Shown here: piece after piece, positions 1 to 64,000 of the stretch
Numbering within the stretch: position 1 is the first letter of the stretch
How the letters are laid out: each line of letters starts with the position of its first letter
Source: an uncultured Aquimarina sp.
GTDB taxonomy: Bacteria > Bacteroidota > Bacteroidia > Flavobacteriales > Flavobacteriaceae
Direction: 5' to 3'
DNA length: 64,000 bases
NCBI GenBank assembly: GCA_947500845.1
Contig: CANMTP010000015.1
Span: forward strand, 1 to 64,000
Translations under genes and position numbers: made by a program
Notes under the pieces: generated by a model
Database searches by the model: none
What the model was told of the DNA's origin: nothing
Seen by the model: the letters and a program-made list of their open reading frames with translations, nothing else

Positions 1-468
1 GATACTTAAATATACTAATTCTCTGCTTTTTCTACAATAAATTATTAAAGTTTCTTATCCCGAACTCACGTTAAATTTACTACATCAACCATCAATTTTA
101 GAATAGCTCTTCATTAAAGAATGTTTCTGAAGGTCCTGATAAAACGGTAAAAGTTTATAGATTTTGGAGAGCAGCTACAAAGCTTCTTTTTTGGAGGTGC
201 CGTGGTTATTACAACACCTAAAATAGATTACCTATCTATATGATTTGAATGATAATTAAATAAACAAACCAGAGTGAACCCTTGATTTATGAATAAGGAT
301 AATTATTTGTGGATCATACCATCTTTATAAATATTACTTCCTTTAGGGTAGAATAAGACAGAAAATGTGGGTTGCATAGGTGCTTGTTTTTGTTTGTATT
401 TTTAAGCACCGAATAAAGCACTTTTTATTTGATATTATATGATTTCATTTGATATTAAAAGAAAATTA

Positions 469-501
469 AAAAGCCCATAAACATAGTATTTATAGGCTTT
501 T
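469..501 (-). terminator. tmRNA intrinsic terminator
   Basis: The arms AAAAGCCCATAAA and TTTATAGGCTTTT form a 13-bp stem with one mismatch and a short loop. On the minus strand the stem is followed by a T-rich run. It lies just beyond the tmRNA 3' end, so it most likely ends that transcript. Confidence 0.75.
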
Positions 502-523
502 GAAGGAATTTGGTTAATTTCCA

Positions 524-919
524 GTGGAGTCGGAGGGATTCGAACCCTCGTCCAAACAAGTAATACAATAGCTTTCTACACGTTTAGTTTTTGTTTAATT
601 TTCGTCGATAAGAAAGACCAAAAACCGCCAACTTATCGCTTATTCTCAATTAAGTTTCAAAACAATATCAAGATCCTATTGTTTCTAGGTTTACTTTTAC
701 GATACCTCATGATCAATCGCCGCAAACCAAGGCTCTTGAGAGGTATCCTGCTTGCCCACCTAGTGGGCCGAGGCATTATCCTACTATATTCAGATTATGC
801 AGCTAGGGCGTAGTTATTCTCGCCGTTTAAAAAGATGAAATAGATATTTACGAGCATTAATTTCATAGCTCGACGTGCTTACCATCCTATTAATCTCGCT
901 GTCAAAACCAGTCGACCCC
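524..919 (-). ncRNA. ssrA: Transfer-messenger RNA (tmRNA)
   Basis: This RNA rescues ribosomes stalled on broken mRNAs and adds a degradation tag. On the minus strand it starts with GGGGUCGACUGGUUUUGACA and ends with a T-arm GGUUCGAAUCCC and the acceptor strand CGACUCCA. The acceptor stem pairs GGGGUCG with CGACUCC, with one G-U. A tag frame reads GENNYALAA followed by UAA (stop at 795-797; resume codon probably GGC at 822-824). This fits tags known from Flavobacteriia. The terminal CCA is not fully encoded and would be added after transcription. The exact 3' end is uncertain by a base or two. Confidence 0.95.
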
Positions 920-1029
920 AAAATTCATAGCTTGATGTCTTTTTAACATCAAAAATGGTTGGCAAAGATAACTATAATTATCATATCTTTAGCCGCAATT
1001 TTAAACTACAAAAAATATACCATTTCTAT

Positions 1030-2238
1030 ATGATTAAGTTCGGTATCATTAAAGAACGTAAAAACCCGCCAGATCGTCGTGTTGTTTTCTCTCCAGTTGG
1101 CCTTAAAAATGCAAAATCAAAATTTCAAGAAGCTTCTTTTGTAGTAGAAAGCTCGGATATAAGAATTTTTAAGGATTCAGAATATAAAGAAGCCGGATTC
1201 GAGATCTCTAATGACATTTCTGATTGTGATGTGTTACTTGGAGTAAAAGAAGTACCTGTCTCGGCGTTGGTTCCAAATAAAAAATACTTCTTTTTTTCGC
1301 ATACTATCAAAAAACAGCCGTATAACAGAGATTTATTGCGAGCTATTCTCGAGAAAAATATCGAATTATATGATCATGAAGTTATTGTAGGACCAAGGGG
1401 ATTCAGATTAATTGGATTTGGTAAATATGCTGGTATTGTGGGGGCTTATAATGGATTCAGAGCTTGGGGCCTCAAACATGGCACGTATACTCTACCTAAA
1501 GCCCATACGCTTGTCGATCAAAAAGCACTTGAATCAGAATTATCTCGGATTTCATTACCCAATATAAAAATTGTACTTACCGGAAAAGGAAAAGTAGGTG
1601 GTGGAGCTAAAGAAATTTTGGATGCCATGACGATTAAAGAAGTTTCTGTTGATGAGTATCTGCATAAAACTTTTGAAGAACCAGTTTACGTTCAGATTGA
1701 TGTATTGGATTATAATAAACGTAAAGATGGTCGTGTACTGGATAAAAATGATTTTTATAAGAATCCAGAAGAGTATGCCAGTGATTTCATGCAATTTGCA
1801 AGAGTGAGCGACATTTATATTGCCGGACACTTTTTTGGAGATGGTGCGCCTTTTATTTTTACTAGAAACGATGCCAAATCCAAAGATTTTAAGATCAAAT
1901 TAGTGGCTGATATTTCTTGTGATATTGACGGACCTGTTGCAAGCACAATTAGACCTTCTACAATAGCCGACCCCATTTATGGATATCATCCCGAAACTGA
2001 GAAAGAGGTCGATTATAGGGATCCAAAAGCTATTGTGGTAATGGCGGTAGACAATCTGCCTTGTGAATTGCCAAAAGATGCCAGTGAAGGTTTTGGGGAG
2101 ATGTTTTTGGAACACGTAATTCCAGCTTTTTTTAACGGAGACGAAGATGAAGTTCTTGAAAAAGCAAGAATAACACAAGGGGGTAAGTTAACAGAAAGAT
2201 TTAACTACCTTCAGGATTATGTAGATGGCAAAGAATAA
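1030..2238 (+). CDS. NAD(P)-dependent oxidoreductase, lysine-ketoglutarate reductase / saccharopine dehydrogenase-like
   Basis: This 402-residue protein resembles the alanine dehydrogenase/PNT-type fold of LYS1 and the LKR half of AASS. The N-terminus (IKFGIIKERKNPPDRRVVFS) matches the substrate-binding start of that family. The middle carries a nucleotide-binding stretch with VLTGKGKVGGGAKEIL. The C-terminal half has the LKR-type string VADISCDIDGPVASTIRPST. The reading frame is open to 955, but ATG 1030 is chosen because family similarity begins exactly there. pyrF follows 27 bp later on the same strand. The true substrate (saccharopine or another amino acid) cannot be told from sequence. 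A cytosolic enzyme is expected, since no signal peptide is seen. Confidence 0.8.
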   Translation: MIKFGIIKERKNPPDRRVVFSPVGLKNAKSKFQEASFVVESSDIRIFKDSEYKEAGFEISNDISDCDVLLGVKEVPVSALVPNKKYFFFSHTIKKQPYNRDLLRAILEKNIELYDHEVIVGPRGFRLIGFGKYAGIVGAYNGFRAWGLKHGTYTLPKAHTLVDQKALESELSRISLPNIKIVLTGKGKVGGGAKEILDAMTIKEVSVDEYLHKTFEEPVYVQIDVLDYNKRKDGRVLDKNDFYKNPEEYASDFMQFARVSDIYIAGHFFGDGAPFIFTRNDAKSKDFKIKLVADISCDIDGPVASTIRPSTIADPIYGYHPETEKEVDYRDPKAIVVMAVDNLPCELPKDASEGFGEMFLEHVIPAFFNGDEDEVLEKARITQGGKLTERFNYLQDYVDGKE

Positions 2239-2265
2239 TTTGGTTAATAAAAAGATAGAAAAAAG

Positions 2266-3087
2266 ATGACCACACAAGAGCTTGTTGAACAGATATATAA
2301 AAAGGAATCATTTTTATGTATAGGTTTGGATGTAGATCTCAATAAAATTCCAAAACATTTATTAGAAGAAGAGGATCCTATTTTTGAATTTAATAAAACA
2401 ATTATTGATGCTACGCATCATTTGGCAGTGGGATACAAGCCGAATATTGCATTTTATGAGGCGTATGGAGTAAAAGGATGGAAATCTTTAGAAAAAACCA
2501 TAAATTATATTAATACTCATTATCCAGAAGTTTTCACAATTGCTGATGCTAAACGTGGTGATATTGGGAATACCAGTACGATGTATGCTAAAGCATTTTT
2601 TGAAGACTTGGCATTCGATTCAATCACAGTAGCTCCGTATATGGGAAAAGACTCGGTAGAACCTTTTCTGGCTTTTAAAAATAAACATACGATATTATTG
2701 GCATTGACTTCTAATCAAGGAGCATTTGATTTTCAAACAAAAGATACAGAAGGAAAAGAATTGTACAAGCATGTCCTGGAAATCTCAAAGACCTACAAGA
2801 ATTCTGAAAACCTAATGTATGTCGTAGGGGCTACAAAAGCAGAATATCTTTCCGACATTAGGGAAATTATTCCTGATAGTTTCTTACTGGTTCCAGGGGT
2901 AGGAGCACAAGGAGGCAGTTTACAGGAGGTTTGTAAATATGGGCTCAACAATCAGGTTGGATTATTAATCAATTCGTCAAGAGGTATTATTTATGCTTCA
3001 GATAAATTAGATTATGCAAAAGCTGCAGCAAAGAAGGCATTAGCGCTCCAAACTGAAATGAAAAAAATTCTGCAAGAAGGAAAATAA
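2266..3087 (+). CDS. pyrF: Orotidine 5'-phosphate decarboxylase
   Basis: The enzyme converts OMP to UMP, the last step of de novo UMP synthesis, in the cytosol. The protein is 273 residues, the longer type-2 form of the family. The catalytic motif [10 protein letters not shown] is at residues 94-103, and CIGLDVD near residue 18 starts the barrel. The phosphate-binding end is represented by [10 protein letters not shown]. It begins 27 bp after the oxidoreductase and may share its transcript. A strong two-way terminator follows at 3091-3126. No other pyrimidine genes are nearby, as is common in this group. Confidence 0.95.
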
Positions 3088-3090
3088 AAA

Positions 3091-3126
3091 AAGAACAAGA
3101 ATACTTCTTTAAGTATCCTTGTTCTT
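3091..3126. terminator. Bidirectional terminator between pyrF and a small minus-strand ORF
   Basis: AAGAACAAG-a-ATACTT pairs with AAGTAT-c-CTTGTTCTT around a 4-nt loop, with A residues before and T residues after. It can end transcription from either side. Confidence 0.85.
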
Positions 3127-3155
3127 TTAAAAAATTAAATTAAAGAATAGAGTTA

Positions 3156-3272
3156 TTAACGTCTATTTGCGTTGAACACCTGTTTTGCATATCCATAAAG
3201 TCCATAAACAATGAACACTACAAAAAATGCCATTATACCATAAATGATAATGTCAAGTAATACTGAATTCAT
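3156..3272 (-). CDS. Small single-span membrane peptide (38 aa)
   Basis: I do not recognise a named family. The frame starts with ATG at 3272 and encodes 38 residues. Residues 5-28 are almost all hydrophobic (LLDIIIYGIMAFFVVFIVYG), and the tail AKQVFNANRR is positive, which predicts one helix with an inside C-terminus. It lies alone between the pyrF terminator and the BtuF-like gene, with its own stop next to the bidirectional hairpin, so it has room for its own transcription unit. Coding status is inferred from its membrane pattern and clean start and stop; it could be chance in AT-rich DNA. Confidence 0.5.
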   Translation of the reverse strand: MNSVLLDIIIYGIMAFFVVFIVYGLYGYAKQVFNANRR

Positions 3273-3409
3273 AGCCCCGATATTTTATATTAAACTCTTA
3301 CTAAGATAGGAAATTTTCTTTTGAATTCCTATATTAAATTGTTAGTTTTCAACAATTTATAATTTTTTTAATATTTGTGTTAGTGGTACCTATTTAAGAT
3401 TCTAAGTTC

Positions 3410-4198
3410 ATGATATATACAGATCAATTGCAAAGAAAAATAGAGCTTTTAAATGTTCCTAAACGTATTATTTCCTTGGTTCCTTCACAAACCGAACTCT
3501 TGGTTGCACTAGGTCTAAATGAAATAATTGTTGGGGTCACAAAGTTTTGTATACATCCAAATACTATAAGAAAAGAAAAAACCATTGTAGGGGGTACTAA
3601 AAGAATTAATTATGAAAAAGTGAGACGTCTGAATCCAGATATTATTCTTTGTAATAAAGAAGAAAATGCCAAAGAGATGGTCGAAAACCTACAAAAAGAA
3701 TATCCCGTTCATGTTTCAGATATTTTTTCAATTACAGATGCTTTAGAGATGATTGGGCAATATGGAAAGATCTTTAAGAAAGAGAAGGAAGCGGGTCAAC
3801 TTATTTCTAAAATAACTTTTGAGCAGGCATTGTTTATAAAGTCTATCGAGAATATTCCAAATAAAAAGAGAGTAGTATATTTTATATGGAAGGATCCCTG
3901 GATCGCCGTCGGAAATAATACATTTATAAATCACATGCTTCAATTAAATAATTTTGAGAATGTATTTCATCATAAAGCCCGTTACCCGGAAGTCTCACCA
4001 GAAGAAATTAGTTCGTTAAAAAAATTGGACCTTATTTTATTATCTTCAGAACCATTTCCTTTTTCAGAAAAACATATTTTAGAAATTAAAAGAATCAACA
4101 ACAATGCAGAAATTGTTTTGGTAGATGGTGAGTATTTTTCGTGGTATGGTTCCAGATTGGTTGGGGCGTTTTCCTATTTTAAAACATTACACAGTTAA
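3410..4198 (+). CDS. Cobalamin-binding BtuF-like helical-backbone metal receptor
   Basis: This 262-residue protein has the ABC substrate-binding fold used for B12 and iron chelates. RIISLVPSQTELLVALGL near residue 19 and NPDIILCNKEEN near residue 82 are the usual family landmarks. No signal peptide or lipobox is visible at the N-terminus, unlike classical BtuF, so it may act in the cytosol or be exported by another route. This leaderless form is common in Bacteroidota. A role in cobalamin handling fits the B12-dependent IcmF and MeaB in the same window, but no transport permease is adjacent, and the ligand is inferred from family only. Confidence 0.7.
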   Translation: MIYTDQLQRKIELLNVPKRIISLVPSQTELLVALGLNEIIVGVTKFCIHPNTIRKEKTIVGGTKRINYEKVRRLNPDIILCNKEENAKEMVENLQKEYPVHVSDIFSITDALEMIGQYGKIFKKEKEAGQLISKITFEQALFIKSIENIPNKKRVVYFIWKDPWIAVGNNTFINHMLQLNNFENVFHHKARYPEVSPEEISSLKKLDLILLSSEPFPFSEKHILEIKRINNNAEIVLVDGEYFSWYGSRLVGAFSYFKTLHS

Positions 4199-4251
4199 TT
4201 TTAGGTTTAAACATTTCTATAAATACTGTTAACCATAGAATAAATGTAAAA

Positions 4252-4259
4252 TAAGTTTG
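4252..4259 (+). promoter_or_regulatory. -7 promoter box TAAGTTTG
   Basis: The box matches the Bacteroidota TAnnTTTG consensus and sits 27 bp before the TTG start of the alpha/beta hydrolase. Confidence 0.55.
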
Positions 4260-4286
4260 TAGTTTTGAAAAAATAAAAACGAATCA

Positions 4287-5066
4287 TTGCTAAATTATTC
4301 TTTATACCACCATCCTACAAATGAAGATTGGGTCACTTTTGTTCACGGAGCGGGAGGAAGTTCTTCGATATGGTTTAAACAAGTCCGTGAATTCAGAAAA
4401 CATTTTAATGTACTTTTATTAGACTTACGAGGGCATGGTAACTCTAAACCTGCGCTTAAGGATGCCTTTAATTCAAAATATACCTTTGATTCTATTACTG
4501 AGGATATTATAGAAGTTATTGATAAAGAGCATATCAAAAAATCACATTTTGTCGGAATTTCCTTGGGAACTATACTTATCAGGAATTTGGCTGAGAAACA
4601 TCCGGGCCGGGTCCAAAGCATGATCATGGGGGGCGCTATTATGAAGTTAAACTTCAGGTCTCAAGTTTTAATGAAATTAGGGATCGTGTTTAAATCTGTA
4701 ATCCCATATATGCTACTTTACAAATTCTTTGCGTTCATTATCATGCCCAAAAAAAATCATAAACAATCCAGATTACTATTCGCTAATGAAGCAAAAAAGT
4801 TATACCAAAAAGAATTTGTGCGTTGGTTTAGGCTCACTTCAGAAATAAATCCATTATTGCGTTTTTTTAGAGCAAAAGATATTAAAATTCCGACTTTATA
4901 CGTTATGGGAGAAGAAGATTATCTCTTTTTACCATCCGTCAAAAAGGTTGCAGCTTCACATAAATTATCACAACTTTATGTAATAAAAGACTCAGGACAT
5001 GTTGTGAATGTAGAACAACCCGAAGTCTTTAACAAAGAAACTATAGCATTTATAGGCCGATATTAA
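4287..5066 (+). CDS. Alpha/beta hydrolase
   Basis: This 259-residue serine hydrolase has VTFVHGAGGSS near residue 17 (oxyanion loop), the nucleophile elbow GISLG around residue 92, an acid within MGEEDYLF near residue 209 and the catalytic His in DSGHVVNVEQ near residue 233. The start is TTG: an in-frame stop lies only 21 bp upstream and no earlier ATG exists. A promoter box at 4252-4259 supports this start. It has no signal peptide, so a cytosolic esterase or similar enzyme is likely; the substrate is unknown. It converges on the Lacal_2735-type gene with only 11 bp between stops. Confidence 0.85.
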   Translation: MLNYSLYHHPTNEDWVTFVHGAGGSSSIWFKQVREFRKHFNVLLLDLRGHGNSKPALKDAFNSKYTFDSITEDIIEVIDKEHIKKSHFVGISLGTILIRNLAEKHPGRVQSMIMGGAIMKLNFRSQVLMKLGIVFKSVIPYMLLYKFFAFIIMPKKNHKQSRLLFANEAKKLYQKEFVRWFRLTSEINPLLRFFRAKDIKIPTLYVMGEEDYLFLPSVKKVAASHKLSQLYVIKDSGHVVNVEQPEVFNKETIAFIGRY

Positions 5067-5077
5067 GACATAATAGA

Positions 5078-5257
5078 TTAGAAGATAGATTGACTTTCTA
5101 TTTTTTTAATCTGCGAAAGTAATTTGTTGGCTTTTTCGTGTATTTGGTCACTTTTGTTCTTATCTGTAAGTGCCAGTTTATAAGCACTTTTCATCATTTT
5201 ACAGTAATCATACTGTAACCTTTGAAGTTCAGTTCTGTTTTTAAACCAAGCAAACAT
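5078..5257 (-). CDS. Lacal_2735 family small protein
   Basis: This 59-residue frame starts at ATG 5257 (MFAWFKNRTELQRLQYDYCK) and ends at 5078. The pattern of a short MF.WFK lead followed by a charged helical hairpin with LQ.LQ.DYCKMMK and a C-terminal ANKLLSQIKKIE matches the small Lacal_2735-type proteins I know from Bacteroidota. Their function is not known. No signal peptide or membrane span is seen; it should be a cytosolic helical protein. It converges on the alpha/beta hydrolase gene. Confidence 0.75.
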   Translation of the reverse strand: MFAWFKNRTELQRLQYDYCKMMKSAYKLALTDKNKSDQIHEKANKLLSQIKKIESQSIF

Positions 5258-5409
5258 TTTTTCCTTTTGTTTTACTACAAAGGTATTTGATAATGTAAGC
5301 CAAGTCTCTTAATAATGAGTTAACATTACATAAATTTGTAATAAATATTAGGGTAATTGTTTAACTCTTGTTTAAGTAATTTCATGTATAAAAATAATAT
5401 GGTAAACTA

Positions 5410-6126
5410 CTAATTATCCTGTAGAGCGAACACTCTTCTTAGTAAATCGGTTGTTCTTGAGCTCAGCTTGGTTCTTATCTGTTTTTCTTCGACCGCAATC
5501 ATTGTGTAAACACCTTTTAAAGCTTCTTGGGTCACATAATCCGTAAGATTGGGATTAACGTTACTGGTTAGGGGTAAGGCGTTATATTTATTGATGATGT
5601 TAGACCAAATTTTATCTGCCCCGACCTTAGAAAAGGATCGGTTGATTACCGGGTTAAATTTTGCATATAATGTATTATTTGTTTTATTTTTTAAATATGT
5701 GGTTGCTGCATTATTATTGCCCAAAAGAATTTGGCGAGCATCTGTGAACGTGATCTCCTTTACAGCATTTACAAATATCGGAGTAGCTTCTTTTACGGCG
5801 TCTTCAGCCGCTCTATTTAGGATTTTTAAGCCTTCATCTGCTAATTTGCTTAATCCTACATCTCTTAACGTTTTGTCAACTTTCTGCAATTCTTGAGGAA
5901 GAAGAATTTTTACTAATTGATTTCTGTAAAACCCGTCTTTTTGAGTAAGTTTTGTTACCTGTTTATCTATTCCATTATCAAGAGCTTGTTGTAATCCATT
6001 GGCAATATCAGTATTACTTATTCCAAAACCGCCACCAGTAGTTTGTGGGAGATTATTAACGACCTGTTGAAGCTCTGCACAACTTGAAAGTATTATTAGA
6101 GTGCAAATAATGAGGATCTTTTTCAT
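5410..6126 (-). CDS. DUF4197 domain lipoprotein
   Basis: This 238-residue protein has a lipoprotein signal (MKKILIICTLIILSSC), so it is probably anchored to a membrane facing the periplasm. The remaining sequence is the DUF4197 helical domain: GISNTDIANGLQQALDNGI near residue 34, an alternating helical middle, and a C-terminal DYVTQEALKGVYTMIAVEE segment typical of the family. The function of DUF4197 is unknown. It is divergent from the MBL-fold lipoprotein gene, with only 27 bp between the two starts, so their promoters must overlap the neighbouring gene's leader or coding region. Confidence 0.88.
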   Translation of the reverse strand: MKKILIICTLIILSSCAELQQVVNNLPQTTGGGFGISNTDIANGLQQALDNGIDKQVTKLTQKDGFYRNQLVKILLPQELQKVDKTLRDVGLSKLADEGLKILNRAAEDAVKEATPIFVNAVKEITFTDARQILLGNNNAATTYLKNKTNNTLYAKFNPVINRSFSKVGADKIWSNIINKYNALPLTSNVNPNLTDYVTQEALKGVYTMIAVEEKQIRTKLSSRTTDLLRRVFALQDN

Positions 6127-6153
6127 GATTTCTTATTAGATTTGAGGTTATAT

Positions 6154-7119
6154 ATGATCAATATGAATTCAAATGTAATTTTTTTAATAGTATCTCTTTT
6201 AATTATTTCATGTAAAAATGAAAAAGATTTAAACAAGACCAGTATAAATTCATCAGCTTTACCAGATCAATATATTACAATTTTAGGTACGGCACAAGAT
6301 GGGGGTTTTCCACATATCAACAATACGCAAGAGTTCGTGTCTGTAAAAAATAGAGAAGCCAAGAAAGAATTGGTTGTTTCTTTAGGGATTATAGACCGTC
6401 AAGAAAATAAGAAATTTTTATTTGAAGCTACTCCCGATATGCCGCAGCAATTGGCGATTTTGGATGGCGAACATCTCCATAACGAAACTATCATTAATAG
6501 TATTTTTTTGACTCATGCACATATGGGACATTATACAGGTTTAATGCATTTGGGAAGAGAGGCCATGGGAGCCAAGAACATCCAAATATATGCAATGCCA
6601 AAAATGAAGATATTTCTAGAGAATAATGGTCCATGGTCTCAATTGGTTAGTTTGAACAATGTAAACATAAATCCTTTACGGGCAGATTCTATAGTTAGAA
6701 TTACCAAGAATATAGAAGTTATTCCGTTTTTAGTACCCCATAGAGATGAGTATTCAGAAACAGTGGGTTATAAAATAATAGGGAAAAACAAATCAGCATT
6801 ATTTATACCTGACATTAATAAATGGTCTCTTTGGGAAAAAAGCATAATCGAAGAGGTAAAACAAGTGGATTATGCCCTTATTGATGCCACTTTTTTTAAG
6901 AATGGCGAGATTCCAAGACCAATGTCAGAAGTACCACATCCATTTATTGAGGAAACAGTTGATTTATTTAAAAATGAATCCAAAGAGATTAAATCCAAAA
7001 TTATTTTTATTCATTTTAATCATTCAAATCCGGCATTAGATAAGAAAAATCAAGAACGCTTGCTTCTGGAAAAAGAAGGCTATAGTTTTGCAAATTTTGG
7101 TGATATGCTGCCGTTATGA
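6154..7119 (+). CDS. MBL-fold lipoprotein, PqqB-like
   Basis: The protein belongs to the metallo-beta-lactamase superfamily and most resembles PqqB-type enzymes (ILGTAQDGGFPH start motif and a late IFIHFNHSNPAL motif). The metal-site region reads FLTHAHMGHYTG, a variant of HxHxDH with Gly in place of Asp, which is also seen in PqqB-like proteins. The N-terminus is a lipobox signal (FLIVSLLIISC). ATG 6154 is chosen over TTG 6142 because GAGG lies 8 bp upstream; ATG 6163 is also possible. There are no other pqq genes, so PQQ synthesis is unlikely. Its 3' end overlaps purU by 6 bp on the opposite strand. Confidence 0.8.
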   Translation: MINMNSNVIFLIVSLLIISCKNEKDLNKTSINSSALPDQYITILGTAQDGGFPHINNTQEFVSVKNREAKKELVVSLGIIDRQENKKFLFEATPDMPQQLAILDGEHLHNETIINSIFLTHAHMGHYTGLMHLGREAMGAKNIQIYAMPKMKIFLENNGPWSQLVSLNNVNINPLRADSIVRITKNIEVIPFLVPHRDEYSETVGYKIIGKNKSALFIPDINKWSLWEKSIIEEVKQVDYALIDATFFKNGEIPRPMSEVPHPFIEETVDLFKNESKEIKSKIIFIHFNHSNPALDKKNQERLLLEKEGYSFANFGDMLPL

Positions 7120-7968
7120 AAAAATAACAGTTTTATTATTGTAAACTAAAACCTTACGTTCTATATGATGTTTAATCGCTCTTGATAGAACAATTTTTTC
7201 AAGGTCACGACCTTTCAAAATGAAATCCTGTACATTATGTATGTGTGATACTCGTACCACTTCTTGTTCGATAATAGGGCCTTCATCAAGATCTGAAGTC
7301 ACGTAATGACTGGTGGCTCCAATAATTTTCACTCCCCTTTCATAAGCTGAATGATAAGGTTTGGCACCGGGAAATGCCGGCAAAAATGAATGATGAATAT
7401 TAATGATCTTGTTAGGAAATTGATCAACAAAATCAGAAGAAAGTATTTGCATGTATCTGGCCAATGCAATAAAATCAACTTTATGATCCTTAAGAGCTTT
7501 TAGCTGCTCGGCTTCGGCTTCAACTTTGTTGTCTTTATTGACAGGAATATGCTTGAAAGGAACATTAAAGGCATCGGCAATAGATTTAAGGTCATTATGA
7601 TTACTTATTATTATTGGAATTTTTACTTGCAATTCTCCAGAAGCGTATCTTCCTAAAATATCATAAAGACAATGATCATATTTCGATACAAACAGAGCCA
7701 TTTTTGGTTTTTTATCGGCGTTATACATTTCCCAATGCATGTTATAATTACTTGCTACATGGTTGTCAAAAGATTCCTTAAATAACGCAAGCTTTTCTTC
7801 ATCCTTGTCAAATTCGCAATCTAATCTCATAAAGAACTCTTCCAGTTCATTATCAACATGCTGCTCTACATAGGTTGTATTTCCTTTTTTTGCTACGATG
7901 AAGTTAGTTACCGTTGCAATAATTCCTTTTTTATCGGGACAATTGATTAATATAGTCGTTTTTTTCAC
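7114..7968 (-). CDS. purU: Formyltetrahydrofolate deformylase
   Basis: The enzyme hydrolyses 10-formyl-THF to THF and formate, balancing one-carbon pools and feeding formate to purine synthesis. The protein is 284 residues. An ACT domain fills residues 1-80 (TILINCPDKKGIIATVTNFI), and a formyltransferase-fold domain follows. The catalytic Asn and His are visible in INIHHSFLPAF (Asn190, His192), with the Asp in TSDLDEGPIIEQ. Length and domain order match PurU. It stands alone on the minus strand and overlaps the 3' end of the MBL-fold gene by 6 bp. Confidence 0.95.
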   Translation of the reverse strand: MKKTTILINCPDKKGIIATVTNFIVAKKGNTTYVEQHVDNELEEFFMRLDCEFDKDEEKLALFKESFDNHVASNYNMHWEMYNADKKPKMALFVSKYDHCLYDILGRYASGELQVKIPIIISNHNDLKSIADAFNVPFKHIPVNKDNKVEAEAEQLKALKDHKVDFIALARYMQILSSDFVDQFPNKIINIHHSFLPAFPGAKPYHSAYERGVKIIGATSHYVTSDLDEGPIIEQEVVRVSHIHNVQDFILKGRDLEKIVLSRAIKHHIERKVLVYNNKTVIFS

Positions 7969-8264
7969 GTTAGTTTAATAGTTGGGTTTGTTCATTCTAA
8001 CATAATAAACTTACTATTATAGAAATCATTTTTGCAACTATTTTCGCTAAACGTCATAGGATTTTAATTGTTTTTAGGGGATTTGAAATCTAATAGCCAT
8101 TTCTATATGGATTTTTCAATAAAAGCCGTAGAAATAGTACTAACTTTGAACTATAATTAATGAAACGCTGAGAAGGGTTAAATAAATTATATAATTCTAA
8201 AAAAATAATCCTTTTTGATGCGTATTTCGTAAATTAGCAGCATAAAAATCACTAATTATTGTCA

Positions 8265-11200
8265 ATGGAACAAATTGCACCATATACACCAAAAAATAAG
8301 GTAAGAATAGTTACGGCAGCCTCCCTGTTTGATGGCCATGATGCGGCAATCAACATCATGCGTCGTATTATACAATCTACAGGAGTTGAAGTAATTCACC
8401 TTGGTCATGATCGAAGTGTAGAAGAAGTGGTTAATTGTGCTATACAGGAAGATGCCAATGCTATTGCGATGACTTCGTATCAGGGAGGACATAATGAATA
8501 TTTCAAATATATGTATGATCTGTTAAAAGAAAAAGGGGCAGAGCATATTAAAATATTTGGCGGTGGTGGTGGAGTAATTCTTCCTGAAGAGATAAAAGAC
8601 CTCATGGATTATGGAATTACCAGAATCTATTCCCCAGATGATGGTCGCGAACTAGGGCTTCAGGGAATGATTAACGATTTGGTCGAACAAGCAGATTTTC
8701 CTATAGGAGATGGGCTTAATGGCGAAGCAGATCATTTGGCAGAAAAAGAAATAGGTGCTATTGCAAGAGTGATTTCTGCGGCAGAGAACTTTCCAGAGAT
8801 TGCAAAAGATACGTTGAATGAGATCCACAAAAAGAATAAAACATCAAAAACTCCGGTTTTAGGAATTACGGGAACAGGTGGGGCAGGAAAATCATCTTTG
8901 GTTGATGAATTGGTGCGAAGATTCTTAATAGATTTTCCAAATAAAACCATCGGAATCATATCTGTAGATCCTTCTAAACGTAAAACAGGAGGAGCATTAC
9001 TAGGTGACCGAATTCGAATGAATGCAATTAATTCTCCGCGGGTATATATGCGTTCTTTGGCGACGCGTCAATCTAACTTGGCATTATCAAAATATGTTGC
9101 TGAGGCAATAGAGGTCCTCAAAGCGGCAGAATTTGACTTGATTATTCTTGAGACTTCTGGAATAGGACAGTCTGATACCGAAATTTTAGAACATAGTGAC
9201 ACTTCTCTTTATGTAATGACCCCAGAATTTGGTGCAGCCACACAGTTAGAGAAGATCGATATGTTAGATTTTGCAGATTTGGTTGCGATCAACAAGTTTG
9301 ATAAAAGAGGTTCTTTAGATGCTTTACGTGATGTAAAAAAACAATACATGCGTAATCATAATCTATGGGATACACCACAAGATGAATTACCAGTGTATGG
9401 TACTATAGCTTCACAATTTAATGATCCGGGGATGAACACGCTCTATAGAGCGATCATGGATAAAGTTGTAGAGAAAACAGGTGCTGACCTGAAATCTGAC
9501 TTTCATATTTCTAAAGAAATGTCTGAAAAGATATTTGTTATCCCTCCCAGTAGAACAAGATACCTGTCAGAAATAGCTGAAAACAATAGAGCATATGACC
9601 AGACAGTCGAGTCCCAGGTTGAGGTTGCTCAAAAGCTGTACGGAATATTTCAAACCATATTATCAGTTGTGTCTATCTCGACAAGCGGAGTCGAAATGCT
9701 TACAAAATCAGGAATAGATCAGGAAAAGATCCTGAATGCAGTTCAGAATGATCAAACAAAAGTTTTCTTGAACCTTTTATTCGATCAATTTGAAAAAGTA
9801 AAGCTAAATCTTGATCCTTATAACTGGGAAATTATTATAGGATGGTCAGATAAAGTCAAAAAATATAAGGATCCTGTGTATTCTTTCAAAGTGCGGGATA
9901 AGGAAATCAAAATAGAAACACATACCAAATCCCTGTCGCATACGCAAATTCCAAAGGTGGCTTTACCAAAATACGCAGCTTGGGGTGACGTTTTAAAATG
10001 GTGTCTTCAGGAAAATGTTCCTGGCGAGTTTCCATATACATCAGGATTATACCCTTTTAAAAGAACAGGAGAAGATCCCACCCGTATGTTTGCAGGAGAG
10101 GGAGGGCCAGAGAGAACCAATCGTCGTTTTCATTATGTAAGTTTAGGAATGCCGGCAAAACGTCTTTCTACAGCTTTTGATTCGGTGACTTTGTATGGAA
10201 ATGATCCCGATCATAGACCTGATATTTACGGTAAAATTGGTAATGCAGGGGTGTCTATTTGCTGTTTGGACGACGCAAAGAAACTATATTCTGGTTTTGA
10301 TCTTACCCATGCTATGACTTCAGTGAGTATGACTATTAATGGTCCGGCACCAATGTTACTCGGGTTCTTTATGAATGCTGCGATTGATCAAAATTGTGAG
10401 AAATATATCAAAGAGAAAGGACTTGAAGCAGAAGTTGAAGCTAAAATCAAGAAAATTTATAAAGATAAAGGGGTCGAACGCCCCCAATATCAAGGTGATT
10501 TGCCAGAAGGTAACGATGGACTAGGATTAATGTTACTGGGTGTTACAGGTGATCAAGTATTGCCTGAAAATGTCTACGAAAAGATTAAAGTTGAAACTTT
10601 AAATACCGTTCGGGGTACTGTACAAGCCGATATTCTTAAGGAAGATCAAGCACAAAACACTTGTATTTTTTCTACAGAATTTGCGTTGCGATTAATGGGG
10701 GATGTACAAGAGTATTTTATCGATAAACAAGTACGTAATTTCTATTCGGTGTCGATTTCGGGATACCATATTGCAGAGGCAGGAGCAAATCCAATTACAC
10801 AGCTTGCACTAACCTTGGCCAACGGTTTTACCTATGTAGAGTATTATTTAAGTCGAGGAATGGATATCAACAAGTTTGGTCCTAATTTATCGTTCTTTTT
10901 CTCAAACGGTATCGACCCTGAATATGCAGTGATTGGCCGTGTGGCTCGTAAAATATGGGCAAAAGCTCTCAAACATAAATATAAAGCCAATCCAAGAGCA
11001 CAGATGTTGAAGTATCATATCCAGACCTCAGGACGCTCATTACACGCTCAGGAGATAGATTTTAATGATATTCGTACTACCTTACAAGCATTATACGCAA
11101 TCTATGATAACTGTAACTCACTGCATACAAATGCTTATGACGAAGCCATAACCACCCCAACCGAAGAGTCTGTGCGCAGGGCAATGGCTATTCAGTTAAT

Positions 11201-11711
11201 AATTAATAAGGAACTAGGGCTTGCCAAAAATGAAAATCCGATACAAGGCTCTTTTATTATTGAAGAGCTTACAGATTTGGTAGAAGAGGCTGTTTTGACG
11301 GAATTTGATAGGATAACAGAACGGGGCGGAGTTTTAGGTGCCATGGAAACAATGTATCAACGTAGTAAAATACAAGAAGAAAGTTTGTATTACGAAACCC
11401 TAAAACATACAGGTGAGTTTCCTATTATTGGAGTAAATACATTTTTAAGTTCTAAAGGGTCACCAACAGTGACTCCAGGCGAGGTTATTCGAGCTACAGA
11501 GGAGGAAAAACAATATCAAATTACTACGCTAAATAACCTCCATATTGCTAAAAAGGATGTTTCCACAGAAATTTTGAACAAGGTACAAGAAGCTGCCATT
11601 AATAATAAAAATATTTTTGAAGTATTAATGGAAGCTACCAAAGTTTGTTCATTAGGACAAATTACAGCTGCGTTGTTTGAAGTAGGAGGACAGTATCGAA
11701 GAAATATGTAA
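8265..11711 (+). CDS. icmF: Fused isobutyryl-CoA mutase-type B12 enzyme (IcmF)
   Basis: This 1148-residue fusion has, in order, a B12-binding domain (residues 10-140; DGHDAA with the cobalt-ligand His25, and FGGGGGVI near residue 98), a MeaB-like G-protein chaperone domain (Walker [10 protein letters not shown] near 203-211; [16 protein letters not shown]) and a C-terminal mutase barrel from about residue 560 ([19 protein letters not shown]). This order defines IcmF, which interconverts isobutyryl- and n-butyryl-CoA and can act on related branched acyl-CoAs. ATG 8265 is preferred over TTG 8259. The exact substrate depends on active-site residues I did not assign. It is unlinked to other mutase genes. 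Confidence 0.93.
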
Positions 11712-11718
11712 ACAGACA

Positions 11719-11746
11719 CTATGCTTTCGCTAAAGCGAAAGCATAG
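11719..11746. repeat. Perfect palindrome after icmF
   Basis: CTATGCTTTCGC and GCGAAAGCATAG form a perfect 12-bp stem with a TAAA loop, 8 bp after the icmF stop. No T-run follows (CGGTCGC), so it is more like an intergenic palindromic repeat than a plain terminator, though it may protect the mRNA 3' end. Confidence 0.7.
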
Positions 11747-11828
11747 CGGTCGCTTATTCCAAGCTTATAATTACCTTTGGAAAGTTACTTATCTTATGAG
11801 GTGATATAGAGTACAGTATCTTTTCGGA

Positions 11829-11851
11829 TCCCTGACTATGCAGGAATGACA
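11829..11851. repeat. REP-like imperfect palindrome
   Basis: The stretch around TCCCTGACTATGCAGGAATGA is an imperfect inverted repeat of the CAGGAATGAC type that is widespread in bacterial intergenic regions. It lies between icmF and the membrane HTH gene, in a 202-bp gap that holds no other gene. Confidence 0.4.
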
Positions 11852-11913
11852 TTTTTAGTACTATTCTTTGATTTCAAAGAGTTTCTTTATCTTTAAAGAA
11901 AAAGGAATACTTC

Positions 11914-13032
11914 GTGTTTAGTACTATAGAATATACAGTTACAGCTATTGTCTGTCTAATTTCAGCAGTGGTAATTCAGCGAATTTTTAGAAAAGAAAAA
12001 CTTCGAGGGGCAGATCAAAAAGCAGTCAAAGGAATCAAATGGTTTGGATTAGCAATTTTTGTTTGGGGTCTAGGAGCACTAGCTAATCTTATCTTCGTGA
12101 ATGGATTACAATGGTCTACTACCAATAAAATTTTAATTTATTTTGGAGTTCTGGTTTCACTCGCTAATTCACTATTTATCATTTTGTCACTCCCTTCTAT
12201 AGAACATCAACTAAAGCCCGGAATTGTAGTGAGATTAGTCCAGCGCTTCAGTGTTCAAGAATTTGTCGGTGTGTATTGCGGGGTTTTGGGGATGATCGCC
12301 TTTGTTTTTATTATGTCTTCTTATGGAAATCCAAGGATAAGTAACAACTTTATATGGCTCATAGATATACCGATTTCTATAGTGGTAGCTATTTCTTTAC
12401 TTTTTGAACTCAACAAAGCGTTTGTTGGTCGACAAATGAGATTTATGTATTTACCTACTTTTGTTCTATTTGTTTTAATTGTCATTGCAGTTTCTCATAG
12501 AATGATTCCGCAGGATAAAGTGTTGCAATTTATTGATCAGGAATTCTGGAGTATACTGGGAAGCATCACTGCTATTTCATTTAAATTTTTATTCATTCTT
12601 TTATTTTCAATTCTGCTTTATAGTTGGAAATTTCTTTCAGAAAAAGAACAACAACAAAGTTTGGCTCAAAAATTGGAAATTCAAAATACAAAGTTCAAAA
12701 GAACAATCGAACAATTGCAAATAGCAAACGAAAGTCATTTAGATACTATCAAATCTTTAAAAAAGAACGTGAAAGAATTAGAGAAGAGTTCTAAAATTGA
12801 ATTTTCAGAACGACAAAAAGAAGTTTTGGGGTATTTGGCTCATTTTGGAGACTATAAATCATATACAGAAATTGCACAAGAAATGCATATTAGTGTTGAT
12901 GGATTTCAGACGCATATCCATCAGATTAAAAAGATGCTCAATATTAGTGGGGCTCGTGGAAAGGAGCAGCTAATCATTTTTGCCCGAGCTAATAATTTTT
13001 TAAAATATACGTCATTAAAAGGTGATGCTTAA
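11914..13032 (+). CDS. Seven-helix membrane protein with cytoplasmic LuxR-type HTH
   Basis: This 372-residue protein appears to be a one-component membrane regulator. About seven hydrophobic segments fill residues 5-240, then a charged coiled coil spans roughly 245-300, and a helix-turn-helix of the LuxR/GerE type covers about 303-365 (FSERQKEVLGYLAHFGDYKSYTEIA, then QTHIHQIKKMLNISG). No kinase or receiver domain is present. The start is GTG 11914 with AAAGGA nine bases upstream. No target or ligand can be deduced. It stands between icmF and the AgcS symporter gene. Confidence 0.75.
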   Translation: MFSTIEYTVTAIVCLISAVVIQRIFRKEKLRGADQKAVKGIKWFGLAIFVWGLGALANLIFVNGLQWSTTNKILIYFGVLVSLANSLFIILSLPSIEHQLKPGIVVRLVQRFSVQEFVGVYCGVLGMIAFVFIMSSYGNPRISNNFIWLIDIPISIVVAISLLFELNKAFVGRQMRFMYLPTFVLFVLIVIAVSHRMIPQDKVLQFIDQEFWSILGSITAISFKFLFILLFSILLYSWKFLSEKEQQQSLAQKLEIQNTKFKRTIEQLQIANESHLDTIKSLKKNVKELEKSSKIEFSERQKEVLGYLAHFGDYKSYTEIAQEMHISVDGFQTHIHQIKKMLNISGARGKEQLIIFARANNFLKYTSLKGDA

Positions 13033-13126
13033 CCTTATGGTTAACCATTGCCTATTTGAAATTTGATGACTACGTAACCTTTTTTCGTAATTATTTTTCG
13101 GGCAATTTGCACAGAAAAATTTTACC

Positions 13127-14647
13127 ATGTTATTCTCACTTCTTATTTCTAAACAAACTTTTGATGAACGTATTAATGACGCTTTTGGTAACGCCACAGG
13201 TTGGTTTGTAGATGCTGTTTTAGCAGAAATTCCAATTACAGAAACGGTTGGGATTCCTTGGGTTTTAATTGTACTCTTCGGTGGGGCATTATATTTTACA
13301 ATATATTTTAGATGTATCAATGTTAAAAGCTTCTTTACTGCGATACACGTAGTTCGTGGTAAATACGATGCTTTAGAGAACCAAACCGACGAAAATCAAG
13401 AATTGGTTACAGGAGAAGTGAGCCATTTTCAGGCATTAACTACTGCCGTTTCGGCAACTGTTGGATTGGGCAATATTGCCGGAGTGGCAATAGCATTATC
13501 GATAGGAGGACCAGGCGCTACATTCTGGATGATCCTAATTGGTCTATTGGGGATGTCTTCAAAATTTGTAGAGTGTACGCTGGGTGTCAAATATAGAGAA
13601 GTTGATGCTCAGGGAAAGGTGTTTGGTGGGCCGATGTATTATTTAAAAAAGGGCTTAGGCGAGAAGGGGTATGCAAAACTAGGTAAAGTATTGGCAGCAC
13701 TTTTTGCCATAATGTGTATTGGCGGTTCTTTTGGTGGCGGAAATATGTTCCAGATAAATCAGGCATACAAATTATTCGAGCATGTTATTATCCCTGAGAC
13801 TTCGGTAATGTATGGCCAGGGTTGGATATTTGGAGTAATTATAGCGATATTAGTAGGTGTCGTTATTATAGGGGGAATCAAAAAAATAGCAAGCGTTACC
13901 GATAAAATTGTACCCGTAATGGTGCTGATGTATGTACTTGCTATACTTATTGTTCTGGGGATTAATATTTCTGAAATTCCAAAAGCGTTTGTAGCAATAT
14001 GGGATGGAGCATTTAATCCTGACGGGATAGTTGGAGGTTTTATTGGCGTACTCATTCAAGGATTTAGACGAGGAGCTTTTAGCAACGAAGCAGGAATAGG
14101 TAGCGCATCTATTGCTCATAGTGCCGTGAAAACCAATTTCCCTGCTAGTGAAGGGTTAGTAGCTTTGCTTGAACCTTTTATAGATACCGTGGTGGTTTGT
14201 ACGATGACAGCTTTAGCTTTAATTATTACAAGACAAGTAGATACAAGTACTGCAATCGATTTTGAACAGGGCGTCTTACTTACATCAGCTGCGTTAGAAA
14301 GTGGTGTTTCATGGTTTCCATATCTGCTTACCCTAGCAGTAGTGCTTTTTGCCTTCTCTTCTATGATTTCCTGGTCATACTACGGATATCAATCCTGGAG
14401 TTATCTTTTCGGAAAACATAAGCGTACAGAGTATGCCTATAAATTTATATTTTGCTGTTTTACGGTAATTGGCGCTGCATCTACATTAACTGCGGTTACA
14501 GATTTTAGTGATGCTATGATCTTTGCTATGATGGTACCAAATATGATAGGATTGTTCTTGCTGAGCAATAAGGTTATGGAAGAACTAAAGCGATATAAAA
14601 TCAATATTGCAAAACTTTCCACCAAAAAATATATGGATTCGAAATAG
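13127..14647 (+). CDS. Alanine/glycine:cation symporter (AgcS family)
   Basis: This 506-residue inner-membrane protein is a sodium- or proton-coupled importer of small neutral amino acids. The family signature TVGLGNIAGVAIALSIGGPG is near residue 104, followed by GMSSKFVECTLGVKYR, and RGAFSNEAGIGSASIAHSA in the middle is another hallmark. Around eleven membrane segments are visible. It starts at ATG 13127, 94 bp after the membrane HTH gene, and could be a separate transcription unit. A link with the Lrp regulator 520 bp downstream is possible, since Lrp proteins often sense amino acids, but this is inference. Confidence 0.9.
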   Translation: MLFSLLISKQTFDERINDAFGNATGWFVDAVLAEIPITETVGIPWVLIVLFGGALYFTIYFRCINVKSFFTAIHVVRGKYDALENQTDENQELVTGEVSHFQALTTAVSATVGLGNIAGVAIALSIGGPGATFWMILIGLLGMSSKFVECTLGVKYREVDAQGKVFGGPMYYLKKGLGEKGYAKLGKVLAALFAIMCIGGSFGGGNMFQINQAYKLFEHVIIPETSVMYGQGWIFGVIIAILVGVVIIGGIKKIASVTDKIVPVMVLMYVLAILIVLGINISEIPKAFVAIWDGAFNPDGIVGGFIGVLIQGFRRGAFSNEAGIGSASIAHSAVKTNFPASEGLVALLEPFIDTVVVCTMTALALIITRQVDTSTAIDFEQGVLLTSAALESGVSWFPYLLTLAVVLFAFSSMISWSYYGYQSWSYLFGKHKRTEYAYKFIFCCFTVIGAASTLTAVTDFSDAMIFAMMVPNMIGLFLLSNKVMEELKRYKINIAKLSTKKYMDSK

Positions 14648-14659
14648 GTAGACTAAAAC

Positions 14660-15043
14660 CTATAATGTCATTATCCAGTGACGCTGAAGATGTTTAAATT
14701 TCTTTAATTCTTTTCTTAAAAGTGTCAAAAACTCCTTTCCATTGCTTTGAGTTTGTTCTAGGCGTTCACAATTTTTATAAATTCTGTTGGTAATATGTAT
14801 CAAAGAATTTGCTTCCTTAATACGCTCATCCTGAAAAATTTGGTTTTCTGCTATGATAATTCTAGGTGCCAACGCGTCAGATTGCCTGATAATATCTCCT
14901 GTAAAATAAATATGCGGATCCTCTGCACCATTATTTTGCAGCGAAGCCATATCATGTATAAGATAGTTTGAAATACTCCTTGACAGGGTAAATATCTCAA
15001 GAGCTTTCTTGTATAATCGTTTATTTCTAGGCTTAGATCTCAT
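14660..15043 (-). CDS. Hypothetical helical protein (four-helix-bundle-like)
   Basis: I do not recognise this 127-residue protein with confidence. It is rich in charged residues and predicted to be mostly helical: RLYKKALEIFTLSRSISNYL at the start, IIRQSDALAPRIIIAENQIF in the middle and a basic C-terminus KELKKFKHLQRHWI. The pattern faintly recalls the four-helix-bundle family first seen in 23S rRNA intervening sequences, but the match is weak. It has no signal peptide. It is divergent from the Lrp regulator gene, 124 bp away, and converges on the AgcS gene, whose stop is 12 bp away. Confidence 0.6.
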   Translation of the reverse strand: MRSKPRNKRLYKKALEIFTLSRSISNYLIHDMASLQNNGAEDPHIYFTGDIIRQSDALAPRIIIAENQIFQDERIKEANSLIHITNRIYKNCERLEQTQSNGKEFLTLLRKELKKFKHLQRHWIMTL

Positions 15044-15141
15044 AACATTTCAGTCCTTCAAAAATAATGCTATTTTCAATAATTTTTATTTTGAATTTAA
15101 GGTGTAACTAAGAATTTACTTTAATTATTAATTATAAATGC

Positions 15142-15149
15142 TATTTTTG
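15142..15149 (+). promoter_or_regulatory. -7 promoter box TATTTTTG
   Basis: The box matches TAnnTTTG and lies 18 bp before the Lrp-family start codon. Confidence 0.55.
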
Positions 15150-15167
15150 ATTTAAAAATATAGTGAA

Positions 15168-15626
15168 ATGAAAATTGACGATACAAATTGGGAAATTCTT
15201 CATTGTTTACAACAAAATGCAAGGTTATCTAACGCGGAGATTGGAAGAAAAGTGGGGTTAAGCTCTCCAGCAGTGGCAGAGCGAATAAAGAAAATGGAAG
15301 ATTATGGTGTTTTAAAAGGTTATAAAGCCGAGGTTTCTTATACTAAAACAGGATATCAACTTAAAGCGATGATAACTCTTAGAGCATTTATGGGACGTCT
15401 AAAACCTTTTTTGCTAAAAGTTTCAGAGTTTAGCGAGGTGTTAAATTGTTATCGAATCACAGGAAATGAAAATATTATTATGGAGGTCGTACTACGTGAT
15501 CAGATTCATTTGCAAGAGTTTATTGATAGATTAATTACATACGGAGAAGTTAAAACTCATATTATACTTTCTAATTTGATAGAAAACAATCCAATCATAA
15601 ATGCGTTAATTTCTAAAGAATCATAA
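15168..15626 (+). CDS. Lrp/AsnC family transcriptional regulator
   Basis: This 152-residue protein has an N-terminal winged helix (DDTNWEILHCLQQNARLSNA, then EIGRKVGLSSPAVAERIKKM) and a C-terminal RAM/AsnC ligand domain (residues 65-150; CYRITGNENIIMEVVLRD). Such proteins bind DNA as oligomers and respond to amino acids. A TATTTTTG box lies 18 bp upstream. The first copy of a repeated structured RNA begins about 55 bp after its stop. Its targets are unknown; the nearby AgcS amino-acid symporter is a reasonable candidate but not shown. Confidence 0.93.
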   Translation: MKIDDTNWEILHCLQQNARLSNAEIGRKVGLSSPAVAERIKKMEDYGVLKGYKAEVSYTKTGYQLKAMITLRAFMGRLKPFLLKVSEFSEVLNCYRITGNENIIMEVVLRDQIHLQEFIDRLITYGEVKTHIILSNLIENNPIINALISKES

Positions 15627-15681
15627 ACTTATCTTTGGCATAAATTTTGACATATAAAATGTTGAAAATCATTTCAATCTT

Positions 15682-15762
15682 GTGTGAGGACATTAGTTTA
15701 GTGAACTAAAGAGAGTACAGGGGAGACAAAAAAACATCTGAATTCATTCAGATGTTTTTTTA
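15682..15762 (+). ncRNA. Repeated structured RNA, copy 1
   Basis: The conserved core GTGTGAGGACATTAG … CTAAAGAGAGTAC (15682-15718) occurs three times in 2.3 kb. In this copy TTAGTT-tagtg-AACTAA gives the apical hairpin. The core is followed by a terminator, ACATCTGAATTCATTCAGATGT plus seven Ts (15734-15760). There is no good reading frame. The 5' end is not defined; this copy lacks the 16-nt upstream motif of copies 2 and 3. It could be a standalone sRNA or a 3' RNA processed from the Lrp transcript. I cannot name the family; Flavo-1 is a candidate to test. Confidence 0.6.
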
Positions 15763-15849
15763 TTTGATATTGGATTAGATTTTATACATTTATAAAGTAT
15801 AGATACTGTCTCATTTCTATGTAATTATAAATAAATTTTGGGGTAAATC

Positions 15850-17268
15850 GTGAAAATAGTATTCTTTAATTCTTGTTGTGTAGTTTTTCTTTTTGTATCT
15901 CTATTTGGATACTCTCAAAATACCTTGACTCTTAAAAAAGGAATCGTTGTAGATTCTTTATTGGTGCCCAACACTAACAATGATTTTAGTATTTACTTGC
16001 CAAAGAGTTTCGAAATGAATAGGAATTGGCCAGTGCTTTTTGGTTTTAATTCGCAAAGAAGAGCAAGTAATTTAACAAGATTATATAGAGAAGCAGCTGA
16101 AGAGTTTGGTTATATTGTCGCCATAAGTAATTTTGCCGAAGGACAAGATCTTAAAGAAAAAGTGATATATGTATCCACTTTTATGGATTACATCTTTTCT
16201 GTTTTTCCGATTCAAAAAGATAGGGTTTATGTTACCGGGATAGACCAAGATGCAAAACTAATGAGCTTGCTACCTGCACTTAATAATAAAGAAGTGTTTG
16301 GAGTTATCGCAATTGGCGATAGCCATTATTACAATTCTAAAATAAAAATAGCAAAGAATTTTTCCTATTTTGGTGTTTTAAATATCAACAACTTTCGATA
16401 TAAGGATTTTATTAAAAATAAAGAATATCTCAAAAGAAAAGCAATAGAGGCTGATGTTCTTACTTATGAAGGAACGTCGGACTATCCTTATCCTAAACTC
16501 CTTAAAAAACCGCTTTCTACATTTTCTTTACAGGCCATGGCTAAAGGTAGAATACCTAAGGACTCAACTTGGGTCCGAAATCTATTCCAACATGAATTGA
16601 ATGAGGCGGTTAAAGAGTTGAATCAAGGTAGGTTCGTTAATGCATATGAAGAATTAAAAAGGGTGCGTGCGAAGTTTCGTCTTTTTCTTGATACTAGTTC
16701 TCTGCTTGAAAAGGAGAAGCAAATAAAGAAAAGCAGGGGATATAAAAAGCAAAAACGATTAAAATCTAAATATGCTAACCAGGAAAGTTTCTTTAGATAT
16801 ACATATCTGTTATCACTAAAGGAAGATGTTGCAGAAGAAAAATATGAAAACCTTGGCTGGTGGCAATATCAAATGTCAGAACTTGATACGTTGGCATTCA
16901 AGAATGAAAAGTATGCCCAAAACATGGTACTTAGAGTGAAAGGATTTCTTAAGAATGCTATAGGTGAATATAAACAGACTCTTTCTGAAAAGAGAAAAAA
17001 TTTCGAAAAGAAAATGTTTCTTTCTATACTAAGTACTATAGTTGATAAAAAAGATTTTGAGTCTTATAGAGAGATTATTTCTTTAAGTGCCCAAGATCAG
17101 GATTATCAAACAGCCTTATTTTATTTGGAAAAACTACTGGTTAACGAATTCACCGATATGGATGCTCTTTATAGTATTGAGGGTACGTTGGCACTAAGGA
17201 TGTCTAAAGAATATAATGATTTGATCAAAAAATACCTTGGGACTTCAAAGTATTTCTTTTCAAATTAG
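15850..17268 (+). CDS. Secreted esterase-like protein lacking the serine nucleophile
   Basis: This 472-residue protein starts at GTG 15850 and has a signal peptide ending near residue 22 (FVSLFGYSQ). Residues 35-210 look like an alpha/beta-hydrolase of the PHB-depolymerase/esterase type: a strand pair FSIYLPKSF, PVLFGFNSQ, and DRVYVTGIDQDAKLMSLLPA. The last stretch aligns with the family elbow VYVTGxSxGG, but Asp132 stands where the Ser should be and both flanking Gly are changed, so it is probably not catalytic. Residues 240-472 are helical and basic, possibly TPR-like. It is flanked on both sides by copies of the repeated RNA. Its role is unknown. Confidence 0.7.
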   Translation: MKIVFFNSCCVVFLFVSLFGYSQNTLTLKKGIVVDSLLVPNTNNDFSIYLPKSFEMNRNWPVLFGFNSQRRASNLTRLYREAAEEFGYIVAISNFAEGQDLKEKVIYVSTFMDYIFSVFPIQKDRVYVTGIDQDAKLMSLLPALNNKEVFGVIAIGDSHYYNSKIKIAKNFSYFGVLNINNFRYKDFIKNKEYLKRKAIEADVLTYEGTSDYPYPKLLKKPLSTFSLQAMAKGRIPKDSTWVRNLFQHELNEAVKELNQGRFVNAYEELKRVRAKFRLFLDTSSLLEKEKQIKKSRGYKKQKRLKSKYANQESFFRYTYLLSLKEDVAEEKYENLGWWQYQMSELDTLAFKNEKYAQNMVLRVKGFLKNAIGEYKQTLSEKRKNFEKKMFLSILSTIVDKKDFESYREIISLSAQDQDYQTALFYLEKLLVNEFTDMDALYSIEGTLALRMSKEYNDLIKKYLGTSKYFFSN

Positions 17269-17285
17269 ATTGAAATCATAAAATT

Positions 17286-17301
17286 TTGTGTATTTCATCG
17301 A
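17286..17301 (+). promoter_or_regulatory. Shared upstream motif TTGTGTATTTCATCGA, copy a
   Basis: This 16-nt sequence is identical at 17801-17816 and differs by one base at 55858-55873. Here it lies 180 bp before the core of RNA copy 2. It could hold a promoter -33 element (TTG) and a regulator site. Confidence 0.5.
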
Positions 17302-17453
17302 TTTAATACGTTTTTTGCCGTCATAATTTTGGAATTCATAATTTTTTTATACTATATTTACTATATCTTAAAAATACTTGATGTATCATCCAGAATTAAT
17401 ATTTTTGAGCTGCGTGACGATGCAGATTTAAAATCTTAGTTTGGAATACATCA

Positions 17454-17562
17454 GGGACAAATTAGGTGTGAGGACATTAGTCTAAAGACCTCAAATCTTG
17501 AAGCTAAAGAGAGTACGTAATTTGCCCGAATATAGAAAGCGCTTTCTACAAGCGCTTTTTTG
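17454..17562 (+). ncRNA. Repeated structured RNA, copy 2
   Basis: The core GTGTGAGGACATTAG … CTAAAGAGAGTAC is at 17466-17516. An outer helix pairs AAATTA with TAATTT and GTG with TAC, enclosing an internal loop TGAGGACA/AGAGAG, then the TTAG/CTAA helix and an inner AAGA/TCTT stem. A terminator AGCGCTTTCTACAAGCGCT plus a T-run follows (17539-17561). Homology with copy 3 continues upstream (TGACGAT, then TTTGG…CATCAGG), so the transcript may start near 17320 and be about 240 nt. No protein frame is conserved between copies. Confidence 0.68.
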
Positions 17563-17800
17563 TTTTCAAATGATTTTTGTCTAGACATTTCTAATTTGGC
17601 AATAGTGTTTTGTAATCATGATCTTAGGAATCGAAACACATGTTAAGCTGGCAGGATGATCTATTTGAAAATGACAGCGTAACTCTAACAAAACAAATTT
17701 TATACTATAGTATGCACTCCAGCCTTGATAATATATTTTACTAGTAAAAGTTATTTCGTAATAAACATATATATTTAAATAACGGCTATTTATGCAATAT

Positions 17801-17816
17801 TTGTGTATTTCATCGA
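17801..17816 (+). promoter_or_regulatory. Shared upstream motif TTGTGTATTTCATCGA, copy b
   Basis: Identical to 17286-17301. It lies 154 bp before the core of RNA copy 3 and is followed by TTATTTGC, a possible -7 box. Confidence 0.5.
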
Positions 17817-17940
17817 ATTTATTTGCATTTAATCTTTTGTTTTTCTACATTAGTAATGTACAAAATAGGTACAGGTGTTCTTAAAATTTTCAGTTTTAAA
17901 GATTATGACGATAATCAGGCGAACAAAAATTTTTGGTTCA

Positions 17941-18063
17941 TCAGGTAAAATTAAGTGTGAGGACATTAGCTTAGAGACCCCAAATCTAAAACTAAAGAGA
18001 GTACATAATTTGCCCCAAAATATAAAAAAGCATCTGCTATCCCCAAAAGGCAGATGCTTTTTT
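17941..18063 (+). ncRNA. Repeated structured RNA, copy 3
   Basis: The core GTGTGAGGACATTAG … CTAAAGAGAGTAC is at 17955-18004. The inner stem here is TAGA/TCTA, compared with AAGA/TCTT in copy 2, a compensating change that supports the fold. The outer AAATTA/TAATTT helix is kept. A strong terminator, GCATCTGC…GCAGATGC followed by six Ts (18030-18063), ends it just before the convergent DJ-1-like gene. Upstream homology to copy 2 reaches back to the TTGTGTATTTCATCGA motif. Standalone sRNA is the likeliest reading. Confidence 0.7.
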
Positions 18064-18071
18064 ATGAGCAT

Positions 18072-18788
18072 CTATTTGTTGATCACTAAATGAGGGACAT
18101 TTTCTAATTTCCAATCAATAACGAGTCCTTTTGCCAAAGATTTGGCGATTTCAGTTCCGTATAGATTTTCACATAGATACAACGCAGCTTCAAAACTTTT
18201 GGCTCCTCCAACAGAGGTGATGTATTTCCCATCATGGACAAATAACACATCTTTTCTAATATCCAGTTTTGGAAACATCGTTCTCATTTTATCAATATCG
18301 CTCGGAAATGTTGTAGAAACTATATTAGAGAGTATTCCTGCTTTGGCAAGTACAAAAGCTCCATCACAATGTGAAGTTACATAAGTAGCTGTTTTGTTTA
18401 CTTCCTGAACAAAATTGATCATATCTGTATCTTCTAAATCAGTATCTAAATGATGTTCTGCACTAGGAACCACCAAGATATCAATTTTAGGAATTGAATC
18501 TGTCTGATAATTATAATCAGGGATAATTTTAACACCTTCAAAGGTTACTATGGGTTTGTCGGTATTTGCAACTGTAAAAACATTCATCTGCTTAATATTT
18601 TCACGATATTGAGTATGTTGAAAAATATCATAAGGTGCAGTAAACTCTGTATTATATGTACCATCCATGATAAGAAATGCTACATTGTACCGATTGGGGG
18701 CAAGTTCAGGAAACACTTTTTCGTTCTTAATGGGTTTTGTACAACTCACTACTACCAACAGAAGTAGAATAAAAAACTTTTTTTTCAT
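18072..18788 (-). CDS. DJ-1/PfpI-family lipoprotein
   Basis: This 238-residue protein has a lipobox signal (MKKKFFILLLLVVVSC) and a DJ-1/PfpI (class I glutamine amidotransferase-like) domain from about residue 34. The nucleophile elbow is visible in YVTSHCDGAFVLAKAG, with Cys in the expected place, and the strand IDILVVPSAEHH precedes it. In this family the domain is also found in AraC-type sensors and isonitrile hydratases; here no HTH is present. The start ATG overlaps the stop of the upstream MFS gene (TAATG), which points to translational coupling. The substrate is unknown; it should face the periplasm. Confidence 0.85.
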   Translation of the reverse strand: MKKKFFILLLLVVVSCTKPIKNEKVFPELAPNRYNVAFLIMDGTYNTEFTAPYDIFQHTQYRENIKQMNVFTVANTDKPIVTFEGVKIIPDYNYQTDSIPKIDILVVPSAEHHLDTDLEDTDMINFVQEVNKTATYVTSHCDGAFVLAKAGILSNIVSTTFPSDIDKMRTMFPKLDIRKDVLFVHDGKYITSVGGAKSFEAALYLCENLYGTEIAKSLAKGLVIDWKLENVPHLVINK

Positions 18789-20014
18789 TAGAATATATTT
18801 TGATTGGTAATTTTTTCCTTATTTAATTTTTTCTTCACCAGAAAAAGTAAGAATATTCCTATTAGGGCGATAACCGACATGAAAATCCAGCTGTTATCAT
18901 ATCCATAGTAATTAATAAGTTGCATTCCTGAATTGTGTCCAAAAATATGAGCTAGAGAAAATGACATTGTATATAGCCCCATATAAGCTCCTTGTCTTCC
19001 TTTTTTTGCGCGTTCAAGGGCAAAGGCATTACCAAAAGGAAATGCGACCATTTCACCAAGGGTGGCCATAATCATTCCTATTACCAAAATACCGGTCCAT
19101 GGTGTGATTAGTAGAAATGTAAAACTTATTCCTGTTAGGATAAAACCATTAATTACGTTTCCGATTTTAGAAACACTGGTTTTTTCAAGATACGCAATCA
19201 ATGGCATTTCAAAGAAAAAGATTAAAGCACCGTTTAAAGCCAGTAATAAACCAATTTTTTCTTCAGAAAGTTGATGTACCTCTTTATAATACAGTGGAAT
19301 AGTAGAAAAATACTGAACAAATATGAAACCAAATAAAACCAAGGCGATTAGAAAAATTATATATATACTATCTCGATATGCCGAAACCGGATTTTCTACA
19401 ACTACCTCTTTATCCAGTTCTCGTGCTTTTTTAGGATGTAGTGTTTGTATCATCATTAATCCGGCTATTATACAAGTGATCCCGTCAACCCAAAATAAAC
19501 CATGATAACCAATGGCAGTTATAATGATACCTCCCAATGCCGGTCCGGCCGAAAATCCTAAGTTAATAGCTAGTCTTATAAAAGTAAGTGATCTCGTTTT
19601 ATTTTCTGGTTTACTGTATGCGCTTAATGCCACAAAAAAAGCTGGCCTTGCAGCATCTGCGATAGCAATCAAAACGAAAAAACCAATACAAATACTCCAA
19701 AAATCAGAAAAATACTGTACGATTAAAAAAGAAACACCTGTTAATAACAATGAACCCAATATCACTTTATAATATCCTATTCGATCACTCAATTTTCCAC
19801 CAATCCAAGCTCCAAAAAAAGAACCTAATCCATAGCTGGTCATAATCCAACCTATCTGTTCGAATGAGAAATGAAGATTATCGGTCAGGTATAAGGATAG
19901 AAAAGGGATGACCATTGCTCCAGCTCTATTAATAAGAGTAATTAGCGCTAGCCACCAAACTTCCTTGGATAGTCCTGAAAAGGAGTTAATATAGTGAAGT
20001 AAAATTCTTTTCAA
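18788..20014 (-). CDS. MFS transporter
   Basis: This 408-residue protein has about twelve membrane helices and the MFS loop motif GGKLSDRIGYYKVILG between helices 2 and 3 (near residue 72). It resembles the drug/sugar efflux branch of the superfamily, but the cargo cannot be named. The central loop around residue 195 (KKARELDKEVVVENPVSAY) separates the two six-helix halves. It is the first gene of a two-gene unit with the DJ-1-like lipoprotein (TAATG overlap). It is divergent from the DUF1684 gene. Confidence 0.88.
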   Translation of the reverse strand: MKRILLHYINSFSGLSKEVWWLALITLINRAGAMVIPFLSLYLTDNLHFSFEQIGWIMTSYGLGSFFGAWIGGKLSDRIGYYKVILGSLLLTGVSFLIVQYFSDFWSICIGFFVLIAIADAARPAFFVALSAYSKPENKTRSLTFIRLAINLGFSAGPALGGIIITAIGYHGLFWVDGITCIIAGLMMIQTLHPKKARELDKEVVVENPVSAYRDSIYIIFLIALVLFGFIFVQYFSTIPLYYKEVHQLSEEKIGLLLALNGALIFFFEMPLIAYLEKTSVSKIGNVINGFILTGISFTFLLITPWTGILVIGMIMATLGEMVAFPFGNAFALERAKKGRQGAYMGLYTMSFSLAHIFGHNSGMQLINYYGYDNSWIFMSVIALIGIFLLFLVKKKLNKEKITNQNIF

Positions 20015-20100
20015 AGAAGTGAGATTTGTGTTGGTTTTGTAAAGTAGTTGATAAAAGTAGGTTTTTCTTCATTATTTGGATACAATTTTATAGAATTTCG

Positions 20101-20112
20101 TTAGTTAACTAA
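20101..20112. promoter_or_regulatory. Palindrome TTAGTTAACTAA in a divergent promoter region
   Basis: This perfect 12-bp palindrome lies 10 bp before the TACTTTTG box, in the gap between the MFS and DUF1684 starts. A repressor or activator site is plausible but no regulator is identified. Confidence 0.35.
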
Positions 20113-20122
20113 TTGTAAATTG

Positions 20123-20130
20123 TACTTTTG
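20123..20130 (+). promoter_or_regulatory. -7 promoter box TACTTTTG
   Basis: The box matches TAnnTTTG. It overlaps the TTG at 20128, which argues that translation of the DUF1684 gene starts further downstream. Confidence 0.65.
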
Positions 20131-20145
20131 CAAAAAAAAGAGAGG

Positions 20146-20760
20146 GTGTATAGATTGTTTTTTATATTGTTATTTATTTTTTCGAATATTCTGGCTCAAG
20201 ATTCCTCTGATGTTAGAAGAATTTTATTGTTTCAGGATGATCTGAATAAAGAATATGCTTCTGAAGAAAAGTCACCTTTGTCTCCCAAGGATTTGAAGCA
20301 ATTTAAGGCACTTGAATTTTTTAAGATCGATACTTCTTTTTGTATTCTGGCAACGTTTGTACGTACGCCATATGAGACTCCGTTTATCATGAAAACGAAT
20401 ACCGGAAGAGAACCGTTGTATGTAAAATATGGAGAAGCACATTTTACAATTCAGGATACACCATTTATTTTAAATATTTATCAAAATCAAGGGCTCAAAA
20501 CACAGTCAGAATATGAAGATTACTTGTTTCTTCCGTTTACCGATTTAACAAATGGAAATTCAACATATGCAGGAGGACGTTTTATAGATCTAAAAATTCC
20601 AGAAGGAGATACAATTCTTATTGATTTTAATATGGCTTACAATCCTTATTGTGCATATAATGATCGGTATTCTTGCCCTATTCCACCAGAAGAAAATCAT
20701 CTCGATATTGAAGTTGCTGTAGGGGTCAAAAGATTTAAAAAACATCCAGATAATAAATGA
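20146..20760 (+). CDS. DUF1684 domain secreted protein
   Basis: The DUF1684 signature is plain: YGEAHFTI, then TYAGGRFIDLKIPEG, IDFNMAYNPYCAYNDRYSCP and PPEENHLDIEVAVG. The protein has an N-terminal signal peptide (LFFILLFIFSNILAQ), so it is exported. No ATG start exists. TTG 20128 lies inside the promoter box TACTTTTG, so GTG 20146 is preferred (about 204 residues); TTG 20155 is another option. The biochemical role of DUF1684 is not established. The MFS/DJ-1 pair lies divergently upstream and shares the intergenic palindrome. Confidence 0.85.
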   Translation: MYRLFFILLFIFSNILAQDSSDVRRILLFQDDLNKEYASEEKSPLSPKDLKQFKALEFFKIDTSFCILATFVRTPYETPFIMKTNTGREPLYVKYGEAHFTIQDTPFILNIYQNQGLKTQSEYEDYLFLPFTDLTNGNSTYAGGRFIDLKIPEGDTILIDFNMAYNPYCAYNDRYSCPIPPEENHLDIEVAVGVKRFKKHPDNK

Positions 20761-20790
20761 TAAAGCGCTCATTAATAATGAACGCTTTAT
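20760..20790. terminator. Convergent terminator hairpin
   Basis: ATAAAGCG-c-TCAT pairs with ATGA-a-CGCTTTAT between the convergent DUF1684 and porin genes. The T-tail is weak. Confidence 0.6.
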
Positions 20791-20810
20791 GTAGTTTATT
20801 AAACAATAAA

Positions 20811-21926
20811 TTAAAATTTATATATAGCTCCTAATACAAATGAAGATAGACTGCTAGTCACTTCGAGATCATTATCTACAAATGCATCATCAGAAGAGTC
20901 TATTCTAAATTCTGGTTTTAATGTTAGATTACCTACATCATAACTTCCAGTAAGTGTTATTGCAATCACGTCTCCGTCACCTTCATCATCAAATGCTATT
21001 GGAGAAGACAGCTCGGTTCCATCTATAAACACGAGTCCTCCATTATATTGTGCAAAAAACTCTCCACGTAATCCCAAAGTGAATTTTTCTGATGTTTTAT
21101 ATTGTGGATAAAGAGCAACTCCATAAAATCCAGAAGCATCACCATCACCTTGATCTTCTATAGATAAGTAAGTGGCGTTTACCCCTAGATAAAAATCATC
21201 GACAATATCCCATCCGGTGGTTAAATCGGCTTGAAATGTTGGTCCAACCTCACCAGGTTCACCTTCGTTACCATATCTAAAGTTGAGAAAAGCACTTCCA
21301 CTATCACCAGTATATCCCAGCTGTGCACCAACTATATAGGTATCGTAAGGATTATTTTCTGTAAAATCGGTTGGGTTCATGACAGCTAACATCGCAGACC
21401 ATTTATCACTAAGGGTAAAATCTGCTTTTAGCCCTGTATGAGAAAAAGGCCCATATGAGAACATATAGGAGGTCGAGTAGTTAAAATTACCGGTTGGAGA
21501 AATCACCTCATATCCTAAAAAAGTATTAAAGTTACCAAAGGTAAATTTCACTTTTTCTGATACATTCCAATACACGTATAATTGATTTACAATTTGTGCA
21601 GAATCATCAGAGTTAAATACGGCATCTTCTCCTCTTTGACCAAAAACAAGATCGGCTACAAAACCTACTTTTTCGCCTTCATATCCAATAATAGTGTTGG
21701 CCATACCTAATGCAAACCCACTCTCGTTTGCAAATGATGTTCCTGGTGCGACTGAATTATCGTTGGGAGCCCCAATATTATAGCGATAATATCCATCTAC
21801 AGACCCACTAATAGAAAAGTTGTCGAACCATTTTTCTTCTTCTTGAGCTACAGATGATAAGCTTGCAAAGGCTAAAGAAAAAAGAAAGGTTGTTTTAAGA
21901 AAATTTGTTACGGTTTTTGTTTTCAT
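20811..21926 (-). CDS. Outer-membrane porin, bbp2/OmpL-like
   Basis: This 371-residue protein starts with a signal peptide (MKTKTVTNFLKTTFLFSLAF … SSVAQ) and continues as a beta-barrel with alternating aromatic strands and a C-terminal SSFVLGAIYKF ending on Phe. Landmarks of the bbp2 family are SISGSVDGYYRYN near residue 38 and GFALGMANTIIGYEGEKVGF. ATG 21926 is preferred over 21938, since the second Met begins a standard signal. In related genomes this porin type often sits with P-II and an ammonium transporter; here the P-II gene is upstream on the same strand but amtB is absent. Passage of a nitrogen-containing solute is an inference. Confidence 0.85.
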   Translation of the reverse strand: MKTKTVTNFLKTTFLFSLAFASLSSVAQEEEKWFDNFSISGSVDGYYRYNIGAPNDNSVAPGTSFANESGFALGMANTIIGYEGEKVGFVADLVFGQRGEDAVFNSDDSAQIVNQLYVYWNVSEKVKFTFGNFNTFLGYEVISPTGNFNYSTSYMFSYGPFSHTGLKADFTLSDKWSAMLAVMNPTDFTENNPYDTYIVGAQLGYTGDSGSAFLNFRYGNEGEPGEVGPTFQADLTTGWDIVDDFYLGVNATYLSIEDQGDGDASGFYGVALYPQYKTSEKFTLGLRGEFFAQYNGGLVFIDGTELSSPIAFDDEGDGDVIAITLTGSYDVGNLTLKPEFRIDSSDDAFVDNDLEVTSSLSSFVLGAIYKF

Positions 21927-21990
21927 AATAACATTCATTATTGTAAAAGTTTTTAATTGGAACCGTAAAAATATGTTAAAAGAATTTTAT

Positions 21991-22007
21991 CCCTATTAAA
22001 AATAGGG
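21991..22007. promoter_or_regulatory. Inverted repeat CCCTATTAAAAATAGGG upstream of the porin
   Basis: A perfect 7-bp stem with a 3-nt loop lies 65 bp before the porin start. It may be an operator or leader hairpin; no T-run follows on the minus strand. Confidence 0.35.
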
Positions 22008-22187
22008 CTCTATGATTAATTTTTATGTTTTTTGTATTTTGTACCCATAAAAAATTAGGGTTTAACTTTTATTTGTGTAAATTTTGAGAATTTAAAAGTA
22101 GTTTTTTTATGGGTTTACTTCCAATTAGTTAAGCGTTACTATATGAAAGTAATTTTTAAATAGGTAAGAAGTCTATGCATACTAAAT

Positions 22188-22526
22188 CTAATGTATCGCT
22201 TGATCTCCTTTTTCTTCAGTTCTAATCCTGAAAGTGTTTTGTATATCCGACACGAATATTTTTCCATCACCAACTTCTCCGGTCTTCGCGGCTTTGATAA
22301 TAGTCTGAATTGTTTTTTCTTCAAATTCATCAGTCACCACTATAGATAAGTACCTGCGCTGTATGTCTGAAGTACTATATGAAATTCCTCGATAAACTTT
22401 TCCTTTTTTCTCGTTACCTACGCCTGTAACATCCCAGTAAGTAAAAAAATTGACCTCAATTTCGTGTAAAGCATCTTTTACCGCTTTAAATTTTGATTTA
22501 CGTATTATAGCTTCAATTTTCTTCAT
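22188..22526 (-). CDS. P-II family nitrogen regulator
   Basis: This 112-residue protein keeps the P-II fold: MKKIEAIIRKSKFKAVKDAL at the start, a T-loop ending YRGISYSTSDIQ, and the C-terminal KTGEVGDGKIFVSDIQNTFRIRT signature. Such trimers sense 2-oxoglutarate and ATP/ADP and control nitrogen assimilation. The T-loop tyrosine region is retained, but the loop after it (STSDIQRR) differs from the common VVDFLPK. It lies 22 bp after crcB and upstream of the porin on the minus strand. No ammonium transporter or glutamine synthetase is in the window. Confidence 0.9.
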   Translation of the reverse strand: MKKIEAIIRKSKFKAVKDALHEIEVNFFTYWDVTGVGNEKKGKVYRGISYSTSDIQRRYLSIVVTDEFEEKTIQTIIKAAKTGEVGDGKIFVSDIQNTFRIRTEEKGDQAIH

Positions 22527-22548
22527 GAGTAGTTGATAAGCACTTTAT

Positions 22549-22914
22549 TCATTTGGTAATGAACATACCTAAAAATACGAAAAGCAATCCAATTATGAAG
22601 GATCCAATAGTATAGATGAAAAAATTGATAAAGTCTCCTGATTTCAAAAGTACATGGTTTTCATAGGCAAACGTAGAGAAGGTAGTAAATCCACCACAAA
22701 AGCCAGTAGCAAGAAAAAGGACAGTATTTTGCGATAATGTGTTGTTTTTGAGTGCAAGCCCCAGAATAATACCAATCAAAAAAGAACCTAAGATATTTAC
22801 GGTAAAAGTCCCATAAGGAATCCCCGTTGTAGGGCTATTTAGATATTTACTAATAAGATAACGGGCTATACTTCCCGTTCCACCACCAATAAATACCAAA
22901 AGTATTTGCTTCAT
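22549..22914 (-). CDS. crcB: Fluoride efflux channel CrcB
   Basis: This 121-residue protein with four membrane helices exports fluoride as a dual-topology dimer in the inner membrane. Family motifs are GGGTGSIARYLIS near residue 10, the GTFTVNILGSFLIG helix near 36 and GFCGGFTTFSTFAYE near 72, which carries the Phe-box. Length is normal. It is followed by the P-II gene after 22 bp. No fluoride riboswitch is obvious upstream; the leader region contains an unrelated inverted repeat. Confidence 0.95.
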   Translation of the reverse strand: MKQILLVFIGGGTGSIARYLISKYLNSPTTGIPYGTFTVNILGSFLIGIILGLALKNNTLSQNTVLFLATGFCGGFTTFSTFAYENHVLLKSGDFINFFIYTIGSFIIGLLFVFLGMFITK

Positions 22915-23009
22915 GTTTTTTGACTTAAATAATGATATTTAGAAAACCTGTAACACATTTTGAATTAATATTAAGAAAAAGCGTCAACCCGCCTGACAGA
23001 TCGGACAGG

Positions 23010-23159
23010 TTTGAGTGGTTTTTCATAGCGCAACGGAGAAAAATTAGCCTGCCCGCCTGTGGAGGGTATCGAGAATAGCTTTTTTGATCCAAAACCTTAT
23101 TCTCGATACCTGCCCTGTCCGGCAGACGGGCACTTCTCCCAAGGGTCGAAGCACTCAAA
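23010..23159. repeat. Large nested imperfect inverted repeat
   Basis: Four arm pairs are nested about a centre near 23087: TTTGAGTG/CACTCAAA (23010-23017 and 23152-23159), GGAGAA/TTCTCC (23035 and 23134), GCCCGCCTG/CAGACGGGC (23051 and 23123, one mismatch) and GTATCGAGAATA/TATTCTCGATAC (23066-23077 and 23098-23109). The GC content is above that of the flanks. It looks like a MITE-like or REPIN-like element, or a very long RNA hairpin. A 90-codon minus-strand frame crosses it but shows no protein character. Confidence 0.6.
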
Positions 23160-23284
23160 TTGACGAATTTGGGATTTAGAAATATCAAAATGCACAACGG
23201 GTTTTAGAAAGTACTCTTAGATAATTATTTTTAACGAAGTCAAAAAACATCATAATTTAGGTTGTTACTTCACTTTGGTTACGT

Positions 23285-23317
23285 CTGTCATGAGCCTGGT
23301 GGATAGGCCCACGACAG
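23285..23317. repeat. Second imperfect hairpin before the SRPBCC gene end
   Basis: CTGTC-TG-GCC pairs with GGC-CA-GACAG with two mismatches. It lies 13 bp beyond the stop of the minus-strand SRPBCC gene and may be its 3' hairpin. Confidence 0.4.
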
Positions 23318-23329
23318 GTTTATAGCTAC

Positions 23330-24364
23330 TTATTGAATAGGAATATAAATTTCGGTAACCCACTCTGCCGGATTAGGCTGTAAAGTTGGTTCAACTCTGT
23401 AAACCTCAAATGCAGGCGAGTTTTCGTTAAGCGCTAAACCATTTTCTGTGATATACTTATATCCAGCCTCCCATGCTTCTTTTAAATTTGCATAATCACC
23501 TTTTAAAGTGGTTTTCACTACTTTTTGTTTTGGAAGGAAATCACAAAGTACATCACTGTCCTTTGGGGTAACAACTTTATCTCTTGTTGGTATAGCGGTA
23601 GAGAAAATAGAAGTGCCCTGTTCTTCATTAAACGTATTGTAAATAGTAAATGGCATACCCGTTTGCGGTAGGTTATTTTGTTTCATATATGCATTAACCG
23701 CTGGTAGCATTTGTGACATTTTTTCCTGAATGGCTGCGATTGAAGAAGCAGTAGCGCTATACATATAATATCCCCCATCGTGTTCTGTTACACCATCTAC
23801 ATTAATGGCATATTTTTTCATTTCTTCTTTAGTGAAATTATCAAGTTTTTCAAGTCCTTTTTGATACATAGGTCTCAGCATTTGTGATATAGTACTATCT
23901 TGAGTGACCCAAAATGCTTTTTCCATAAAAGATTGCTTTCCCTTCATTCCCCAGGTTACTTTTGTTTTTTTGCCATCGATTTTTTCAAATTTCCAGTAGA
24001 CATCACTTTTGCTCTCGCCCATGGGTGTCACAAATACGATATTTTGATCAATACTGGTAAATGGAACGGCTTTTTCTGTTTCCATCATGCCATCTCCCTG
24101 AATTTCGCTTTTCCAGCTATAGGAAGCACCTTCACCACTGGTTTTTTCTGGGTATTCCATGATCAAATCATCAGAGTCATCCATCCACGGGCCCCATTTT
24201 TCCCAGGTTTTGTATTCATTTACGGTGTTAAATAATAGCTCATCAGGGGCTTCAATCACCCTGCTTTCTTCGACTTGATATTCTCCATCTATGGTCGCTA
24301 CGTATACCGCCCCTCCAATAATCACCAATAATAATAGAAAAAATAAATACTTAATTATTTTCAT
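23330..24364 (-). CDS. SRPBCC plus GyrI-like domain protein
   Basis: This 344-residue protein has one N-terminal membrane helix (residues 4-23), an SRPBCC/polyketide-cyclase-like domain over about 25-165 (YQVEESRVIEAPDELLFNTV, then WEKWGPWM), and a C-terminal GyrI-like/effector-binding domain from about 195 (DGGYYMYSATASSIAAIQEK; CDFLPKQKVVKTTLKGDY). Both domains bind small hydrophobic ligands. The helix suggests it is tethered with the domains outside the cytosol, though the topology is not certain. The ligand is unknown. It is divergent from the M49 peptidase, 92 bp away. Confidence 0.8.
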   Translation of the reverse strand: MKIIKYLFFLLLLVIIGGAVYVATIDGEYQVEESRVIEAPDELLFNTVNEYKTWEKWGPWMDDSDDLIMEYPEKTSGEGASYSWKSEIQGDGMMETEKAVPFTSIDQNIVFVTPMGESKSDVYWKFEKIDGKKTKVTWGMKGKQSFMEKAFWVTQDSTISQMLRPMYQKGLEKLDNFTKEEMKKYAINVDGVTEHDGGYYMYSATASSIAAIQEKMSQMLPAVNAYMKQNNLPQTGMPFTIYNTFNEEQGTSIFSTAIPTRDKVVTPKDSDVLCDFLPKQKVVKTTLKGDYANLKEAWEAGYKYITENGLALNENSPAFEVYRVEPTLQPNPAEWVTEIYIPIQ

Positions 24365-24426
24365 TTTAGTTAGTTTAGATTGTTTGATTAGCTAATATAA
24401 CTAATTTTTGCGTCCTATTATTTTAT

Positions 24427-24434
24427 TACATTTG
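24427..24434 (+). promoter_or_regulatory. -7 promoter box TACATTTG
   Basis: The box matches TAnnTTTG and lies 22 bp before the M49 peptidase start codon. Confidence 0.6.
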
Positions 24435-24456
24435 CTCAAACAATTAAATATTCAAT

Positions 24457-26502
24457 ATGAAACTCAATAAATTATTATTTTTTATTGCGATTGTTTTTAC
24501 AATGATCGCATGTAAAAAAGATCCTAATGTTCAGGATCAAATAAATCAACAAGAGCAGGAAATTGCTCAAGATAAGTTTGAATATGAAGTAGAGCAGTTT
24601 GCAGATTTAAAAATTTTAAGATACCAAATTCCAGGATGGGATAATCTTACTTTAAAAGAACAAAAACTGGTATACTATCTGGTACAAGCTGGTTTAAGTG
24701 GAAGAGATATTATGTGGGATCAAAATTATCGTCATAATCTCACCATTAGAAAGGCATTAGAAAAGGTATATACTACGTATGAAGGAGATAAAAACTCAGA
24801 GGATTGGAAAGCTTTTGAAACATACCTAAAGCGTGTTTGGTTCTCAAACGGAATTCACCATCATTATAGTAATGATAAAATAAAACCAGAATTTAGTCAG
24901 GATTATTTTAGTTCTTTATTGGCTGCAACGAGTACAGAGCTTCCCAAAGAAGCTTATGAAGTTATCTTTAATAATGAAGATGCTAAGAAAGTGAATCAGG
25001 CTAAAGGTGTTGATAATGTTGCGTTATCTGCAGTTAATTTTTATGGACCAAAGGTTACCAATGCAGATGTTGAGTCGTTTTATGGGAAAATGAAATCTCC
25101 TAACCCTGATATGCCATTATCTTATGGATTAAATTCTCAGCTCGTAAAAGAAAATGGAAAACTTAAAGAAAGAGTGTATAAGTCTGGTGGTTTATATGGC
25201 TCTGCAATCGATGAAATTATCAAATGGTTAGAAAAGGCTAAAGAAGTAGCTGAAAATCAGGCACAAGGTGATGCCATTGGATTGCTTATTGAATACTATA
25301 AAACAGGAGATTTGCAAACCTGGGATGATTATAACGTGGCTTGGACTGCTGCTACCGAAGGAAATATTGATTATATCAATAGCTTTATTGAGGTGTATAA
25401 TGACCCGCTAGGATACAGAGGCTCTTATGAAACAATCGTGCAAATTAAAGATTTTGATATGTCTAAAAAAATGGCTGTATTATCTGAAAATGCACAATGG
25501 TTTGAGGATAATTCACCGTTAATGAGCGAGCATAAAAAAGATAGTGTAGTTGGTGTTTCATATAAAGTGGTTGCTGTTGCAGGAGAAGCTGGTGATGCCT
25601 CACCAAGTACACCAATCGGTGTGAATCTACCTAATGCCAATTGGATTAGAGCTGCGGTAGGATCTAAATCTGTGTCTCTCGGTAATATCATTGAAGCGTA
25701 TAACAATGCAGGTGGTTCTGGCCGTTTAAAAGAGTTTGTTCATGATGAGGAAGAATTTGAATTAGAAGAAAAGTATGGACAAGTAGCAGACAAATTGCAT
25801 ACTGCGTTACATGAAGTAGTAGGTCATGCCTCTGGACAGTTAAACCCCGGAGTAGGAGAGACTAAAGAAACACTAAAGAATTATGCATCAACTATGGAAG
25901 AAGGTCGTGCAGATTTAGTGGGACTATATTACCTAATGGATCCAAAACTACAAGAATTAGGTTTGGTAGAAGATTGGGAAAAAGTTGGTAAAGCAGCATA
26001 TGACGGGTACATACGAAATGGATTGATGACTCAATTAATCCGCTTAAACCTTGGGGATGATGTAGAAGAGGCACACATGAGAAACAGACAATGGGTAAGT
26101 GCATGGGCTTTCGAACAAGGAGCTAAAGATAATGTAATCGAAAAGGTAACTAGAGATGGAAAAACCTACTACAATATCAATGATTATCAAAAGTTGAGAG
26201 AAATTTTTGGTAGATTACTTCGTGAAACCCAAAGAATAAAGTCTGAAGGGGATTACAAAGCGGCTGAAGCCTTAGTAGAAGGATATGGTGTAAAAGTAGA
26301 TCAAGCGACACATACTGAAGTATTGAAGCGTAATGAACAATTCACGTCTGCACCTTATAGTGGTTTTGTAAATCCTGTTTTAGTACCGGAAATGGACGAG
26401 AATGGAGAAATTACCAAAATTATGGTAACACAACCTAAAGATTTTGCTATGCAAATGTTAGAGTATAGTAAAAAATATAATTTCTTGCCTGAGGTGAATT
26501 GA
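24457..26502 (+). CDS. Dipeptidyl-peptidase III family lipoprotein (M49)
   Basis: This 681-residue zinc peptidase carries the M49 motif HEVVGH at residues 452-457 (zinc His452 and His457, catalytic Glu453) and the second motif EEGRAD near 481-486 (zinc Glu). It has a lipobox signal (FFIAIVFTMIAC), so it is membrane-anchored on the periplasmic side or at the surface. M49 enzymes usually remove dipeptides from the N-termini of short peptides, which suits peptide scavenging. Length is near the family norm. The gene is monocistronic, with a TACATTTG box upstream and a strong terminator after it. Confidence 0.9.
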   Translation: MKLNKLLFFIAIVFTMIACKKDPNVQDQINQQEQEIAQDKFEYEVEQFADLKILRYQIPGWDNLTLKEQKLVYYLVQAGLSGRDIMWDQNYRHNLTIRKALEKVYTTYEGDKNSEDWKAFETYLKRVWFSNGIHHHYSNDKIKPEFSQDYFSSLLAATSTELPKEAYEVIFNNEDAKKVNQAKGVDNVALSAVNFYGPKVTNADVESFYGKMKSPNPDMPLSYGLNSQLVKENGKLKERVYKSGGLYGSAIDEIIKWLEKAKEVAENQAQGDAIGLLIEYYKTGDLQTWDDYNVAWTAATEGNIDYINSFIEVYNDPLGYRGSYETIVQIKDFDMSKKMAVLSENAQWFEDNSPLMSEHKKDSVVGVSYKVVAVAGEAGDASPSTPIGVNLPNANWIRAAVGSKSVSLGNIIEAYNNAGGSGRLKEFVHDEEEFELEEKYGQVADKLHTALHEVVGHASGQLNPGVGETKETLKNYASTMEEGRADLVGLYYLMDPKLQELGLVEDWEKVGKAAYDGYIRNGLMTQLIRLNLGDDVEEAHMRNRQWVSAWAFEQGAKDNVIEKVTRDGKTYYNINDYQKLREIFGRLLRETQRIKSEGDYKAAEALVEGYGVKVDQATHTEVLKRNEQFTSAPYSGFVNPVLVPEMDENGEITKIMVTQPKDFAMQMLEYSKKYNFLPEVN

Positions 26503-26520
26503 AAATATATTCCAGTGTTG

Positions 26521-26554
26521 AAAAAAGAACCGTAATCGATTACGGTTCTTTTTT
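26521..26554. terminator. Bidirectional terminator, perfect palindrome
   Basis: GAACCGTAATCGATTACGGTTC (26527-26548) is a perfect 22-bp palindrome flanked by an A-run and a T-run. It serves the M49 gene and the convergent small membrane gene. Confidence 0.9.
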
Positions 26555-26744
26555 ATTCTGGTTGTAAATATGTCTTTAACGCAAACAATAGTAAAATAAA
26601 GATAATAAATCCAATCAGAATAAAAAGGCTCCCTTTATAATATTTGCGGTGTAGTTTGATGTCTTTTCGGTAACTGAAAATCATCAAAATGACAAAAGCA
26701 ATCACAAAAAAAATGGCAAATAGTAACTGACCCTGACTAAACAT
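26553..26744 (-). CDS. Small two-helix membrane protein
   Basis: This 63-residue protein has two hydrophobic segments (about residues 7-24 and 39-58) joined by a basic loop, YRKDIKLHRKYYKG, so both ends should be outside. Proteins of this shape are common in Flavobacteriia, but I know of no function. Coding is supported by the clear hairpin topology, a good ATG and a CAAAGATA (TATCTTTG on this strand) promoter box 19 bp upstream. It shares a bidirectional terminator with the M49 gene. Confidence 0.75.
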   Translation of the reverse strand: MFSQGQLLFAIFFVIAFVILMIFSYRKDIKLHRKYYKGSLFILIGFIIFILLLFALKTYLQPE

Positions 26745-26762
26745 AATTTGTTATTTTTACAA

Positions 26763-26770
26763 CAAAGATA
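26763..26770 (-). promoter_or_regulatory. -7 promoter box TATCTTTG
   Basis: Read on the minus strand the box matches TAnnTTTG, 19 bp before the small membrane gene. Confidence 0.55.
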
Positions 26771-26896
26771 AATTACATTATACGAACTTTTTAAATTAAT
26801 TATACAAACCTTAGTCCTTTCTGCTTTCGGGAGAAATTAGAATGAGGGACGACAAATAATGTATGATTAATTAAAAATATTAAACAATAAAAATTC

Positions 26897-27283
26897 ATGA
26901 AGGATAAAATTGCTGCTGTACAAGAGTTTCATACCGCGTTCAAACTTGGATATAAGAATGAACCTATCGCCGATCTTGGAGAATCAAAAAACCTACTACG
27001 TTATAAGCTAATGAGAGAAGAAAATGAAGAGTATTTAGAAGCGGCACAGAATAATGACTTGGTTGAGGTGGCAGATGCCTTAGGTGATATGCTCTATATT
27101 CTATGTGGAACTATTATCGAACATGGGATGCAACATAAGATAGAAGAGGTTTTTAATGAAATTCAACGTAGTAATATGAGTAAATTGGGAGAAGATGGTC
27201 ATCCCATTTATCGCGAAGATGGAAAAGTGCTAAAAGGGCCAAACTATTTTAAACCCAATATTAAAGAGATTTTGGACCGATAA
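26897..27283 (+). CDS. MazG-like nucleoside triphosphate pyrophosphohydrolase
   Basis: This 128-residue all-alpha protein carries the MazG/PRA-PH metal-binding pattern: REENEEYLEAA near residue 40 (ExxE helix) and DLVEVADALGDMLYILCG (ExxD helix). The C-terminal part DGHPIYREDGKVLKGPNYFKP is also usual in this branch. It would cleave a nucleoside triphosphate to the monophosphate and PPi, perhaps for pool cleaning; the preferred nucleotide is unknown. The gene stands alone between two terminators. Confidence 0.85.
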   Translation: MKDKIAAVQEFHTAFKLGYKNEPIADLGESKNLLRYKLMREENEEYLEAAQNNDLVEVADALGDMLYILCGTIIEHGMQHKIEEVFNEIQRSNMSKLGEDGHPIYREDGKVLKGPNYFKPNIKEILDR

Positions 27284-27289
27284 ATAAAA

Positions 27290-27313
27290 ACTCCCGGTAC
27301 ATTCGGGAGTTTT
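27290..27313 (+). terminator. Terminator after MazG-like gene
   Basis: ACTCCCG-gtacatt-CGGGAGT followed by TTT, 6 bp after the stop. Confidence 0.8.
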
Positions 27314-27382
27314 ATATAGTTTTTAAAAGGTTTTCTAAATTATTTTGTAGGTATTATGTAATATATTTTTCAAACCTCAAAC

Positions 27383-28450
27383 CTATATCTTATATCTCCA
27401 TCCAAAGGTATCTTCAGCTTTATTGTATTGAATATCCATTAATGCTTTCTTAAAATGAGAGGCGTAAGAATTTTCTTGTTTTTCTAATTCATAATGTTCT
27501 CCTTTATAACCAAAAGCCTTAATCGGGCTTACTACCGCTGCAGTACCTGCACCAAAGATTTCTTTTAGGCTTCCGTTTTTAGCGGCTTCTACAATTTCAT
27601 TAACCTTTACGGGTCGCACATCAACTTTAATGCCTTCTTTCTCAGCAATAGCGATTAAACTTTTACGAGTAACCCCGTCTAAAATACGATCGCTAATAGG
27701 AGCAGTGAGCAAAGTATCGTTCACTCTAAAGAATACATTCATAGTTCCGGCTTCTTCCATATACTCATGTGTATTAGAATCTGTCCAAATGACTTGTTGA
27801 TATCCCTGTTCTTTTGCGAGTTTTGTAGGGTAAAATTGTCCGGCGTAATTTCCGGCGGCTTTTGCATACCCAAAACCTCCGCTAGCAGAACGGCTAAATT
27901 TCTCGGCAATTAATACGCTTACATCTCCGCTGTAGTAAGATTGTGCAGGAGAGCATATGATCATAAATTTATATTCATCAGCCTCAGATGCAGAAACACT
28001 TGCCTGAGTTGCAATAACAAAAGGTCGAATATATAAAGAATTTCCATAGCCTGGTTTGATCCAATCATTATCAAGTTTTAACAAGGTGTTTAAACCTTCA
28101 AAGAAATAGTCTTCAGGAAATATAGGGATAGCCAAACGTTCTGCTGATTTATTGATACGTTTGAAATTTTCATCTGGTCTGAATAAATATGTATCACCAT
28201 GATCATCTTTATAAGCTTTCATTCCTTCAAAAACCGCTTGACCATAATGAAAAACACGCGCAGATGGATCCAAAGTCAACGGTCCATATGGCTGGATCTT
28301 TGGTGTTTGCCACTGTCCATCGACATAATCACAGATAAACATATGATCGGTAAAAATTTTTCCAAAATTGAGATTTTCAAAATCTACTTGTCCAATTTTG
28401 GACTCATTTATCTTTGTAACTTCTACTGTTTTAGAGATTGTACTTTTCAT
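27383..28450 (-). CDS. ilvE: Branched-chain amino acid aminotransferase
   Basis: This 355-residue PLP enzyme interconverts leucine, isoleucine and valine with their 2-oxo acids. It is the longer type-2 BCAT form. The PLP lysine lies in YAKAAGNYAGQF, and the motif EEAGTMNVFFRVND with downstream GVTRKSLIAIAE is the class IV aminotransferase signature. YGPLTLDPSARVFHYGQAVF near the N-terminus is also typical. The gene is monocistronic on the minus strand. Degradation of valine through isobutyryl-CoA would connect it to IcmF, but this is inference. Confidence 0.95.
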   Translation of the reverse strand: MKSTISKTVEVTKINESKIGQVDFENLNFGKIFTDHMFICDYVDGQWQTPKIQPYGPLTLDPSARVFHYGQAVFEGMKAYKDDHGDTYLFRPDENFKRINKSAERLAIPIFPEDYFFEGLNTLLKLDNDWIKPGYGNSLYIRPFVIATQASVSASEADEYKFMIICSPAQSYYSGDVSVLIAEKFSRSASGGFGYAKAAGNYAGQFYPTKLAKEQGYQQVIWTDSNTHEYMEEAGTMNVFFRVNDTLLTAPISDRILDGVTRKSLIAIAEKEGIKVDVRPVKVNEIVEAAKNGSLKEIFGAGTAAVVSPIKAFGYKGEHYELEKQENSYASHFKKALMDIQYNKAEDTFGWRYKI

Positions 28451-28585
28451 TCTGATTTTAAATTTTGAAGGTTAGAAGATCTACGATCTTTGTAGTTTAC
28501 CTGAAAATCAAGGTACTAGTTGCTAACACATGTAATCTTCCACAAAAATACCCTTTTCTTGTAAAATAAGAATTTTTAAAATGCG

Positions 28586-28593
28586 TAATTTTG
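28586..28593 (+). promoter_or_regulatory. -7 promoter box TAATTTTG
   Basis: The box matches TAnnTTTG and overlaps an in-frame TTG (28591), which supports ATG 28618 as the true start of the DUF4920 gene. Confidence 0.65.
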
Positions 28594-28617
28594 CCATTCA
28601 ACAGTAATATTTATGAA

Positions 28618-29124
28618 ATGATGACTAAAAACATACTTTTCTTAGTGGGGCTATTATGGATAATCCTAAGTTGTAATGATAAAAAAGAAGCTTCTTTTTC
28701 TGTTAATGATATTTCAGTAGAGAATTATAAGTCGTTTGGAGAGGAAGTTTCTTCAGAAGAGATATACTATAAAGATGAGTTGGCAAAGAAATTTAATAAA
28801 CTGAAAGTGGGAGACACCGTTGATATCGCATTTACCAGCACAGTGAACGCTGTCTGTAAGGCCAAAGGCTGTTGGATGAAAGTTGCTTTGGACGATGATG
28901 AAGAAACTATGGTAAAATTTAAAGATTATGGTTTTTTTGTGCCTAAAGACATTGAAAAGGATACTGTTATAGTTCAAGGAAAAGCTTTTGTTAGTGAAAT
29001 GTCTGTCGAAGATCAACGTCATTTTGCCAGCGACGCGGGGAAAACTGAAGAAGAAATTGCTGCAATCACTACACCCAAAAAGACTTTTTCTTTTGTGGCA
29101 GATGGGGTTTTGATAAAAAATTAA
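28618..29124 (+). CDS. DUF4920 domain lipoprotein
   Basis: This 168-residue protein has a lipobox signal (FLVGLLWIILSC) and a DUF4920 domain with the conserved Cys pair in AVCKAKGCWMKVAL near residue 81 and VQGKAFVSEMSVED later. The fold resembles an OB-type domain; the function is unknown, though the Cys pair may bind a metal. ATG 28618 (or 28621) is chosen because the upstream TTG lies inside the TAATTTTG promoter box. Its stop overlaps the start of mnmD (TAATG), and the next gene follows too, so it heads a three-gene unit. Confidence 0.85.
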   Translation: MMTKNILFLVGLLWIILSCNDKKEASFSVNDISVENYKSFGEEVSSEEIYYKDELAKKFNKLKVGDTVDIAFTSTVNAVCKAKGCWMKVALDDDEETMVKFKDYGFFVPKDIEKDTVIVQGKAFVSEMSVEDQRHFASDAGKTEEEIAAITTPKKTFSFVADGVLIKN

Positions 29125-29819
29125 TGCAAAGGGAAATAAAACGTGAGATAGTTAAAACTGCAGATGGCTCTACAACCATCCATCTGCCAGAGCTAAATGA
29201 GCAGTACCATTCTAAACATGGGGCGATTAATGAGGCAAAGCATGTATTTGTTGAAACCGGGTTGTATCATGTCTTGGGGGTACAAGATTATAGAGACCTG
29301 AAGATTCTCGAGATTGGTTTTGGTACCGGATTAAATGCTTTTATAACATTTTTGGAAGCTACAAAACTTAGCCAAAAAATTAATTATGTTGGGATAGAAG
29401 CTTATCCTGTGCCCAACGAAGAGGCTAAACTTATGAATTATCCAGAAGAACTTAAAGTCTGTGAAAAGCAATCAATTTTTGACCTCCTGCATCAATCTTC
29501 TTGGGAGACACCCACGATTATTTCTCCTGAATTTTTGTTAACCAAAAGAAAACAGTTCTTCAAAGATATTAAAGATGAAAATTGCTATCATCTTATATAT
29601 TTTGATGCTTTTGGAGCTAGAGTACAACCTGAACTTTGGACAGTAGAAATCTTTGAGAAAATGTATAATGCACTTCAAAACAATGGAGTTTTAGTTACCT
29701 ATTCAGCAAAAGGTAGTGTAAGGCGTGCCATGCAAGAAGTGGGTTTTGTAATAGAACGACTACAGGGCCCTCCTGGTAAAAGAGAAATGTTGAGAGCCAC
29801 CAAAAAGTCACTTGAATAA
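29124..29819 (+). CDS. mnmD: tRNA 5-methylaminomethyl-2-thiouridine methyltransferase MnmD
   Basis: This 231-residue SAM-dependent enzyme adds the final methyl group at the wobble uridine (mnm5s2U34) of some tRNAs. It matches the N-terminal half of the fused MnmC: YHSKHGAINEAKHVFVETGL near residue 26, the SAM loop LEIGFGTGLNAF near 60, and YFDAFGARVQPELWT. The FAD oxidase half is absent, as expected for stand-alone MnmD. Its ATG overlaps the DUF4920 stop, so the two are translationally coupled. Confidence 0.92.
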   Translation: MQREIKREIVKTADGSTTIHLPELNEQYHSKHGAINEAKHVFVETGLYHVLGVQDYRDLKILEIGFGTGLNAFITFLEATKLSQKINYVGIEAYPVPNEEAKLMNYPEELKVCEKQSIFDLLHQSSWETPTIISPEFLLTKRKQFFKDIKDENCYHLIYFDAFGARVQPELWTVEIFEKMYNALQNNGVLVTYSAKGSVRRAMQEVGFVIERLQGPPGKREMLRATKKSLE

Positions 29820-29894
29820 ACGATTGTTAAACCTATAATAAAGAAATAGGATTTGTTAAAAGGTGATAGTATTTTTCCTAAAAAAAAAAGGAAA

Positions 29895-30809
29895 ATGAAA
29901 GTTTTAATTACTGGCGCGACGGGTACCATAGGTCAGGAAATTGTGAAATTATGTCATCAATCCAATATTGATGTAAATTATCTTACAACAAGTAAAAGTA
30001 AAGTAAACACTACATCCAGTTATAAGGGATATTTTTGGGATCCTAAAAATAATCAGATAGATACAAATTGTTTTGATGGAGTTGAAGTAATCATTAATTT
30101 AGTTGGAGCAACAATTGCAAAGCGTTGGACATCTTCTTATAAAAAGGAAATAATTAGTAGTAGAGTAGAAACAGCTCATCTAATTCTAGAATCTTTAAAA
30201 AACACAAATCATACCGTTCGTCATATAATTTCTGCGAGCGCTGTAGGTATTTATCCCGATTCCTTCCAGAATTATTACATGGAAGATTCTCCTCAAAGAG
30301 ATACAGGATTTCTTGGAGAAGTTGTTACCAAATGGGAGAATGCCGTCTTGGAATTTAAAACTCTTGGTATAGGAGTCAGTTTGCTTCGTATTGGTCTTGT
30401 GCTTTCTAAAGAAGGTGGGGCTTTTCCTAAGATAGCGAAGCCTATTCGATATGGTTTAGGGGCTGTTTTTGGTAGTGGTAAACAGTGGCAGAGTTGGATT
30501 CATATCCATGATCTTGTTAGAATGTTTATGTTTGTTATGCAAGAAGAGTTACCAGGTATATTTAATGCAGTTGCTCCTAATCCTATATCTAACAAAAAAC
30601 TTACTCATACCATAGCACAAAAGCTCAATAAGAAAATAATACTGCCGGGAATACCAAAATTTATGATGCAACTTATTTTAGGAGAAATGCATATTCTTTT
30701 GTTTGCCAGTCAGCGTGTATGCAGTGGCAAAATTTCAGATACTGGTTTTGAGTTCATATATGAAAATATTGGGCCTGCAGTTGATGATTTGTTAGGTGAA
30801 GATGAATGA
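29895..30809 (+). CDS. TIGR01777 family NAD(P)-binding epimerase-like protein
   Basis: This 304-residue protein has the Rossmann start KVLITGATGTIGQEIV and the family features VEVIINLVGATIAKRW, a YxxxK-like region around ISASAVGIYPDS, WENAVLE and a long C-terminal DUF1731-like part (LPGIPKFMMQLILGEM). The family was once labelled a SulA-type cell division inhibitor without real evidence; the reaction is unknown. ATG 29895 is chosen over TTG 29853 because AAGGAAA lies just upstream and similarity begins there. It is the third gene after DUF4920 and mnmD. Confidence 0.88.
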   Translation: MKVLITGATGTIGQEIVKLCHQSNIDVNYLTTSKSKVNTTSSYKGYFWDPKNNQIDTNCFDGVEVIINLVGATIAKRWTSSYKKEIISSRVETAHLILESLKNTNHTVRHIISASAVGIYPDSFQNYYMEDSPQRDTGFLGEVVTKWENAVLEFKTLGIGVSLLRIGLVLSKEGGAFPKIAKPIRYGLGAVFGSGKQWQSWIHIHDLVRMFMFVMQEELPGIFNAVAPNPISNKKLTHTIAQKLNKKIILPGIPKFMMQLILGEMHILLFASQRVCSGKISDTGFEFIYENIGPAVDDLLGEDE

Positions 30810-30819
30810 TCAAAAAATA

Positions 30820-30850
30820 AATAGTCGGTACCAGTATGGTACCGACTATT
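30820..30850. terminator. Bidirectional terminator hairpin
   Basis: AATAGTCGGTACC-agtat-GGTACCGACTATT is a perfect 13-bp stem between convergent genes; an A-run precedes it, which helps the minus-strand direction. Confidence 0.8.
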
Positions 30851-30878
30851 ACTACTTAATGACAAGGCGTTTATCTTA

Positions 30879-31550
30879 TTAAGCTTTTTTGGCCTTAACG
30901 CTAATCTTTAATTCTATATCATCATTAATAAATTTATCACCTAAATTTTCAAATATAGATTTGGACCCATAATTAACTCCCCATTCTGTACGATTGATGG
31001 TAAATACCTCAGTGTTTAATGTCATGATATCATCTTCGATAGATGTAGTAGCAGGAAAAGAAATGTTCTTTTTGGTACCTTTTACAGTAAGATTTCCTTC
31101 CAGATACATCTTCCCTTCTTTTTCATTGATTCCGGTAATTTCAAAAGAGGCTGTCGGGTATTTTGCAACATTAAAGAAATGATCTTCTTTTTCTTCACCT
31201 TCACCTTTCAAATGTCCTTCGAGAGATGCTTTTTCATCACCTTCCAAATCTGTCACAGTGATAGAGGTCATATCGATACTAAAAGACCCGCTTTGCACGT
31301 TTCCATTTTCGACTTTTAACATACCATTAGCCAAGTCAAGTGTTCCAGTATGCTTTCCTGTAGGTTTTATACCAGTCCATTCGATTTTGCTAGCTGTAGG
31401 GTCCACTTTGTAAGTAATTGCTGTTACCGGAGCTTCTTTTGCCTCTTCGGCCGCATTTGCTTCGGTTTCATTTTGTTTTTCACCTTTACATGACAACATT
31501 GTAGCCATAAGTGAAAAAACAGACAGTGTAGTTAATAAATTAATCTTCAT
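30879..31550 (-). CDS. YceI family lipoprotein
   Basis: This 223-residue protein has a signal with lipobox (LFSLMATMLSC) and a YceI lipocalin-like barrel from about residue 48 (YKVDPTASKIEWTGIKPTGK). The barrel ends with INRTEWGVNYGSKSIFENLG and DDIELKISVKA, both typical. YceI proteins bind polyisoprenoid or similar hydrophobic ligands outside the cytosol. A low-complexity acidic linker (KQNETEANAAEEAKEA) separates the lipid anchor from the barrel. The gene is monocistronic and ends at a bidirectional terminator. Confidence 0.93.
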   Translation of the reverse strand: MKINLLTTLSVFSLMATMLSCKGEKQNETEANAAEEAKEAPVTAITYKVDPTASKIEWTGIKPTGKHTGTLDLANGMLKVENGNVQSGSFSIDMTSITVTDLEGDEKASLEGHLKGEGEEKEDHFFNVAKYPTASFEITGINEKEGKMYLEGNLTVKGTKKNISFPATTSIEDDIMTLNTEVFTINRTEWGVNYGSKSIFENLGDKFINDDIELKISVKAKKA

Positions 31551-31667
31551 AAGTAATAGTTTATGGTTTATAAATAAGTTTCAAAATTATTTTTTTTAAA
31601 AAAGGATACTCTTAAATATTTACTAAAATATCCCAGTGACATTATGACATTAATTGAAAAATGGCAG

Positions 31668-31675
31668 TACTTTTG
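31668..31675 (+). promoter_or_regulatory. -7 promoter box TACTTTTG
   Basis: The box matches TAnnTTTG (TACTTTTGC) 39 bp before grpE. No CIRCE-type inverted repeat is seen nearby. Confidence 0.6.
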
Positions 31676-31713
31676 CTATTTCAAAATGAAAACTTATAAA
31701 AGGTACATGTTAC

Positions 31714-32256
31714 ATGAGTAAGAAAAATAAAAATACTGAAGATGTAAAAGATCAAGTAGAAGAAGTACTTGATACTCCTGTAGAAGAAACAGAGAAAGAA
31801 GAGATAGATGTAGAAACGCAACTCAAAGAAGAACTTCAGAAGGAAAAGGATAAATTCCTAAGACTTTTTGCTGAGTTTGAAAATTATAAAAAGCGTACTT
31901 CTAAAGAACGCGTAGAATTATTTAAGACAGCAAGTCAGGATGTAATACAGTCTATGTTACCTGTTCTAGACGATTTTGATCGTGCATCAAAAGAAATTGA
32001 GAAGTCCGAAGATAAAGATTTGATCAAAGGGGTTGAACTTATTCATAATAAGTTAAAAGAAACCTTAAAGAGTAAAGGATTAACAGAAGTTGAGGTTACG
32101 GCGGGAGATGCATTTAATGCTGACGATCATGAGGCGATAACTCAGATTCCTGCACCTAGTGAAGATCTAAAAGGAAAGATCGTAGATGTTATAGAAAAGG
32201 GTTATAAACTTGGGGACAAGGTTATTCGATTTCCTAAAGTAGTAACCGGACAATAA
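31714..32256 (+). CDS. grpE: Nucleotide exchange factor GrpE
   Basis: This 180-residue protein releases ADP from DnaK to reset the Hsp70 cycle. The acidic coiled-coil start (about residues 1-60) leads to the signature FLRLFAEFENYKKRTSKERV near residue 48, and the beta-domain shows GYKLGDKVIRFPKVVV-like ending (KLGDKVIRFPKVVTG). dnaJ follows after 6 bp, so the two are one operon. dnaK is not in the window. A TACTTTTG box marks a housekeeping promoter upstream. Confidence 0.96.
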   Translation: MSKKNKNTEDVKDQVEEVLDTPVEETEKEEIDVETQLKEELQKEKDKFLRLFAEFENYKKRTSKERVELFKTASQDVIQSMLPVLDDFDRASKEIEKSEDKDLIKGVELIHNKLKETLKSKGLTEVEVTAGDAFNADDHEAITQIPAPSEDLKGKIVDVIEKGYKLGDKVIRFPKVVTGQ

Positions 32257-32262
32257 TTAGGT

Positions 32263-33369
32263 ATGAAGGAAGATTTTTACGACATATTAGGAGTGAGTAA
32301 GGGTGCCAGTGAAGCTGAAATTAAAAAAGCATATCGAAAGAAGGCAATCGAATACCACCCGGATAAAAACCCAGGAGATAAAACTGCTGAAGAAAAATTT
32401 AAAAAAGCTGCTGAAGCTTATGAAGTCTTAAGTGATCCCGATAAAAAAGCACGCTATGACCAGTTTGGACATCAGGCTTTCGAAGGAGGTGGCTTTGGTG
32501 GCGGTGGTATGAATATGGATGATATATTCAGCCAATTTGGAGATATCTTCGGAGGTGGTTTTGGCGGTTTCGGTGGCTTTGGTGGCGGTGGTAGACAACA
32601 TCGTGTTAAGGGAAGCAACTTGCGAATTCGTGTAAAACTCACTTTAGAGGAGATCGCTAACGGAGTAGAGAAAAAGATCAAAGTAAAAAGAAAAATACAA
32701 GCGCAGGGAACCACCTATAAAACTTGTGGAACCTGTAATGGCACCGGACAAGTAACTAGAATTACGAATACCATATTGGGAAGGATGCAGACCGCAACCA
32801 CGTGTTCTACCTGTGGAGGAGCAGGGCAGTCTATTGACTATAGACCATCTGACGCAGATACTCAAGGGCTTAAAGTGTCTGAAGAGACGGTAAGCATTAA
32901 AATTCCTGCGGGCGTAGAAGACGGTATGCAGCTTAAAGTAGCTGGAAAAGGTAATGAAGCCCCGGGCAATGGTGTGGCTGGAGATCTTTTAGTTGCTATT
33001 GAAGAACAAGACCATCCAGAACTGCAAAGAGAAGGTAACAATCTGCATTATGATTTATATATCAGTTTTTCTGAAGCTGCCTTAGGTGCCTCAAGAGAAA
33101 TTGACACGGTATCCGGCAAAGTTCGTATTAAGATTGAAGAAGGTGTACAAAGTGGAAAAATCTTGAGATTAAGGGGAAAAGGTATTCCTAGTCTTAATGG
33201 TTATGGTAAAGGAGATCTTCTTGTACATGTAAATGTATGGACGCCTAAGACCTTGAATAAAGAACAACGAGAATTTTTTGAAAAAATGGCTAAAGACGAT
33301 CATTTTAGGCCAAGCCCTGATAGTGGAGATAAGTCATTTTTTGAGAAAGTAAAAGATATGTTTTCGTAA
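32263..33369 (+). CDS. dnaJ: Chaperone DnaJ with a reduced zinc domain
   Basis: This 368-residue Hsp40 stimulates DnaK ATPase and delivers substrates. The J domain (residues 1-65) has the HPD motif at 32-34. A Gly/Phe-rich linker spans about 74-110. The zinc region holds only two CxxCxGxG motifs, CGTCNGTG near 155 and CSTCGGAG near 181, whereas classical DnaJ has four. Two CxxC pairs can form one zinc site. I recall the same reduction in other Flavobacteriaceae. The C-terminal substrate domains are complete (KIPAGVEDGMQLKVAGKGNE). Confidence 0.95.
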   Translation: MKEDFYDILGVSKGASEAEIKKAYRKKAIEYHPDKNPGDKTAEEKFKKAAEAYEVLSDPDKKARYDQFGHQAFEGGGFGGGGMNMDDIFSQFGDIFGGGFGGFGGFGGGGRQHRVKGSNLRIRVKLTLEEIANGVEKKIKVKRKIQAQGTTYKTCGTCNGTGQVTRITNTILGRMQTATTCSTCGGAGQSIDYRPSDADTQGLKVSEETVSIKIPAGVEDGMQLKVAGKGNEAPGNGVAGDLLVAIEEQDHPELQREGNNLHYDLYISFSEAALGASREIDTVSGKVRIKIEEGVQSGKILRLRGKGIPSLNGYGKGDLLVHVNVWTPKTLNKEQREFFEKMAKDDHFRPSPDSGDKSFFEKVKDMFS

Positions 33370-33436
33370 ACAAAACTTATGGATATCTATCTTAGGAATC
33401 CTTAGGTTTTATTAACGTCTGATTAGGAAAAATTCG

Positions 33437-33530
33437 TATATTTGAAACATCACTAACATGTTAGTGATAATTTTTCTTTTTCATAGCAATTTTTTTCCCA
33501 TCCTTAATACTTGTATTTAGGGTGGGTTTT
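33437..33530 (+). ncRNA. Candidate small RNA after dnaJ
   Basis: A TATATTTG promoter-like box (33437-33444) is followed at once by a perfect palindrome ATCACTAACATGTTAGTGAT (33449-33468), a T-rich stretch, and a hairpin CCCATCCT…AGGGTGGG with TTTT (33497-33530). The 305-bp gap holds no convincing reading frame. A short transcript of about 75-80 nt ending at the hairpin is possible. Alternatively the palindrome is an operator or the dnaJ terminator, and the second hairpin ends read-through. Confidence 0.4.
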
Positions 33531-33674
33531 GTTTTTAATATTAAGTCTTGATTTTTATTGTGCCTTAAAAGCATCCTGGACAGAAATATCAATTTTGAAT
33601 ATTAATTAGCATAAGTTTTTAAGTTTTCGTATCATTCAGGATTAAAATCAACTACAAATACATTTATTCTATTT

Positions 33675-34604
33675 ATGGCTAATCTTTTAGAGGTACAGCA
33701 AGCCACAAAACAATTTGGAGCCTTCACCGCATTGCAGGATGTATCCATTCAGGTACCAAAAGGAAGTATTTTTGGACTATTGGGCCCAAACGGTGCAGGT
33801 AAAACTACATTGATCAGGATTATCAATCAGATTACATTACCAGATAAAGGAAGTGTATACTTAGATGGTAAACCGCTTCGACCAGAACATATCAAAGATA
33901 TTGGATATCTTCCTGAAGAAAGAGGGTTGTACAAATCTATGAAAGTTGGTGAGCAAGCCTTGTATTTGGCTCAACTAAAAGGATTGAGCAAGAAGGAAGC
34001 CAAGGACCGATTAATGTATTGGTTTGATAAGTTTGAGATTACCCATTGGTGGAATAAGAAAATCCAAGAACTCTCTAAAGGAATGGCCCAAAAAGTACAG
34101 TTTATTGTTACAGTACTACATAAGCCAAAACTTTTAATATTTGACGAACCATTTAGTGGTTTTGATCCTATAAATGCTACTGTTATTAAAGATGAAATAT
34201 TACAGTTAAGAGAGGAAGGTGCCACAATAATATTTTCTACTCATCGTATGGAAAGTGTTGAAGAATTATGTGATCATATAGCATTAATCAATAAATCCAA
34301 AAAAATTCTAGAGGGCAAAGTTTCAGATATTAAGAGAGAATTTAAATCAAATACTTTTGAAGTAGGGCTTTTGACAGATAACAATAATGGCCTATACAAA
34401 ACCTTAAATGATAAGTATAGTGTTACTCACGCAGATTTTAAAACCATAGATGATCAGTTAAAGCTAAAAATAACGCTGGATCAGAACACTTCATCAAATC
34501 AATTGCTTACATATCTCTCAGAAAAAGCTGAAATAATGCGATTTAATGAAGTAATACCCAGTATAAACGAGATATTTATCAAAACCATCACAGAAAATGA
34601 GTAA
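33675..34604 (+). CDS. ABC transporter ATP-binding protein (NatA-like)
   Basis: This 309-residue ATPase has Walker A GPNGAGKTT near residue 38, signature LSKGMAQK, Walker B LLIFDEPFSGFDP and the H-loop STHRMES. The C-terminal part (about 225-309) matches the DUF4162 tail found in NatA-type exporters. It pairs with the permease gene, which overlaps its 3' end by 8 bp. NatAB in other bacteria extrudes sodium, but the family is broad and the cargo here is not known. It sits on the inner face of the cytoplasmic membrane. Confidence 0.92.
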   Translation: MANLLEVQQATKQFGAFTALQDVSIQVPKGSIFGLLGPNGAGKTTLIRIINQITLPDKGSVYLDGKPLRPEHIKDIGYLPEERGLYKSMKVGEQALYLAQLKGLSKKEAKDRLMYWFDKFEITHWWNKKIQELSKGMAQKVQFIVTVLHKPKLLIFDEPFSGFDPINATVIKDEILQLREEGATIIFSTHRMESVEELCDHIALINKSKKILEGKVSDIKREFKSNTFEVGLLTDNNNGLYKTLNDKYSVTHADFKTIDDQLKLKITLDQNTSSNQLLTYLSEKAEIMRFNEVIPSINEIFIKTITENE

Positions 34605-35892
34605 CCTAAAATTAATAATTAAAAGAGAATTCATTGCTCGTGTTCGTAACAAAACATTTATGGTGATGACTTTTTTGAGTCCGTTAATCTTCGTTGGGAT
34701 GATCTCCCTGATTACATGGTTAGCTACTTTAAATAATGAAGAGGTTCGTCAGGTTGCATTTTTTGATGAAACAGGATTATTTTTGTCTGATTTTAGGGAT
34801 TCTGAGAATATAGATTATATCAACTATACCGATCTTACCCTCGAGAATGCTAAAGACTCGGTAGTGATCAAAAAAATGTACGGATTACTATATATTCCAA
34901 AAAAACAATCAAATAGAGAATTGGCAAAATCAGTACAGTTTTATGCAGAAGAAGCCCCCAATATTTCTATTCTTAATAGCATAGAAGAAATAATAGCAAA
35001 TAAGTTAACTAATCAAAATTTTGAAGAAAAAGGTTTAGATCTTAATATTATTGAAGACTCCAGAGCCAAAGTAAGTATACAAATTGAGAATTTCTCTGGA
35101 GAAAAAACTTCCAAAATGGCGAATTATGTAAAAATGTTTTTTGGAGGAGCTGCAGGATATTTTTTAATGATGTTCATTATCATTTATGGTAATATGGTGA
35201 TGCGTTCTGTGATCGAAGAAAAATCAAATCGTATCATAGAGATTATAATTTCATCAGTAAAACCGTTACAGCTAATGATGGGTAAAATCTTGGGAACATC
35301 ATTTGCAGGAATTTTGCAATTTATCATTTGGGTAACATTAGGAGGGGTATTATTATTAGTTGCGACTTCTGTTTTTGGAATTGACCCTCAATCTGCTGGA
35401 GTTGAACAATCTATAGCTTTAGATGGTAATCAAGAAGAAATACAATTATTGCTTCAGGATATTCTAAAACTTCCTTTAGGAACCTTGGTGTTTTCATTTT
35501 TGATCTATTTTATAGGAGGATATTTTTTATATAGTTCAATATATGCGGCGATTGGCGCGGCAGTAGATAGCGAAACCGATTCTCAACAATTTATGCTACC
35601 CATTATTTTACCACTAATGTTAGGAATATACGTAGGCTTCTTTTCGGTCATAGAGAATCCTCATGGTACAGTTTCTACCGTATTTTCGATGATTCCCTTA
35701 ACTTCACCCATTGTAATGTTAATGCGAATACCATTTGGTGTTCCTTGGTGGGAAGTATTAATTTCTATACTTCTATTAATAGGAAGTATTATATTTATGG
35801 TATGGCTGGCTGGAAAAATTTATAGAGTAGGAATACTCATGTACGGTAAAAAACCAAGCTACAAGGAGTTATTTAAGTGGTTAAGATATTAA
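34597..35892 (+). CDS. ABC-2 type permease (NatB-like)
   Basis: This 431-residue permease has one N-terminal helix (about 22-44), a large external domain of about 130 residues, and five or so C-terminal helices from about residue 183. EEKSNRIIEIIISSVKPLQLMMGKILG is the usual cytoplasmic ABC-2 coupling segment of this family, here split as EEKSNRIIEIIISSV and KPLQLMMGKILG. It overlaps the ATPase gene by 8 bp and precedes the MscS gene by 4 bp, so the three are probably co-transcribed. The substrate is unknown. Confidence 0.9.
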   Translation: MSNLKLIIKREFIARVRNKTFMVMTFLSPLIFVGMISLITWLATLNNEEVRQVAFFDETGLFLSDFRDSENIDYINYTDLTLENAKDSVVIKKMYGLLYIPKKQSNRELAKSVQFYAEEAPNISILNSIEEIIANKLTNQNFEEKGLDLNIIEDSRAKVSIQIENFSGEKTSKMANYVKMFFGGAAGYFLMMFIIIYGNMVMRSVIEEKSNRIIEIIISSVKPLQLMMGKILGTSFAGILQFIIWVTLGGVLLLVATSVFGIDPQSAGVEQSIALDGNQEEIQLLLQDILKLPLGTLVFSFLIYFIGGYFLYSSIYAAIGAAVDSETDSQQFMLPIILPLMLGIYVGFFSVIENPHGTVSTVFSMIPLTSPIVMLMRIPFGVPWWEVLISILLLIGSIIFMVWLAGKIYRVGILMYGKKPSYKELFKWLRY

Positions 35893-35896
35893 TATA

Positions 35897-36790
35897 ATGA
35901 TTCAAGAAGAAATTGCAGAACAAGTAAAAGAAGTGATCCAAGAAGATATTTGGGGTGCCATTAAAGATTTTCTTGAATACGAGATTTTTCATTTAGGCGA
36001 AAAAAAACCTATAGTCCTTACTGTTGGATTATTACTATTTGTCATAGTTGTCTTGATTGTTACTTCTGTGTTTCTAAGATTTTTGAAAAGAATCATAACA
36101 CGTAAAATGGAAAACCAGGATAAGCAAAAATTTGAATCGGTTTTTTCATTTTCTAAGTATTTTGTCTATCTCATAGTGATATTTTTTGCTTTAGATAGTA
36201 TAGGGTTCAATATTACAGGAGTCTTTGCGGCTTCGGCAGCTCTATTAGTTGGTGTTGGACTCGCCTTACAAACATTCATACAAGATATTTTATCTGGGAT
36301 TTTTATATTTATGGATAAGACAGTTCATGTCGGTGATATCATAGAAATAGATGATAAAATAGGTAGAGTTGAAGAAATTAAATTGAGAACAACAAGAACG
36401 GTTACTATAGACAATAAGGTATTAATAATCCCAAATCATAAGTATTTAACATCTACGTTGTATAATTGGACTCAAAATGGTACACTTACCCGCGAATCTG
36501 TAAGTGTTGGAGTTGCTTACGGGAGTGATACCAAACTTGTTAAGGAATTATTGATCAAAGCTGCAGAATCCAACAGTTATGTTTTAAAGAATCCTGCTCC
36601 TCTTGTATTGTTTACCGATTTTGCCGATAGTTCTTTAAATTTTAAATTAGTATTCACGATTAGTGATAGTTTTATAGCCCATATACCTAAAAGTGAAATA
36701 CGCTTTGAGATAGATCGATTATTCAGAGAAAATAAGGTACAAATTCCTTTTCCACAACGTGTGGTTACTTTGTTAAAAGAAAAAGAATAA
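35897..36790 (+). CDS. MscS-family mechanosensitive channel
   Basis: This 297-residue protein has three membrane segments (about residues 40-63, 87-107 and 112-140). The last is the pore helix with ASAALLVGVGLALQTFIQDI, and the beta domain follows (VGDIIEIDDKIGRVEEIKLR, then IPNHKYLTSTLYNWT). Such channels relieve turgor on osmotic downshock. It starts 4 bp after the permease stop. The short N-terminal amphipathic lead EEIAEQVKEVIQEDI is not part of the conserved core. Confidence 0.93.
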   Translation: MIQEEIAEQVKEVIQEDIWGAIKDFLEYEIFHLGEKKPIVLTVGLLLFVIVVLIVTSVFLRFLKRIITRKMENQDKQKFESVFSFSKYFVYLIVIFFALDSIGFNITGVFAASAALLVGVGLALQTFIQDILSGIFIFMDKTVHVGDIIEIDDKIGRVEEIKLRTTRTVTIDNKVLIIPNHKYLTSTLYNWTQNGTLTRESVSVGVAYGSDTKLVKELLIKAAESNSYVLKNPAPLVLFTDFADSSLNFKLVFTISDSFIAHIPKSEIRFEIDRLFRENKVQIPFPQRVVTLLKEKE

Positions 36791-36830
36791 ATAGCACTAT
36801 CAAAAAACAAAAAACATATACGCCCTACTT

Positions 36831-37730
36831 ATGAGAAACAAAAACTTAATCTTTGTGTGTTTGTTTCTTTGTGTGTTTTGTAAATCAAGATCTCAAGTAA
36901 CAGACTTAATACGGGTTGAGTATGCATATATTCCTCAAACAGATAGTGATAATACCTACAGTAGATTTCGTGTTTCGGCTAACTATCCTATCAAAATGGA
37001 TGATGATGGAACGTATTTAGTTATTTCTCCTCAATATCGTTATAATGATTTAAGAATTAGGGATAGGCTCCCGTTTGAAGAAGGTGGAGACTTAAATGTT
37101 TTTCAAACTTTTTCTTTGGAGATAGGATATACCTTCAAAATGAAAAATAATTGGCGATTTGGCGCAAAATTAGGAACCGGAATGTCCTCAAATTTTGAAG
37201 GCTCTGGTATAGAAAGTGATGATTTCAGATATACTACCTCTATATTTTTCGTGAAGAGCTACAAAAGCTTACAAACTCCCATAACAGCAAGACTTATTAT
37301 AGGACTGCGATACTCAACACCGGCAAGTATTACGTTTCCATTACCAATAATTAACTACTTTAAGAGATTTCATCCTAGTTGGTCTTATTCTCTGGGAACT
37401 CCAAAAACTAGCATCAAATATTTTTTTAACGAAAAGAATACACTTCAAACTTTTGTGAGTTTAGACAGATTTTATGGTAATTTACAGAATAACAGAACAT
37501 TTGTTGATCAAAACGGAGAAACTAAAGTTGCAGAAAATGCTTCAATGCTTAACATAGTGGGAGCACTAGGATACGAATATTATTTTACGGAACACTTATT
37601 GTTCTATACGTATGCAGGATATACATTGAGTAATGAAATTCGCTTACGAGATAGTGATCAGGAAAATGTGTTGTCGATTAACGATGCAAATACATTTTAC
37701 ATTCGTAGCGGTATTAAACTAAAAATATAA
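36831..37730 (+). CDS. DUF6268-type outer-membrane protein
   Basis: This 299-residue protein has a signal peptide (LIFVCLFLCVFCKSRSQ) and alternating strands typical of a beta-barrel, with conserved-looking strings FRVSANYPIKMDDDG, YLVISPQYRYNDLRI and a C-terminal FYIRSGIKLKI. It fits the DUF6268 outer-membrane barrel family; function is not known. Its stop shares a base with the ATG of the response-regulator gene (TAATG), implying coupled translation and a shared role. Confidence 0.75.
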   Translation: MRNKNLIFVCLFLCVFCKSRSQVTDLIRVEYAYIPQTDSDNTYSRFRVSANYPIKMDDDGTYLVISPQYRYNDLRIRDRLPFEEGGDLNVFQTFSLEIGYTFKMKNNWRFGAKLGTGMSSNFEGSGIESDDFRYTTSIFFVKSYKSLQTPITARLIIGLRYSTPASITFPLPIINYFKRFHPSWSYSLGTPKTSIKYFFNEKNTLQTFVSLDRFYGNLQNNRTFVDQNGETKVAENASMLNIVGALGYEYYFTEHLLFYTYAGYTLSNEIRLRDSDQENVLSINDANTFYIRSGIKLKI

Positions 37731-38893
37731 TGGCAAAAATATTAGTAATAGAAGACGAAGCAGCAATAAGAAGAGTGCTTGTTAAAATTTTATCAGAAGA
37801 AAATGACAAATACGAGGTTTCTGAAGCCGAAGATGGACTCTCGGGAATAGAAAAGATCAAAGCAGATGATTTTGATCTCATACTTTGTGATATCAAAATG
37901 CCAAAAATGGACGGCGTAGAAGTACTGGAGGCTGTAAAAAAAATAAAACCCGAAATTCCAATTGTAATGATCTCTGGCCATGGAGACTTAGATACGGCAG
38001 TAAATACGATGCGATTGGGAGCCTTTGATTATATATCTAAACCACCAGATTTAAATCGTTTACTAAATACTGTACGCAATGCACTCGATCGAAAAGAATT
38101 AGTTGTAGAAAATAAGATGCTTAAAAAGAAAGTGTCTAAAAACTATGACATGATTGGCGAGTCTAAAGCGATTTCTGATATCAAAAATATTATTGAAAAA
38201 GTGGCGGCTACCGATGCGCGAGTTTTAATTACAGGACCAAATGGAACCGGCAAAGAGTTGGTTGCACACTGGATTCATCAAAAAAGTGATCGCTCGTCTG
38301 GCCCTATGATAGAAGTAAATTGTGCAGCTATACCTGGAGAATTAATAGAAAGCGAACTTTTCGGACACGTAAAAGGAGCATTTACTTCTGCAAATAAAGA
38401 TCGTGCCGGTAAATTTGAAGCAGCCAATGGCGGAACAATATTCCTAGATGAAATTGGTGACATGAGCCTTTCTGCGCAAGCAAAGGTATTAAGAGCATTA
38501 CAAGAAAATAAAATACAAAGGGTAGGTAGCGATAAAGATATTAAAGTTAACGTGAGAGTACTCGCAGCGACCAATAAGGATCTCAAAAAAGAAATTTCCG
38601 AGAATAGATTTAGAGAGGATCTATACCATAGATTAGCAGTGATTTTGATTAAAGTACCTGCTCTTAATGAGAGACGAGAAGATATTCCCTTACTCATTGA
38701 TTACTTTACAAAAAAAATTTCTGGAGAACAAGGATCACCTATCAAAACATTTTCACCAAAAGCAATAAAACAATTACAACAATACGACTGGACCGGTAAT
38801 ATTAGAGAATTACGTAATGTTGTTGAACGCCTTATAATTCTTGGCGGGAAAGAGGTAAGCGAAGAAGATGTAAAGCTTTTTGCCGCCAAGTAA
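37730..38893 (+). CDS. AAA+ response regulator without DNA-binding domain
   Basis: This 387-residue protein has a receiver domain (residues 1-120; Asp8/Glu/Asp site and phospho-acceptor Asp54 in LILCDIKMPKMDG) and a sigma-54-type AAA+ domain (Walker A GPNGTGKE near 169-176; GAFTSA at 216-221; Walker B GGTIFLDEIGD). The GAFTGA loop that touches sigma-54 reads GAFTSA. The protein stops after the AAA+ lid (GNIRELRNVVERLIILG … EEDVKLFAAK), so there is no Fis-type HTH. A cognate histidine kinase is not adjacent. It may work without binding specific DNA; this is inference. Confidence 0.85.
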   Translation: MAKILVIEDEAAIRRVLVKILSEENDKYEVSEAEDGLSGIEKIKADDFDLILCDIKMPKMDGVEVLEAVKKIKPEIPIVMISGHGDLDTAVNTMRLGAFDYISKPPDLNRLLNTVRNALDRKELVVENKMLKKKVSKNYDMIGESKAISDIKNIIEKVAATDARVLITGPNGTGKELVAHWIHQKSDRSSGPMIEVNCAAIPGELIESELFGHVKGAFTSANKDRAGKFEAANGGTIFLDEIGDMSLSAQAKVLRALQENKIQRVGSDKDIKVNVRVLAATNKDLKKEISENRFREDLYHRLAVILIKVPALNERREDIPLLIDYFTKKISGEQGSPIKTFSPKAIKQLQQYDWTGNIRELRNVVERLIILGGKEVSEEDVKLFAAK

Positions 38894-38938
38894 GGAAAAT
38901 AAATATTCCTCGACAGATTTTTAGATATGTTCCAAATA

Positions 38939-39460
38939 ATGAAAAGAGTCTTACTTGGTATAGCATTCTGGTGTGGTACTTATACCGCTTCTGCTCAATA
39001 CGACCCTGGTGCTGTAAACTATGGATTGGTTGCTGTAAAGAGCTTTGGTTTAGAGAACGAAATTGCTGTAGGAGCTAGAATAGAGTATGCGTTTAACTGT
39101 TATACCACTTTTATAGGAGAATATAACAGAACTTTTGCCATCAATGCAAAAGATGGTTATGAAGGATTCAATGAATTTGCTCTGGGGGTAAACTTGATCA
39201 TGTTTAATTGGTATCCAACGACTATAACTGCGGGTATAGGATATATGGTCAACGATTCTGATGAATTCGAACGTATTGAAAATGATGCTTTTCTGGGATT
39301 CAGAACCGGAAATTTTAATCATGGCGCACAAATAAAAATTAGGGCACTACATCAAATATCGACTCCAGTACATATTTTTGCAGAACTTAATGTAAAGAGT
39401 TTGGGAAGAAGGTATGATACCTTCTTAGTTGGATTTAGCTATGACTTCAATGCCTGGTAA
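38939..39460 (+). CDS. Exported beta-barrel-like hypothetical protein
   Basis: This protein of about 173 residues has a signal peptide (MKRVLLGIAFWCGTYTASAQ) and alternating beta strands such as EIAVGARIEYAFNCYTTFIG, ITAGIGYMVNDS and TFLVGFSYDFNAW. A small outer-membrane barrel is likely. I do not recognise the family. ATG 38939 gives the cleanest signal; ATG 38927 would add four residues. It lies 46 bp after the response-regulator gene on the same strand. Confidence 0.7.
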   Translation: MKRVLLGIAFWCGTYTASAQYDPGAVNYGLVAVKSFGLENEIAVGARIEYAFNCYTTFIGEYNRTFAINAKDGYEGFNEFALGVNLIMFNWYPTTITAGIGYMVNDSDEFERIENDAFLGFRTGNFNHGAQIKIRALHQISTPVHIFAELNVKSLGRRYDTFLVGFSYDFNAW

Positions 39461-39526
39461 TGCCAGTTTTATCTTTTCACAAACCTAAAACTTTAGTATC
39501 TTTCGACTTGTAACATAAATTGTATT

Positions 39527-40405
39527 ATGAATAAGATACATCACCAAGATTTTAAAGTTTCTGATCCTATAGAACTATCAAAAATCCCTACTACTTACAA
39601 TTTAGACGCCAGCGAGAAAAAGATTGAAGATGAATTGGAAGAAGTTCGCGAAAAATTAGGTAAACTTCAGGATACTTTGTATGCCCACGGGAAATATGCT
39701 GTACTTGTTTGCCTACAGGGAATGGATACTTCAGGGAAGGATAGTTTAATCAGAGAAGTATTCAAAGATTTTAATACCCGAGGGATCATAGTTCATAGTT
39801 TTAAAGTGCCCACAGATCTTGAGCTTGATCACGATTATTTGTGGAGACATTATATTGCCTTGCCACAACGCGGTAAGTTTGGTGTCTTTAACAGAACACA
39901 CTATGAGAATGTTTTGGTAACTCGCGTACATCCCGAATATATAATGAATGAGAATATTCCTCATATTGATACTGTAGAAGATATTAATGACAAATTTTGG
40001 GATACTCGTTTTGAACAGATCAAAAATTTTGAAAAGCACATCGCCCAAAATGGTACCATAATTTTTAAATTCTATTTGCACCTTTCAAAAAGTGAACAAA
40101 GAAATAGATTGCTGCGCAGACTTGAAAAGAAAGAAAAAAATTGGAAGTTCTCTGCCGGAGACCTTAAAGAGCGTAAGCTTTGGGGGAAATATCAAGATTG
40201 TTATCAGGATGCTATAAATAGAACATCTCTTTCTCATGCACCGTGGTATGTGATTCCGGCAGATGATAAACCTACCGCAAGATATATAGTTGCAAGAACA
40301 TTATATGATACCTTAAAAGAATATGAAGATGTACAAGAACCAGAACTAGACGAAAAGACTAAGGCAAATCTGGATTTGTATAAAAAACAATTAGAAAACG
40401 AATAG
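39527..40405 (+). CDS. Polyphosphate kinase 2 family protein
   Basis: This 292-residue enzyme transfers phosphate between polyphosphate and nucleotides. The Walker A region GMDTSGKDS lies near residues 65-73, the lid/second motif RGKFGVFNRTHYENVLVTRV near 125, and LRRLEKKEKNWKFS near 200 is also diagnostic. Length fits the single-domain PPK2 class. Whether it makes ATP from ADP or from AMP needs sub-class analysis. The gene has its own upstream gap of 66 bp and a M28 peptidase follows 33 bp later. Confidence 0.92.
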   Translation: MNKIHHQDFKVSDPIELSKIPTTYNLDASEKKIEDELEEVREKLGKLQDTLYAHGKYAVLVCLQGMDTSGKDSLIREVFKDFNTRGIIVHSFKVPTDLELDHDYLWRHYIALPQRGKFGVFNRTHYENVLVTRVHPEYIMNENIPHIDTVEDINDKFWDTRFEQIKNFEKHIAQNGTIIFKFYLHLSKSEQRNRLLRRLEKKEKNWKFSAGDLKERKLWGKYQDCYQDAINRTSLSHAPWYVIPADDKPTARYIVARTLYDTLKEYEDVQEPELDEKTKANLDLYKKQLENE

Positions 40406-40438
40406 AAAATTGAAATAAAGTTGAATTTAAAACATATC

Positions 40439-41827
40439 ATGTCAAAAAAAATAATCCCCATCCTTTTTGTAATTCTTTCTATGAATTGCTTTGCCCAAAA
40501 CGATGCAAAAAAAGATGCTACAATACTCAAGAAATTATATGATACCTCTTTGCTAAATGGTAAGAGCTACGCCTGGTTAGATTATTTGTCAAATCAGATT
40601 GGTGGACGTCTTTCTGGTTCGGTAAACGCGCAAAAAGCTGTAGAATGGGGTGAAAAAGAATTAAAAGAACTAGGTATCGATAAAGTGTGGTTACAATCAG
40701 TGATGGTCCCAAAATGGACTCGTGGAGTAACTGAATTTGCTTATATCGAAACCGAACCCGGTAGAACGACCAATGTGCCGATATGTGCATTAGGTGGATC
40801 CGTACCTACACCAATAGGTGGAATCAAAGCGCCAATTATAGAAGTAAAAGGAATTGAAGATCTGCGCAAATTGGGATCAGACCAGATTACAGGTAAGATA
40901 GTATTCTTTAACCGACCCATGCAAGCAGACTTGATTGAAACTTTTAAAGCTTACGGAGGCTGCGTAGACCAGCGATATTCTGGTGCGGCTGAAGCGGCTA
41001 ATTTTGGAGCAGTGGGAGTAATCGTGCGCTCGATGAATCTACGATTAGATGATTTTCCTCATACGGGATCCATGAGCTATGGCGATTTACCTGACATGGA
41101 TAAGATTCCTGCAGCTGCTATTAGTACCAATGGAGCAGATTTATTAAGTTCGATGCTTACATTAAATCCAAAAGTGAAGTTTCATATGAATATGAATTGT
41201 CGTACATGGAAAGATGTAGAATCGTTTAATGTCATAGGAGAGATCACAGGTAGCGAATACCCAAACGAATATATGGTAGTAGGCGGCCATCTGGATTCCT
41301 GGGATCTGGGCGATGGCTCTCATGATGATGGTGCCGGGATTGTACAGTCTATGGAAGTACTGCGGTTATTTAAAGAAATTGGATACAAACCCAAACGTTC
41401 TATACGGGTAGTATTATTTATGAATGAAGAAAATGGCTTGAGAGGTGGTAAAAAATATGCAGAGATTGCCAAAAATAAAGCTGAAAATCATGTATTCGCT
41501 TTAGAAAGTGATGCAGGAGGATTTACTCCTCGTGGATTCTCATTTGACTGTGATGATGTTAATTTTGAGCAAATAGAAAGCTGGAAACCATTATTCGAAC
41601 CTTATCTGATACATTATTTTGCCAAAGGCGGAAGTGGAGCAGATATTGGTCCGCTAAAAAAAGACGGAATCGTACTCGCCGGACTAAGACCTGATTCACA
41701 ACGCTACTTTGATTACCACCATGCCAAAAACGATACGTTTGATACCGTAAATAAGCGCGAACTTGAACTGGGAGCAGCAACCATGGCTAGTTTGGTGTAT
41801 CTTTTTGATAAGTATGGGGTGAGGTAA
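40439..41827 (+). CDS. Exported M28-family metallopeptidase
   Basis: This 462-residue protein has a signal peptide (IIPILFVILSMNCFAQ) and an M28 aminopeptidase/carboxypeptidase-like domain. Zinc ligands are visible in VVGGHLDSWDLGDGSHDDGAG (His and bridging Asp) and FMNEENGLRGG (Glu pair). A PA-like insert lies between (about 110-240; VFFNRPMQADLIE, NFGAVGVIVRS). ATG 40439 is used rather than TTG 40421. It should work in the periplasm or outside, taking amino acids from peptides. It is the last gene of a long same-strand stretch. Confidence 0.9.
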   Translation: MSKKIIPILFVILSMNCFAQNDAKKDATILKKLYDTSLLNGKSYAWLDYLSNQIGGRLSGSVNAQKAVEWGEKELKELGIDKVWLQSVMVPKWTRGVTEFAYIETEPGRTTNVPICALGGSVPTPIGGIKAPIIEVKGIEDLRKLGSDQITGKIVFFNRPMQADLIETFKAYGGCVDQRYSGAAEAANFGAVGVIVRSMNLRLDDFPHTGSMSYGDLPDMDKIPAAAISTNGADLLSSMLTLNPKVKFHMNMNCRTWKDVESFNVIGEITGSEYPNEYMVVGGHLDSWDLGDGSHDDGAGIVQSMEVLRLFKEIGYKPKRSIRVVLFMNEENGLRGGKKYAEIAKNKAENHVFALESDAGGFTPRGFSFDCDDVNFEQIESWKPLFEPYLIHYFAKGGSGADIGPLKKDGIVLAGLRPDSQRYFDYHHAKNDTFDTVNKRELELGAATMASLVYLFDKYGVR

Positions 41828-41838
41828 TTTTCATAGGG

Positions 41839-42276
41839 GTGAAATTTAAAATTATAGATAGGCAAGCAGTAATCTTTATGAAAACTGCTAGTGTTTTTGC
41901 ATTAATCTTTGGTGCTACAATAGTTATAAATTCATTATTGAAAGAGGATAAAACTTTAAAGCTAGAATCCGAATTTGATTTACAAGTTTTTGATATCAAA
42001 AGAGAAAGAGGTTTTTTGACTTAGTAAGATAGTGTTGTTGTTTTTGGAGGCGGTAAACTAATTCCTGAGATTAGTAAAATGAAAATTCTTGAAAGCTATA
42101 AACTTATAGACACGATTTCATATCAAAATTTTACATTAATTCTAAATGATGTTATACAGCCGTATCGGATTTTAAAGAAGACTTCTAGTGATACTCTAAT
42201 CATATATCATTATCTGGATACCTTATATTTTAAATTAAATTTGATTAATGATGACTTTTTAAGTAGATATTGGTAA
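41839..42276 (+). pseudogene. Probable broken gene with two in-frame stops
   Basis: Two short frames in the same phase (41839-42024 and 42079-42276) are separated by adjacent TAG TAA stops. Read through, the 146-codon stretch gives a single N-terminal hydrophobic segment (FMKTASVFALIFGATIVINS) and a C-terminal part DTLIIYHYLDTLYFKLNLI. A T-run at about 42011-42017 just before the stops could mark a slip. I do not recognise a family. It follows the M28 gene by 11 bp. It may instead be non-coding AT-rich DNA with chance frames. Confidence 0.35.
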
Positions 42277-42431
42277 GACCCTTTCAAATTTTTTTAGAAT
42301 TCGTATGAAACTTTAAAAACGAAAATCTTTAATCTAACGATTGATAATTTTTAAACAATATAATAATATTATACAAAGTTCAACCCACATTAGAAAGCAA
42401 CTCCAATACCTTAGCCAAAAAAAAGATCACA

Positions 42432-42797
42432 CTAACAAGCAAAACTCCCATCACAAAATACAATTATATAAATTATAGCTGCAATTCCAATTAGGATATT
42501 TAAGATAGGCAGACTAACAAGGATAATCGCCAAATGGTTCTTTTTCTTAACAAACAAAATCCATGCAGCGATAATACTTATACAAGTGACAAACGGATAA
42601 GCGACCATACTTATGACCAAAATAATAGTGGGCAGACTGTCTTGAGACCCTGGACTGTCAAACATCATAGCAGACATCATAATCATAGGTAATGAGGGGA
42701 ATATAAGGATCCCAAAAATAATACTGGCTACAATCAAATAAATTCTGCTGTTGTTTCTTTTTTTAATTTCTTGTTCAGGAATAGTAGTTTCAGGCAT
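42432..42797 (-). CDS. Hypothetical three-helix membrane protein
   Basis: This 121-residue protein has a short polar start (MPETTIPEQEIKKRNN), then hydrophobic segments at about residues 18-43, 58-83 and 88-115. I do not recognise a family. The C-terminus ends CDGSFAC with two Cys. It is on the minus strand opposite a divergent MATE pump gene, 87 bp from its start. No partner is evident. Confidence 0.6.
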   Translation of the reverse strand: MPETTIPEQEIKKRNNSRIYLIVASIIFGILIFPSLPMIMMSAMMFDSPGSQDSLPTIILVISMVAYPFVTCISIIAAWILFVKKKNHLAIILVSLPILNILIGIAAIIYIIVFCDGSFAC

Positions 42798-42858
42798 GGT
42801 TTTGTAATAAACAACGTTAAATATACAATAAGAATATTTTAGTTTACTTGGGTTCTAA

Positions 42859-42866
42859 TACCTTTG
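42859..42866 (+). promoter_or_regulatory. -7 promoter box TACCTTTG
   Basis: The box matches TAnnTTTG and overlaps TTG 42864, which supports ATG 42885 as the MATE start. Confidence 0.65.
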
Positions 42867-42884
42867 CGTCTTCAAAATCATAAA

Positions 42885-44255
42885 ATGCTACAACAATACA
42901 CCAAAGAATTTCAATATAACCTTAAACTTGCCGCTCCTGTGATGATGGGTATGATCGGGCATACACTTGTTGCTTTGGTAGATAATATCATGGTGGGGCA
43001 GTTGGGTACTGCCGAACTGGCTGCTGTATCTTTAGGAAACAGTTTTATGTTTATAGCCATGTCCCTTGGGATAGGATTCTCGACCGCTATCACCCCTTTG
43101 GTTGCAGAGGCAGATGCAGAACATAATTTTAAGAACGGTAAATCTGTTTTCAAAAACGGGCTTTTCTTATGTACTGCTCTGGGAGTTGTATTATTTCTGG
43201 CCATTCTACTGGCAAAACCATTAATGTATTTAATGAAACAACCTGTCGAGGTAGTCGAATTGGCAATACCATACCTTGATCTTGTAGCTTTTTCGTTAAT
43301 ACCTTTAATATGTTTTCAAGCCTTAAAACAGTTTTCTGATGGGCTGTCAATGACCCGATATCCAATGTATGCAACACTAATAGCCAATGTGGTTAATGTC
43401 ATACTTAATTACTTGCTGATCTTTGGAAAGTTCGGATTTCCCGAAATGGGAATTGTAGGTGCAGCTGTTGGGACATTAGTCTCAAGACTTACCATGGTTA
43501 TATTTCTATGGTTTTTACTTAAAGGGAAGGAAAAGTCTAAAAAATATGTCACTCAAATTAAAATCTTTGTTATAGAAAGTAAAATGGTAAAAAAAATCAT
43601 CGCATTAGGATTTCCTTCTGCATTGCAGATGTTTTTTGAAGTAGCCATCTTTACTGCGGCAATATGGTTATCGGGTATTCTAGGTAAAAATCCTCAAGCT
43701 GCTAATCAGATCGCGTTAAACCTTTCATCTATGACATTTATGGTTGCTATGGGATTAAGCGTAGCTGCTATGGTTCGAGTAGGAAATCAAAAAGGACTTC
43801 AGAAATTTACAGATTTAAGAAGAATTGCTATCTCTATCTTTTTATTAAGCTTTTTAATAGCTATTGTTTTTGCTCTGGTTTTTATAGTTTGTAATCAATT
43901 ACTACCCAAAATATACCTGGATGTTGATGATGCAGACAATCTTATTGATAATACTGAAGTAATCAGCATTGCTGCCAAGCTTCTTATTATTGCTGCATTG
44001 TTTCAAATATCAGATGCGATACAAGTGACCGTTTTGGGAGCCTTGCGAGGGCTTCAAGACGTAAAAATACCAACATTCATTACGTTTATTGCATATTGGG
44101 TGGTAGGTTTTCCTGTAAGCTACTATCTAGGCCTGTATACAGCATATGAAAGCTCAGGTATCTGGATTGGCTTACTAGCAGGCCTAACCACTTCGGCATT
44201 GTTATTGTATTTCAGATTCAATAAGTTAACTAAAGATTTGATCAAAAAAGATTGA
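42885..44255 (+). CDS. MATE family efflux transporter
   Basis: This 456-residue protein has twelve predicted membrane helices in two related halves. The N-terminal half begins LAAPVMMGMIGHTLVALVDN with IMVGQLGTAELAAVSLGNS, the usual NorM-type signature. MATE pumps export organic cations and drugs using sodium or proton gradients. ATG 42885 is chosen since the upstream TTG falls inside the TACCTTTG promoter box. The substrate is unknown. It stands alone; an OmpA-family gene follows 105 bp later. Confidence 0.93.
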   Translation: MLQQYTKEFQYNLKLAAPVMMGMIGHTLVALVDNIMVGQLGTAELAAVSLGNSFMFIAMSLGIGFSTAITPLVAEADAEHNFKNGKSVFKNGLFLCTALGVVLFLAILLAKPLMYLMKQPVEVVELAIPYLDLVAFSLIPLICFQALKQFSDGLSMTRYPMYATLIANVVNVILNYLLIFGKFGFPEMGIVGAAVGTLVSRLTMVIFLWFLLKGKEKSKKYVTQIKIFVIESKMVKKIIALGFPSALQMFFEVAIFTAAIWLSGILGKNPQAANQIALNLSSMTFMVAMGLSVAAMVRVGNQKGLQKFTDLRRIAISIFLLSFLIAIVFALVFIVCNQLLPKIYLDVDDADNLIDNTEVISIAAKLLIIAALFQISDAIQVTVLGALRGLQDVKIPTFITFIAYWVVGFPVSYYLGLYTAYESSGIWIGLLAGLTTSALLLYFRFNKLTKDLIKKD

Positions 44256-44360
44256 ATTTTTTCAATAAAAACAGGAAAGAAATACGTTTTACCTACTTGA
44301 TACGTTTATTTGGTATTAACTAATAATTAACTATCTTTCCAAAAAAACAGAAATACAAAA

Positions 44361-45446
44361 ATGAGAGTCCCAAATTCTAAATTTTGTCTACTGCTTATCG
44401 TTTTTACAGTAGCGATTATTCAAAGTGTTACAAGTCAAGACTTCGAACACAGCAGAACCCAAAATCTTATTCCAAATCCAAGTTTTGAAAATGTAAATAC
44501 GACCATAAGACGTATTGATATGGAAATGCAGAATTTTGGGATTATGAAGGATTGGAAAGCTTCTATTAATACCCCTGATGCCTATCATCCTCAATTAGAA
44601 CTAGTTAAATTTACCCATAGATCACCAAACTTTTTAAAACAATTTGGAACACAAGAACCTCGAACAGGAGAAGGAAAAGTAGGAATGTATATCGCAGGAG
44701 GAGCGTATAAAGAGGGAGTGACTGCAAAATTGAAACGTCCTTTGGGAGCAGGGAAATATTATTATTTTCACATGTATGTTTCACTTGGTGAAGGGATTTC
44801 TAATTCCTGTACTTCTTCGATAGGATCATATTTCAGTGCCAGAGACCCTAAAATAACCCTAACCTCAAAACTACAATTAAATGTAGCCTCCTCTAAGATG
44901 GTGTGTGATACCAAAGGATGGGTCAAAGTTTGTGGAGTATATCGCGCCAAAGGAACCGAAAAATATATTTCATTAGGATATTTTTCTGATAGCCCCAGAG
45001 GGAAATCTGTTAAAGGCGGTAAATATGATACAGGATATTATTTTATAGATGACGTATTGCTTATGGAAATGAGAGATCCTAAAAATCTGGTAGCCGGTCA
45101 GGTGTGCAATATGGCACTTGATTTTTCACCAATTGAGTTTTTGGTGGGAGAGAGTGAGGCATATACAGAGATTCAAAAAGCATTGGATTCTTACATCCAG
45201 TATGTAACCATATTTAAAGTAAATTCGATAAAAATTATTGGTCATGCTGACGATGCAGGTTCTACATTTGAAAATGAAATCATGTCTGCTATGAGAGCTA
45301 GTAACGTAAAGCAATATATGATCGAAAAGGGTGTCGATGAATCTCTAATAGAGATCGTTGCTGCCGGGGATACATCTCCTGTAGTTACTACCGGTTCTGA
45401 TTTGGATCCAGATTCTAATAATAGAGTAGAAATTAAAATCGACTAA
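44361..45446 (+). CDS. Exported protein with C-terminal OmpA domain
   Basis: This 361-residue protein has a signal peptide (CLLLIVFTVAIIQSVTSQ), an N-terminal beta-rich domain (about residues 30-240; LIPNPSFENVN start, GEGKVGMYIAGG) resembling carbohydrate-binding jelly rolls, and an OmpA-like domain (about 255-361; IKIIGHADDAGSTFENEIMS, then SNNRVEI). OmpA domains grip peptidoglycan, so it should be a cell-wall-anchored outer-membrane-associated protein. The jelly-roll assignment is tentative. It is monocistronic. Confidence 0.8.
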   Translation: MRVPNSKFCLLLIVFTVAIIQSVTSQDFEHSRTQNLIPNPSFENVNTTIRRIDMEMQNFGIMKDWKASINTPDAYHPQLELVKFTHRSPNFLKQFGTQEPRTGEGKVGMYIAGGAYKEGVTAKLKRPLGAGKYYYFHMYVSLGEGISNSCTSSIGSYFSARDPKITLTSKLQLNVASSKMVCDTKGWVKVCGVYRAKGTEKYISLGYFSDSPRGKSVKGGKYDTGYYFIDDVLLMEMRDPKNLVAGQVCNMALDFSPIEFLVGESEAYTEIQKALDSYIQYVTIFKVNSIKIIGHADDAGSTFENEIMSAMRASNVKQYMIEKGVDESLIEIVAAGDTSPVVTTGSDLDPDSNNRVEIKID

Positions 45447-45482
45447 CCTCATATTTTTTTTCAAGTTTGTTATAAAAGATAC

Positions 45483-45490
45483 TACCTTTG
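45483..45490 (+). promoter_or_regulatory. -7 promoter box TACCTTTG
   Basis: The box matches TAnnTTTG and overlaps TTG 45488, so ATG 45518 is the likely start of the small acidic protein. Confidence 0.65.
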
Positions 45491-45517
45491 GAAGGTTTAA
45501 ACTTAAGCAATACGTTT

Positions 45518-45745
45518 ATGAACTTTCCAAAATTCTTGCTAGGAGATAATACAGATTATCCAGATGCAATCTTTGTGATCCATACCGAGTTTCCAAGGTT
45601 TATTGTTAATCTGGAGAATGATGAAGTAGAATGGCTTGAAGAATTTGATAAGAATGATGAGAAAGAATTGCTGGAGGAAGCAGAAAATCTTTTTCAGGCT
45701 GCCAATAATTTTTATGATCGTGAAATTGAACGTTACGACGAATAA
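45518..45745 (+). CDS. Small acidic hypothetical protein
   Basis: This 75-residue protein is strongly acidic (EVEWLEEFDKNDEKELLEEA) after a short hydrophobic-rich start MNFPKFLLGDNTDYPDAIFV. It has no signal peptide or membrane span. Similar short proteins occur next to PAP2 genes in Flavobacteriia as far as I recall, but no function is known. The PAP2 gene follows 14 bp later, so the two are likely one unit from the TACCTTTG promoter. Confidence 0.75.
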   Translation: MNFPKFLLGDNTDYPDAIFVIHTEFPRFIVNLENDEVEWLEEFDKNDEKELLEEAENLFQAANNFYDREIERYDE

Positions 45746-45759
45746 ATATAAAGTGCCTA

Positions 45760-46338
45760 ATGGAAGAACTTATACAATTAGATAAAGAGCTTTTTTTATA
45801 CCTTAATAATCTTGGTACTTCTACGTGGGATGGGTTTTGGTTATTTATGACCGAGAAATTCTATCAAATACCGTTGTATTTACTACTACTTATCTTTTTC
45901 TATAAGTATTTTGGTATACGTGGAACGATTATAACCCTGGTTTTGGTAGCAGTCTTAATAACGGCATCAGATCAATTGGCAAATTTGTTTAAATACATAC
46001 TTTTTAAGAGACCAAGGCCTTGCCGCGCAGAAGGTGTGGCAGAGTTTACTCGTTTTATTGCTGAACGATGTGGTCGATATGGCTATTTTTCTGGCCATGC
46101 TACTAATTCGATGGCGTTAGCATTTTTTACAGGATTGGTGCTTCAAAAATATCTGAAGTATATTTTTCCTTTTATGATCGTTTGGGCGATTATAGTTAGC
46201 TACAGTAGGATTTATGTGGGAGTACATTATCCCGGGGATGTAGTGACAGGAATGGCAGCAGGAATTTTACTAGGTGTAGGGGCATTTAAATTACATACAT
46301 TTTTGATCAGGAAATATGCAAAGGTAAATACAGAGTAA
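45760..46338 (+). CDS. PAP2-family phosphatase
   Basis: This 192-residue membrane protein has the three PAP2 motifs: KYILFKRPRPC (KxxxxxxRP), YFSGHATNSM (SGH) and SRIYVGVHYPGDVVTG (SRxxxxxHxxxD). Five or so helices are visible. Members dephosphorylate lipid phosphates such as undecaprenyl pyrophosphate, phosphatidate or PGP; the substrate here is not clear. It follows the small acidic protein by 14 bp. It converges on the class A PBP gene, and recycling of the lipid carrier would suit that neighbour. Confidence 0.92.
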   Translation: MEELIQLDKELFLYLNNLGTSTWDGFWLFMTEKFYQIPLYLLLLIFFYKYFGIRGTIITLVLVAVLITASDQLANLFKYILFKRPRPCRAEGVAEFTRFIAERCGRYGYFSGHATNSMALAFFTGLVLQKYLKYIFPFMIVWAIIVSYSRIYVGVHYPGDVVTGMAAGILLGVGAFKLHTFLIRKYAKVNTE

Positions 46339-46449
46339 AGGATAACTTTTGAATCTATGAAAAGTGCTCGTACATCACTCTAATTTTTCGAGTAATTTTC
46401 ATTTTTATGGGACACTTCAATACTTTAACTCACATATTCATATATTCAC

Positions 46450-48699
46450 TTACTCTTTGTTAAACGTTTTCTTTTTCTTCTTTTTACCAAAAATTCGTTT
46501 TAATAAATTGTCACGCTTTTCAGATTTACAATCAAGATCGTTTTTTACTTCTTCACTAGGTTGATCAAACGTGCTTTTTGTAATCGGATCAAAAATAGGA
46601 TCTTGATTCATTTTTTGATATAACTTAGCAAAAATTGGAAGGGCAGTATTTGCTCCCTGACCCAAGGCAGTAGTTTTAAATCCAATACCATAATTATCAT
46701 TTCCTACCCAGGTTACAGTGACCAGATTGGGAGTGATACCCACAAACCAACCGTCTTTATTATCTTGTGTGGTTCCTGTTTTTCCGGCGATATCATTTTT
46801 TAATTTGTACGTTGTTCTCAATCTTGTGGCTGTTCCTTTTTCAACAGTAGATTTCAGCATTTCTAACAACACTTGCCTGGTATATGAGCTGTAGGCCGGA
46901 GTTTCTTTAACTTCAGGTTCAAAAGTTGCAATACGATTACCATTTTTATCTTCAATTCTTAAAATATAGTATGGTTTTACAGCTTTACCTTCATTAACAT
47001 AACTAGCATAAGCTCCTGCTAAGTCTTTAATTCTGATACCATCGGTTCCTAATGCCATTGCAGGTTCTTGAGAAAGGGAATCAGTGATGCCTAATTTTTT
47101 AACTTGTTCTGCTACCTTAGGAATACCTACTTTATTAAGCACCTTCACTGCAATGGTGTTTACAGAGTTACTTAAGGCTTTTTCTAAGGTATAATTTAAA
47201 TAAGGATCCTCTTCATCATCAGAATTTTTTGGGGTCCAATTATCCAGGTTAGTGTACGTAATCTCTGTTGTCGAAAAATAGGAGCAAGGTTTCATTCCGT
47301 TTTCGATGGCAGTTGTATAAACAAATGGCTTGAAGGTGGATCCTACTTGTCTTCTACTCTGCGAAACATGGTCATACTTGAAGTAACGATAATCAATCCC
47401 GCCAAGATATGCCATTACAGCACCGGTTGTAGGCTCTATAGCAACCATACCAGCATTAAGAAACTTTAGATAGTGTTGCAGACTGTCTAATGAGGAGATC
47501 TTTTTTGTTTCATTCCCGTCCCATTCGAATAATTCAATATTCTTTTTTATTGAAAGAGAATCTTTAATTTGATTTTCAGTTAATCCTTGTTCTTTTAATT
47601 TTTTATAACTATCAAGATTTGTAACTGCATTATTGAGTAGTGCTTTATTGTTTTTCCATGGTGCGGTGCTACCATATGATGATTCATATTCTTTCTGTAA
47701 TGTTTGCATATGTTCTTTCATAGCTTCTTCGGCCAAAGACTGCATTTTATGATCTAACGTTGTGTGTACAATCAAACCATCATTATAGACGTCATAGTCA
47801 CTACCATCCGGTTTTTTATAGTGTTCAAGAATCTTAACCAGTTCTTTTTTAACTTCTTCTCTAAAATAAGGTGCCAACCCTAGGTCATGATTAAAATATT
47901 GATAATCCAATTCGATAGGTTTATTCATCGTTTGGTCTGCTCTAGCGGTACTTATGTATCCATATTTCACCATTTGTTTGAGCACCACATCTCTGCGAAG
48001 TTGACTTCTTTCGGGAAACAATCTGGGATTATAACTATGATTCGCTTTAAGTGTTCCGATAAGGGTTGTTGCTTCAGATAGCGTTAATTTATGAGTAGAT
48101 TTGTTAAAGAATTTTTGTGCAGCACTTTCAATTCCGTACGTATTGTCGGGAAACGGAACGGTGTTAAAATAAAGCGTTAAGATTTCCTTTTTAGAGTAGA
48201 TTTCTTCCATCCTTTTAGCAATAAAGGATTCTTTCAACTTATTGATCACCGTACTAAATATGCTGTATTTTTTTCTTCCGAATAGATTTTTGGCTAATTG
48301 TAGCGTAATGGTACTTCCTCCACCCGAGGATTTGTCACGCAATAGAATAGTTTTAAAAAATACTCTTAGAAGACTTGTGTTATCTACCCCGTCGTGTTCA
48401 TAAAATCGAACATCTTCGGTAGCTATAAGAGCATCAATTAAATGTTGAGGTAAATCTTGGAAGGTGATAGGTTGTCTGTCATAGATATAATATTTTCCTA
48501 TGAGATGGCCATCTTTATCAAGTATTTGAGTAGCTTCAGACTGCTTAAGAGTGCTCAACTCTTCTTTACCGGGTAGTTTTCCATAAAAACCCAAATATAT
48601 GCTTATGTAAAAACAGAAAAACAGAAGTATAATTCCTAATAATGAAAATACAGTCCATTTCATCCATTTTTTTTGTAATAAATTCTTTATCATATTCAT
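46450..48699 (-). CDS. Class A penicillin-binding protein (PBP1A type)
   Basis: This 749-residue bifunctional enzyme polymerises and cross-links peptidoglycan. It has an N-terminal anchor helix (about 15-37), a GT51 domain with ATEDVRFYEHDGVD (catalytic Glu95) and GGSTITLQLAKNLFGR, and a transpeptidase domain with STFK at 454-457, SVN at 512-514 and KTGTT at 640-644. The tail after 720 is basic (GKKKKKKTFNKE). All key residues are present. It lies 35 bp after the BCCT transporter gene on the same strand. Confidence 0.95.
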   Translation of the reverse strand: MNMIKNLLQKKWMKWTVFSLLGIILLFFCFYISIYLGFYGKLPGKEELSTLKQSEATQILDKDGHLIGKYYIYDRQPITFQDLPQHLIDALIATEDVRFYEHDGVDNTSLLRVFFKTILLRDKSSGGGSTITLQLAKNLFGRKKYSIFSTVINKLKESFIAKRMEEIYSKKEILTLYFNTVPFPDNTYGIESAAQKFFNKSTHKLTLSEATTLIGTLKANHSYNPRLFPERSQLRRDVVLKQMVKYGYISTARADQTMNKPIELDYQYFNHDLGLAPYFREEVKKELVKILEHYKKPDGSDYDVYNDGLIVHTTLDHKMQSLAEEAMKEHMQTLQKEYESSYGSTAPWKNNKALLNNAVTNLDSYKKLKEQGLTENQIKDSLSIKKNIELFEWDGNETKKISSLDSLQHYLKFLNAGMVAIEPTTGAVMAYLGGIDYRYFKYDHVSQSRRQVGSTFKPFVYTTAIENGMKPCSYFSTTEITYTNLDNWTPKNSDDEEDPYLNYTLEKALSNSVNTIAVKVLNKVGIPKVAEQVKKLGITDSLSQEPAMALGTDGIRIKDLAGAYASYVNEGKAVKPYYILRIEDKNGNRIATFEPEVKETPAYSSYTRQVLLEMLKSTVEKGTATRLRTTYKLKNDIAGKTGTTQDNKDGWFVGITPNLVTVTWVGNDNYGIGFKTTALGQGANTALPIFAKLYQKMNQDPIFDPITKSTFDQPSEEVKNDLDCKSEKRDNLLKRIFGKKKKKKTFNKE

Positions 48700-48734
48700 A
48701 ATATCGACTTGATAACGTCTAAATCTTCAAATTA

Positions 48735-50255
48735 TTAGTTTGTTTTATCTTCGTGTTTTTCTCTAAAATCCCTTATGAAGAGTACAATCATGACCACCAT
48801 CAATAAAGAAAAGGGAAGTGAAGTAATAATCAATAGTTTCTGCATGGCGACCAAGACATTGATATCTGCTTTCGCATTTCCTAGTAAAAGAATACCTATA
48901 GAAAAGATCAATAAAATGATACTCCATAAAAGGCGATGTTTTTTTGAGGGTTCTTGTTTTCCGTCGTCTGTAAACATACTCAATACAAATATTGCCGAAT
49001 CTAATGAAGTAACCAAAAAACTTATCAAAAGAAGAATAGTTAATGTGTTTATGAATCCTTGAAAGGGATAATTTTCGAAGAATATAAAAATAGAACTAAA
49101 CACATTATCAAATTGTCCCTGATATGCTCCCAAATTTTCAATTATGGTAAAGGCTGATTGACCAAAGGTAGTAAACCAGAAAAAGGTACCTAGTGAAGGT
49201 ACCAGCAATACTCCCAAAATAACCTCTCTAAGTGTTCTTCCTTTTGAGATTCTAGCGATAAAAATACCGGTAAAAGGCGCCCAGGCAAGCCAAAAGGCCC
49301 AATAATAGTAAGTCCAATCGGTTAGAAATGCTTCTCCGGGATTGTATTGGCCGTACGCCAGACTTAAAGGGATAAAGTCGATTACATAATAAAACAATGA
49401 GGTAATGAACTGATAGGTCACAGACAGAATATCTCCTTGCAAAAAAACAAAAAATAAAAGACCAATGGTAATATAAATATTCCACGTAGAAATTATTTTT
49501 ATACCCTTGTTAACACCTCTAAAAACAGAAATAAATGCCAGTATTGAAATCACAAATAAAACTAGGATAGTTCCTTTAAGTCCGAAATCTTCCTTTAATA
49601 AATGCGTAAGTCCACCTTCGATTTGTGTGGTACCGAGGCCAATCGCAGCAACAAGTCCAAAAACAGTAGTAAGAATTGCCAGGATATCTATGCTGGCAAA
49701 AATAATAGTTCGCGGTTTCTCTGAAGTGACCATACGCCCTATCGACGAAAAAGCACTACTGGATAATACTTTTTTTGACTGCACAAAAAGGTAGTACCCT
49801 ACTGCTATGGCAAATACGGCATAAAAAGCCCAGGCTGTGAATCCCCACTGATAAAAGGTGTATTCTAATGCGATTGTTCCTGAATCGGTTTTATTATTTA
49901 TAGGTGGATTATTCATCATATATACCGGCTCTTGTACAGCTCTTAACAATATACCTGCTCCCATTCCGGCACTATATAACATAGAAATCCATGCTAATCT
50001 AGAAAACTGTGGGCGGTCCTCTGGTTTTCCTAGTCGTCGCTTTCCCCAATTAGAAAACGCCAAAACAACCAATAACAAAACACAGATTAGCCCTAACCAT
50101 AAATAAAATCTTCCAAAACGTTGGCGTATGTATACCGAGAAAGATTCGATTCCATTATAGGTTTCTAGTGTAAATACGTATAAAAAAAATGAGAAAAATA
50201 GTAGAATGCCCAGTGAAACATAGAGTAATCCATTTTTTTTAAGGTTGAGCTTCAT
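48735..50255 (-). CDS. BCCT-family transporter
   Basis: This 506-residue protein belongs to the betaine/choline/carnitine transporter family. About twelve helices are present, and the region WAPFTGIFIARISKGRTLRE near residue 329 is the family hallmark, with the aromatic WAFWLAWAP substrate box. The early string SMLYSAGMGAGILLRAVQEP is also typical. It imports an osmolyte such as glycine betaine or choline with sodium or protons; which one is unknown. The pbp gene follows 35 bp downstream. Confidence 0.93.
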   Translation of the reverse strand: MKLNLKKNGLLYVSLGILLFFSFFLYVFTLETYNGIESFSVYIRQRFGRFYLWLGLICVLLLVVLAFSNWGKRRLGKPEDRPQFSRLAWISMLYSAGMGAGILLRAVQEPVYMMNNPPINNKTDSGTIALEYTFYQWGFTAWAFYAVFAIAVGYYLFVQSKKVLSSSAFSSIGRMVTSEKPRTIIFASIDILAILTTVFGLVAAIGLGTTQIEGGLTHLLKEDFGLKGTILVLFVISILAFISVFRGVNKGIKIISTWNIYITIGLLFFVFLQGDILSVTYQFITSLFYYVIDFIPLSLAYGQYNPGEAFLTDWTYYYWAFWLAWAPFTGIFIARISKGRTLREVILGVLLVPSLGTFFWFTTFGQSAFTIIENLGAYQGQFDNVFSSIFIFFENYPFQGFINTLTILLLISFLVTSLDSAIFVLSMFTDDGKQEPSKKHRLLWSIILLIFSIGILLLGNAKADINVLVAMQKLLIITSLPFSLLMVVMIVLFIRDFREKHEDKTN

Positions 50256-50492
50256 ACCGAAATAGTTCCAAATGCGATTTTTTTCTTTAAACTTATGCTT
50301 GATTGATCATAAATGTCATAAAAAGTTATGAGAATTGTTCAGAATCAATAGAAAAGTTTTCATTTTTTAACAAGTAAAAACTTCAAAAAATAATTTATTT
50401 TTTGAAGCTGATGTATCGAAAGTTTCATTTTTTTTAATAAACTTGTAATAACATAATTTATGTGTTATGCTCTATACTCGGATTGAACATTA

Positions 50493-50523
50493 CTTGGGGT
50501 TCGTTTGAGAGGTATACCCCAAG
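50493..50523. promoter_or_regulatory. Inverted repeat CTTGGGGT…ACCCCAAG
   Basis: A perfect 8-bp stem with a 15-nt loop lies in the 339-bp gap between the BCCT and 94-residue gene starts, 72 bp before the latter. No T-run follows. It may be a leader hairpin or an operator. The rest of the gap shows nothing clear. Confidence 0.35.
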
Positions 50524-50594
50524 GTTTGTATTATAGAATGAAGACTTGAATTTTCTACTATAAGTAATAGATAACTAACTAAACCTGCAAACCC

Positions 50595-50879
50595 ATGAGA
50601 AGAGTAATTGTTGACTACAAAAAATTAAATAAAGATATTTTAAACCTTCTTGTCGAGAAATTTCCTGATGGTTATGCCGATAGAGATATTATTTCTTTCA
50701 AAAATCACCATAATGAGGCGATTGAAGCTGTTGAGGTGAAGACAGAGGACACCATCTATTTGGTAAAAATAAGCAAACGTCTGGCAGATACCATGGAAAG
50801 TTTTGATGACGATAGCTCTAGTGTTGATGTTCCTGAGGGAGTAAGTAAAGATGAAGTAGGAGACCTGGAAGATCAATAA
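50595..50879 (+). CDS. Conserved small hypothetical protein
   Basis: This 94-residue protein (MRRVIVDYKKLNKDILNLLV start, DTIYLVKISKRLADTMESFD later, acidic tail) belongs to a family common in Flavobacteriia that is sometimes labelled DNA primase without support. It is far too short for a primase and lacks Toprim or zinc motifs, so I treat it as of unknown function. It is cytosolic by sequence. It converges on meaB, stops 8 bp apart. Confidence 0.8.
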   Translation: MRRVIVDYKKLNKDILNLLVEKFPDGYADRDIISFKNHHNEAIEAVEVKTEDTIYLVKISKRLADTMESFDDDSSSVDVPEGVSKDEVGDLEDQ

Positions 50880-50887
50880 GTTTGAAA

Positions 50888-51961
50888 TTATTCTTTATAC
50901 AATTCGAATAAATATCTAGCAGCGGCAAACGGCGTAAGCTTATGTTGTTGTACTGCTTCTATTTGTGAATATAACTTTGCTTTAATTTCAGGATGATTAT
51001 AAAAAGAAGATTTTAGGTGCTCCTCAATAGTTTGTAGTAACCAAAATTTGTTTTGTTTTCTTCTGTTTTCCTCAAAGAATCCATTTTTTGAAGTGATTTC
51101 GAAATAATTTTGAATAAGTTCCCATATTTCTTCGATCCCTTTATTTTCTATTGCACTACAAGTGAGTACTTCTGGAGACCAACTGCTTTCTGCAAGCGGG
51201 TACAAGTGTAATGCTTTTCTGAATTGATTTTTAGCCTCTCGGGCACGTTTAAGATTATCGCCATCTGCTTTACTGATAACGATAGCATCAGCCATTTCGA
51301 TGATTCCTCGTTTAATACCCTGCAGTTCATCGCCAGCTCCTGCAAGTTTAAGCAGCAAAAAGAAATCTACCATGCTGTGTACTGCGGTTTCGCTTTGACC
51401 AACACCAACAGTTTCAATAATGATGACATCGTATCCAGCAGCTTCGCATAAGATGATAGATTCGCGAGTTTTTTGTGCTACTCCTCCCAAAGAATTGCCA
51501 GAAGGAGAGGGTCTGATAAAGGCATTATCGGCGCGAACGAGAGATTCCATCCTAGTTTTATCACCTAATATACTTCCATGTGATACAGTACTGCTCGGAT
51601 CTACTGCTAGAACTGCAATTTTTTTATCTTTTTGTATTAAAATATTTCCTAAAGCTTCAATGAATGTACTTTTCCCTACTCCTGGAACCCCAGTAATTCC
51701 TATTCTAACAGAATTATTAGCATGAGGAAGGCATTTTTCAATAAGTTCCTGTGCTTTGCTAATATGATTCTGTTGGGTGCTCTCGATTAGTGTAATTCCT
51801 TTACTTAGGGCTGTGGTATCTTTAGAAACGATAGCATTAAAAAGAGTATCAACAGAAATTTCTTTTTGTTGTAATTTTTTGAATCGATCAATAGCTTGAT
51901 CTCTGGTACTGTCAGACACTTTTGAAGTCAGATTAGTTTTTTTGGTATTATCTTTAGACAC
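50888..51961 (-). CDS. meaB: Methylmalonyl-CoA mutase-associated GTPase MeaB
   Basis: This 357-residue G3E GTPase loads and protects the B12 cofactor of a methylmalonyl-CoA-type mutase. The P-loop is GVPGVGKSTF near residue 94, then AVDPSSTVSHGSILGDKTRM, ETVGVGQSE and the NKxD-like ISKADGDN. It is stand-alone, while IcmF elsewhere in the window has its own built-in copy, so a separate MutAB pair probably exists outside. A TAACTTTG box lies 16 bp upstream. Length is normal. Confidence 0.95.
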   Translation of the reverse strand: MSKDNTKKTNLTSKVSDSTRDQAIDRFKKLQQKEISVDTLFNAIVSKDTTALSKGITLIESTQQNHISKAQELIEKCLPHANNSVRIGITGVPGVGKSTFIEALGNILIQKDKKIAVLAVDPSSTVSHGSILGDKTRMESLVRADNAFIRPSPSGNSLGGVAQKTRESIILCEAAGYDVIIIETVGVGQSETAVHSMVDFFLLLKLAGAGDELQGIKRGIIEMADAIVISKADGDNLKRAREAKNQFRKALHLYPLAESSWSPEVLTCSAIENKGIEEIWELIQNYFEITSKNGFFEENRRKQNKFWLLQTIEEHLKSSFYNHPEIKAKLYSQIEAVQQHKLTPFAAARYLFELYKE

Positions 51962-51976
51962 AAAATTGCTTTATAG

Positions 51977-51984
51977 CAAAGTTA
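51977..51984 (-). promoter_or_regulatory. -7 promoter box TAACTTTG
   Basis: On the minus strand the box matches TAnnTTTG and is followed by C, 16 bp before meaB. Confidence 0.6.
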
Positions 51985-52036
51985 TAAATTACTTTTTTGG
52001 AAAAGACATTATTACTGAAGCAATCTAGTTTTTTGT

Positions 52037-52591
52037 TTATATTCTTATAGGAATGGCTACTGCTGTTCTGTCCCATGCTAAATACATTATGGTAAAGTCA
52101 TTGGCATTTTCAAAATAGATAGAAAATTGCTCTTTGATATTTAGCAAGGGTATCGTAGGTACCTCGATAGTGAGAGCATCATATGATGGATCACGTTTTA
52201 CGGTACCATCCATGTTTACTCCCCAACTATATTCTTTGATATTAAAAATAATCTTCCAGGACTCAGGATTAGGGATAGTCCATAAGGTATAAGTTCCTGC
52301 TTTAAGAGAAGTCCCATCTATCATAAGATCTTTGTTGGTACTAAACATAGTAGCTTCATTTGCACCAGTTCTCCAAACTTGTCCGAATGGTACCAGGTTT
52401 CCGAAGATTTCCCGGTCTTTTTTATAAGGTCTGTTATAAAAAACTGTAATCGTAGCGTCTTTTGCATTATGCGTGATAGTTTCTTCAGGACTGTGTTTCT
52501 TAGTATTTTGTTTTAGAAAATACATGCCAGTAAATCCTATTAATAACAAACCTAATAGAATTAATACTGATCTTTTTAAAAGCTTAGGCAT
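52037..52591 (-). CDS. DUF2911 domain protein
   Basis: This 184-residue protein has one N-terminal helix (about residues 8-27; VLILLGLLLIGFTGMYFL) and a DUF2911 domain with VFYNRPYKKDREIFGNLVPF, GQVWRTGANEATMFSTN, and LKAGTYTLWTIPNP. The helix is probably a membrane anchor or uncleaved signal, placing the domain outside the cytosol. DUF2911 function is unknown. The gene is monocistronic, 75 bp upstream of the meaB promoter region. Confidence 0.9.
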   Translation of the reverse strand: MPKLLKRSVLILLGLLLIGFTGMYFLKQNTKKHSPEETITHNAKDATITVFYNRPYKKDREIFGNLVPFGQVWRTGANEATMFSTNKDLMIDGTSLKAGTYTLWTIPNPESWKIIFNIKEYSWGVNMDGTVKRDPSYDALTIEVPTIPLLNIKEQFSIYFENANDFTIMYLAWDRTAVAIPIRI

Positions 52592-52646
52592 AAGTTAGAT
52601 TTTATGAATTAAATATACTTCATTTAAATTTTAGAACGATCAAAAA

Positions 52647-52892
52647 TTATTTAGTAAGGCGATTGATATTCATCACATTTACCGCACAAGTATTTCTGAT
52701 GGTGATTAAAATTTGGAGAATTGATTCTGAAAAATGTTTATTCTCTATTAAGATATCAATACGTTGAATTAATTTGTTGGTACAGTCGACATTTTTTTCT
52801 ACAAGGTTCAAAACATCTTCTACGTCTTCATTGTTACGATTATCGTAATCATTTTTTATTTTGTACATGAGTCTAAAAATGGTATAATTCAT
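52647..52892 (-). CDS. Hypothetical small helical protein
   Basis: This 81-residue protein is predicted helical with a polar middle (NDYDNRNNEDVEDVLNLVEK) and C-terminal ILQILITIRNTCAVNVMNI. I do not recognise a family. ATG 52892 and ATG 52868 are both possible starts. It has no signal peptide. It lies divergent from the sigma-factor operon, about 210 bp away. Confidence 0.5.
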   Translation of the reverse strand: MNYTIFRLMYKIKNDYDNRNNEDVEDVLNLVEKNVDCTNKLIQRIDILIENKHFSESILQILITIRNTCAVNVMNINRLTK

Positions 52893-53005
52893 AAAAGTAA
52901 TTATAGTAGTATACTTTTTATAAGTACCCTTACTTTGATAATCGTTAATTTTATATTAAATATTTGATATTCAGTTATTTGTTGTTTTTGAAAGCTTTTT
53001 ATGTA

Positions 53006-53013
53006 TAATTTTG
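53006..53013 (+). promoter_or_regulatory. -7 promoter box TAATTTTG
   Basis: The box matches TAnnTTTG (TAATTTTGC) 90 bp before the sigma-factor start, leaving a leader of about 85 nt. Confidence 0.6.
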
Positions 53014-53102
53014 CAACAAGGAATACATAATTTCGTCTCTATAGATGAATAAGATTTAAAACAGTTTTAAAGTGTTAATCACTAACCAAAAGTTAAAGAA
53101 GT

Positions 53103-53648
53103 TTGTTACAAAGCGAGCTAATAGAAAAATGTAGGAAAGGTGATCGTAGAGCCCAAATGAAGCTTTATAATAAATACTGTGATGGTATGTATTATGTAGC
53201 GTTACGATTTCTTAAAGATCCATTTGAGGCAGAAGAGGCAATGCAGGAATCTTTTATCAAAGCATTTACTAGACTTCATCAGTTTACAGGAGATGTGACT
53301 TTTGGTGCATGGCTTAAACGAATTGTTATTAATAAAAGTATCGACATGTTGAAAGCCAAGAAAATGAATATGGTAGCGATTAATGAACAGGTTATGACCA
53401 CGGTTGAAGAACAAGACGATTGGTCGGTATCGGACTCTGTTACAGTAGAAGAAGTTAAAAAGGCAATTGAAAGATTACCTGAAAAATATAAATATGCCGT
53501 GATGTTATTTTTGATAGAGGGGTATGATCATAATGAGATAAGCGAGATTCTAGATATAACACCGGTTGCTTCGAGAACACTAGTGCATAGAGGAAAAAAA
53601 CAGCTACAAGAACAATTAAAACATTTAAGAGATGGCACAGGATATTAG
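53103..53648 (+). CDS. ECF RNA polymerase sigma factor
   Basis: This 181-residue sigma-70-family protein has region 2 (residues 10-75; MYYVALRFLKDPFEAEEAMQ then ESFIKAFTRLHQF) and region 4 (about 120-175; LPEKYKYAVMLFLIEGYDHN, EISEILDITPVASRTLVHRG). The start is TTG 53103, as no ATG is available in frame before region 2. It overlaps the anti-sigma-like gene by 17 bp. It is the first gene of a three-gene operon. Signal and regulon are unknown. Confidence 0.92.
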   Translation: MLQSELIEKCRKGDRRAQMKLYNKYCDGMYYVALRFLKDPFEAEEAMQESFIKAFTRLHQFTGDVTFGAWLKRIVINKSIDMLKAKKMNMVAINEQVMTTVEEQDDWSVSDSVTVEEVKKAIERLPEKYKYAVMLFLIEGYDHNEISEILDITPVASRTLVHRGKKQLQEQLKHLRDGTGY

Positions 53649-54237
53649 AGAGCTTTTAAAGCAGGATAAGCAGATTCCTGCCGAGAGAATACGAAGTGGG
53701 CATGAACAAAGATTTATGTCAAGATTAGAAAAAGAACTTCCTAAAAAGACTAATAGTTTTGACTATAATTTGCTTAAGATCGCAGCAAGTGTGGTGGTTG
53801 TTTTCTCTATTTCTATGTTCACATATAATAAATTAGAAAGTAATAATTCTAACACAGATCAAATTGTAGATAATACCAAGGTAAAAAATTCTACTGTGCT
53901 GATGAATAAACAATCTTCGACTTTGGCAGAAATATCTCCAGAGTATGAAGAGGTAGAGAATAACATATTAACTAGTATAAAATTTCAATTGTCAAGTATA
54001 AAAGTAGATGATAGTAATAGAGAATTAGTAGAAAGTTTTAAAGCCAGATTAAATAATCTTGATAAAGAATATCAAAGACTTAATAAAGAACTTATCGAAG
54101 TAGGTCCAAACGTACAAAGTGTTGAGGCAATGATGGAAAATCTAACAATTAGACTTTCACTTTTAAGCAGGCTAAAAGATAAACTAAAAGAATTAGAGAG
54201 AATTGAAAATGATAATTACAATGAAGTACAAGCTTAA
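53632..54237 (+). CDS. Membrane anti-sigma-like protein
   Basis: This 201-residue protein has a polar N-terminus (about 1-40), one membrane helix (about 45-62; LLKIAASVVVVFSISMF), and a helical outer domain with a coiled coil around 130-200 (RLNNLDKEYQRLNKELIEVG). Its place right after a sigma gene with 17-bp overlap suggests it holds the sigma factor at the membrane. It lacks the zinc HxxxCxxC motif of the ZAS family. Function is inferred from context. It overlaps the next gene by 17 bp. Confidence 0.7.
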   Translation: MAQDIRELLKQDKQIPAERIRSGHEQRFMSRLEKELPKKTNSFDYNLLKIAASVVVVFSISMFTYNKLESNNSNTDQIVDNTKVKNSTVLMNKQSSTLAEISPEYEEVENNILTSIKFQLSSIKVDDSNRELVESFKARLNNLDKEYQRLNKELIEVGPNVQSVEAMMENLTIRLSLLSRLKDKLKELERIENDNYNEVQA

Positions 54238-55606
54238 TATTAATGTTGTTGCGCTAAGCGTGTTATGCTGTGCAGGTTTGTTGGCGCAGGATAAACAAAA
54301 TAAGCTAAGCGAAAAGCTTGTGGTTAATAATGATGTTACTGTTAACCTTAATACAAGTCATACTAATATTATTTTTGAAACCTGGAACAAGAATACAATC
54401 GAAGTAGAAGCTTATCTAGAAGGTGACCTTACTAATGATAATAGTAAGCGTATACTTGATAGCTGGCAAATAAATGTATCAGGTAATACTAAAGAAGTAA
54501 CTATTAATTCTGCTGCTGGAAATTTATGGAGTGAAAACGTAACAGCTTCAAATATTGAAATAAATAAAAAAAATCTTCAGGAGTTGAGAAGGTTAAGTCC
54601 TATGATTGCCGATATGCTTGGTCCTCTTATGGAGAATATGGCCAAAAACCCAATGCCAAACACACTTTCAGAAAATCAATCCAATGTTAATTATGGGAAT
54701 AATAAGTATAATGAAACCCAAGAAAAGTATATTCAGCAATGGGAAAATCAGATACGTGAGAAGTTTAGTGATGATATAGAGAAACAAAAACAAAAATGGG
54801 CTACACAGCTTAAGGATGGTAACTCAAAAAATGCCTCTGGTCAGGCAGAAGTCCGTCTAGAGACTTCATGGGGAGAGCAATATGGAAAACAAATGAATGC
54901 TTGGGCTTCTCAGTTATTAAAGGATGTAGAAAGTCAACAAAATGGAGTTGCTAATGTCACTTTTTATCAGTATAGCGCAAACAGAGTTAATACGAATAAT
55001 ACAAGCAAGATTATTAAAGTACATATACCGAGAGAGGCTAAATTAAGACTTAACATTCGCCATGGTGACGTGCAGTTAGCAGAAAAGTCCAACAATGTAA
55101 GAGCATCATTGTCTCACACCAAACTTTCTGCTAACATAATAGATGGAGGTCAAACATTTATCAAAGCCTCTTATTCTCCTGTTTTTGTGCGCCAATGGAA
55201 TCAGGGGAAACTTGTTTTAAATTATGTAAAGAATTGTAGAATACAAACAGCAAAAAACCTTCTTGTTAATGCAGATTCTAGTAATATTTACATTCAGGAA
55301 CTTAACGAAAACGGAGCTATTTCGGGAAGTTTTGGTGTCATAACAATAGAAAACTTGGGAGAATCATTTTCTACATTAGATTTAGCAGTTCAAAACAGTG
55401 ATTTTAATTTAAACTTACCGAAGACAGCTTTTAATCTATCATATAGCGGGGCCCAAAGTATAATTTCTTTGCCTAGAACTATGGAGATAAGTTCAAGAAA
55501 GAATTTTGGAAATGTGTTTATTAATGGTTTTCAAAATACGCGTAGTACAGATAAAATGATTACGATTAATGCAAAGTATAGTGAAGTTGTACTTAAAAGT
55601 AAATAA
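54221..55606 (+). CDS. Exported protein with DUF4097-like beta-helix region
   Basis: This protein of about 461 residues has a signal peptide (INVVALSVLCCAGLLAQ) and a long repetitive beta region in its C-terminal half (KVHIPREAKLRLNIRHGDVQ; SYSPVFVRQWNQGKLVLNYV), like the adhesin-type DUF4097 domain. A charged helical insert (about 120-240; QKQKWATQLKDGN) sits in the middle. It follows the sigma/anti-sigma pair with overlap and could be the sensed or regulated envelope part. ATG 54221 gives the best signal; ATG 54209 is also possible. Confidence 0.75.
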   Translation: MKYKLNINVVALSVLCCAGLLAQDKQNKLSEKLVVNNDVTVNLNTSHTNIIFETWNKNTIEVEAYLEGDLTNDNSKRILDSWQINVSGNTKEVTINSAAGNLWSENVTASNIEINKKNLQELRRLSPMIADMLGPLMENMAKNPMPNTLSENQSNVNYGNNKYNETQEKYIQQWENQIREKFSDDIEKQKQKWATQLKDGNSKNASGQAEVRLETSWGEQYGKQMNAWASQLLKDVESQQNGVANVTFYQYSANRVNTNNTSKIIKVHIPREAKLRLNIRHGDVQLAEKSNNVRASLSHTKLSANIIDGGQTFIKASYSPVFVRQWNQGKLVLNYVKNCRIQTAKNLLVNADSSNIYIQELNENGAISGSFGVITIENLGESFSTLDLAVQNSDFNLNLPKTAFNLSYSGAQSIISLPRTMEISSRKNFGNVFINGFQNTRSTDKMITINAKYSEVVLKSK

Positions 55607-55646
55607 ATAGTAGTTTTCATAGTAATAATGTAGTGTTAATTATAAA

Positions 55647-55679
55647 AGAGCTTTGTTGGTCAAACAACAGGGCTTTTTT
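55647..55679 (+). terminator. Terminator after the sigma operon
   Basis: AGAGC-ttTGTTG pairs with CAACA-ggGCT around a 6-nt loop, followed by TTTTTT. Confidence 0.75.
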
Positions 55680-55857
55680 AGTTACTTTTATTAACATCTT
55701 GATTAGCATATTTTTAGTACAAAAAAGTAAGAATAACCCTATCTTTAGTTCTTTCATCTGTGTAATCCTTCCTTTCATCTATTTTTCAGTATAATAATAT
55801 TTTCAAAACACTGATAATTAATTGATTAAGTATTTTTTAATCAAATTTTAACATTTA

Positions 55858-55873
55858 TTGTGTTTTTCATCGA
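55858..55873 (+). promoter_or_regulatory. Shared upstream motif TTGTGTTTTTCATCGA, copy c
   Basis: It differs by one base from the motif at 17286 and 17801. Here it lies about 120 bp before the 215-residue secreted protein and begins an inverted repeat TGTTTTT…AAAAACA. The remaining gap from 55607 shows a terminator and no gene. Confidence 0.5.
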
Positions 55874-55993
55874 AAATCAAAAACACTTGATCTAAAAATC
55901 TGATTTAGAGTTTGTATAACTATAATTTAGTGATATCATTGTATGGTAAAACCGTAAGAGAGGAATAATTAACCTTTACAAGTAAAGTTTAAA

Positions 55994-56641
55994 ATGATGA
56001 AATTGATAACATGTTTTTTTAGTTTGTTTTTGTTCTTTAATTGTTATGCAAATAATAATGATGGAATTCTTACTGTAGAAAAAGACGGTCTTGTTGTAGA
56101 GGTTTTAGATTTTCAGGATGGAGATAAGATCAAATTGTTTGAAATAGAGACTGGAGATCATATTTTATCTAAAACTCATGCTCAGATAGATCTCAGTCAA
56201 TTACCTGTTGGATCTTATTTGTTAGAAAATAACGAAGGTAAATCGATCGTAATTGATCGATTAGAAGAAGATCTTAGGGTCGATGGAGCTATTAGTGCTA
56301 TTCATAACGATTTTCTTTTAGAACGAGATAGTAAAAAGTCTTTAGTGCCTGCAGATATAAATGTTGAGCAAGAATTTATTCGTTATTATGAAAACTCTGA
56401 AACTAATCTTCTGGCAATAGAAAGAGAAGGAGATATGATTACTGTAGTAAATTTTGAAGAGGGAGATAAAATCAAGCTGTTTGAAGTTAAAAACACTGTA
56501 CATATATTATCTAAAACTTCAAATTTTGTTGATTTGAGTCAACTACCCGCCGGTATGTATGTCCTAGAAAACAACAAAGGAGAATCAGTTGTTGTAGAAA
56601 AATATTCAGAATCAGATAACAGTCTTATGGCTGATATGTAA
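55994..56641 (+). CDS. Secreted protein with two sorting-domain-like repeats
   Basis: This 215-residue protein has a signal peptide (LITCFFSLFLFFNCYA) and two homologous units at about residues 25-90 and 140-205. Both share GDKIKLFE, HILSKT and DLSQLPxGxYxLENNxG. The pattern resembles the type A C-terminal sorting domain of type IX secretion, but there is no separate passenger domain. Whether it is secreted by T9SS or is an adaptor is unknown. It is preceded by the shared 16-nt motif at 55858 and followed by a terminator, so it is monocistronic. Confidence 0.75.
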   Translation: MMKLITCFFSLFLFFNCYANNNDGILTVEKDGLVVEVLDFQDGDKIKLFEIETGDHILSKTHAQIDLSQLPVGSYLLENNEGKSIVIDRLEEDLRVDGAISAIHNDFLLERDSKKSLVPADINVEQEFIRYYENSETNLLAIEREGDMITVVNFEEGDKIKLFEVKNTVHILSKTSNFVDLSQLPAGMYVLENNKGESVVVEKYSESDNSLMADM

Positions 56642-56664
56642 GAATAAAAGCATAAGAAATTGAA

Positions 56665-56693
56665 AAAACCATCTAAAAGTTTTAGATGGTTTT
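56665..56693. terminator. Bidirectional terminator
   Basis: AAAACCATCTAAAA and TTTTAGATGGTTTT form a strong stem between convergent genes. Confidence 0.85.
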
Positions 56694-56719
56694 CACTTTT
56701 ATAGCCTTTGTTAGGAGTA

Positions 56720-57067
56720 TTATTTATCCAGATTTTTGGTCATATTAAAACCAACAAATAAACCAACGCCTGCCATTAAGAAAATAGTTCCTGGGTAGGC
56801 AATATCTTCTTCGACTCCAATAGATAAGTGTAAAATACCTGCAATAAAAATTCCGATGCCTACGCCCATTAATAAAAGTGAAGCATTAAGAATAAGGACT
56901 TTCCAAAAGGGAGTCACTCTTCTATCTTTATTACTGTAAAAGATAGATGCATCTGCTCCCTTTTCTATAAGAGCCATTCTTTCTTTATTTCTTGCAGAAA
57001 TGAATAAATAATATGCCCCAAAAATTACTCCCAAAATTGCAGGCATGATAATTACTTCTGATCCCAT
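56720..57067 (-). CDS. DUF6249-type membrane protein
   Basis: This 115-residue protein has three membrane helices (about residues 5-22, 55-80 and 90-108). The loop after the first helix holds RNKERMALIEKGADASIF, the hallmark of the DUF6249 family, often next to ECF sigma genes in Bacteroidota. Here it is divergent from the second sigma factor, starts 155 bp apart. A role as a membrane partner of that sigma system is inferred from context. Confidence 0.85.
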   Translation of the reverse strand: MGSEVIIMPAILGVIFGAYYLFISARNKERMALIEKGADASIFYSNKDRRVTPFWKVLILNASLLLMGVGIGIFIAGILHLSIGVEEDIAYPGTIFLMAGVGLFVGFNMTKNLDK

Positions 57068-57221
57068 GATGTTTTTTGATTTAAAAGATTAATAACTATT
57101 CGTTTTCTATCTAAGACGAGGTATTTTTAAAACCGGTTACAAAAACTATGGAAAAATATATTTTGTAATTTTTAGTAGAATTTATGTAACCATAAGTTTG
57201 GTAGTCTCGTCTTATGAATAA

Positions 57222-57809
57222 ATGAACCATCAATCGGATCAATATTATATCAATCAAGTTCTTGAAGGGCGGGTAAATGCTTTCTCGGTACTTGTAGAAC
57301 GCTATCAATCATTGGTATATACAGTAGTATACAGAATGATGAAGAATAAAGAGCAAGCTGAAGAAGTTGCCCAGGATTGTTTTATCAAAGCATACCAATC
57401 ATTAAATAAATACAGAGGAGAAGCTAAGTTTTCTACATGGTTATATACTATTGCTTATAGAAAAAGCTTAGATGCCATCAAAGCAAGTAAAAGAATAATG
57501 ACATCAGAACTTATAGAAGAGATTAATGAAGGAGAAATTGAGCTTGTAACAGATGCATTAAGTTATTTAGAAGCTAAAGAACGAAAAGAAATTATATCAG
57601 ATAGTATAATGAAACTTTCAGAAGATGAAGCGGCTATAGTAACATTATATTATTTTGATGAGAAAAGTATAAAAGAAATTGTTGAAGTTGTGGGTTTGAC
57701 AGCAGATAATGTAAAGATAAAATTGTATCGTAGCAGGAAAAAACTATATTCAATATTGTATCACCACATTTCACCTGAAATAAGTAAAAAAAATGGAAGA
57801 GCAATTTAA
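57222..57809 (+). CDS. ECF RNA polymerase sigma factor (second)
   Basis: This 195-residue sigma factor has region 2 near residues 15-80 (FSVLVERYQSLVYTVVYRMM, then EQAEEVAQDCFIKAYQSL) and region 4 near 125-180 (LSEDEAAIVTLYYFDEKSIK, EIVEVVGLTADNVKIKLYRS). It overlaps the next gene by 17 bp. It is divergent from the DUF6249 gene. This arrangement is common in Flavobacteriia. The signal is unknown. Confidence 0.93.
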   Translation: MNHQSDQYYINQVLEGRVNAFSVLVERYQSLVYTVVYRMMKNKEQAEEVAQDCFIKAYQSLNKYRGEAKFSTWLYTIAYRKSLDAIKASKRIMTSELIEEINEGEIELVTDALSYLEAKERKEIISDSIMKLSEDEAAIVTLYYFDEKSIKEIVEVVGLTADNVKIKLYRSRKKLYSILYHHISPEISKKNGRAI

Positions 57810-58188
57810 AGACATAGAACAATTAATAAAAGAAGCTGGCGCCGATCAACCTTCTTCAGGATTTTTGAAAAATATAATGAGTCAAATTGAGCTTTCCGAA
57901 ACTCAAAAATCACAGGTGTATCAACCTTTAATCTCTAAGAAAACCTGGCTGATTATGATCTTAACCCTAGTTTTATCGATGTGTGGTATTTTATTATTGT
58001 CAGACCCCAAAGATTCCATTTTAAACGCTATCGACTATTCTTTTCTGAATGGCCTTTTTATCAACAATCCATTTTCTGGATATACTCTCCATAAAACAGC
58101 GATATACGGTATTTTGTTTCTTTCGGCTTTGTTTTTCATTCAAATACCTATACTGAAAAGAAGAATTGACAGAAGTTTTTCAATATAA
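57793..58188 (+). CDS. Membrane protein coupled to sigma factor
   Basis: This 131-residue protein has a polar N-terminal part (about 1-50; MEEQFKDIEQLIKEAGADQP) and two helices (about 53-72 and 100-118). Its start overlaps the sigma-factor gene by 17 bp, suggesting an anti-sigma or accessory role. No ZAS motif is seen. The family is not recognised beyond that pattern. Confidence 0.7.
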   Translation: MEEQFKDIEQLIKEAGADQPSSGFLKNIMSQIELSETQKSQVYQPLISKKTWLIMILTLVLSMCGILLLSDPKDSILNAIDYSFLNGLFINNPFSGYTLHKTAIYGILFLSALFFIQIPILKRRIDRSFSI

Positions 58189-58261
58189 CAAATGAAATAA
58201 TATTTTTTAAACTGCTTTACTTTCTCTATTTTACCTTCTAAATAATTTTTGGGAAAGTTTT

Positions 58262-59590
58262 ATGCAAAAAAGAGTGTGTATTATAGGAGCAGGTCCTAGT
58301 GGTATTACGGCGCTTAAAAACCTGAGGGATAAAGATATTGATGTCGTATGTTATGATCGCAATACAGAAGTAGGAGGGAACTGGATTTATTCTGATGATG
58401 AAAGTCATTCTAGTGTTTTTGAAACTACACATATCATAAGTTCAAAAACATTATCACAGTATGAAGATTTCACTTTTGATGATTTTGATAAAACTGTAGC
58501 CGATTATCCGTCCCATGACGAGCTTAGAAGATATTTTCAGGCGTATGCAAAACACTTTAATTTATATTCATATATAGAATTTAAGACTATTGTAAAAGAT
58601 TGTAAAAGAATAGCCAATAACGAATGGCAGATTACGATCATTCAAAACAGAAAAGAGCAAATAGAGATTTTTACTGATTTAGTGGTTTGTAATGGTCATC
58701 ATTCGGTTCCTAGAATGCCTAAATATCCAGGTAACTTTACAGGTCAGTTTATCCATTCCCATAGTTATAAAAAGGCAGCTCCTTTTAAAGGTAAAAGAGT
58801 TTTGGTTATCGGCGGAGGCAATTCTGCTTGTGATGTCGCTGTAGAAACCAGTAGAGTTAGTAAAAAAACAAGTATTAGTTGGAGGAGAGGATACCGTATC
58901 ATTCCAAAATTCTTTTTTGGGTTGCCCTCTGATACAGTAGGTGCACGGTCATCCTGGTTGCCGATAAAGATAAGGAGTTGGTTCAATGATCGATTACTCA
59001 ATATTTTACTCGGAAAGAACAAATTATATGGATTACAAGAGGTGAAAACAAAGTTTGGCGAAACACATCCTACCATTAATGATGAACTATTATATAAAAT
59101 TCGACATGGTAAAGTACATCCCAAGGTGGATATAGAGAAACTAGATGGGAATACGGTATATTTCAAAGATGGAACCAGTGAAGATTTAGACGTTATTATT
59201 GCTTGTACAGGTTATATTTTGAAACATTCTTTTTTTGATAAAGAATTCATTGATTATAGTGATGGCCCCGTTCCTTTATATTTAAAAATGTTTCATCCCA
59301 ATTATCACGATGTATTCTTTGTGGGCATGTTTCAACCTTTGGGATGTATATGGCCGGGATCAGAGTTACAAAGTAAAATTTTAGCTAATTATTTGGTTGG
59401 GAATTGGAAAATGCCATCAAATATCAAAACTCTCTGCGAAAAAGAAGTAACAGATCCACATTACAAACAGATAGACACACCAAGACATACAATTACAGTA
59501 GATTATCATAAATTCAGAAAGGCGCTATTAAAGCAGCTACCTAAACACTGGAAGTCAAAAAAACCTCAAAATTTTTCAAAAAGTGCCTAA
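58262..59590 (+). CDS. Flavin-containing monooxygenase (FMO-like)
   Basis: This 442-residue enzyme has the FAD motif VCIIGAGPSGITALKNL at the start, the FMO fingerprint FTGQFIHSHSYK near residue 160 and the NADPH motif VIGGGNSACDVAVETSR near 180. FMOs oxidise soft nucleophiles (N or S) or do Baeyer-Villiger reactions; the substrate is unknown. Its stop overlaps the M23 gene ATG (TAATG), so the two are coupled. It has no signal peptide. Confidence 0.9.
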   Translation: MQKRVCIIGAGPSGITALKNLRDKDIDVVCYDRNTEVGGNWIYSDDESHSSVFETTHIISSKTLSQYEDFTFDDFDKTVADYPSHDELRRYFQAYAKHFNLYSYIEFKTIVKDCKRIANNEWQITIIQNRKEQIEIFTDLVVCNGHHSVPRMPKYPGNFTGQFIHSHSYKKAAPFKGKRVLVIGGGNSACDVAVETSRVSKKTSISWRRGYRIIPKFFFGLPSDTVGARSSWLPIKIRSWFNDRLLNILLGKNKLYGLQEVKTKFGETHPTINDELLYKIRHGKVHPKVDIEKLDGNTVYFKDGTSEDLDVIIACTGYILKHSFFDKEFIDYSDGPVPLYLKMFHPNYHDVFFVGMFQPLGCIWPGSELQSKILANYLVGNWKMPSNIKTLCEKEVTDPHYKQIDTPRHTITVDYHKFRKALLKQLPKHWKSKKPQNFSKSA

Positions 59591-60288
59591 TGAAGAATAC
59601 TGATTTTTCTCGATTTATAAACAGTTTGTCCAAAGGATTTATTCCTGTTATAACTAAAAACTTTTCTGAAAAGGATTATGTAGCCATAGATTTGTCAGAA
59701 AACAATAAAGCTCTTACTACTATTGATGTTTCTTCTTCAAAAGCATTTGAAATATACATATCAGAATATTTACTCAGAAATAATGCTAAAGTCGCCTATG
59801 GCGGTTATAATGAAACGAGAGGTATTTATAGAAGAAGTATTCATTTCAATCAACAAGATCCTGAAACTGAAAGAAATATTCACTTAGGATTAGATATCTG
59901 GTGCGACGCTGAAACCAAAATACTGGCTCCGTTAGACGGTAAAGTGCACAGTTTTAAAAATAATAATAATTTTGGGGACTATGGTCCGACGATTATTCTT
60001 GAGCATACAATAAAGGATATTACTTTTTATACTTTATACGGGCATTTAAGTGTGAAGTCACTTTCCCATCTGGAAGTAGGTCAGGAAATAAAAGCAAGTC
60101 AAGTAATTGCTACTTTGGGAGATGCATCTGTAAATGGGGATTATGCGCCTCATTTGCATTTTCAAATTATTAAAGATATGCAAGGGCATGTAGGTGACTA
60201 TCCAGGAGTTTCTAGTAAAAAAGAATTAAAGTATTACCTTCAAAATTGCCCAGATCCTAACTTACTGTTGAAAATTGGGAATTACTAA
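59590..60288 (+). CDS. M23-family peptidase without signal peptide
   Basis: This 232-residue protein has a LytM/M23 domain from about residue 95: HLGLDIWCDAETKILAPLDG (HxxxD), YTLYGHLSVKSL, and APHLHFQIIKDM (HxH). Zinc ligands are all visible. There is no signal peptide or lipobox at the start (MKNTDFSRFINSLSKGFIPV), which is odd for a cell-wall peptidase; it may be cytosolic, or exported another way. It is coupled to the FMO gene. Confidence 0.85.
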   Translation: MKNTDFSRFINSLSKGFIPVITKNFSEKDYVAIDLSENNKALTTIDVSSSKAFEIYISEYLLRNNAKVAYGGYNETRGIYRRSIHFNQQDPETERNIHLGLDIWCDAETKILAPLDGKVHSFKNNNNFGDYGPTIILEHTIKDITFYTLYGHLSVKSLSHLEVGQEIKASQVIATLGDASVNGDYAPHLHFQIIKDMQGHVGDYPGVSSKKELKYYLQNCPDPNLLLKIGNY

Positions 60289-60304
60289 AGGATAAAGCAA
60301 AAAT

Positions 60305-60451
60305 TTATGCGTTATCCCTTGGTTGGTGTATTTCTCTTCTGTTTTTTTCTTGATGGTTAACCTCTCTTCCATCTGCTTCTTTCTGTTTAATATTGATAGC
60401 ATTTTCTTTTATGCTATCCTGTTCCTGTTTGATGTTATCTTTTTTGTGCAT
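60305..60451 (-). CDS. Small hydrophilic hypothetical peptide (48 aa)
   Basis: The 48-codon frame starts at ATG 60451 and is rich in Lys, Glu, Asn and Gln (MHKKDNIKQEQDSIKENAIN; then KQKEADGREVNHQEKNRR). It has no hydrophobic segment. Its composition looks coding rather than random AT-rich DNA, and it fills most of the 304-bp gap between the M23 gene and secA. It converges on the M23 gene with its stop 16 bp away. No family is recognised. Confidence 0.45.
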   Translation of the reverse strand: MHKKDNIKQEQDSIKENAINIKQKEADGREVNHQEKNRREIHQPRDNA

Positions 60452-60545
60452 AATTCTTAAGTTTTACATTAAATTAAAATATTTCTTGTAAAACTTAAAA
60501 TATCTTATCAAATTTTAACTTAAAAAGTTAATAAATTAAAAAAAC

Positions 60546-60566
60546 CTGAAATAAAATTAATTTCAG
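60546..60566 (-). terminator. secA terminator
   Basis: CTGAAAT and ATTTCAG form a 7-bp stem; on the minus strand it is followed by a long T-run. Confidence 0.7.
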
Positions 60567-60592
60567 ATTTTTAACTCTTTGTAAAAAAGAAT

Positions 60593-63500
60593 CTATTCAT
60601 TTACAAGTACCCATTCTCCTTTTTCGATTAGTGGGATCGCTTGTTTGTATTTTAAGGTTTTATTTTCTCCACTCATTATATGCTTGATAGTGACTCTGTC
60701 ATTACGACCAATTTTGGGTTGCTCACGTACGATAGTTTCAGTAACCTGAGGTCTTCCCTGACTTTGTCCTACAGCCCTACTTTGAGCGGCACGTTCATCC
60801 ATATTTGGAATTTCTTCTTTAGATGTCTCTAGTTTTTCTTTTCTGCGTACTTGGCGCGCTTCAGAAATGTCTTGGGTATTACCGGTAGGTAACTCACCTT
60901 TAAACAAAAAGGAGATCACGTCCTTATTCACATCTTCAATCATAGCCTTGAATAGTTCAAAAGCTTCGAATTTATAGATTAACAAAGGATCCTTTTGTTC
61001 GTGAACGGCTAGCTGTACACTCTGCTTTAACTCATCCATTTTGCGTAAATGAGTTTTCCATGCATCATCAATAATGGCCAAAGTTATATTTTTTTCGAAA
61101 TCAGTGATTAACTGTTTTCCTTCAGATTCATACGCCTTTTCAAGATTAGTGGCAACATTGATGCTTTTCACGCCATCTGTAAAGGGAACCAGAATTCTTT
61201 CATATTTGCTGGATGGATCTTCATAGACTTGCTTTATCACAGGGTAAGCAGTCTCTGCATTACGTTTCATTTTATCCTGATAATGCTCATAAGCCGCTTT
61301 GTAAACTTCGCTGGTAATTTTCTGTGCATCCATTTTTTCAAACTCTGCCGCAGTAACAGGACTGCTCATAGAAAAATAGCGTATCAATTCAAACTCGAAA
61401 TTTTTAAAGTCTTGAGTCAACTTATTCCCTTCTACAATAACTTCAGAGGTATCGTAGATCATATTAGCAATATCTACACGCAAACGCTCTCCAAATAAAG
61501 CATGATAGCGTCTTTTGTATACTACTTCACGTTGCGCATTCATCACATCGTCGTATTCTAATAGTCGTTTACGCACTCCAAAGTTGTTTTCTTCTACTTT
61601 TTTCTGAGCACGCTCGATAGATTTCGAGATCATAGAATGTTGAATGACCTCACCTTCTTTAAGTCCCATCCTATCCATCATTTTGGCAATACGTTCTGAT
61701 CCAAAAAGACGCATTAAATTGTCTTCTAGTGATACATAGAACTGCGAACTTCCAGGATCTCCTTGACGACCGGCACGACCACGTAGCTGTCTGTCTACAC
61801 GACGAGAATCATGACGTTCTGTACCCACAATGGCAAGACCACCTGCTGCTTTTACTTCGTCTGATAATTTGATATCTGTACCACGACCCGCCATATTCGT
61901 CGCGATAGTTACCATTCCGGTGTTACCAGCTTCAGCAACAATGTCGGCTTCTTTTTTGTGAAGTTTGGCATTCAGTACATTATGAGGAACTTTACGAATA
62001 GTAAGCATTCTACTTAATAATTCAGAAATTTCTACAGAAGTTGTTCCAATTAATACAGGTCTGCCAGCATTGGATAATTCAGTTACCTCATCAATAACCG
62101 CATTATATTTTTCGCGTTTGGTTTTGTATACCAAGTCTTCCTTATCGTGTCTTGCAATCGGTCTGTTAGTAGGGATTTCTACAACATCTAATTTGTAAAT
62201 TTCCCATAGTTCTCCAGCTTCTGTAACAGCAGTACCTGTCATACCAGAGAGTTTGCCATACATTCTAAAATAGTTTTGAAGCGTTACTGTGGCAAAGGTT
62301 TGTGTAGCGTCTTCAATCTTCACATTTTCTTTGGCTTCAATCGCTTGATGCAGTCCGTCGCTATATCGACGCCCATCCATAATTCGACCTGTTTGCTCAT
62401 CGACAATCTTAACTTTATTATCCATTACTACGTACTCCACATCTTTTTCAAATAAAGAATAGGCCTTTAGTAATTGTCTTAGTGTATGAATACGTTCACT
62501 TTTTACGCTGTAGTCTCTAAAAAGTTCTTCCTTCTTTTCTGCTTCTTCTTCTTTAGAAAGCTCTTGCCCTTCAATTTTGGCGATTTCCATACCGATTTGT
62601 GGCAAAACGAAGAAATCCGGATCATCTTTTCCAGAAAGGTACTCTACACCTTTATCGGTAAGATCAATTTGGTTATTTTTTTCTTCTATTACATAATACA
62701 GATCCGCATCAATCTTGTGCATCTCCCGATTATTATCCTGCATATAGAAGTTTTCTGTTTTTTGAAGCAACTGTTTTACGCCTTCTTCACTCAAAAATTT
62801 GATTAGTGCTTTATTTTTAGGGATTCCGCGGTATACCTGTAACAATTTAAAACCACCTTCTTTGGTGTTTCCCTCTTTGATTAATTTTTTGGCTTCTGCC
62901 AGAACAGTGGTAAGGTATTTTTGCTGTACAGAAACGATATCAGCAATTTTTGGTTTTAATTCGTCAAATTCATGAACATCTCCTTTGGGTATAGGACCAG
63001 AGATAATTAAAGGAGTACGAGCATCATCGATTAATACTGAGTCTACCTCATCAATAATGGCATAATTATGTGGACGCTGTACTAGGTCTTCTGGAGCATG
63101 AGACATGTTATCCCGCAGGTAATCAAAACCAAATTCATTATTAGTTCCATATGTAATATCTGCGTTATAAGCTGCTCTGCGCTCTGCAGAGTTTGGACGA
63201 TGATTATCTATACAGTCTACAGTAAGGCCATGAAATTGAAATATAGGAGCCATCCACTCACTATCACGACGAGCGAGATAGTCATTTACGGTTACCAGAT
63301 GCACTCCGTTCCCCGATAATGCATTAAGATATACGGGAAGTGTAGCCACCAATGTTTTTCCTTCACCAGTTTGCATTTCGGCAATTTTACCCTCATGCAT
63401 CGCAACCCCACCAATTAACTGAACGTCGTAATGGATCATATCCCATTTCACTTCTTTACCAGCAGCGTCCCAGCTGGTGGCCCAAATAGCTTTATCACCA

Positions 63501-63949
63501 TCTAGTGAAATATAGTCTTTAGAGCCTGAAAGTTCACGATCATAAGTAGAAGCTGTAACTTCTATCTCGTCATTATTAGCAAATCGCGTAGCAGTTTCTT
63601 TTACAACGGCAAATGCTTCTGGGAGAATATCATCTAAAGCTTTTTCTGTAGCTTCATATGCTTCTTCTTTCAATTTGTCTATTTCCCCGTAGATATCTTC
63701 TTTTCTGTTGATATCCTCTACGGCATTGGCTTCTTCCTGAAGTTTTTCTATTTTGTTATGAATGTCTGCACGTGCCTTGTTTATTTCGTTTTTAAACTCG
63801 ATAGTTTTAGCTCGCAACTCATCATTAGAAAGTGCCTCTATGGCCTTTCCTGCTTCTTTGATTAATTCAACTTTGGGTTGAATTTCTTTTATGTCTTTTT
63901 TGGATTTATCTCCAACAAATGCTTTTAATACAGAATCTAAAATTCCCAT
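60593..63949 (-). CDS. secA: Preprotein translocase ATPase SecA
   Basis: This 1118-residue ATPase drives Sec-dependent export through SecYEG. The Walker A MQTGEGKTL covers residues 192-200, the DEAD-like box IDEVDSVLIDDARTPLI follows, and motif VI is RQLRGRAGRQGD. It is about 200 residues longer than E. coli SecA; extra segments lie in the N-terminal coiled coil (about 50-120) and between 330 and 470, as usual in Bacteroidota. The C-terminal zinc finger (CxCxSGKKYK) is absent. A terminator follows at 60546-60566. Confidence 0.97.
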   Translation of the reverse strand: MGILDSVLKAFVGDKSKKDIKEIQPKVELIKEAGKAIEALSNDELRAKTIEFKNEINKARADIHNKIEKLQEEANAVEDINRKEDIYGEIDKLKEEAYEATEKALDDILPEAFAVVKETATRFANNDEIEVTASTYDRELSGSKDYISLDGDKAIWATSWDAAGKEVKWDMIHYDVQLIGGVAMHEGKIAEMQTGEGKTLVATLPVYLNALSGNGVHLVTVNDYLARRDSEWMAPIFQFHGLTVDCIDNHRPNSAERRAAYNADITYGTNNEFGFDYLRDNMSHAPEDLVQRPHNYAIIDEVDSVLIDDARTPLIISGPIPKGDVHEFDELKPKIADIVSVQQKYLTTVLAEAKKLIKEGNTKEGGFKLLQVYRGIPKNKALIKFLSEEGVKQLLQKTENFYMQDNNREMHKIDADLYYVIEEKNNQIDLTDKGVEYLSGKDDPDFFVLPQIGMEIAKIEGQELSKEEEAEKKEELFRDYSVKSERIHTLRQLLKAYSLFEKDVEYVVMDNKVKIVDEQTGRIMDGRRYSDGLHQAIEAKENVKIEDATQTFATVTLQNYFRMYGKLSGMTGTAVTEAGELWEIYKLDVVEIPTNRPIARHDKEDLVYKTKREKYNAVIDEVTELSNAGRPVLIGTTSVEISELLSRMLTIRKVPHNVLNAKLHKKEADIVAEAGNTGMVTIATNMAGRGTDIKLSDEVKAAGGLAIVGTERHDSRRVDRQLRGRAGRQGDPGSSQFYVSLEDNLMRLFGSERIAKMMDRMGLKEGEVIQHSMISKSIERAQKKVEENNFGVRKRLLEYDDVMNAQREVVYKRRYHALFGERLRVDIANMIYDTSEVIVEGNKLTQDFKNFEFELIRYFSMSSPVTAAEFEKMDAQKITSEVYKAAYEHYQDKMKRNAETAYPVIKQVYEDPSSKYERILVPFTDGVKSINVATNLEKAYESEGKQLITDFEKNITLAIIDDAWKTHLRKMDELKQSVQLAVHEQKDPLLIYKFEAFELFKAMIEDVNKDVISFLFKGELPTGNTQDISEARQVRRKEKLETSKEEIPNMDERAAQSRAVGQSQGRPQVTETIVREQPKIGRNDRVTIKHIMSGENKTLKYKQAIPLIEKGEWVLVNE

Positions 63950-64000
63950 GATTTATGGTTGTGTGTTTAATGAGATCATAGTTTCAAATTGAAACCAACC

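Follow-up and report, generated by a model that had tools for sequence, protein, structure and literature searches.

We found that three copies of a common core in the 64,000-nt stretch of Aquimarina DNA analysed here (the window) are predicted to encode small structured RNAs that end at terminators and belong to a family of the Flavobacteriaceae. Copy 1 belongs to one class (B), predicted to be transcribed with sigma-54, and copies 2 and 3 to another (A). We consider the chances about even that the fullest account holds as a whole, in which the copies are genes of this family, class B depends on sigma-54, a pseudoknot was duplicated and split, and the A and B RNAs pair in trans.

Results

Three copies of one core, each with its own terminator

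The core 15-mer GTGTGAGGACATTAG occurs without mismatch at window positions 15682, 17466 and 17955, the three sites named by an earlier, sequence-only reading of this DNA. Its chance expectation in the window is 0.05 at up to two mismatches, and three matches were obtained in none of 100 shuffles. Elsewhere in the genome from which the window comes (4.70 Mb) there are just two extra sites, both with two mismatches; since the reversed pattern, used as a control, gave six sites at the two-mismatch level, we regard these two as chance. All three copies have the 3′ strand CTAAAGAGAGTAC in common, and each is followed, as had been claimed, by a different intrinsic terminator (Table 1). In folding tests against 200 shuffles, the segments 15665–15765 (copy 1) and 17935–18065 (copy 3), both with the terminator included, gave z of −3.62 and −4.28, below all shuffles, and the segment 17440–17570 (copy 2) gave a less clear −2.68, with 2 of the 200 shuffles equally good. 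Two covariance models, R1 (71 sequences) and R2 (36 sequences), scored the copies at 61.3 and 64.5 bits (copy 1), 84.6 and 62.5 bits (copy 2) and 82.5 and 71.4 bits (copy 3), each copy being itself in both training sets.

Table 1. Positions in the window of the three copies and of the elements that accompany them
Feature	Position	Strand	Description and basis
Copy 1 sigma-54-type promoter	15636..15649	+	TGGCATAAATTTTG (−24/−12); sequence, in register; same element in 44/44 class B
Copy 1 (class B)	15668..15732	+	Core helix and internal loop, without C-rich loop; GGGGA in tail (15720–15724)
Copy 1 intrinsic terminator	15728..15761	+	Perfect 16-nt inverted repeat and T run
Copy 2 upstream box	17287..17301	+	TGTGTATTTCATCGA, exact match; 0.15 expected in window at up to two mismatches
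Copy 2 5′ hairpin	17410..17425	+	CTGCGT-GACG-ATGCAG; sequence
Copy 2 (class A)	17452..17530	+	Core, C-rich apical loop CCTCAAA, outer helix AAATTA/TAATTT
Copy 2 intrinsic terminator	about 17536..17559	+	Sequence and fold
Copy 3 upstream box	17802..17816	+	TGTGTATTTCATCGA, exact match
Copy 3 5′ hairpin	17901..17916	+	GATTAT-GACG-ATAATC; sequence, covariation in relatives
Copy 3 (class A)	17941..18018	+	Core, apical loop CCCCAAA
Copy 3 intrinsic terminator	18022..18065	+	16-nt perfect inverted repeat, CCCCAAAA in terminator loop

A structured RNA family without an Rfam match

With Rfam 15, no family reached its gathering score anywhere in the window except tmRNA, at 522–919. Flavo-1 (RF01705), suggested earlier as a possible known match, stayed below its gathering score in the window and was absent from the 12 matches obtained at E up to 10 in 15600–18100, where the best three sub-threshold matches sit mainly on the terminators. 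We therefore rejected Flavo-1, and any other Rfam family, as the identity of the copies; the predicted family is an undescribed one.

The family folds into two helices, a covarying outer one and a short inner one, with a strongly conserved internal loop (typically UGAGGACAUU / AAAG-R-N-AGU). In alignment A1 the 15 given pairs were formed in 89.1% of cells, a percentage favoured by the fact that the structure was drawn up from the A1 and A2 sequences themselves, and changes on both sides were seen at 10 pairs. The covariation score of A1 was 0.341; shuffles gave 0.176, and slid partners no more than 0.150. In the more diverse alignment A2 (36 rows from 11 genera) the score was 0.502, with 0.243 for shuffles and no more than 0.167 for slid partners. 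Pairs with double-sided changes were as numerous in 13 (A1) and 15 (A2) of 500 shuffles; none reached the other measures. Two strands, GAGGACAUU on the 5′ side and AAAG-[AG]-[GCU]-AG on the 3′ side, are almost invariant throughout A2 while helices and loops drift; in some of the more distant R2 rows the internal-loop GAGGA is replaced by GAGTA, GAGAA, GAGCA or GTGGA.

The covariation of the outer helix in A1 and A2 agrees with the earlier proposal of a structured RNA under selection, in which the internal loop is conserved and the stems vary. That proposal was to be given up if there were neither further copies nor covariation; we found copies in other genomes, and the helix covaries. Its details fared unevenly. 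The outer helix AAATTA/TAATTT is confined to copies 2 and 3; that of copy 1 is different. The compensating change in the inner stem (AAGA/TCTT versus TAGA/TCTA) does distinguish copies 2 and 3; over 71 aligned copies, however, support for the apical stem is modest, with its three inner pairs formed in 81.6% of cells and a covariation of 0.089 over the four pairs tested, where shuffling gave 0.067 and reached the observed value 6 times in 500. The strong covariation in the alignments is that of the outer helix.

As a gapped exact pattern, the core was present in 50 of 66 Aquimarina genomes, the window's own genome counted, and a scan of public contigs with the core pattern returned 62 stretches, from Aquimarina, a Kordia MAG and a few other records. 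Among 397 sampled Flavobacteriaceae genomes of 237 genera, R1 matched 23 genomes in 16 genera and R2 matched 41 in 26, Aquimarina included. Five weak R1 matches (L174, L178, L179, L180 and L182; E 1.8e-4 to 0.00874) were dropped as chance because they lack a sigma-54 site and are not R2 matches. Outside Aquimarina the R2 match was single in 35 of 38 genomes. When 295 genomes were sampled across the class, Flavobacteriaceae among them, the window's own genome was the sole R2 match at E 0.001, and the five genomes of one genus (g128) in that sample gave no R2 match. At this sensitivity, which reflects stricter filters in both searches, the family appears in Flavobacteriaceae only.

Two classes with different upstream signals

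A comparison of 128 rows drew on 55 loci in other Aquimarina genomes and on a single Kordia-type locus. Rows with a short core of up to 40 nt, of which there are 44, are called class B here; the other 84 are longer and are called class A/C. A TGG[CT]-type −24/−12 sigma-54 site stands upstream of all 44 class B copies from other Aquimarina genomes, versus 1 of the 84 longer copies; it begins 44–57 nt upstream of GTGAGG, and in shuffled class B upstream regions such a site was found in 180 of 8,800 cases. The window's own genome carries rpoN (Sigma54_DBD, E 6.2e-51). With both the −24/−12 element and rpoN present, class B RNAs are predicted sigma-54-dependent transcripts, and promoter spacing would put the start of the copy 1 transcript near 15661. 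Wherever the two classes occur together, B lies ahead of A, with both on one strand (44 of 44 loci: BAA in 22, BA in 21 and BAAA in 1); the remaining 12 loci of the set lack B.

Class A is marked by a C-rich loop, an extra 5′ hairpin and an upstream box, and has no G-rich tail. GACGA or GACGG lies upstream of the core in 71 of 82 A/C copies, mostly 50–53 nt before it, and the box GTGTATTT[ACT][AG]TCGA in 50 of 82, mostly at 154–184 nt. All 57 box sites with at most one mismatch in the fetched Aquimarina loci, which had been chosen for the core, precede a core within 260 nt. The box is likely an activator site.

In 56 rows from other Aquimarina genomes the stem around GACG varies and its pairing is kept, G–U included; arm position 4, for example, is GC in 16 rows, AT in 13, GT in 13, TA in 12, TG in 1 and unpaired in 1. 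We rejected the possibility that the element is a DNA palindrome bound by a dimer, since this pairing, with G–T included, suits RNA. If GACG acts as an RNA hairpin, class A transcripts would start upstream of it, and the nearer TTAGTTTG box was for this reason rejected as the class A promoter. A third form (class C), on other contigs (L042, L066, L081 and L084), shares the box and the hairpin and carries several CCC(C)AA motifs before the terminator.

A predicted loop–tail pseudoknot in other genera

Outside Aquimarina, the sigma-54 pattern was found in 31 of 42 R2 rows and in register, i.e. starting 18–25 nt before the model, in 30 (G368 being out of register); 12 of the 42 thus lack an in-register site. 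Among the 24 of these rows from which R2 was not built, 16 have the site in register.

In these genera an ACCC-like motif is present in most apical loops, and a GGGU-like complement to it in the tails, directly before the terminator (for example UGCCCA/UGGGCA, UAUACCA/UGGUAUA, ACCUC/GAGGU, GCCU/AGGC and AUCC/GGAU). The RNA duplex energy of loop and tail was −6.01 for matched pairs versus −4.95 for permuted ones (42 rows; none of 20,000 permutations as good), the rule that cuts the tail seeking a GG-containing stretch and the tails being identical in the matched and permuted sets. Nine of 20,000 permutations were as good with one row per genus (n=25), and 30 of 20,000 when g61 (Kordia-type), g97 and g80, in which the pairing is poor or absent, were left out (n=22). 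Complementarity beyond chance points to a pseudoknot between the C-rich loop and the G-rich tail.

Gene context was examined for 34 of the 42 rows. The upstream neighbour on the same strand belongs to one family in 28 of the 34, and the convergent downstream neighbour to another in 27; Pfam, run on one member (L200), identified them as an S1/P1 nuclease and a 2OG-Fe(II) oxygenase (AlkB-like by reading), respectively. Downstream of 30 S1/P1-nuclease loci, the RNA was present in four, namely three R2 matches and L271, and was not seen on reading the downstream regions of the other 26. L271 is a divergent homologue missed by R2 which, judged by eye, keeps the sigma-54 site, the loop UUACCC, the tail GGGUAA and the terminator.

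Complementary segments on A and B

Loop–tail pairing was not found within single class A or class B molecules of Aquimarina. The loop of A/C copies has CCC or CCTC in 78 of 82, with GGG in the loop of one and in the tail of one. No class B copy has a C-rich loop (0 of 44), and GGG occurs in the loop of 31, in the tail of 34 and in one or the other of all 44. The window copies have the corresponding segments (Table 1). The halves of the pseudoknot thus look divided over two RNAs, the C-rich half on A and the G-rich half on B, which may pair in trans. We take the single-copy form to be probably older than the multi-copy form of Aquimarina because of its spread and synteny.

Loop–loop covariation between A and B, genome by genome, was nil (matched −5.12 versus permuted −5.15; 45 genomes), and pairing of A and B loops specific to each genome is unsupported by permutation. 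For A–B loop–tail pairing the permutations gave a weak signal (283 of 20,000 as good with 45 genomes, 443 of 20,000 with 37 dereplicated genomes); the A–B permutation test has little power because both sides are so conserved.

The box occurs in the window's own genome at four exact and five one-mismatch sites, and copies 2 and 3 account for two of these nine. Short C-rich, terminator-like stretches without the core follow the box at L276 and L280, and two CCCC follow it at L278. At L279 the box precedes a gene with curlin repeats (PF07012), with CCCC in the gene leader, and at L273 it precedes a DUF6252 gene, with one CCCC after the box; L277 and L281 have no CCCC after it. Three of the nine sites are therefore without CCCC, one of them being copy 2, which has CCTC. 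At least two CCCC (overlaps counted) fall within a 200-nt stretch at five of nine sites, or four of seven without copies 2 and 3; the background frequency was 3.6% among 638 window stretches and 1.5% among 403 stretches of low GC. As the association of box and CCCC was noticed before it was counted, and concerns nine sites, we treat it as a lead.

Discussion

Free-standing and terminated as they are, the copies most likely represent trans-acting RNAs. The sequence-only reading is partly supported, in its structured and probably trans-acting family but not in Flavo-1; the classes, sigma-54, the pseudoknot, its split and the conserved locus were absent from that reading. In the account that we prefer, duplication would have split the halves of the pseudoknot between A and B. 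A sigma-54 signal would lead to synthesis of class B RNA. Its G-rich segments would bind in trans to the CCCC exposed on A and to that of other box-driven transcripts, namely two more C-rich stretches and the curlin-repeat gene's leader. A, made under the activator of the box, would compete, and A and B would be opposed regulators on one scaffold, perhaps with a single RNA-binding protein reading the internal loop. The evolutionary part of this account is a tentative proposal: through duplication, a lock inside a single RNA would have become one that joins two RNAs, with the loop half passing to A and the tail half to B, and a network of C-rich and G-rich RNAs would go with it.

A doubtful, though conceivable, alternative is that the RNAs are decoys that titrate a protein: the internal loop would bind one RNA-binding protein, sigma-54-made B would displace A from it, and the complementarity of the loops would be secondary. 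GlmY acts in this way for GlmZ, and CsrB for the targets of CsrA. Such decoys would fit an internal loop that is nearly invariant across A2 while helices and loops drift, and a scaffold that is common to B and A when the promoters are not. They leave the loop–tail pairing unexplained, however, and we rate them lower because the internal loop varies in some distant rows (GAGTA, GAGAA and GAGCA for GAGGA). Nor did the window's own genome have a Pfam match to the N-terminal family of RapZ (PF03668), to Hfq (PF17209) or to the L7Ae family (PF01248). Membership of the GlmY/GlmZ family, of the Hfq-dependent sRNAs (Qrr) and of the L7Ae/kink-turn RNAs was rejected on these grounds, respectively. Kink-turns have tandem G–A pairs after a 3-nt bulge; G23 A24 of A2, opposite G/C/U72 A73, could form such pairs, but one of the two varies. 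It is rather unlikely that A and C are ordinary antisense regulators, whose CCCC loops silence G-rich sites in mRNAs, with B independent and its complementarity to A accidental. The CCCC loops themselves, the repeated CCCCAAA in class C tails and the lack of covariation between A and B loops would agree with this, but all 44 class B copies have GGG in loop or tail, GGG is absent from the loop in 81 of 82 A/C copies and from the tail in 81 of 82, and B lies before A on the same strand in all 44 loci that have both.

The remaining alternatives have little probability. Cis-acting attenuators or riboswitches in mRNA leaders are very improbable: a structured element is indeed followed by a terminator, and about 90 nt separate the end of the copy 1 terminator from an ORF on the same strand at 15850, but outside Aquimarina the opposite strand holds the next ORF of at least 90 aa in 33 of 34 contexts, and the downstream genes differ among six Aquimarina class B contexts, so that gene context led us to reject this reading. 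We give even less credence to a DNA element, mobile or repeated, that has no function as RNA, which would account for several copies within one stretch but not for compensatory changes, a fixed promoter register and a conserved locus. The least credible alternative is a diverged member of Flavo-1 or of another Rfam family; PMC2864571 describes Flavo-1 as a motif of Bacteroidetes, yet tmRNA alone reached a gathering score in the window, the best three sub-threshold matches in 15600–18100 lie mainly on terminators, and no family matched the core at E up to 10.

Post-transcriptional control in Flavobacteriaceae is poorly known. For the family described here, a structure has been defined, a sigma factor and the RNA ends are predicted, synteny of the locus extends over many genera, and the proposed pairing rule can be tested. 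If true, the split of the lock would show how a fold within one molecule can give rise to regulation by RNA–RNA pairing in trans, and A, B, the other C-rich RNAs and the curlin-repeat leader would form a network of C-rich against G-rich RNAs in a genome in which Hfq was not found.

Among known systems, GlmY and GlmZ of enterobacteria are a homologous sRNA pair on a common scaffold, of which one can use a sigma-54 promoter and one opposes the other. A and B are likewise homologous, with a common scaffold, a sigma-54 promoter for B and a proposed opposition; they differ in having no Rfam match, in a genome where RapZ was not found, and in their complementary segments, which take the place of a RapZ decoy. 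The Qrr sRNAs of Vibrio are sigma-54-driven, multi-copy, structured and terminated. The copies described here are also multi-copy, structured and terminated, with a sigma-54-type promoter for class B, and differ from Qrr by the conserved internal loop and the loop–tail pseudoknot, as well as by the lack of an Rfam match and of a detected Hfq. Decoys of the CsrB/RsmZ type carry repeated short single-stranded motifs, GGA-in-loop repeats, with CsrA as the partner; the repeated CCCC of class C and of the other C-rich stretches recall these, although the motif repeated here is C-rich. Flavo-1 is, like the present family, an RNA motif of Bacteroidetes, and differs in that it does not match the copies. 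In the open literature on Aquimarina small RNAs, flavobacterial sRNAs, the box sequence and C-rich RNAs, the relevant papers were PMC9723704 and PMC2864571 alone. In Flavobacterium psychrophilum, as described in PMC9723704, sigma-54 promoters lie before chaperone and other envelope-stress genes, a gliding operon and Rfp36, a putative regulatory RNA whose start was mapped under a sigma-54 (SM4) promoter. Rfp36, an RNA of a related flavobacterium, resembles the prediction for class B in its sigma-54 promoter.

Box sites and C-rich stretches in the same genome

The 15-nt box upstream of class A copies 2 and 3, likely an activator site, also precedes two C-rich stretches elsewhere in the genome. 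An exact copy stands before the short stretch of L276, where the motif CCCCAA occurs five times and a hairpin, C-rich in its loop, resembles a terminator; no core motif was found there. Another C-rich stretch, at L280, is preceded by a box with one mismatch, carries ACCCCGAA twice and ends in a terminator. At L279 a box with one mismatch precedes a gene whose product has curlin repeats (PF07012), and the leader of this gene holds two C runs, each of at least four. The window has a further box with one mismatch, followed by an ORF, with no CCCC downstream.

The ORF separating copy 1 from copy 2 had no Pfam match.

Coordinates of the features
Feature	Location	Strand
tmRNA gene	window, 522-919	minus
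ORF, 472 aa	window, 15850-17268	
Further box	window, 55859-55873	
L276	G000:C18 near 59118	
L279	G000:C4 near 213877	
L280	G000:C7 near 132120	
Second family copy in genome G096	L187, 1501-1566	

The second G096 copy of the RNA family, at which no sigma-54 site was found, has a short loop, and a terminator-like repeat lies directly 3′ of its core.
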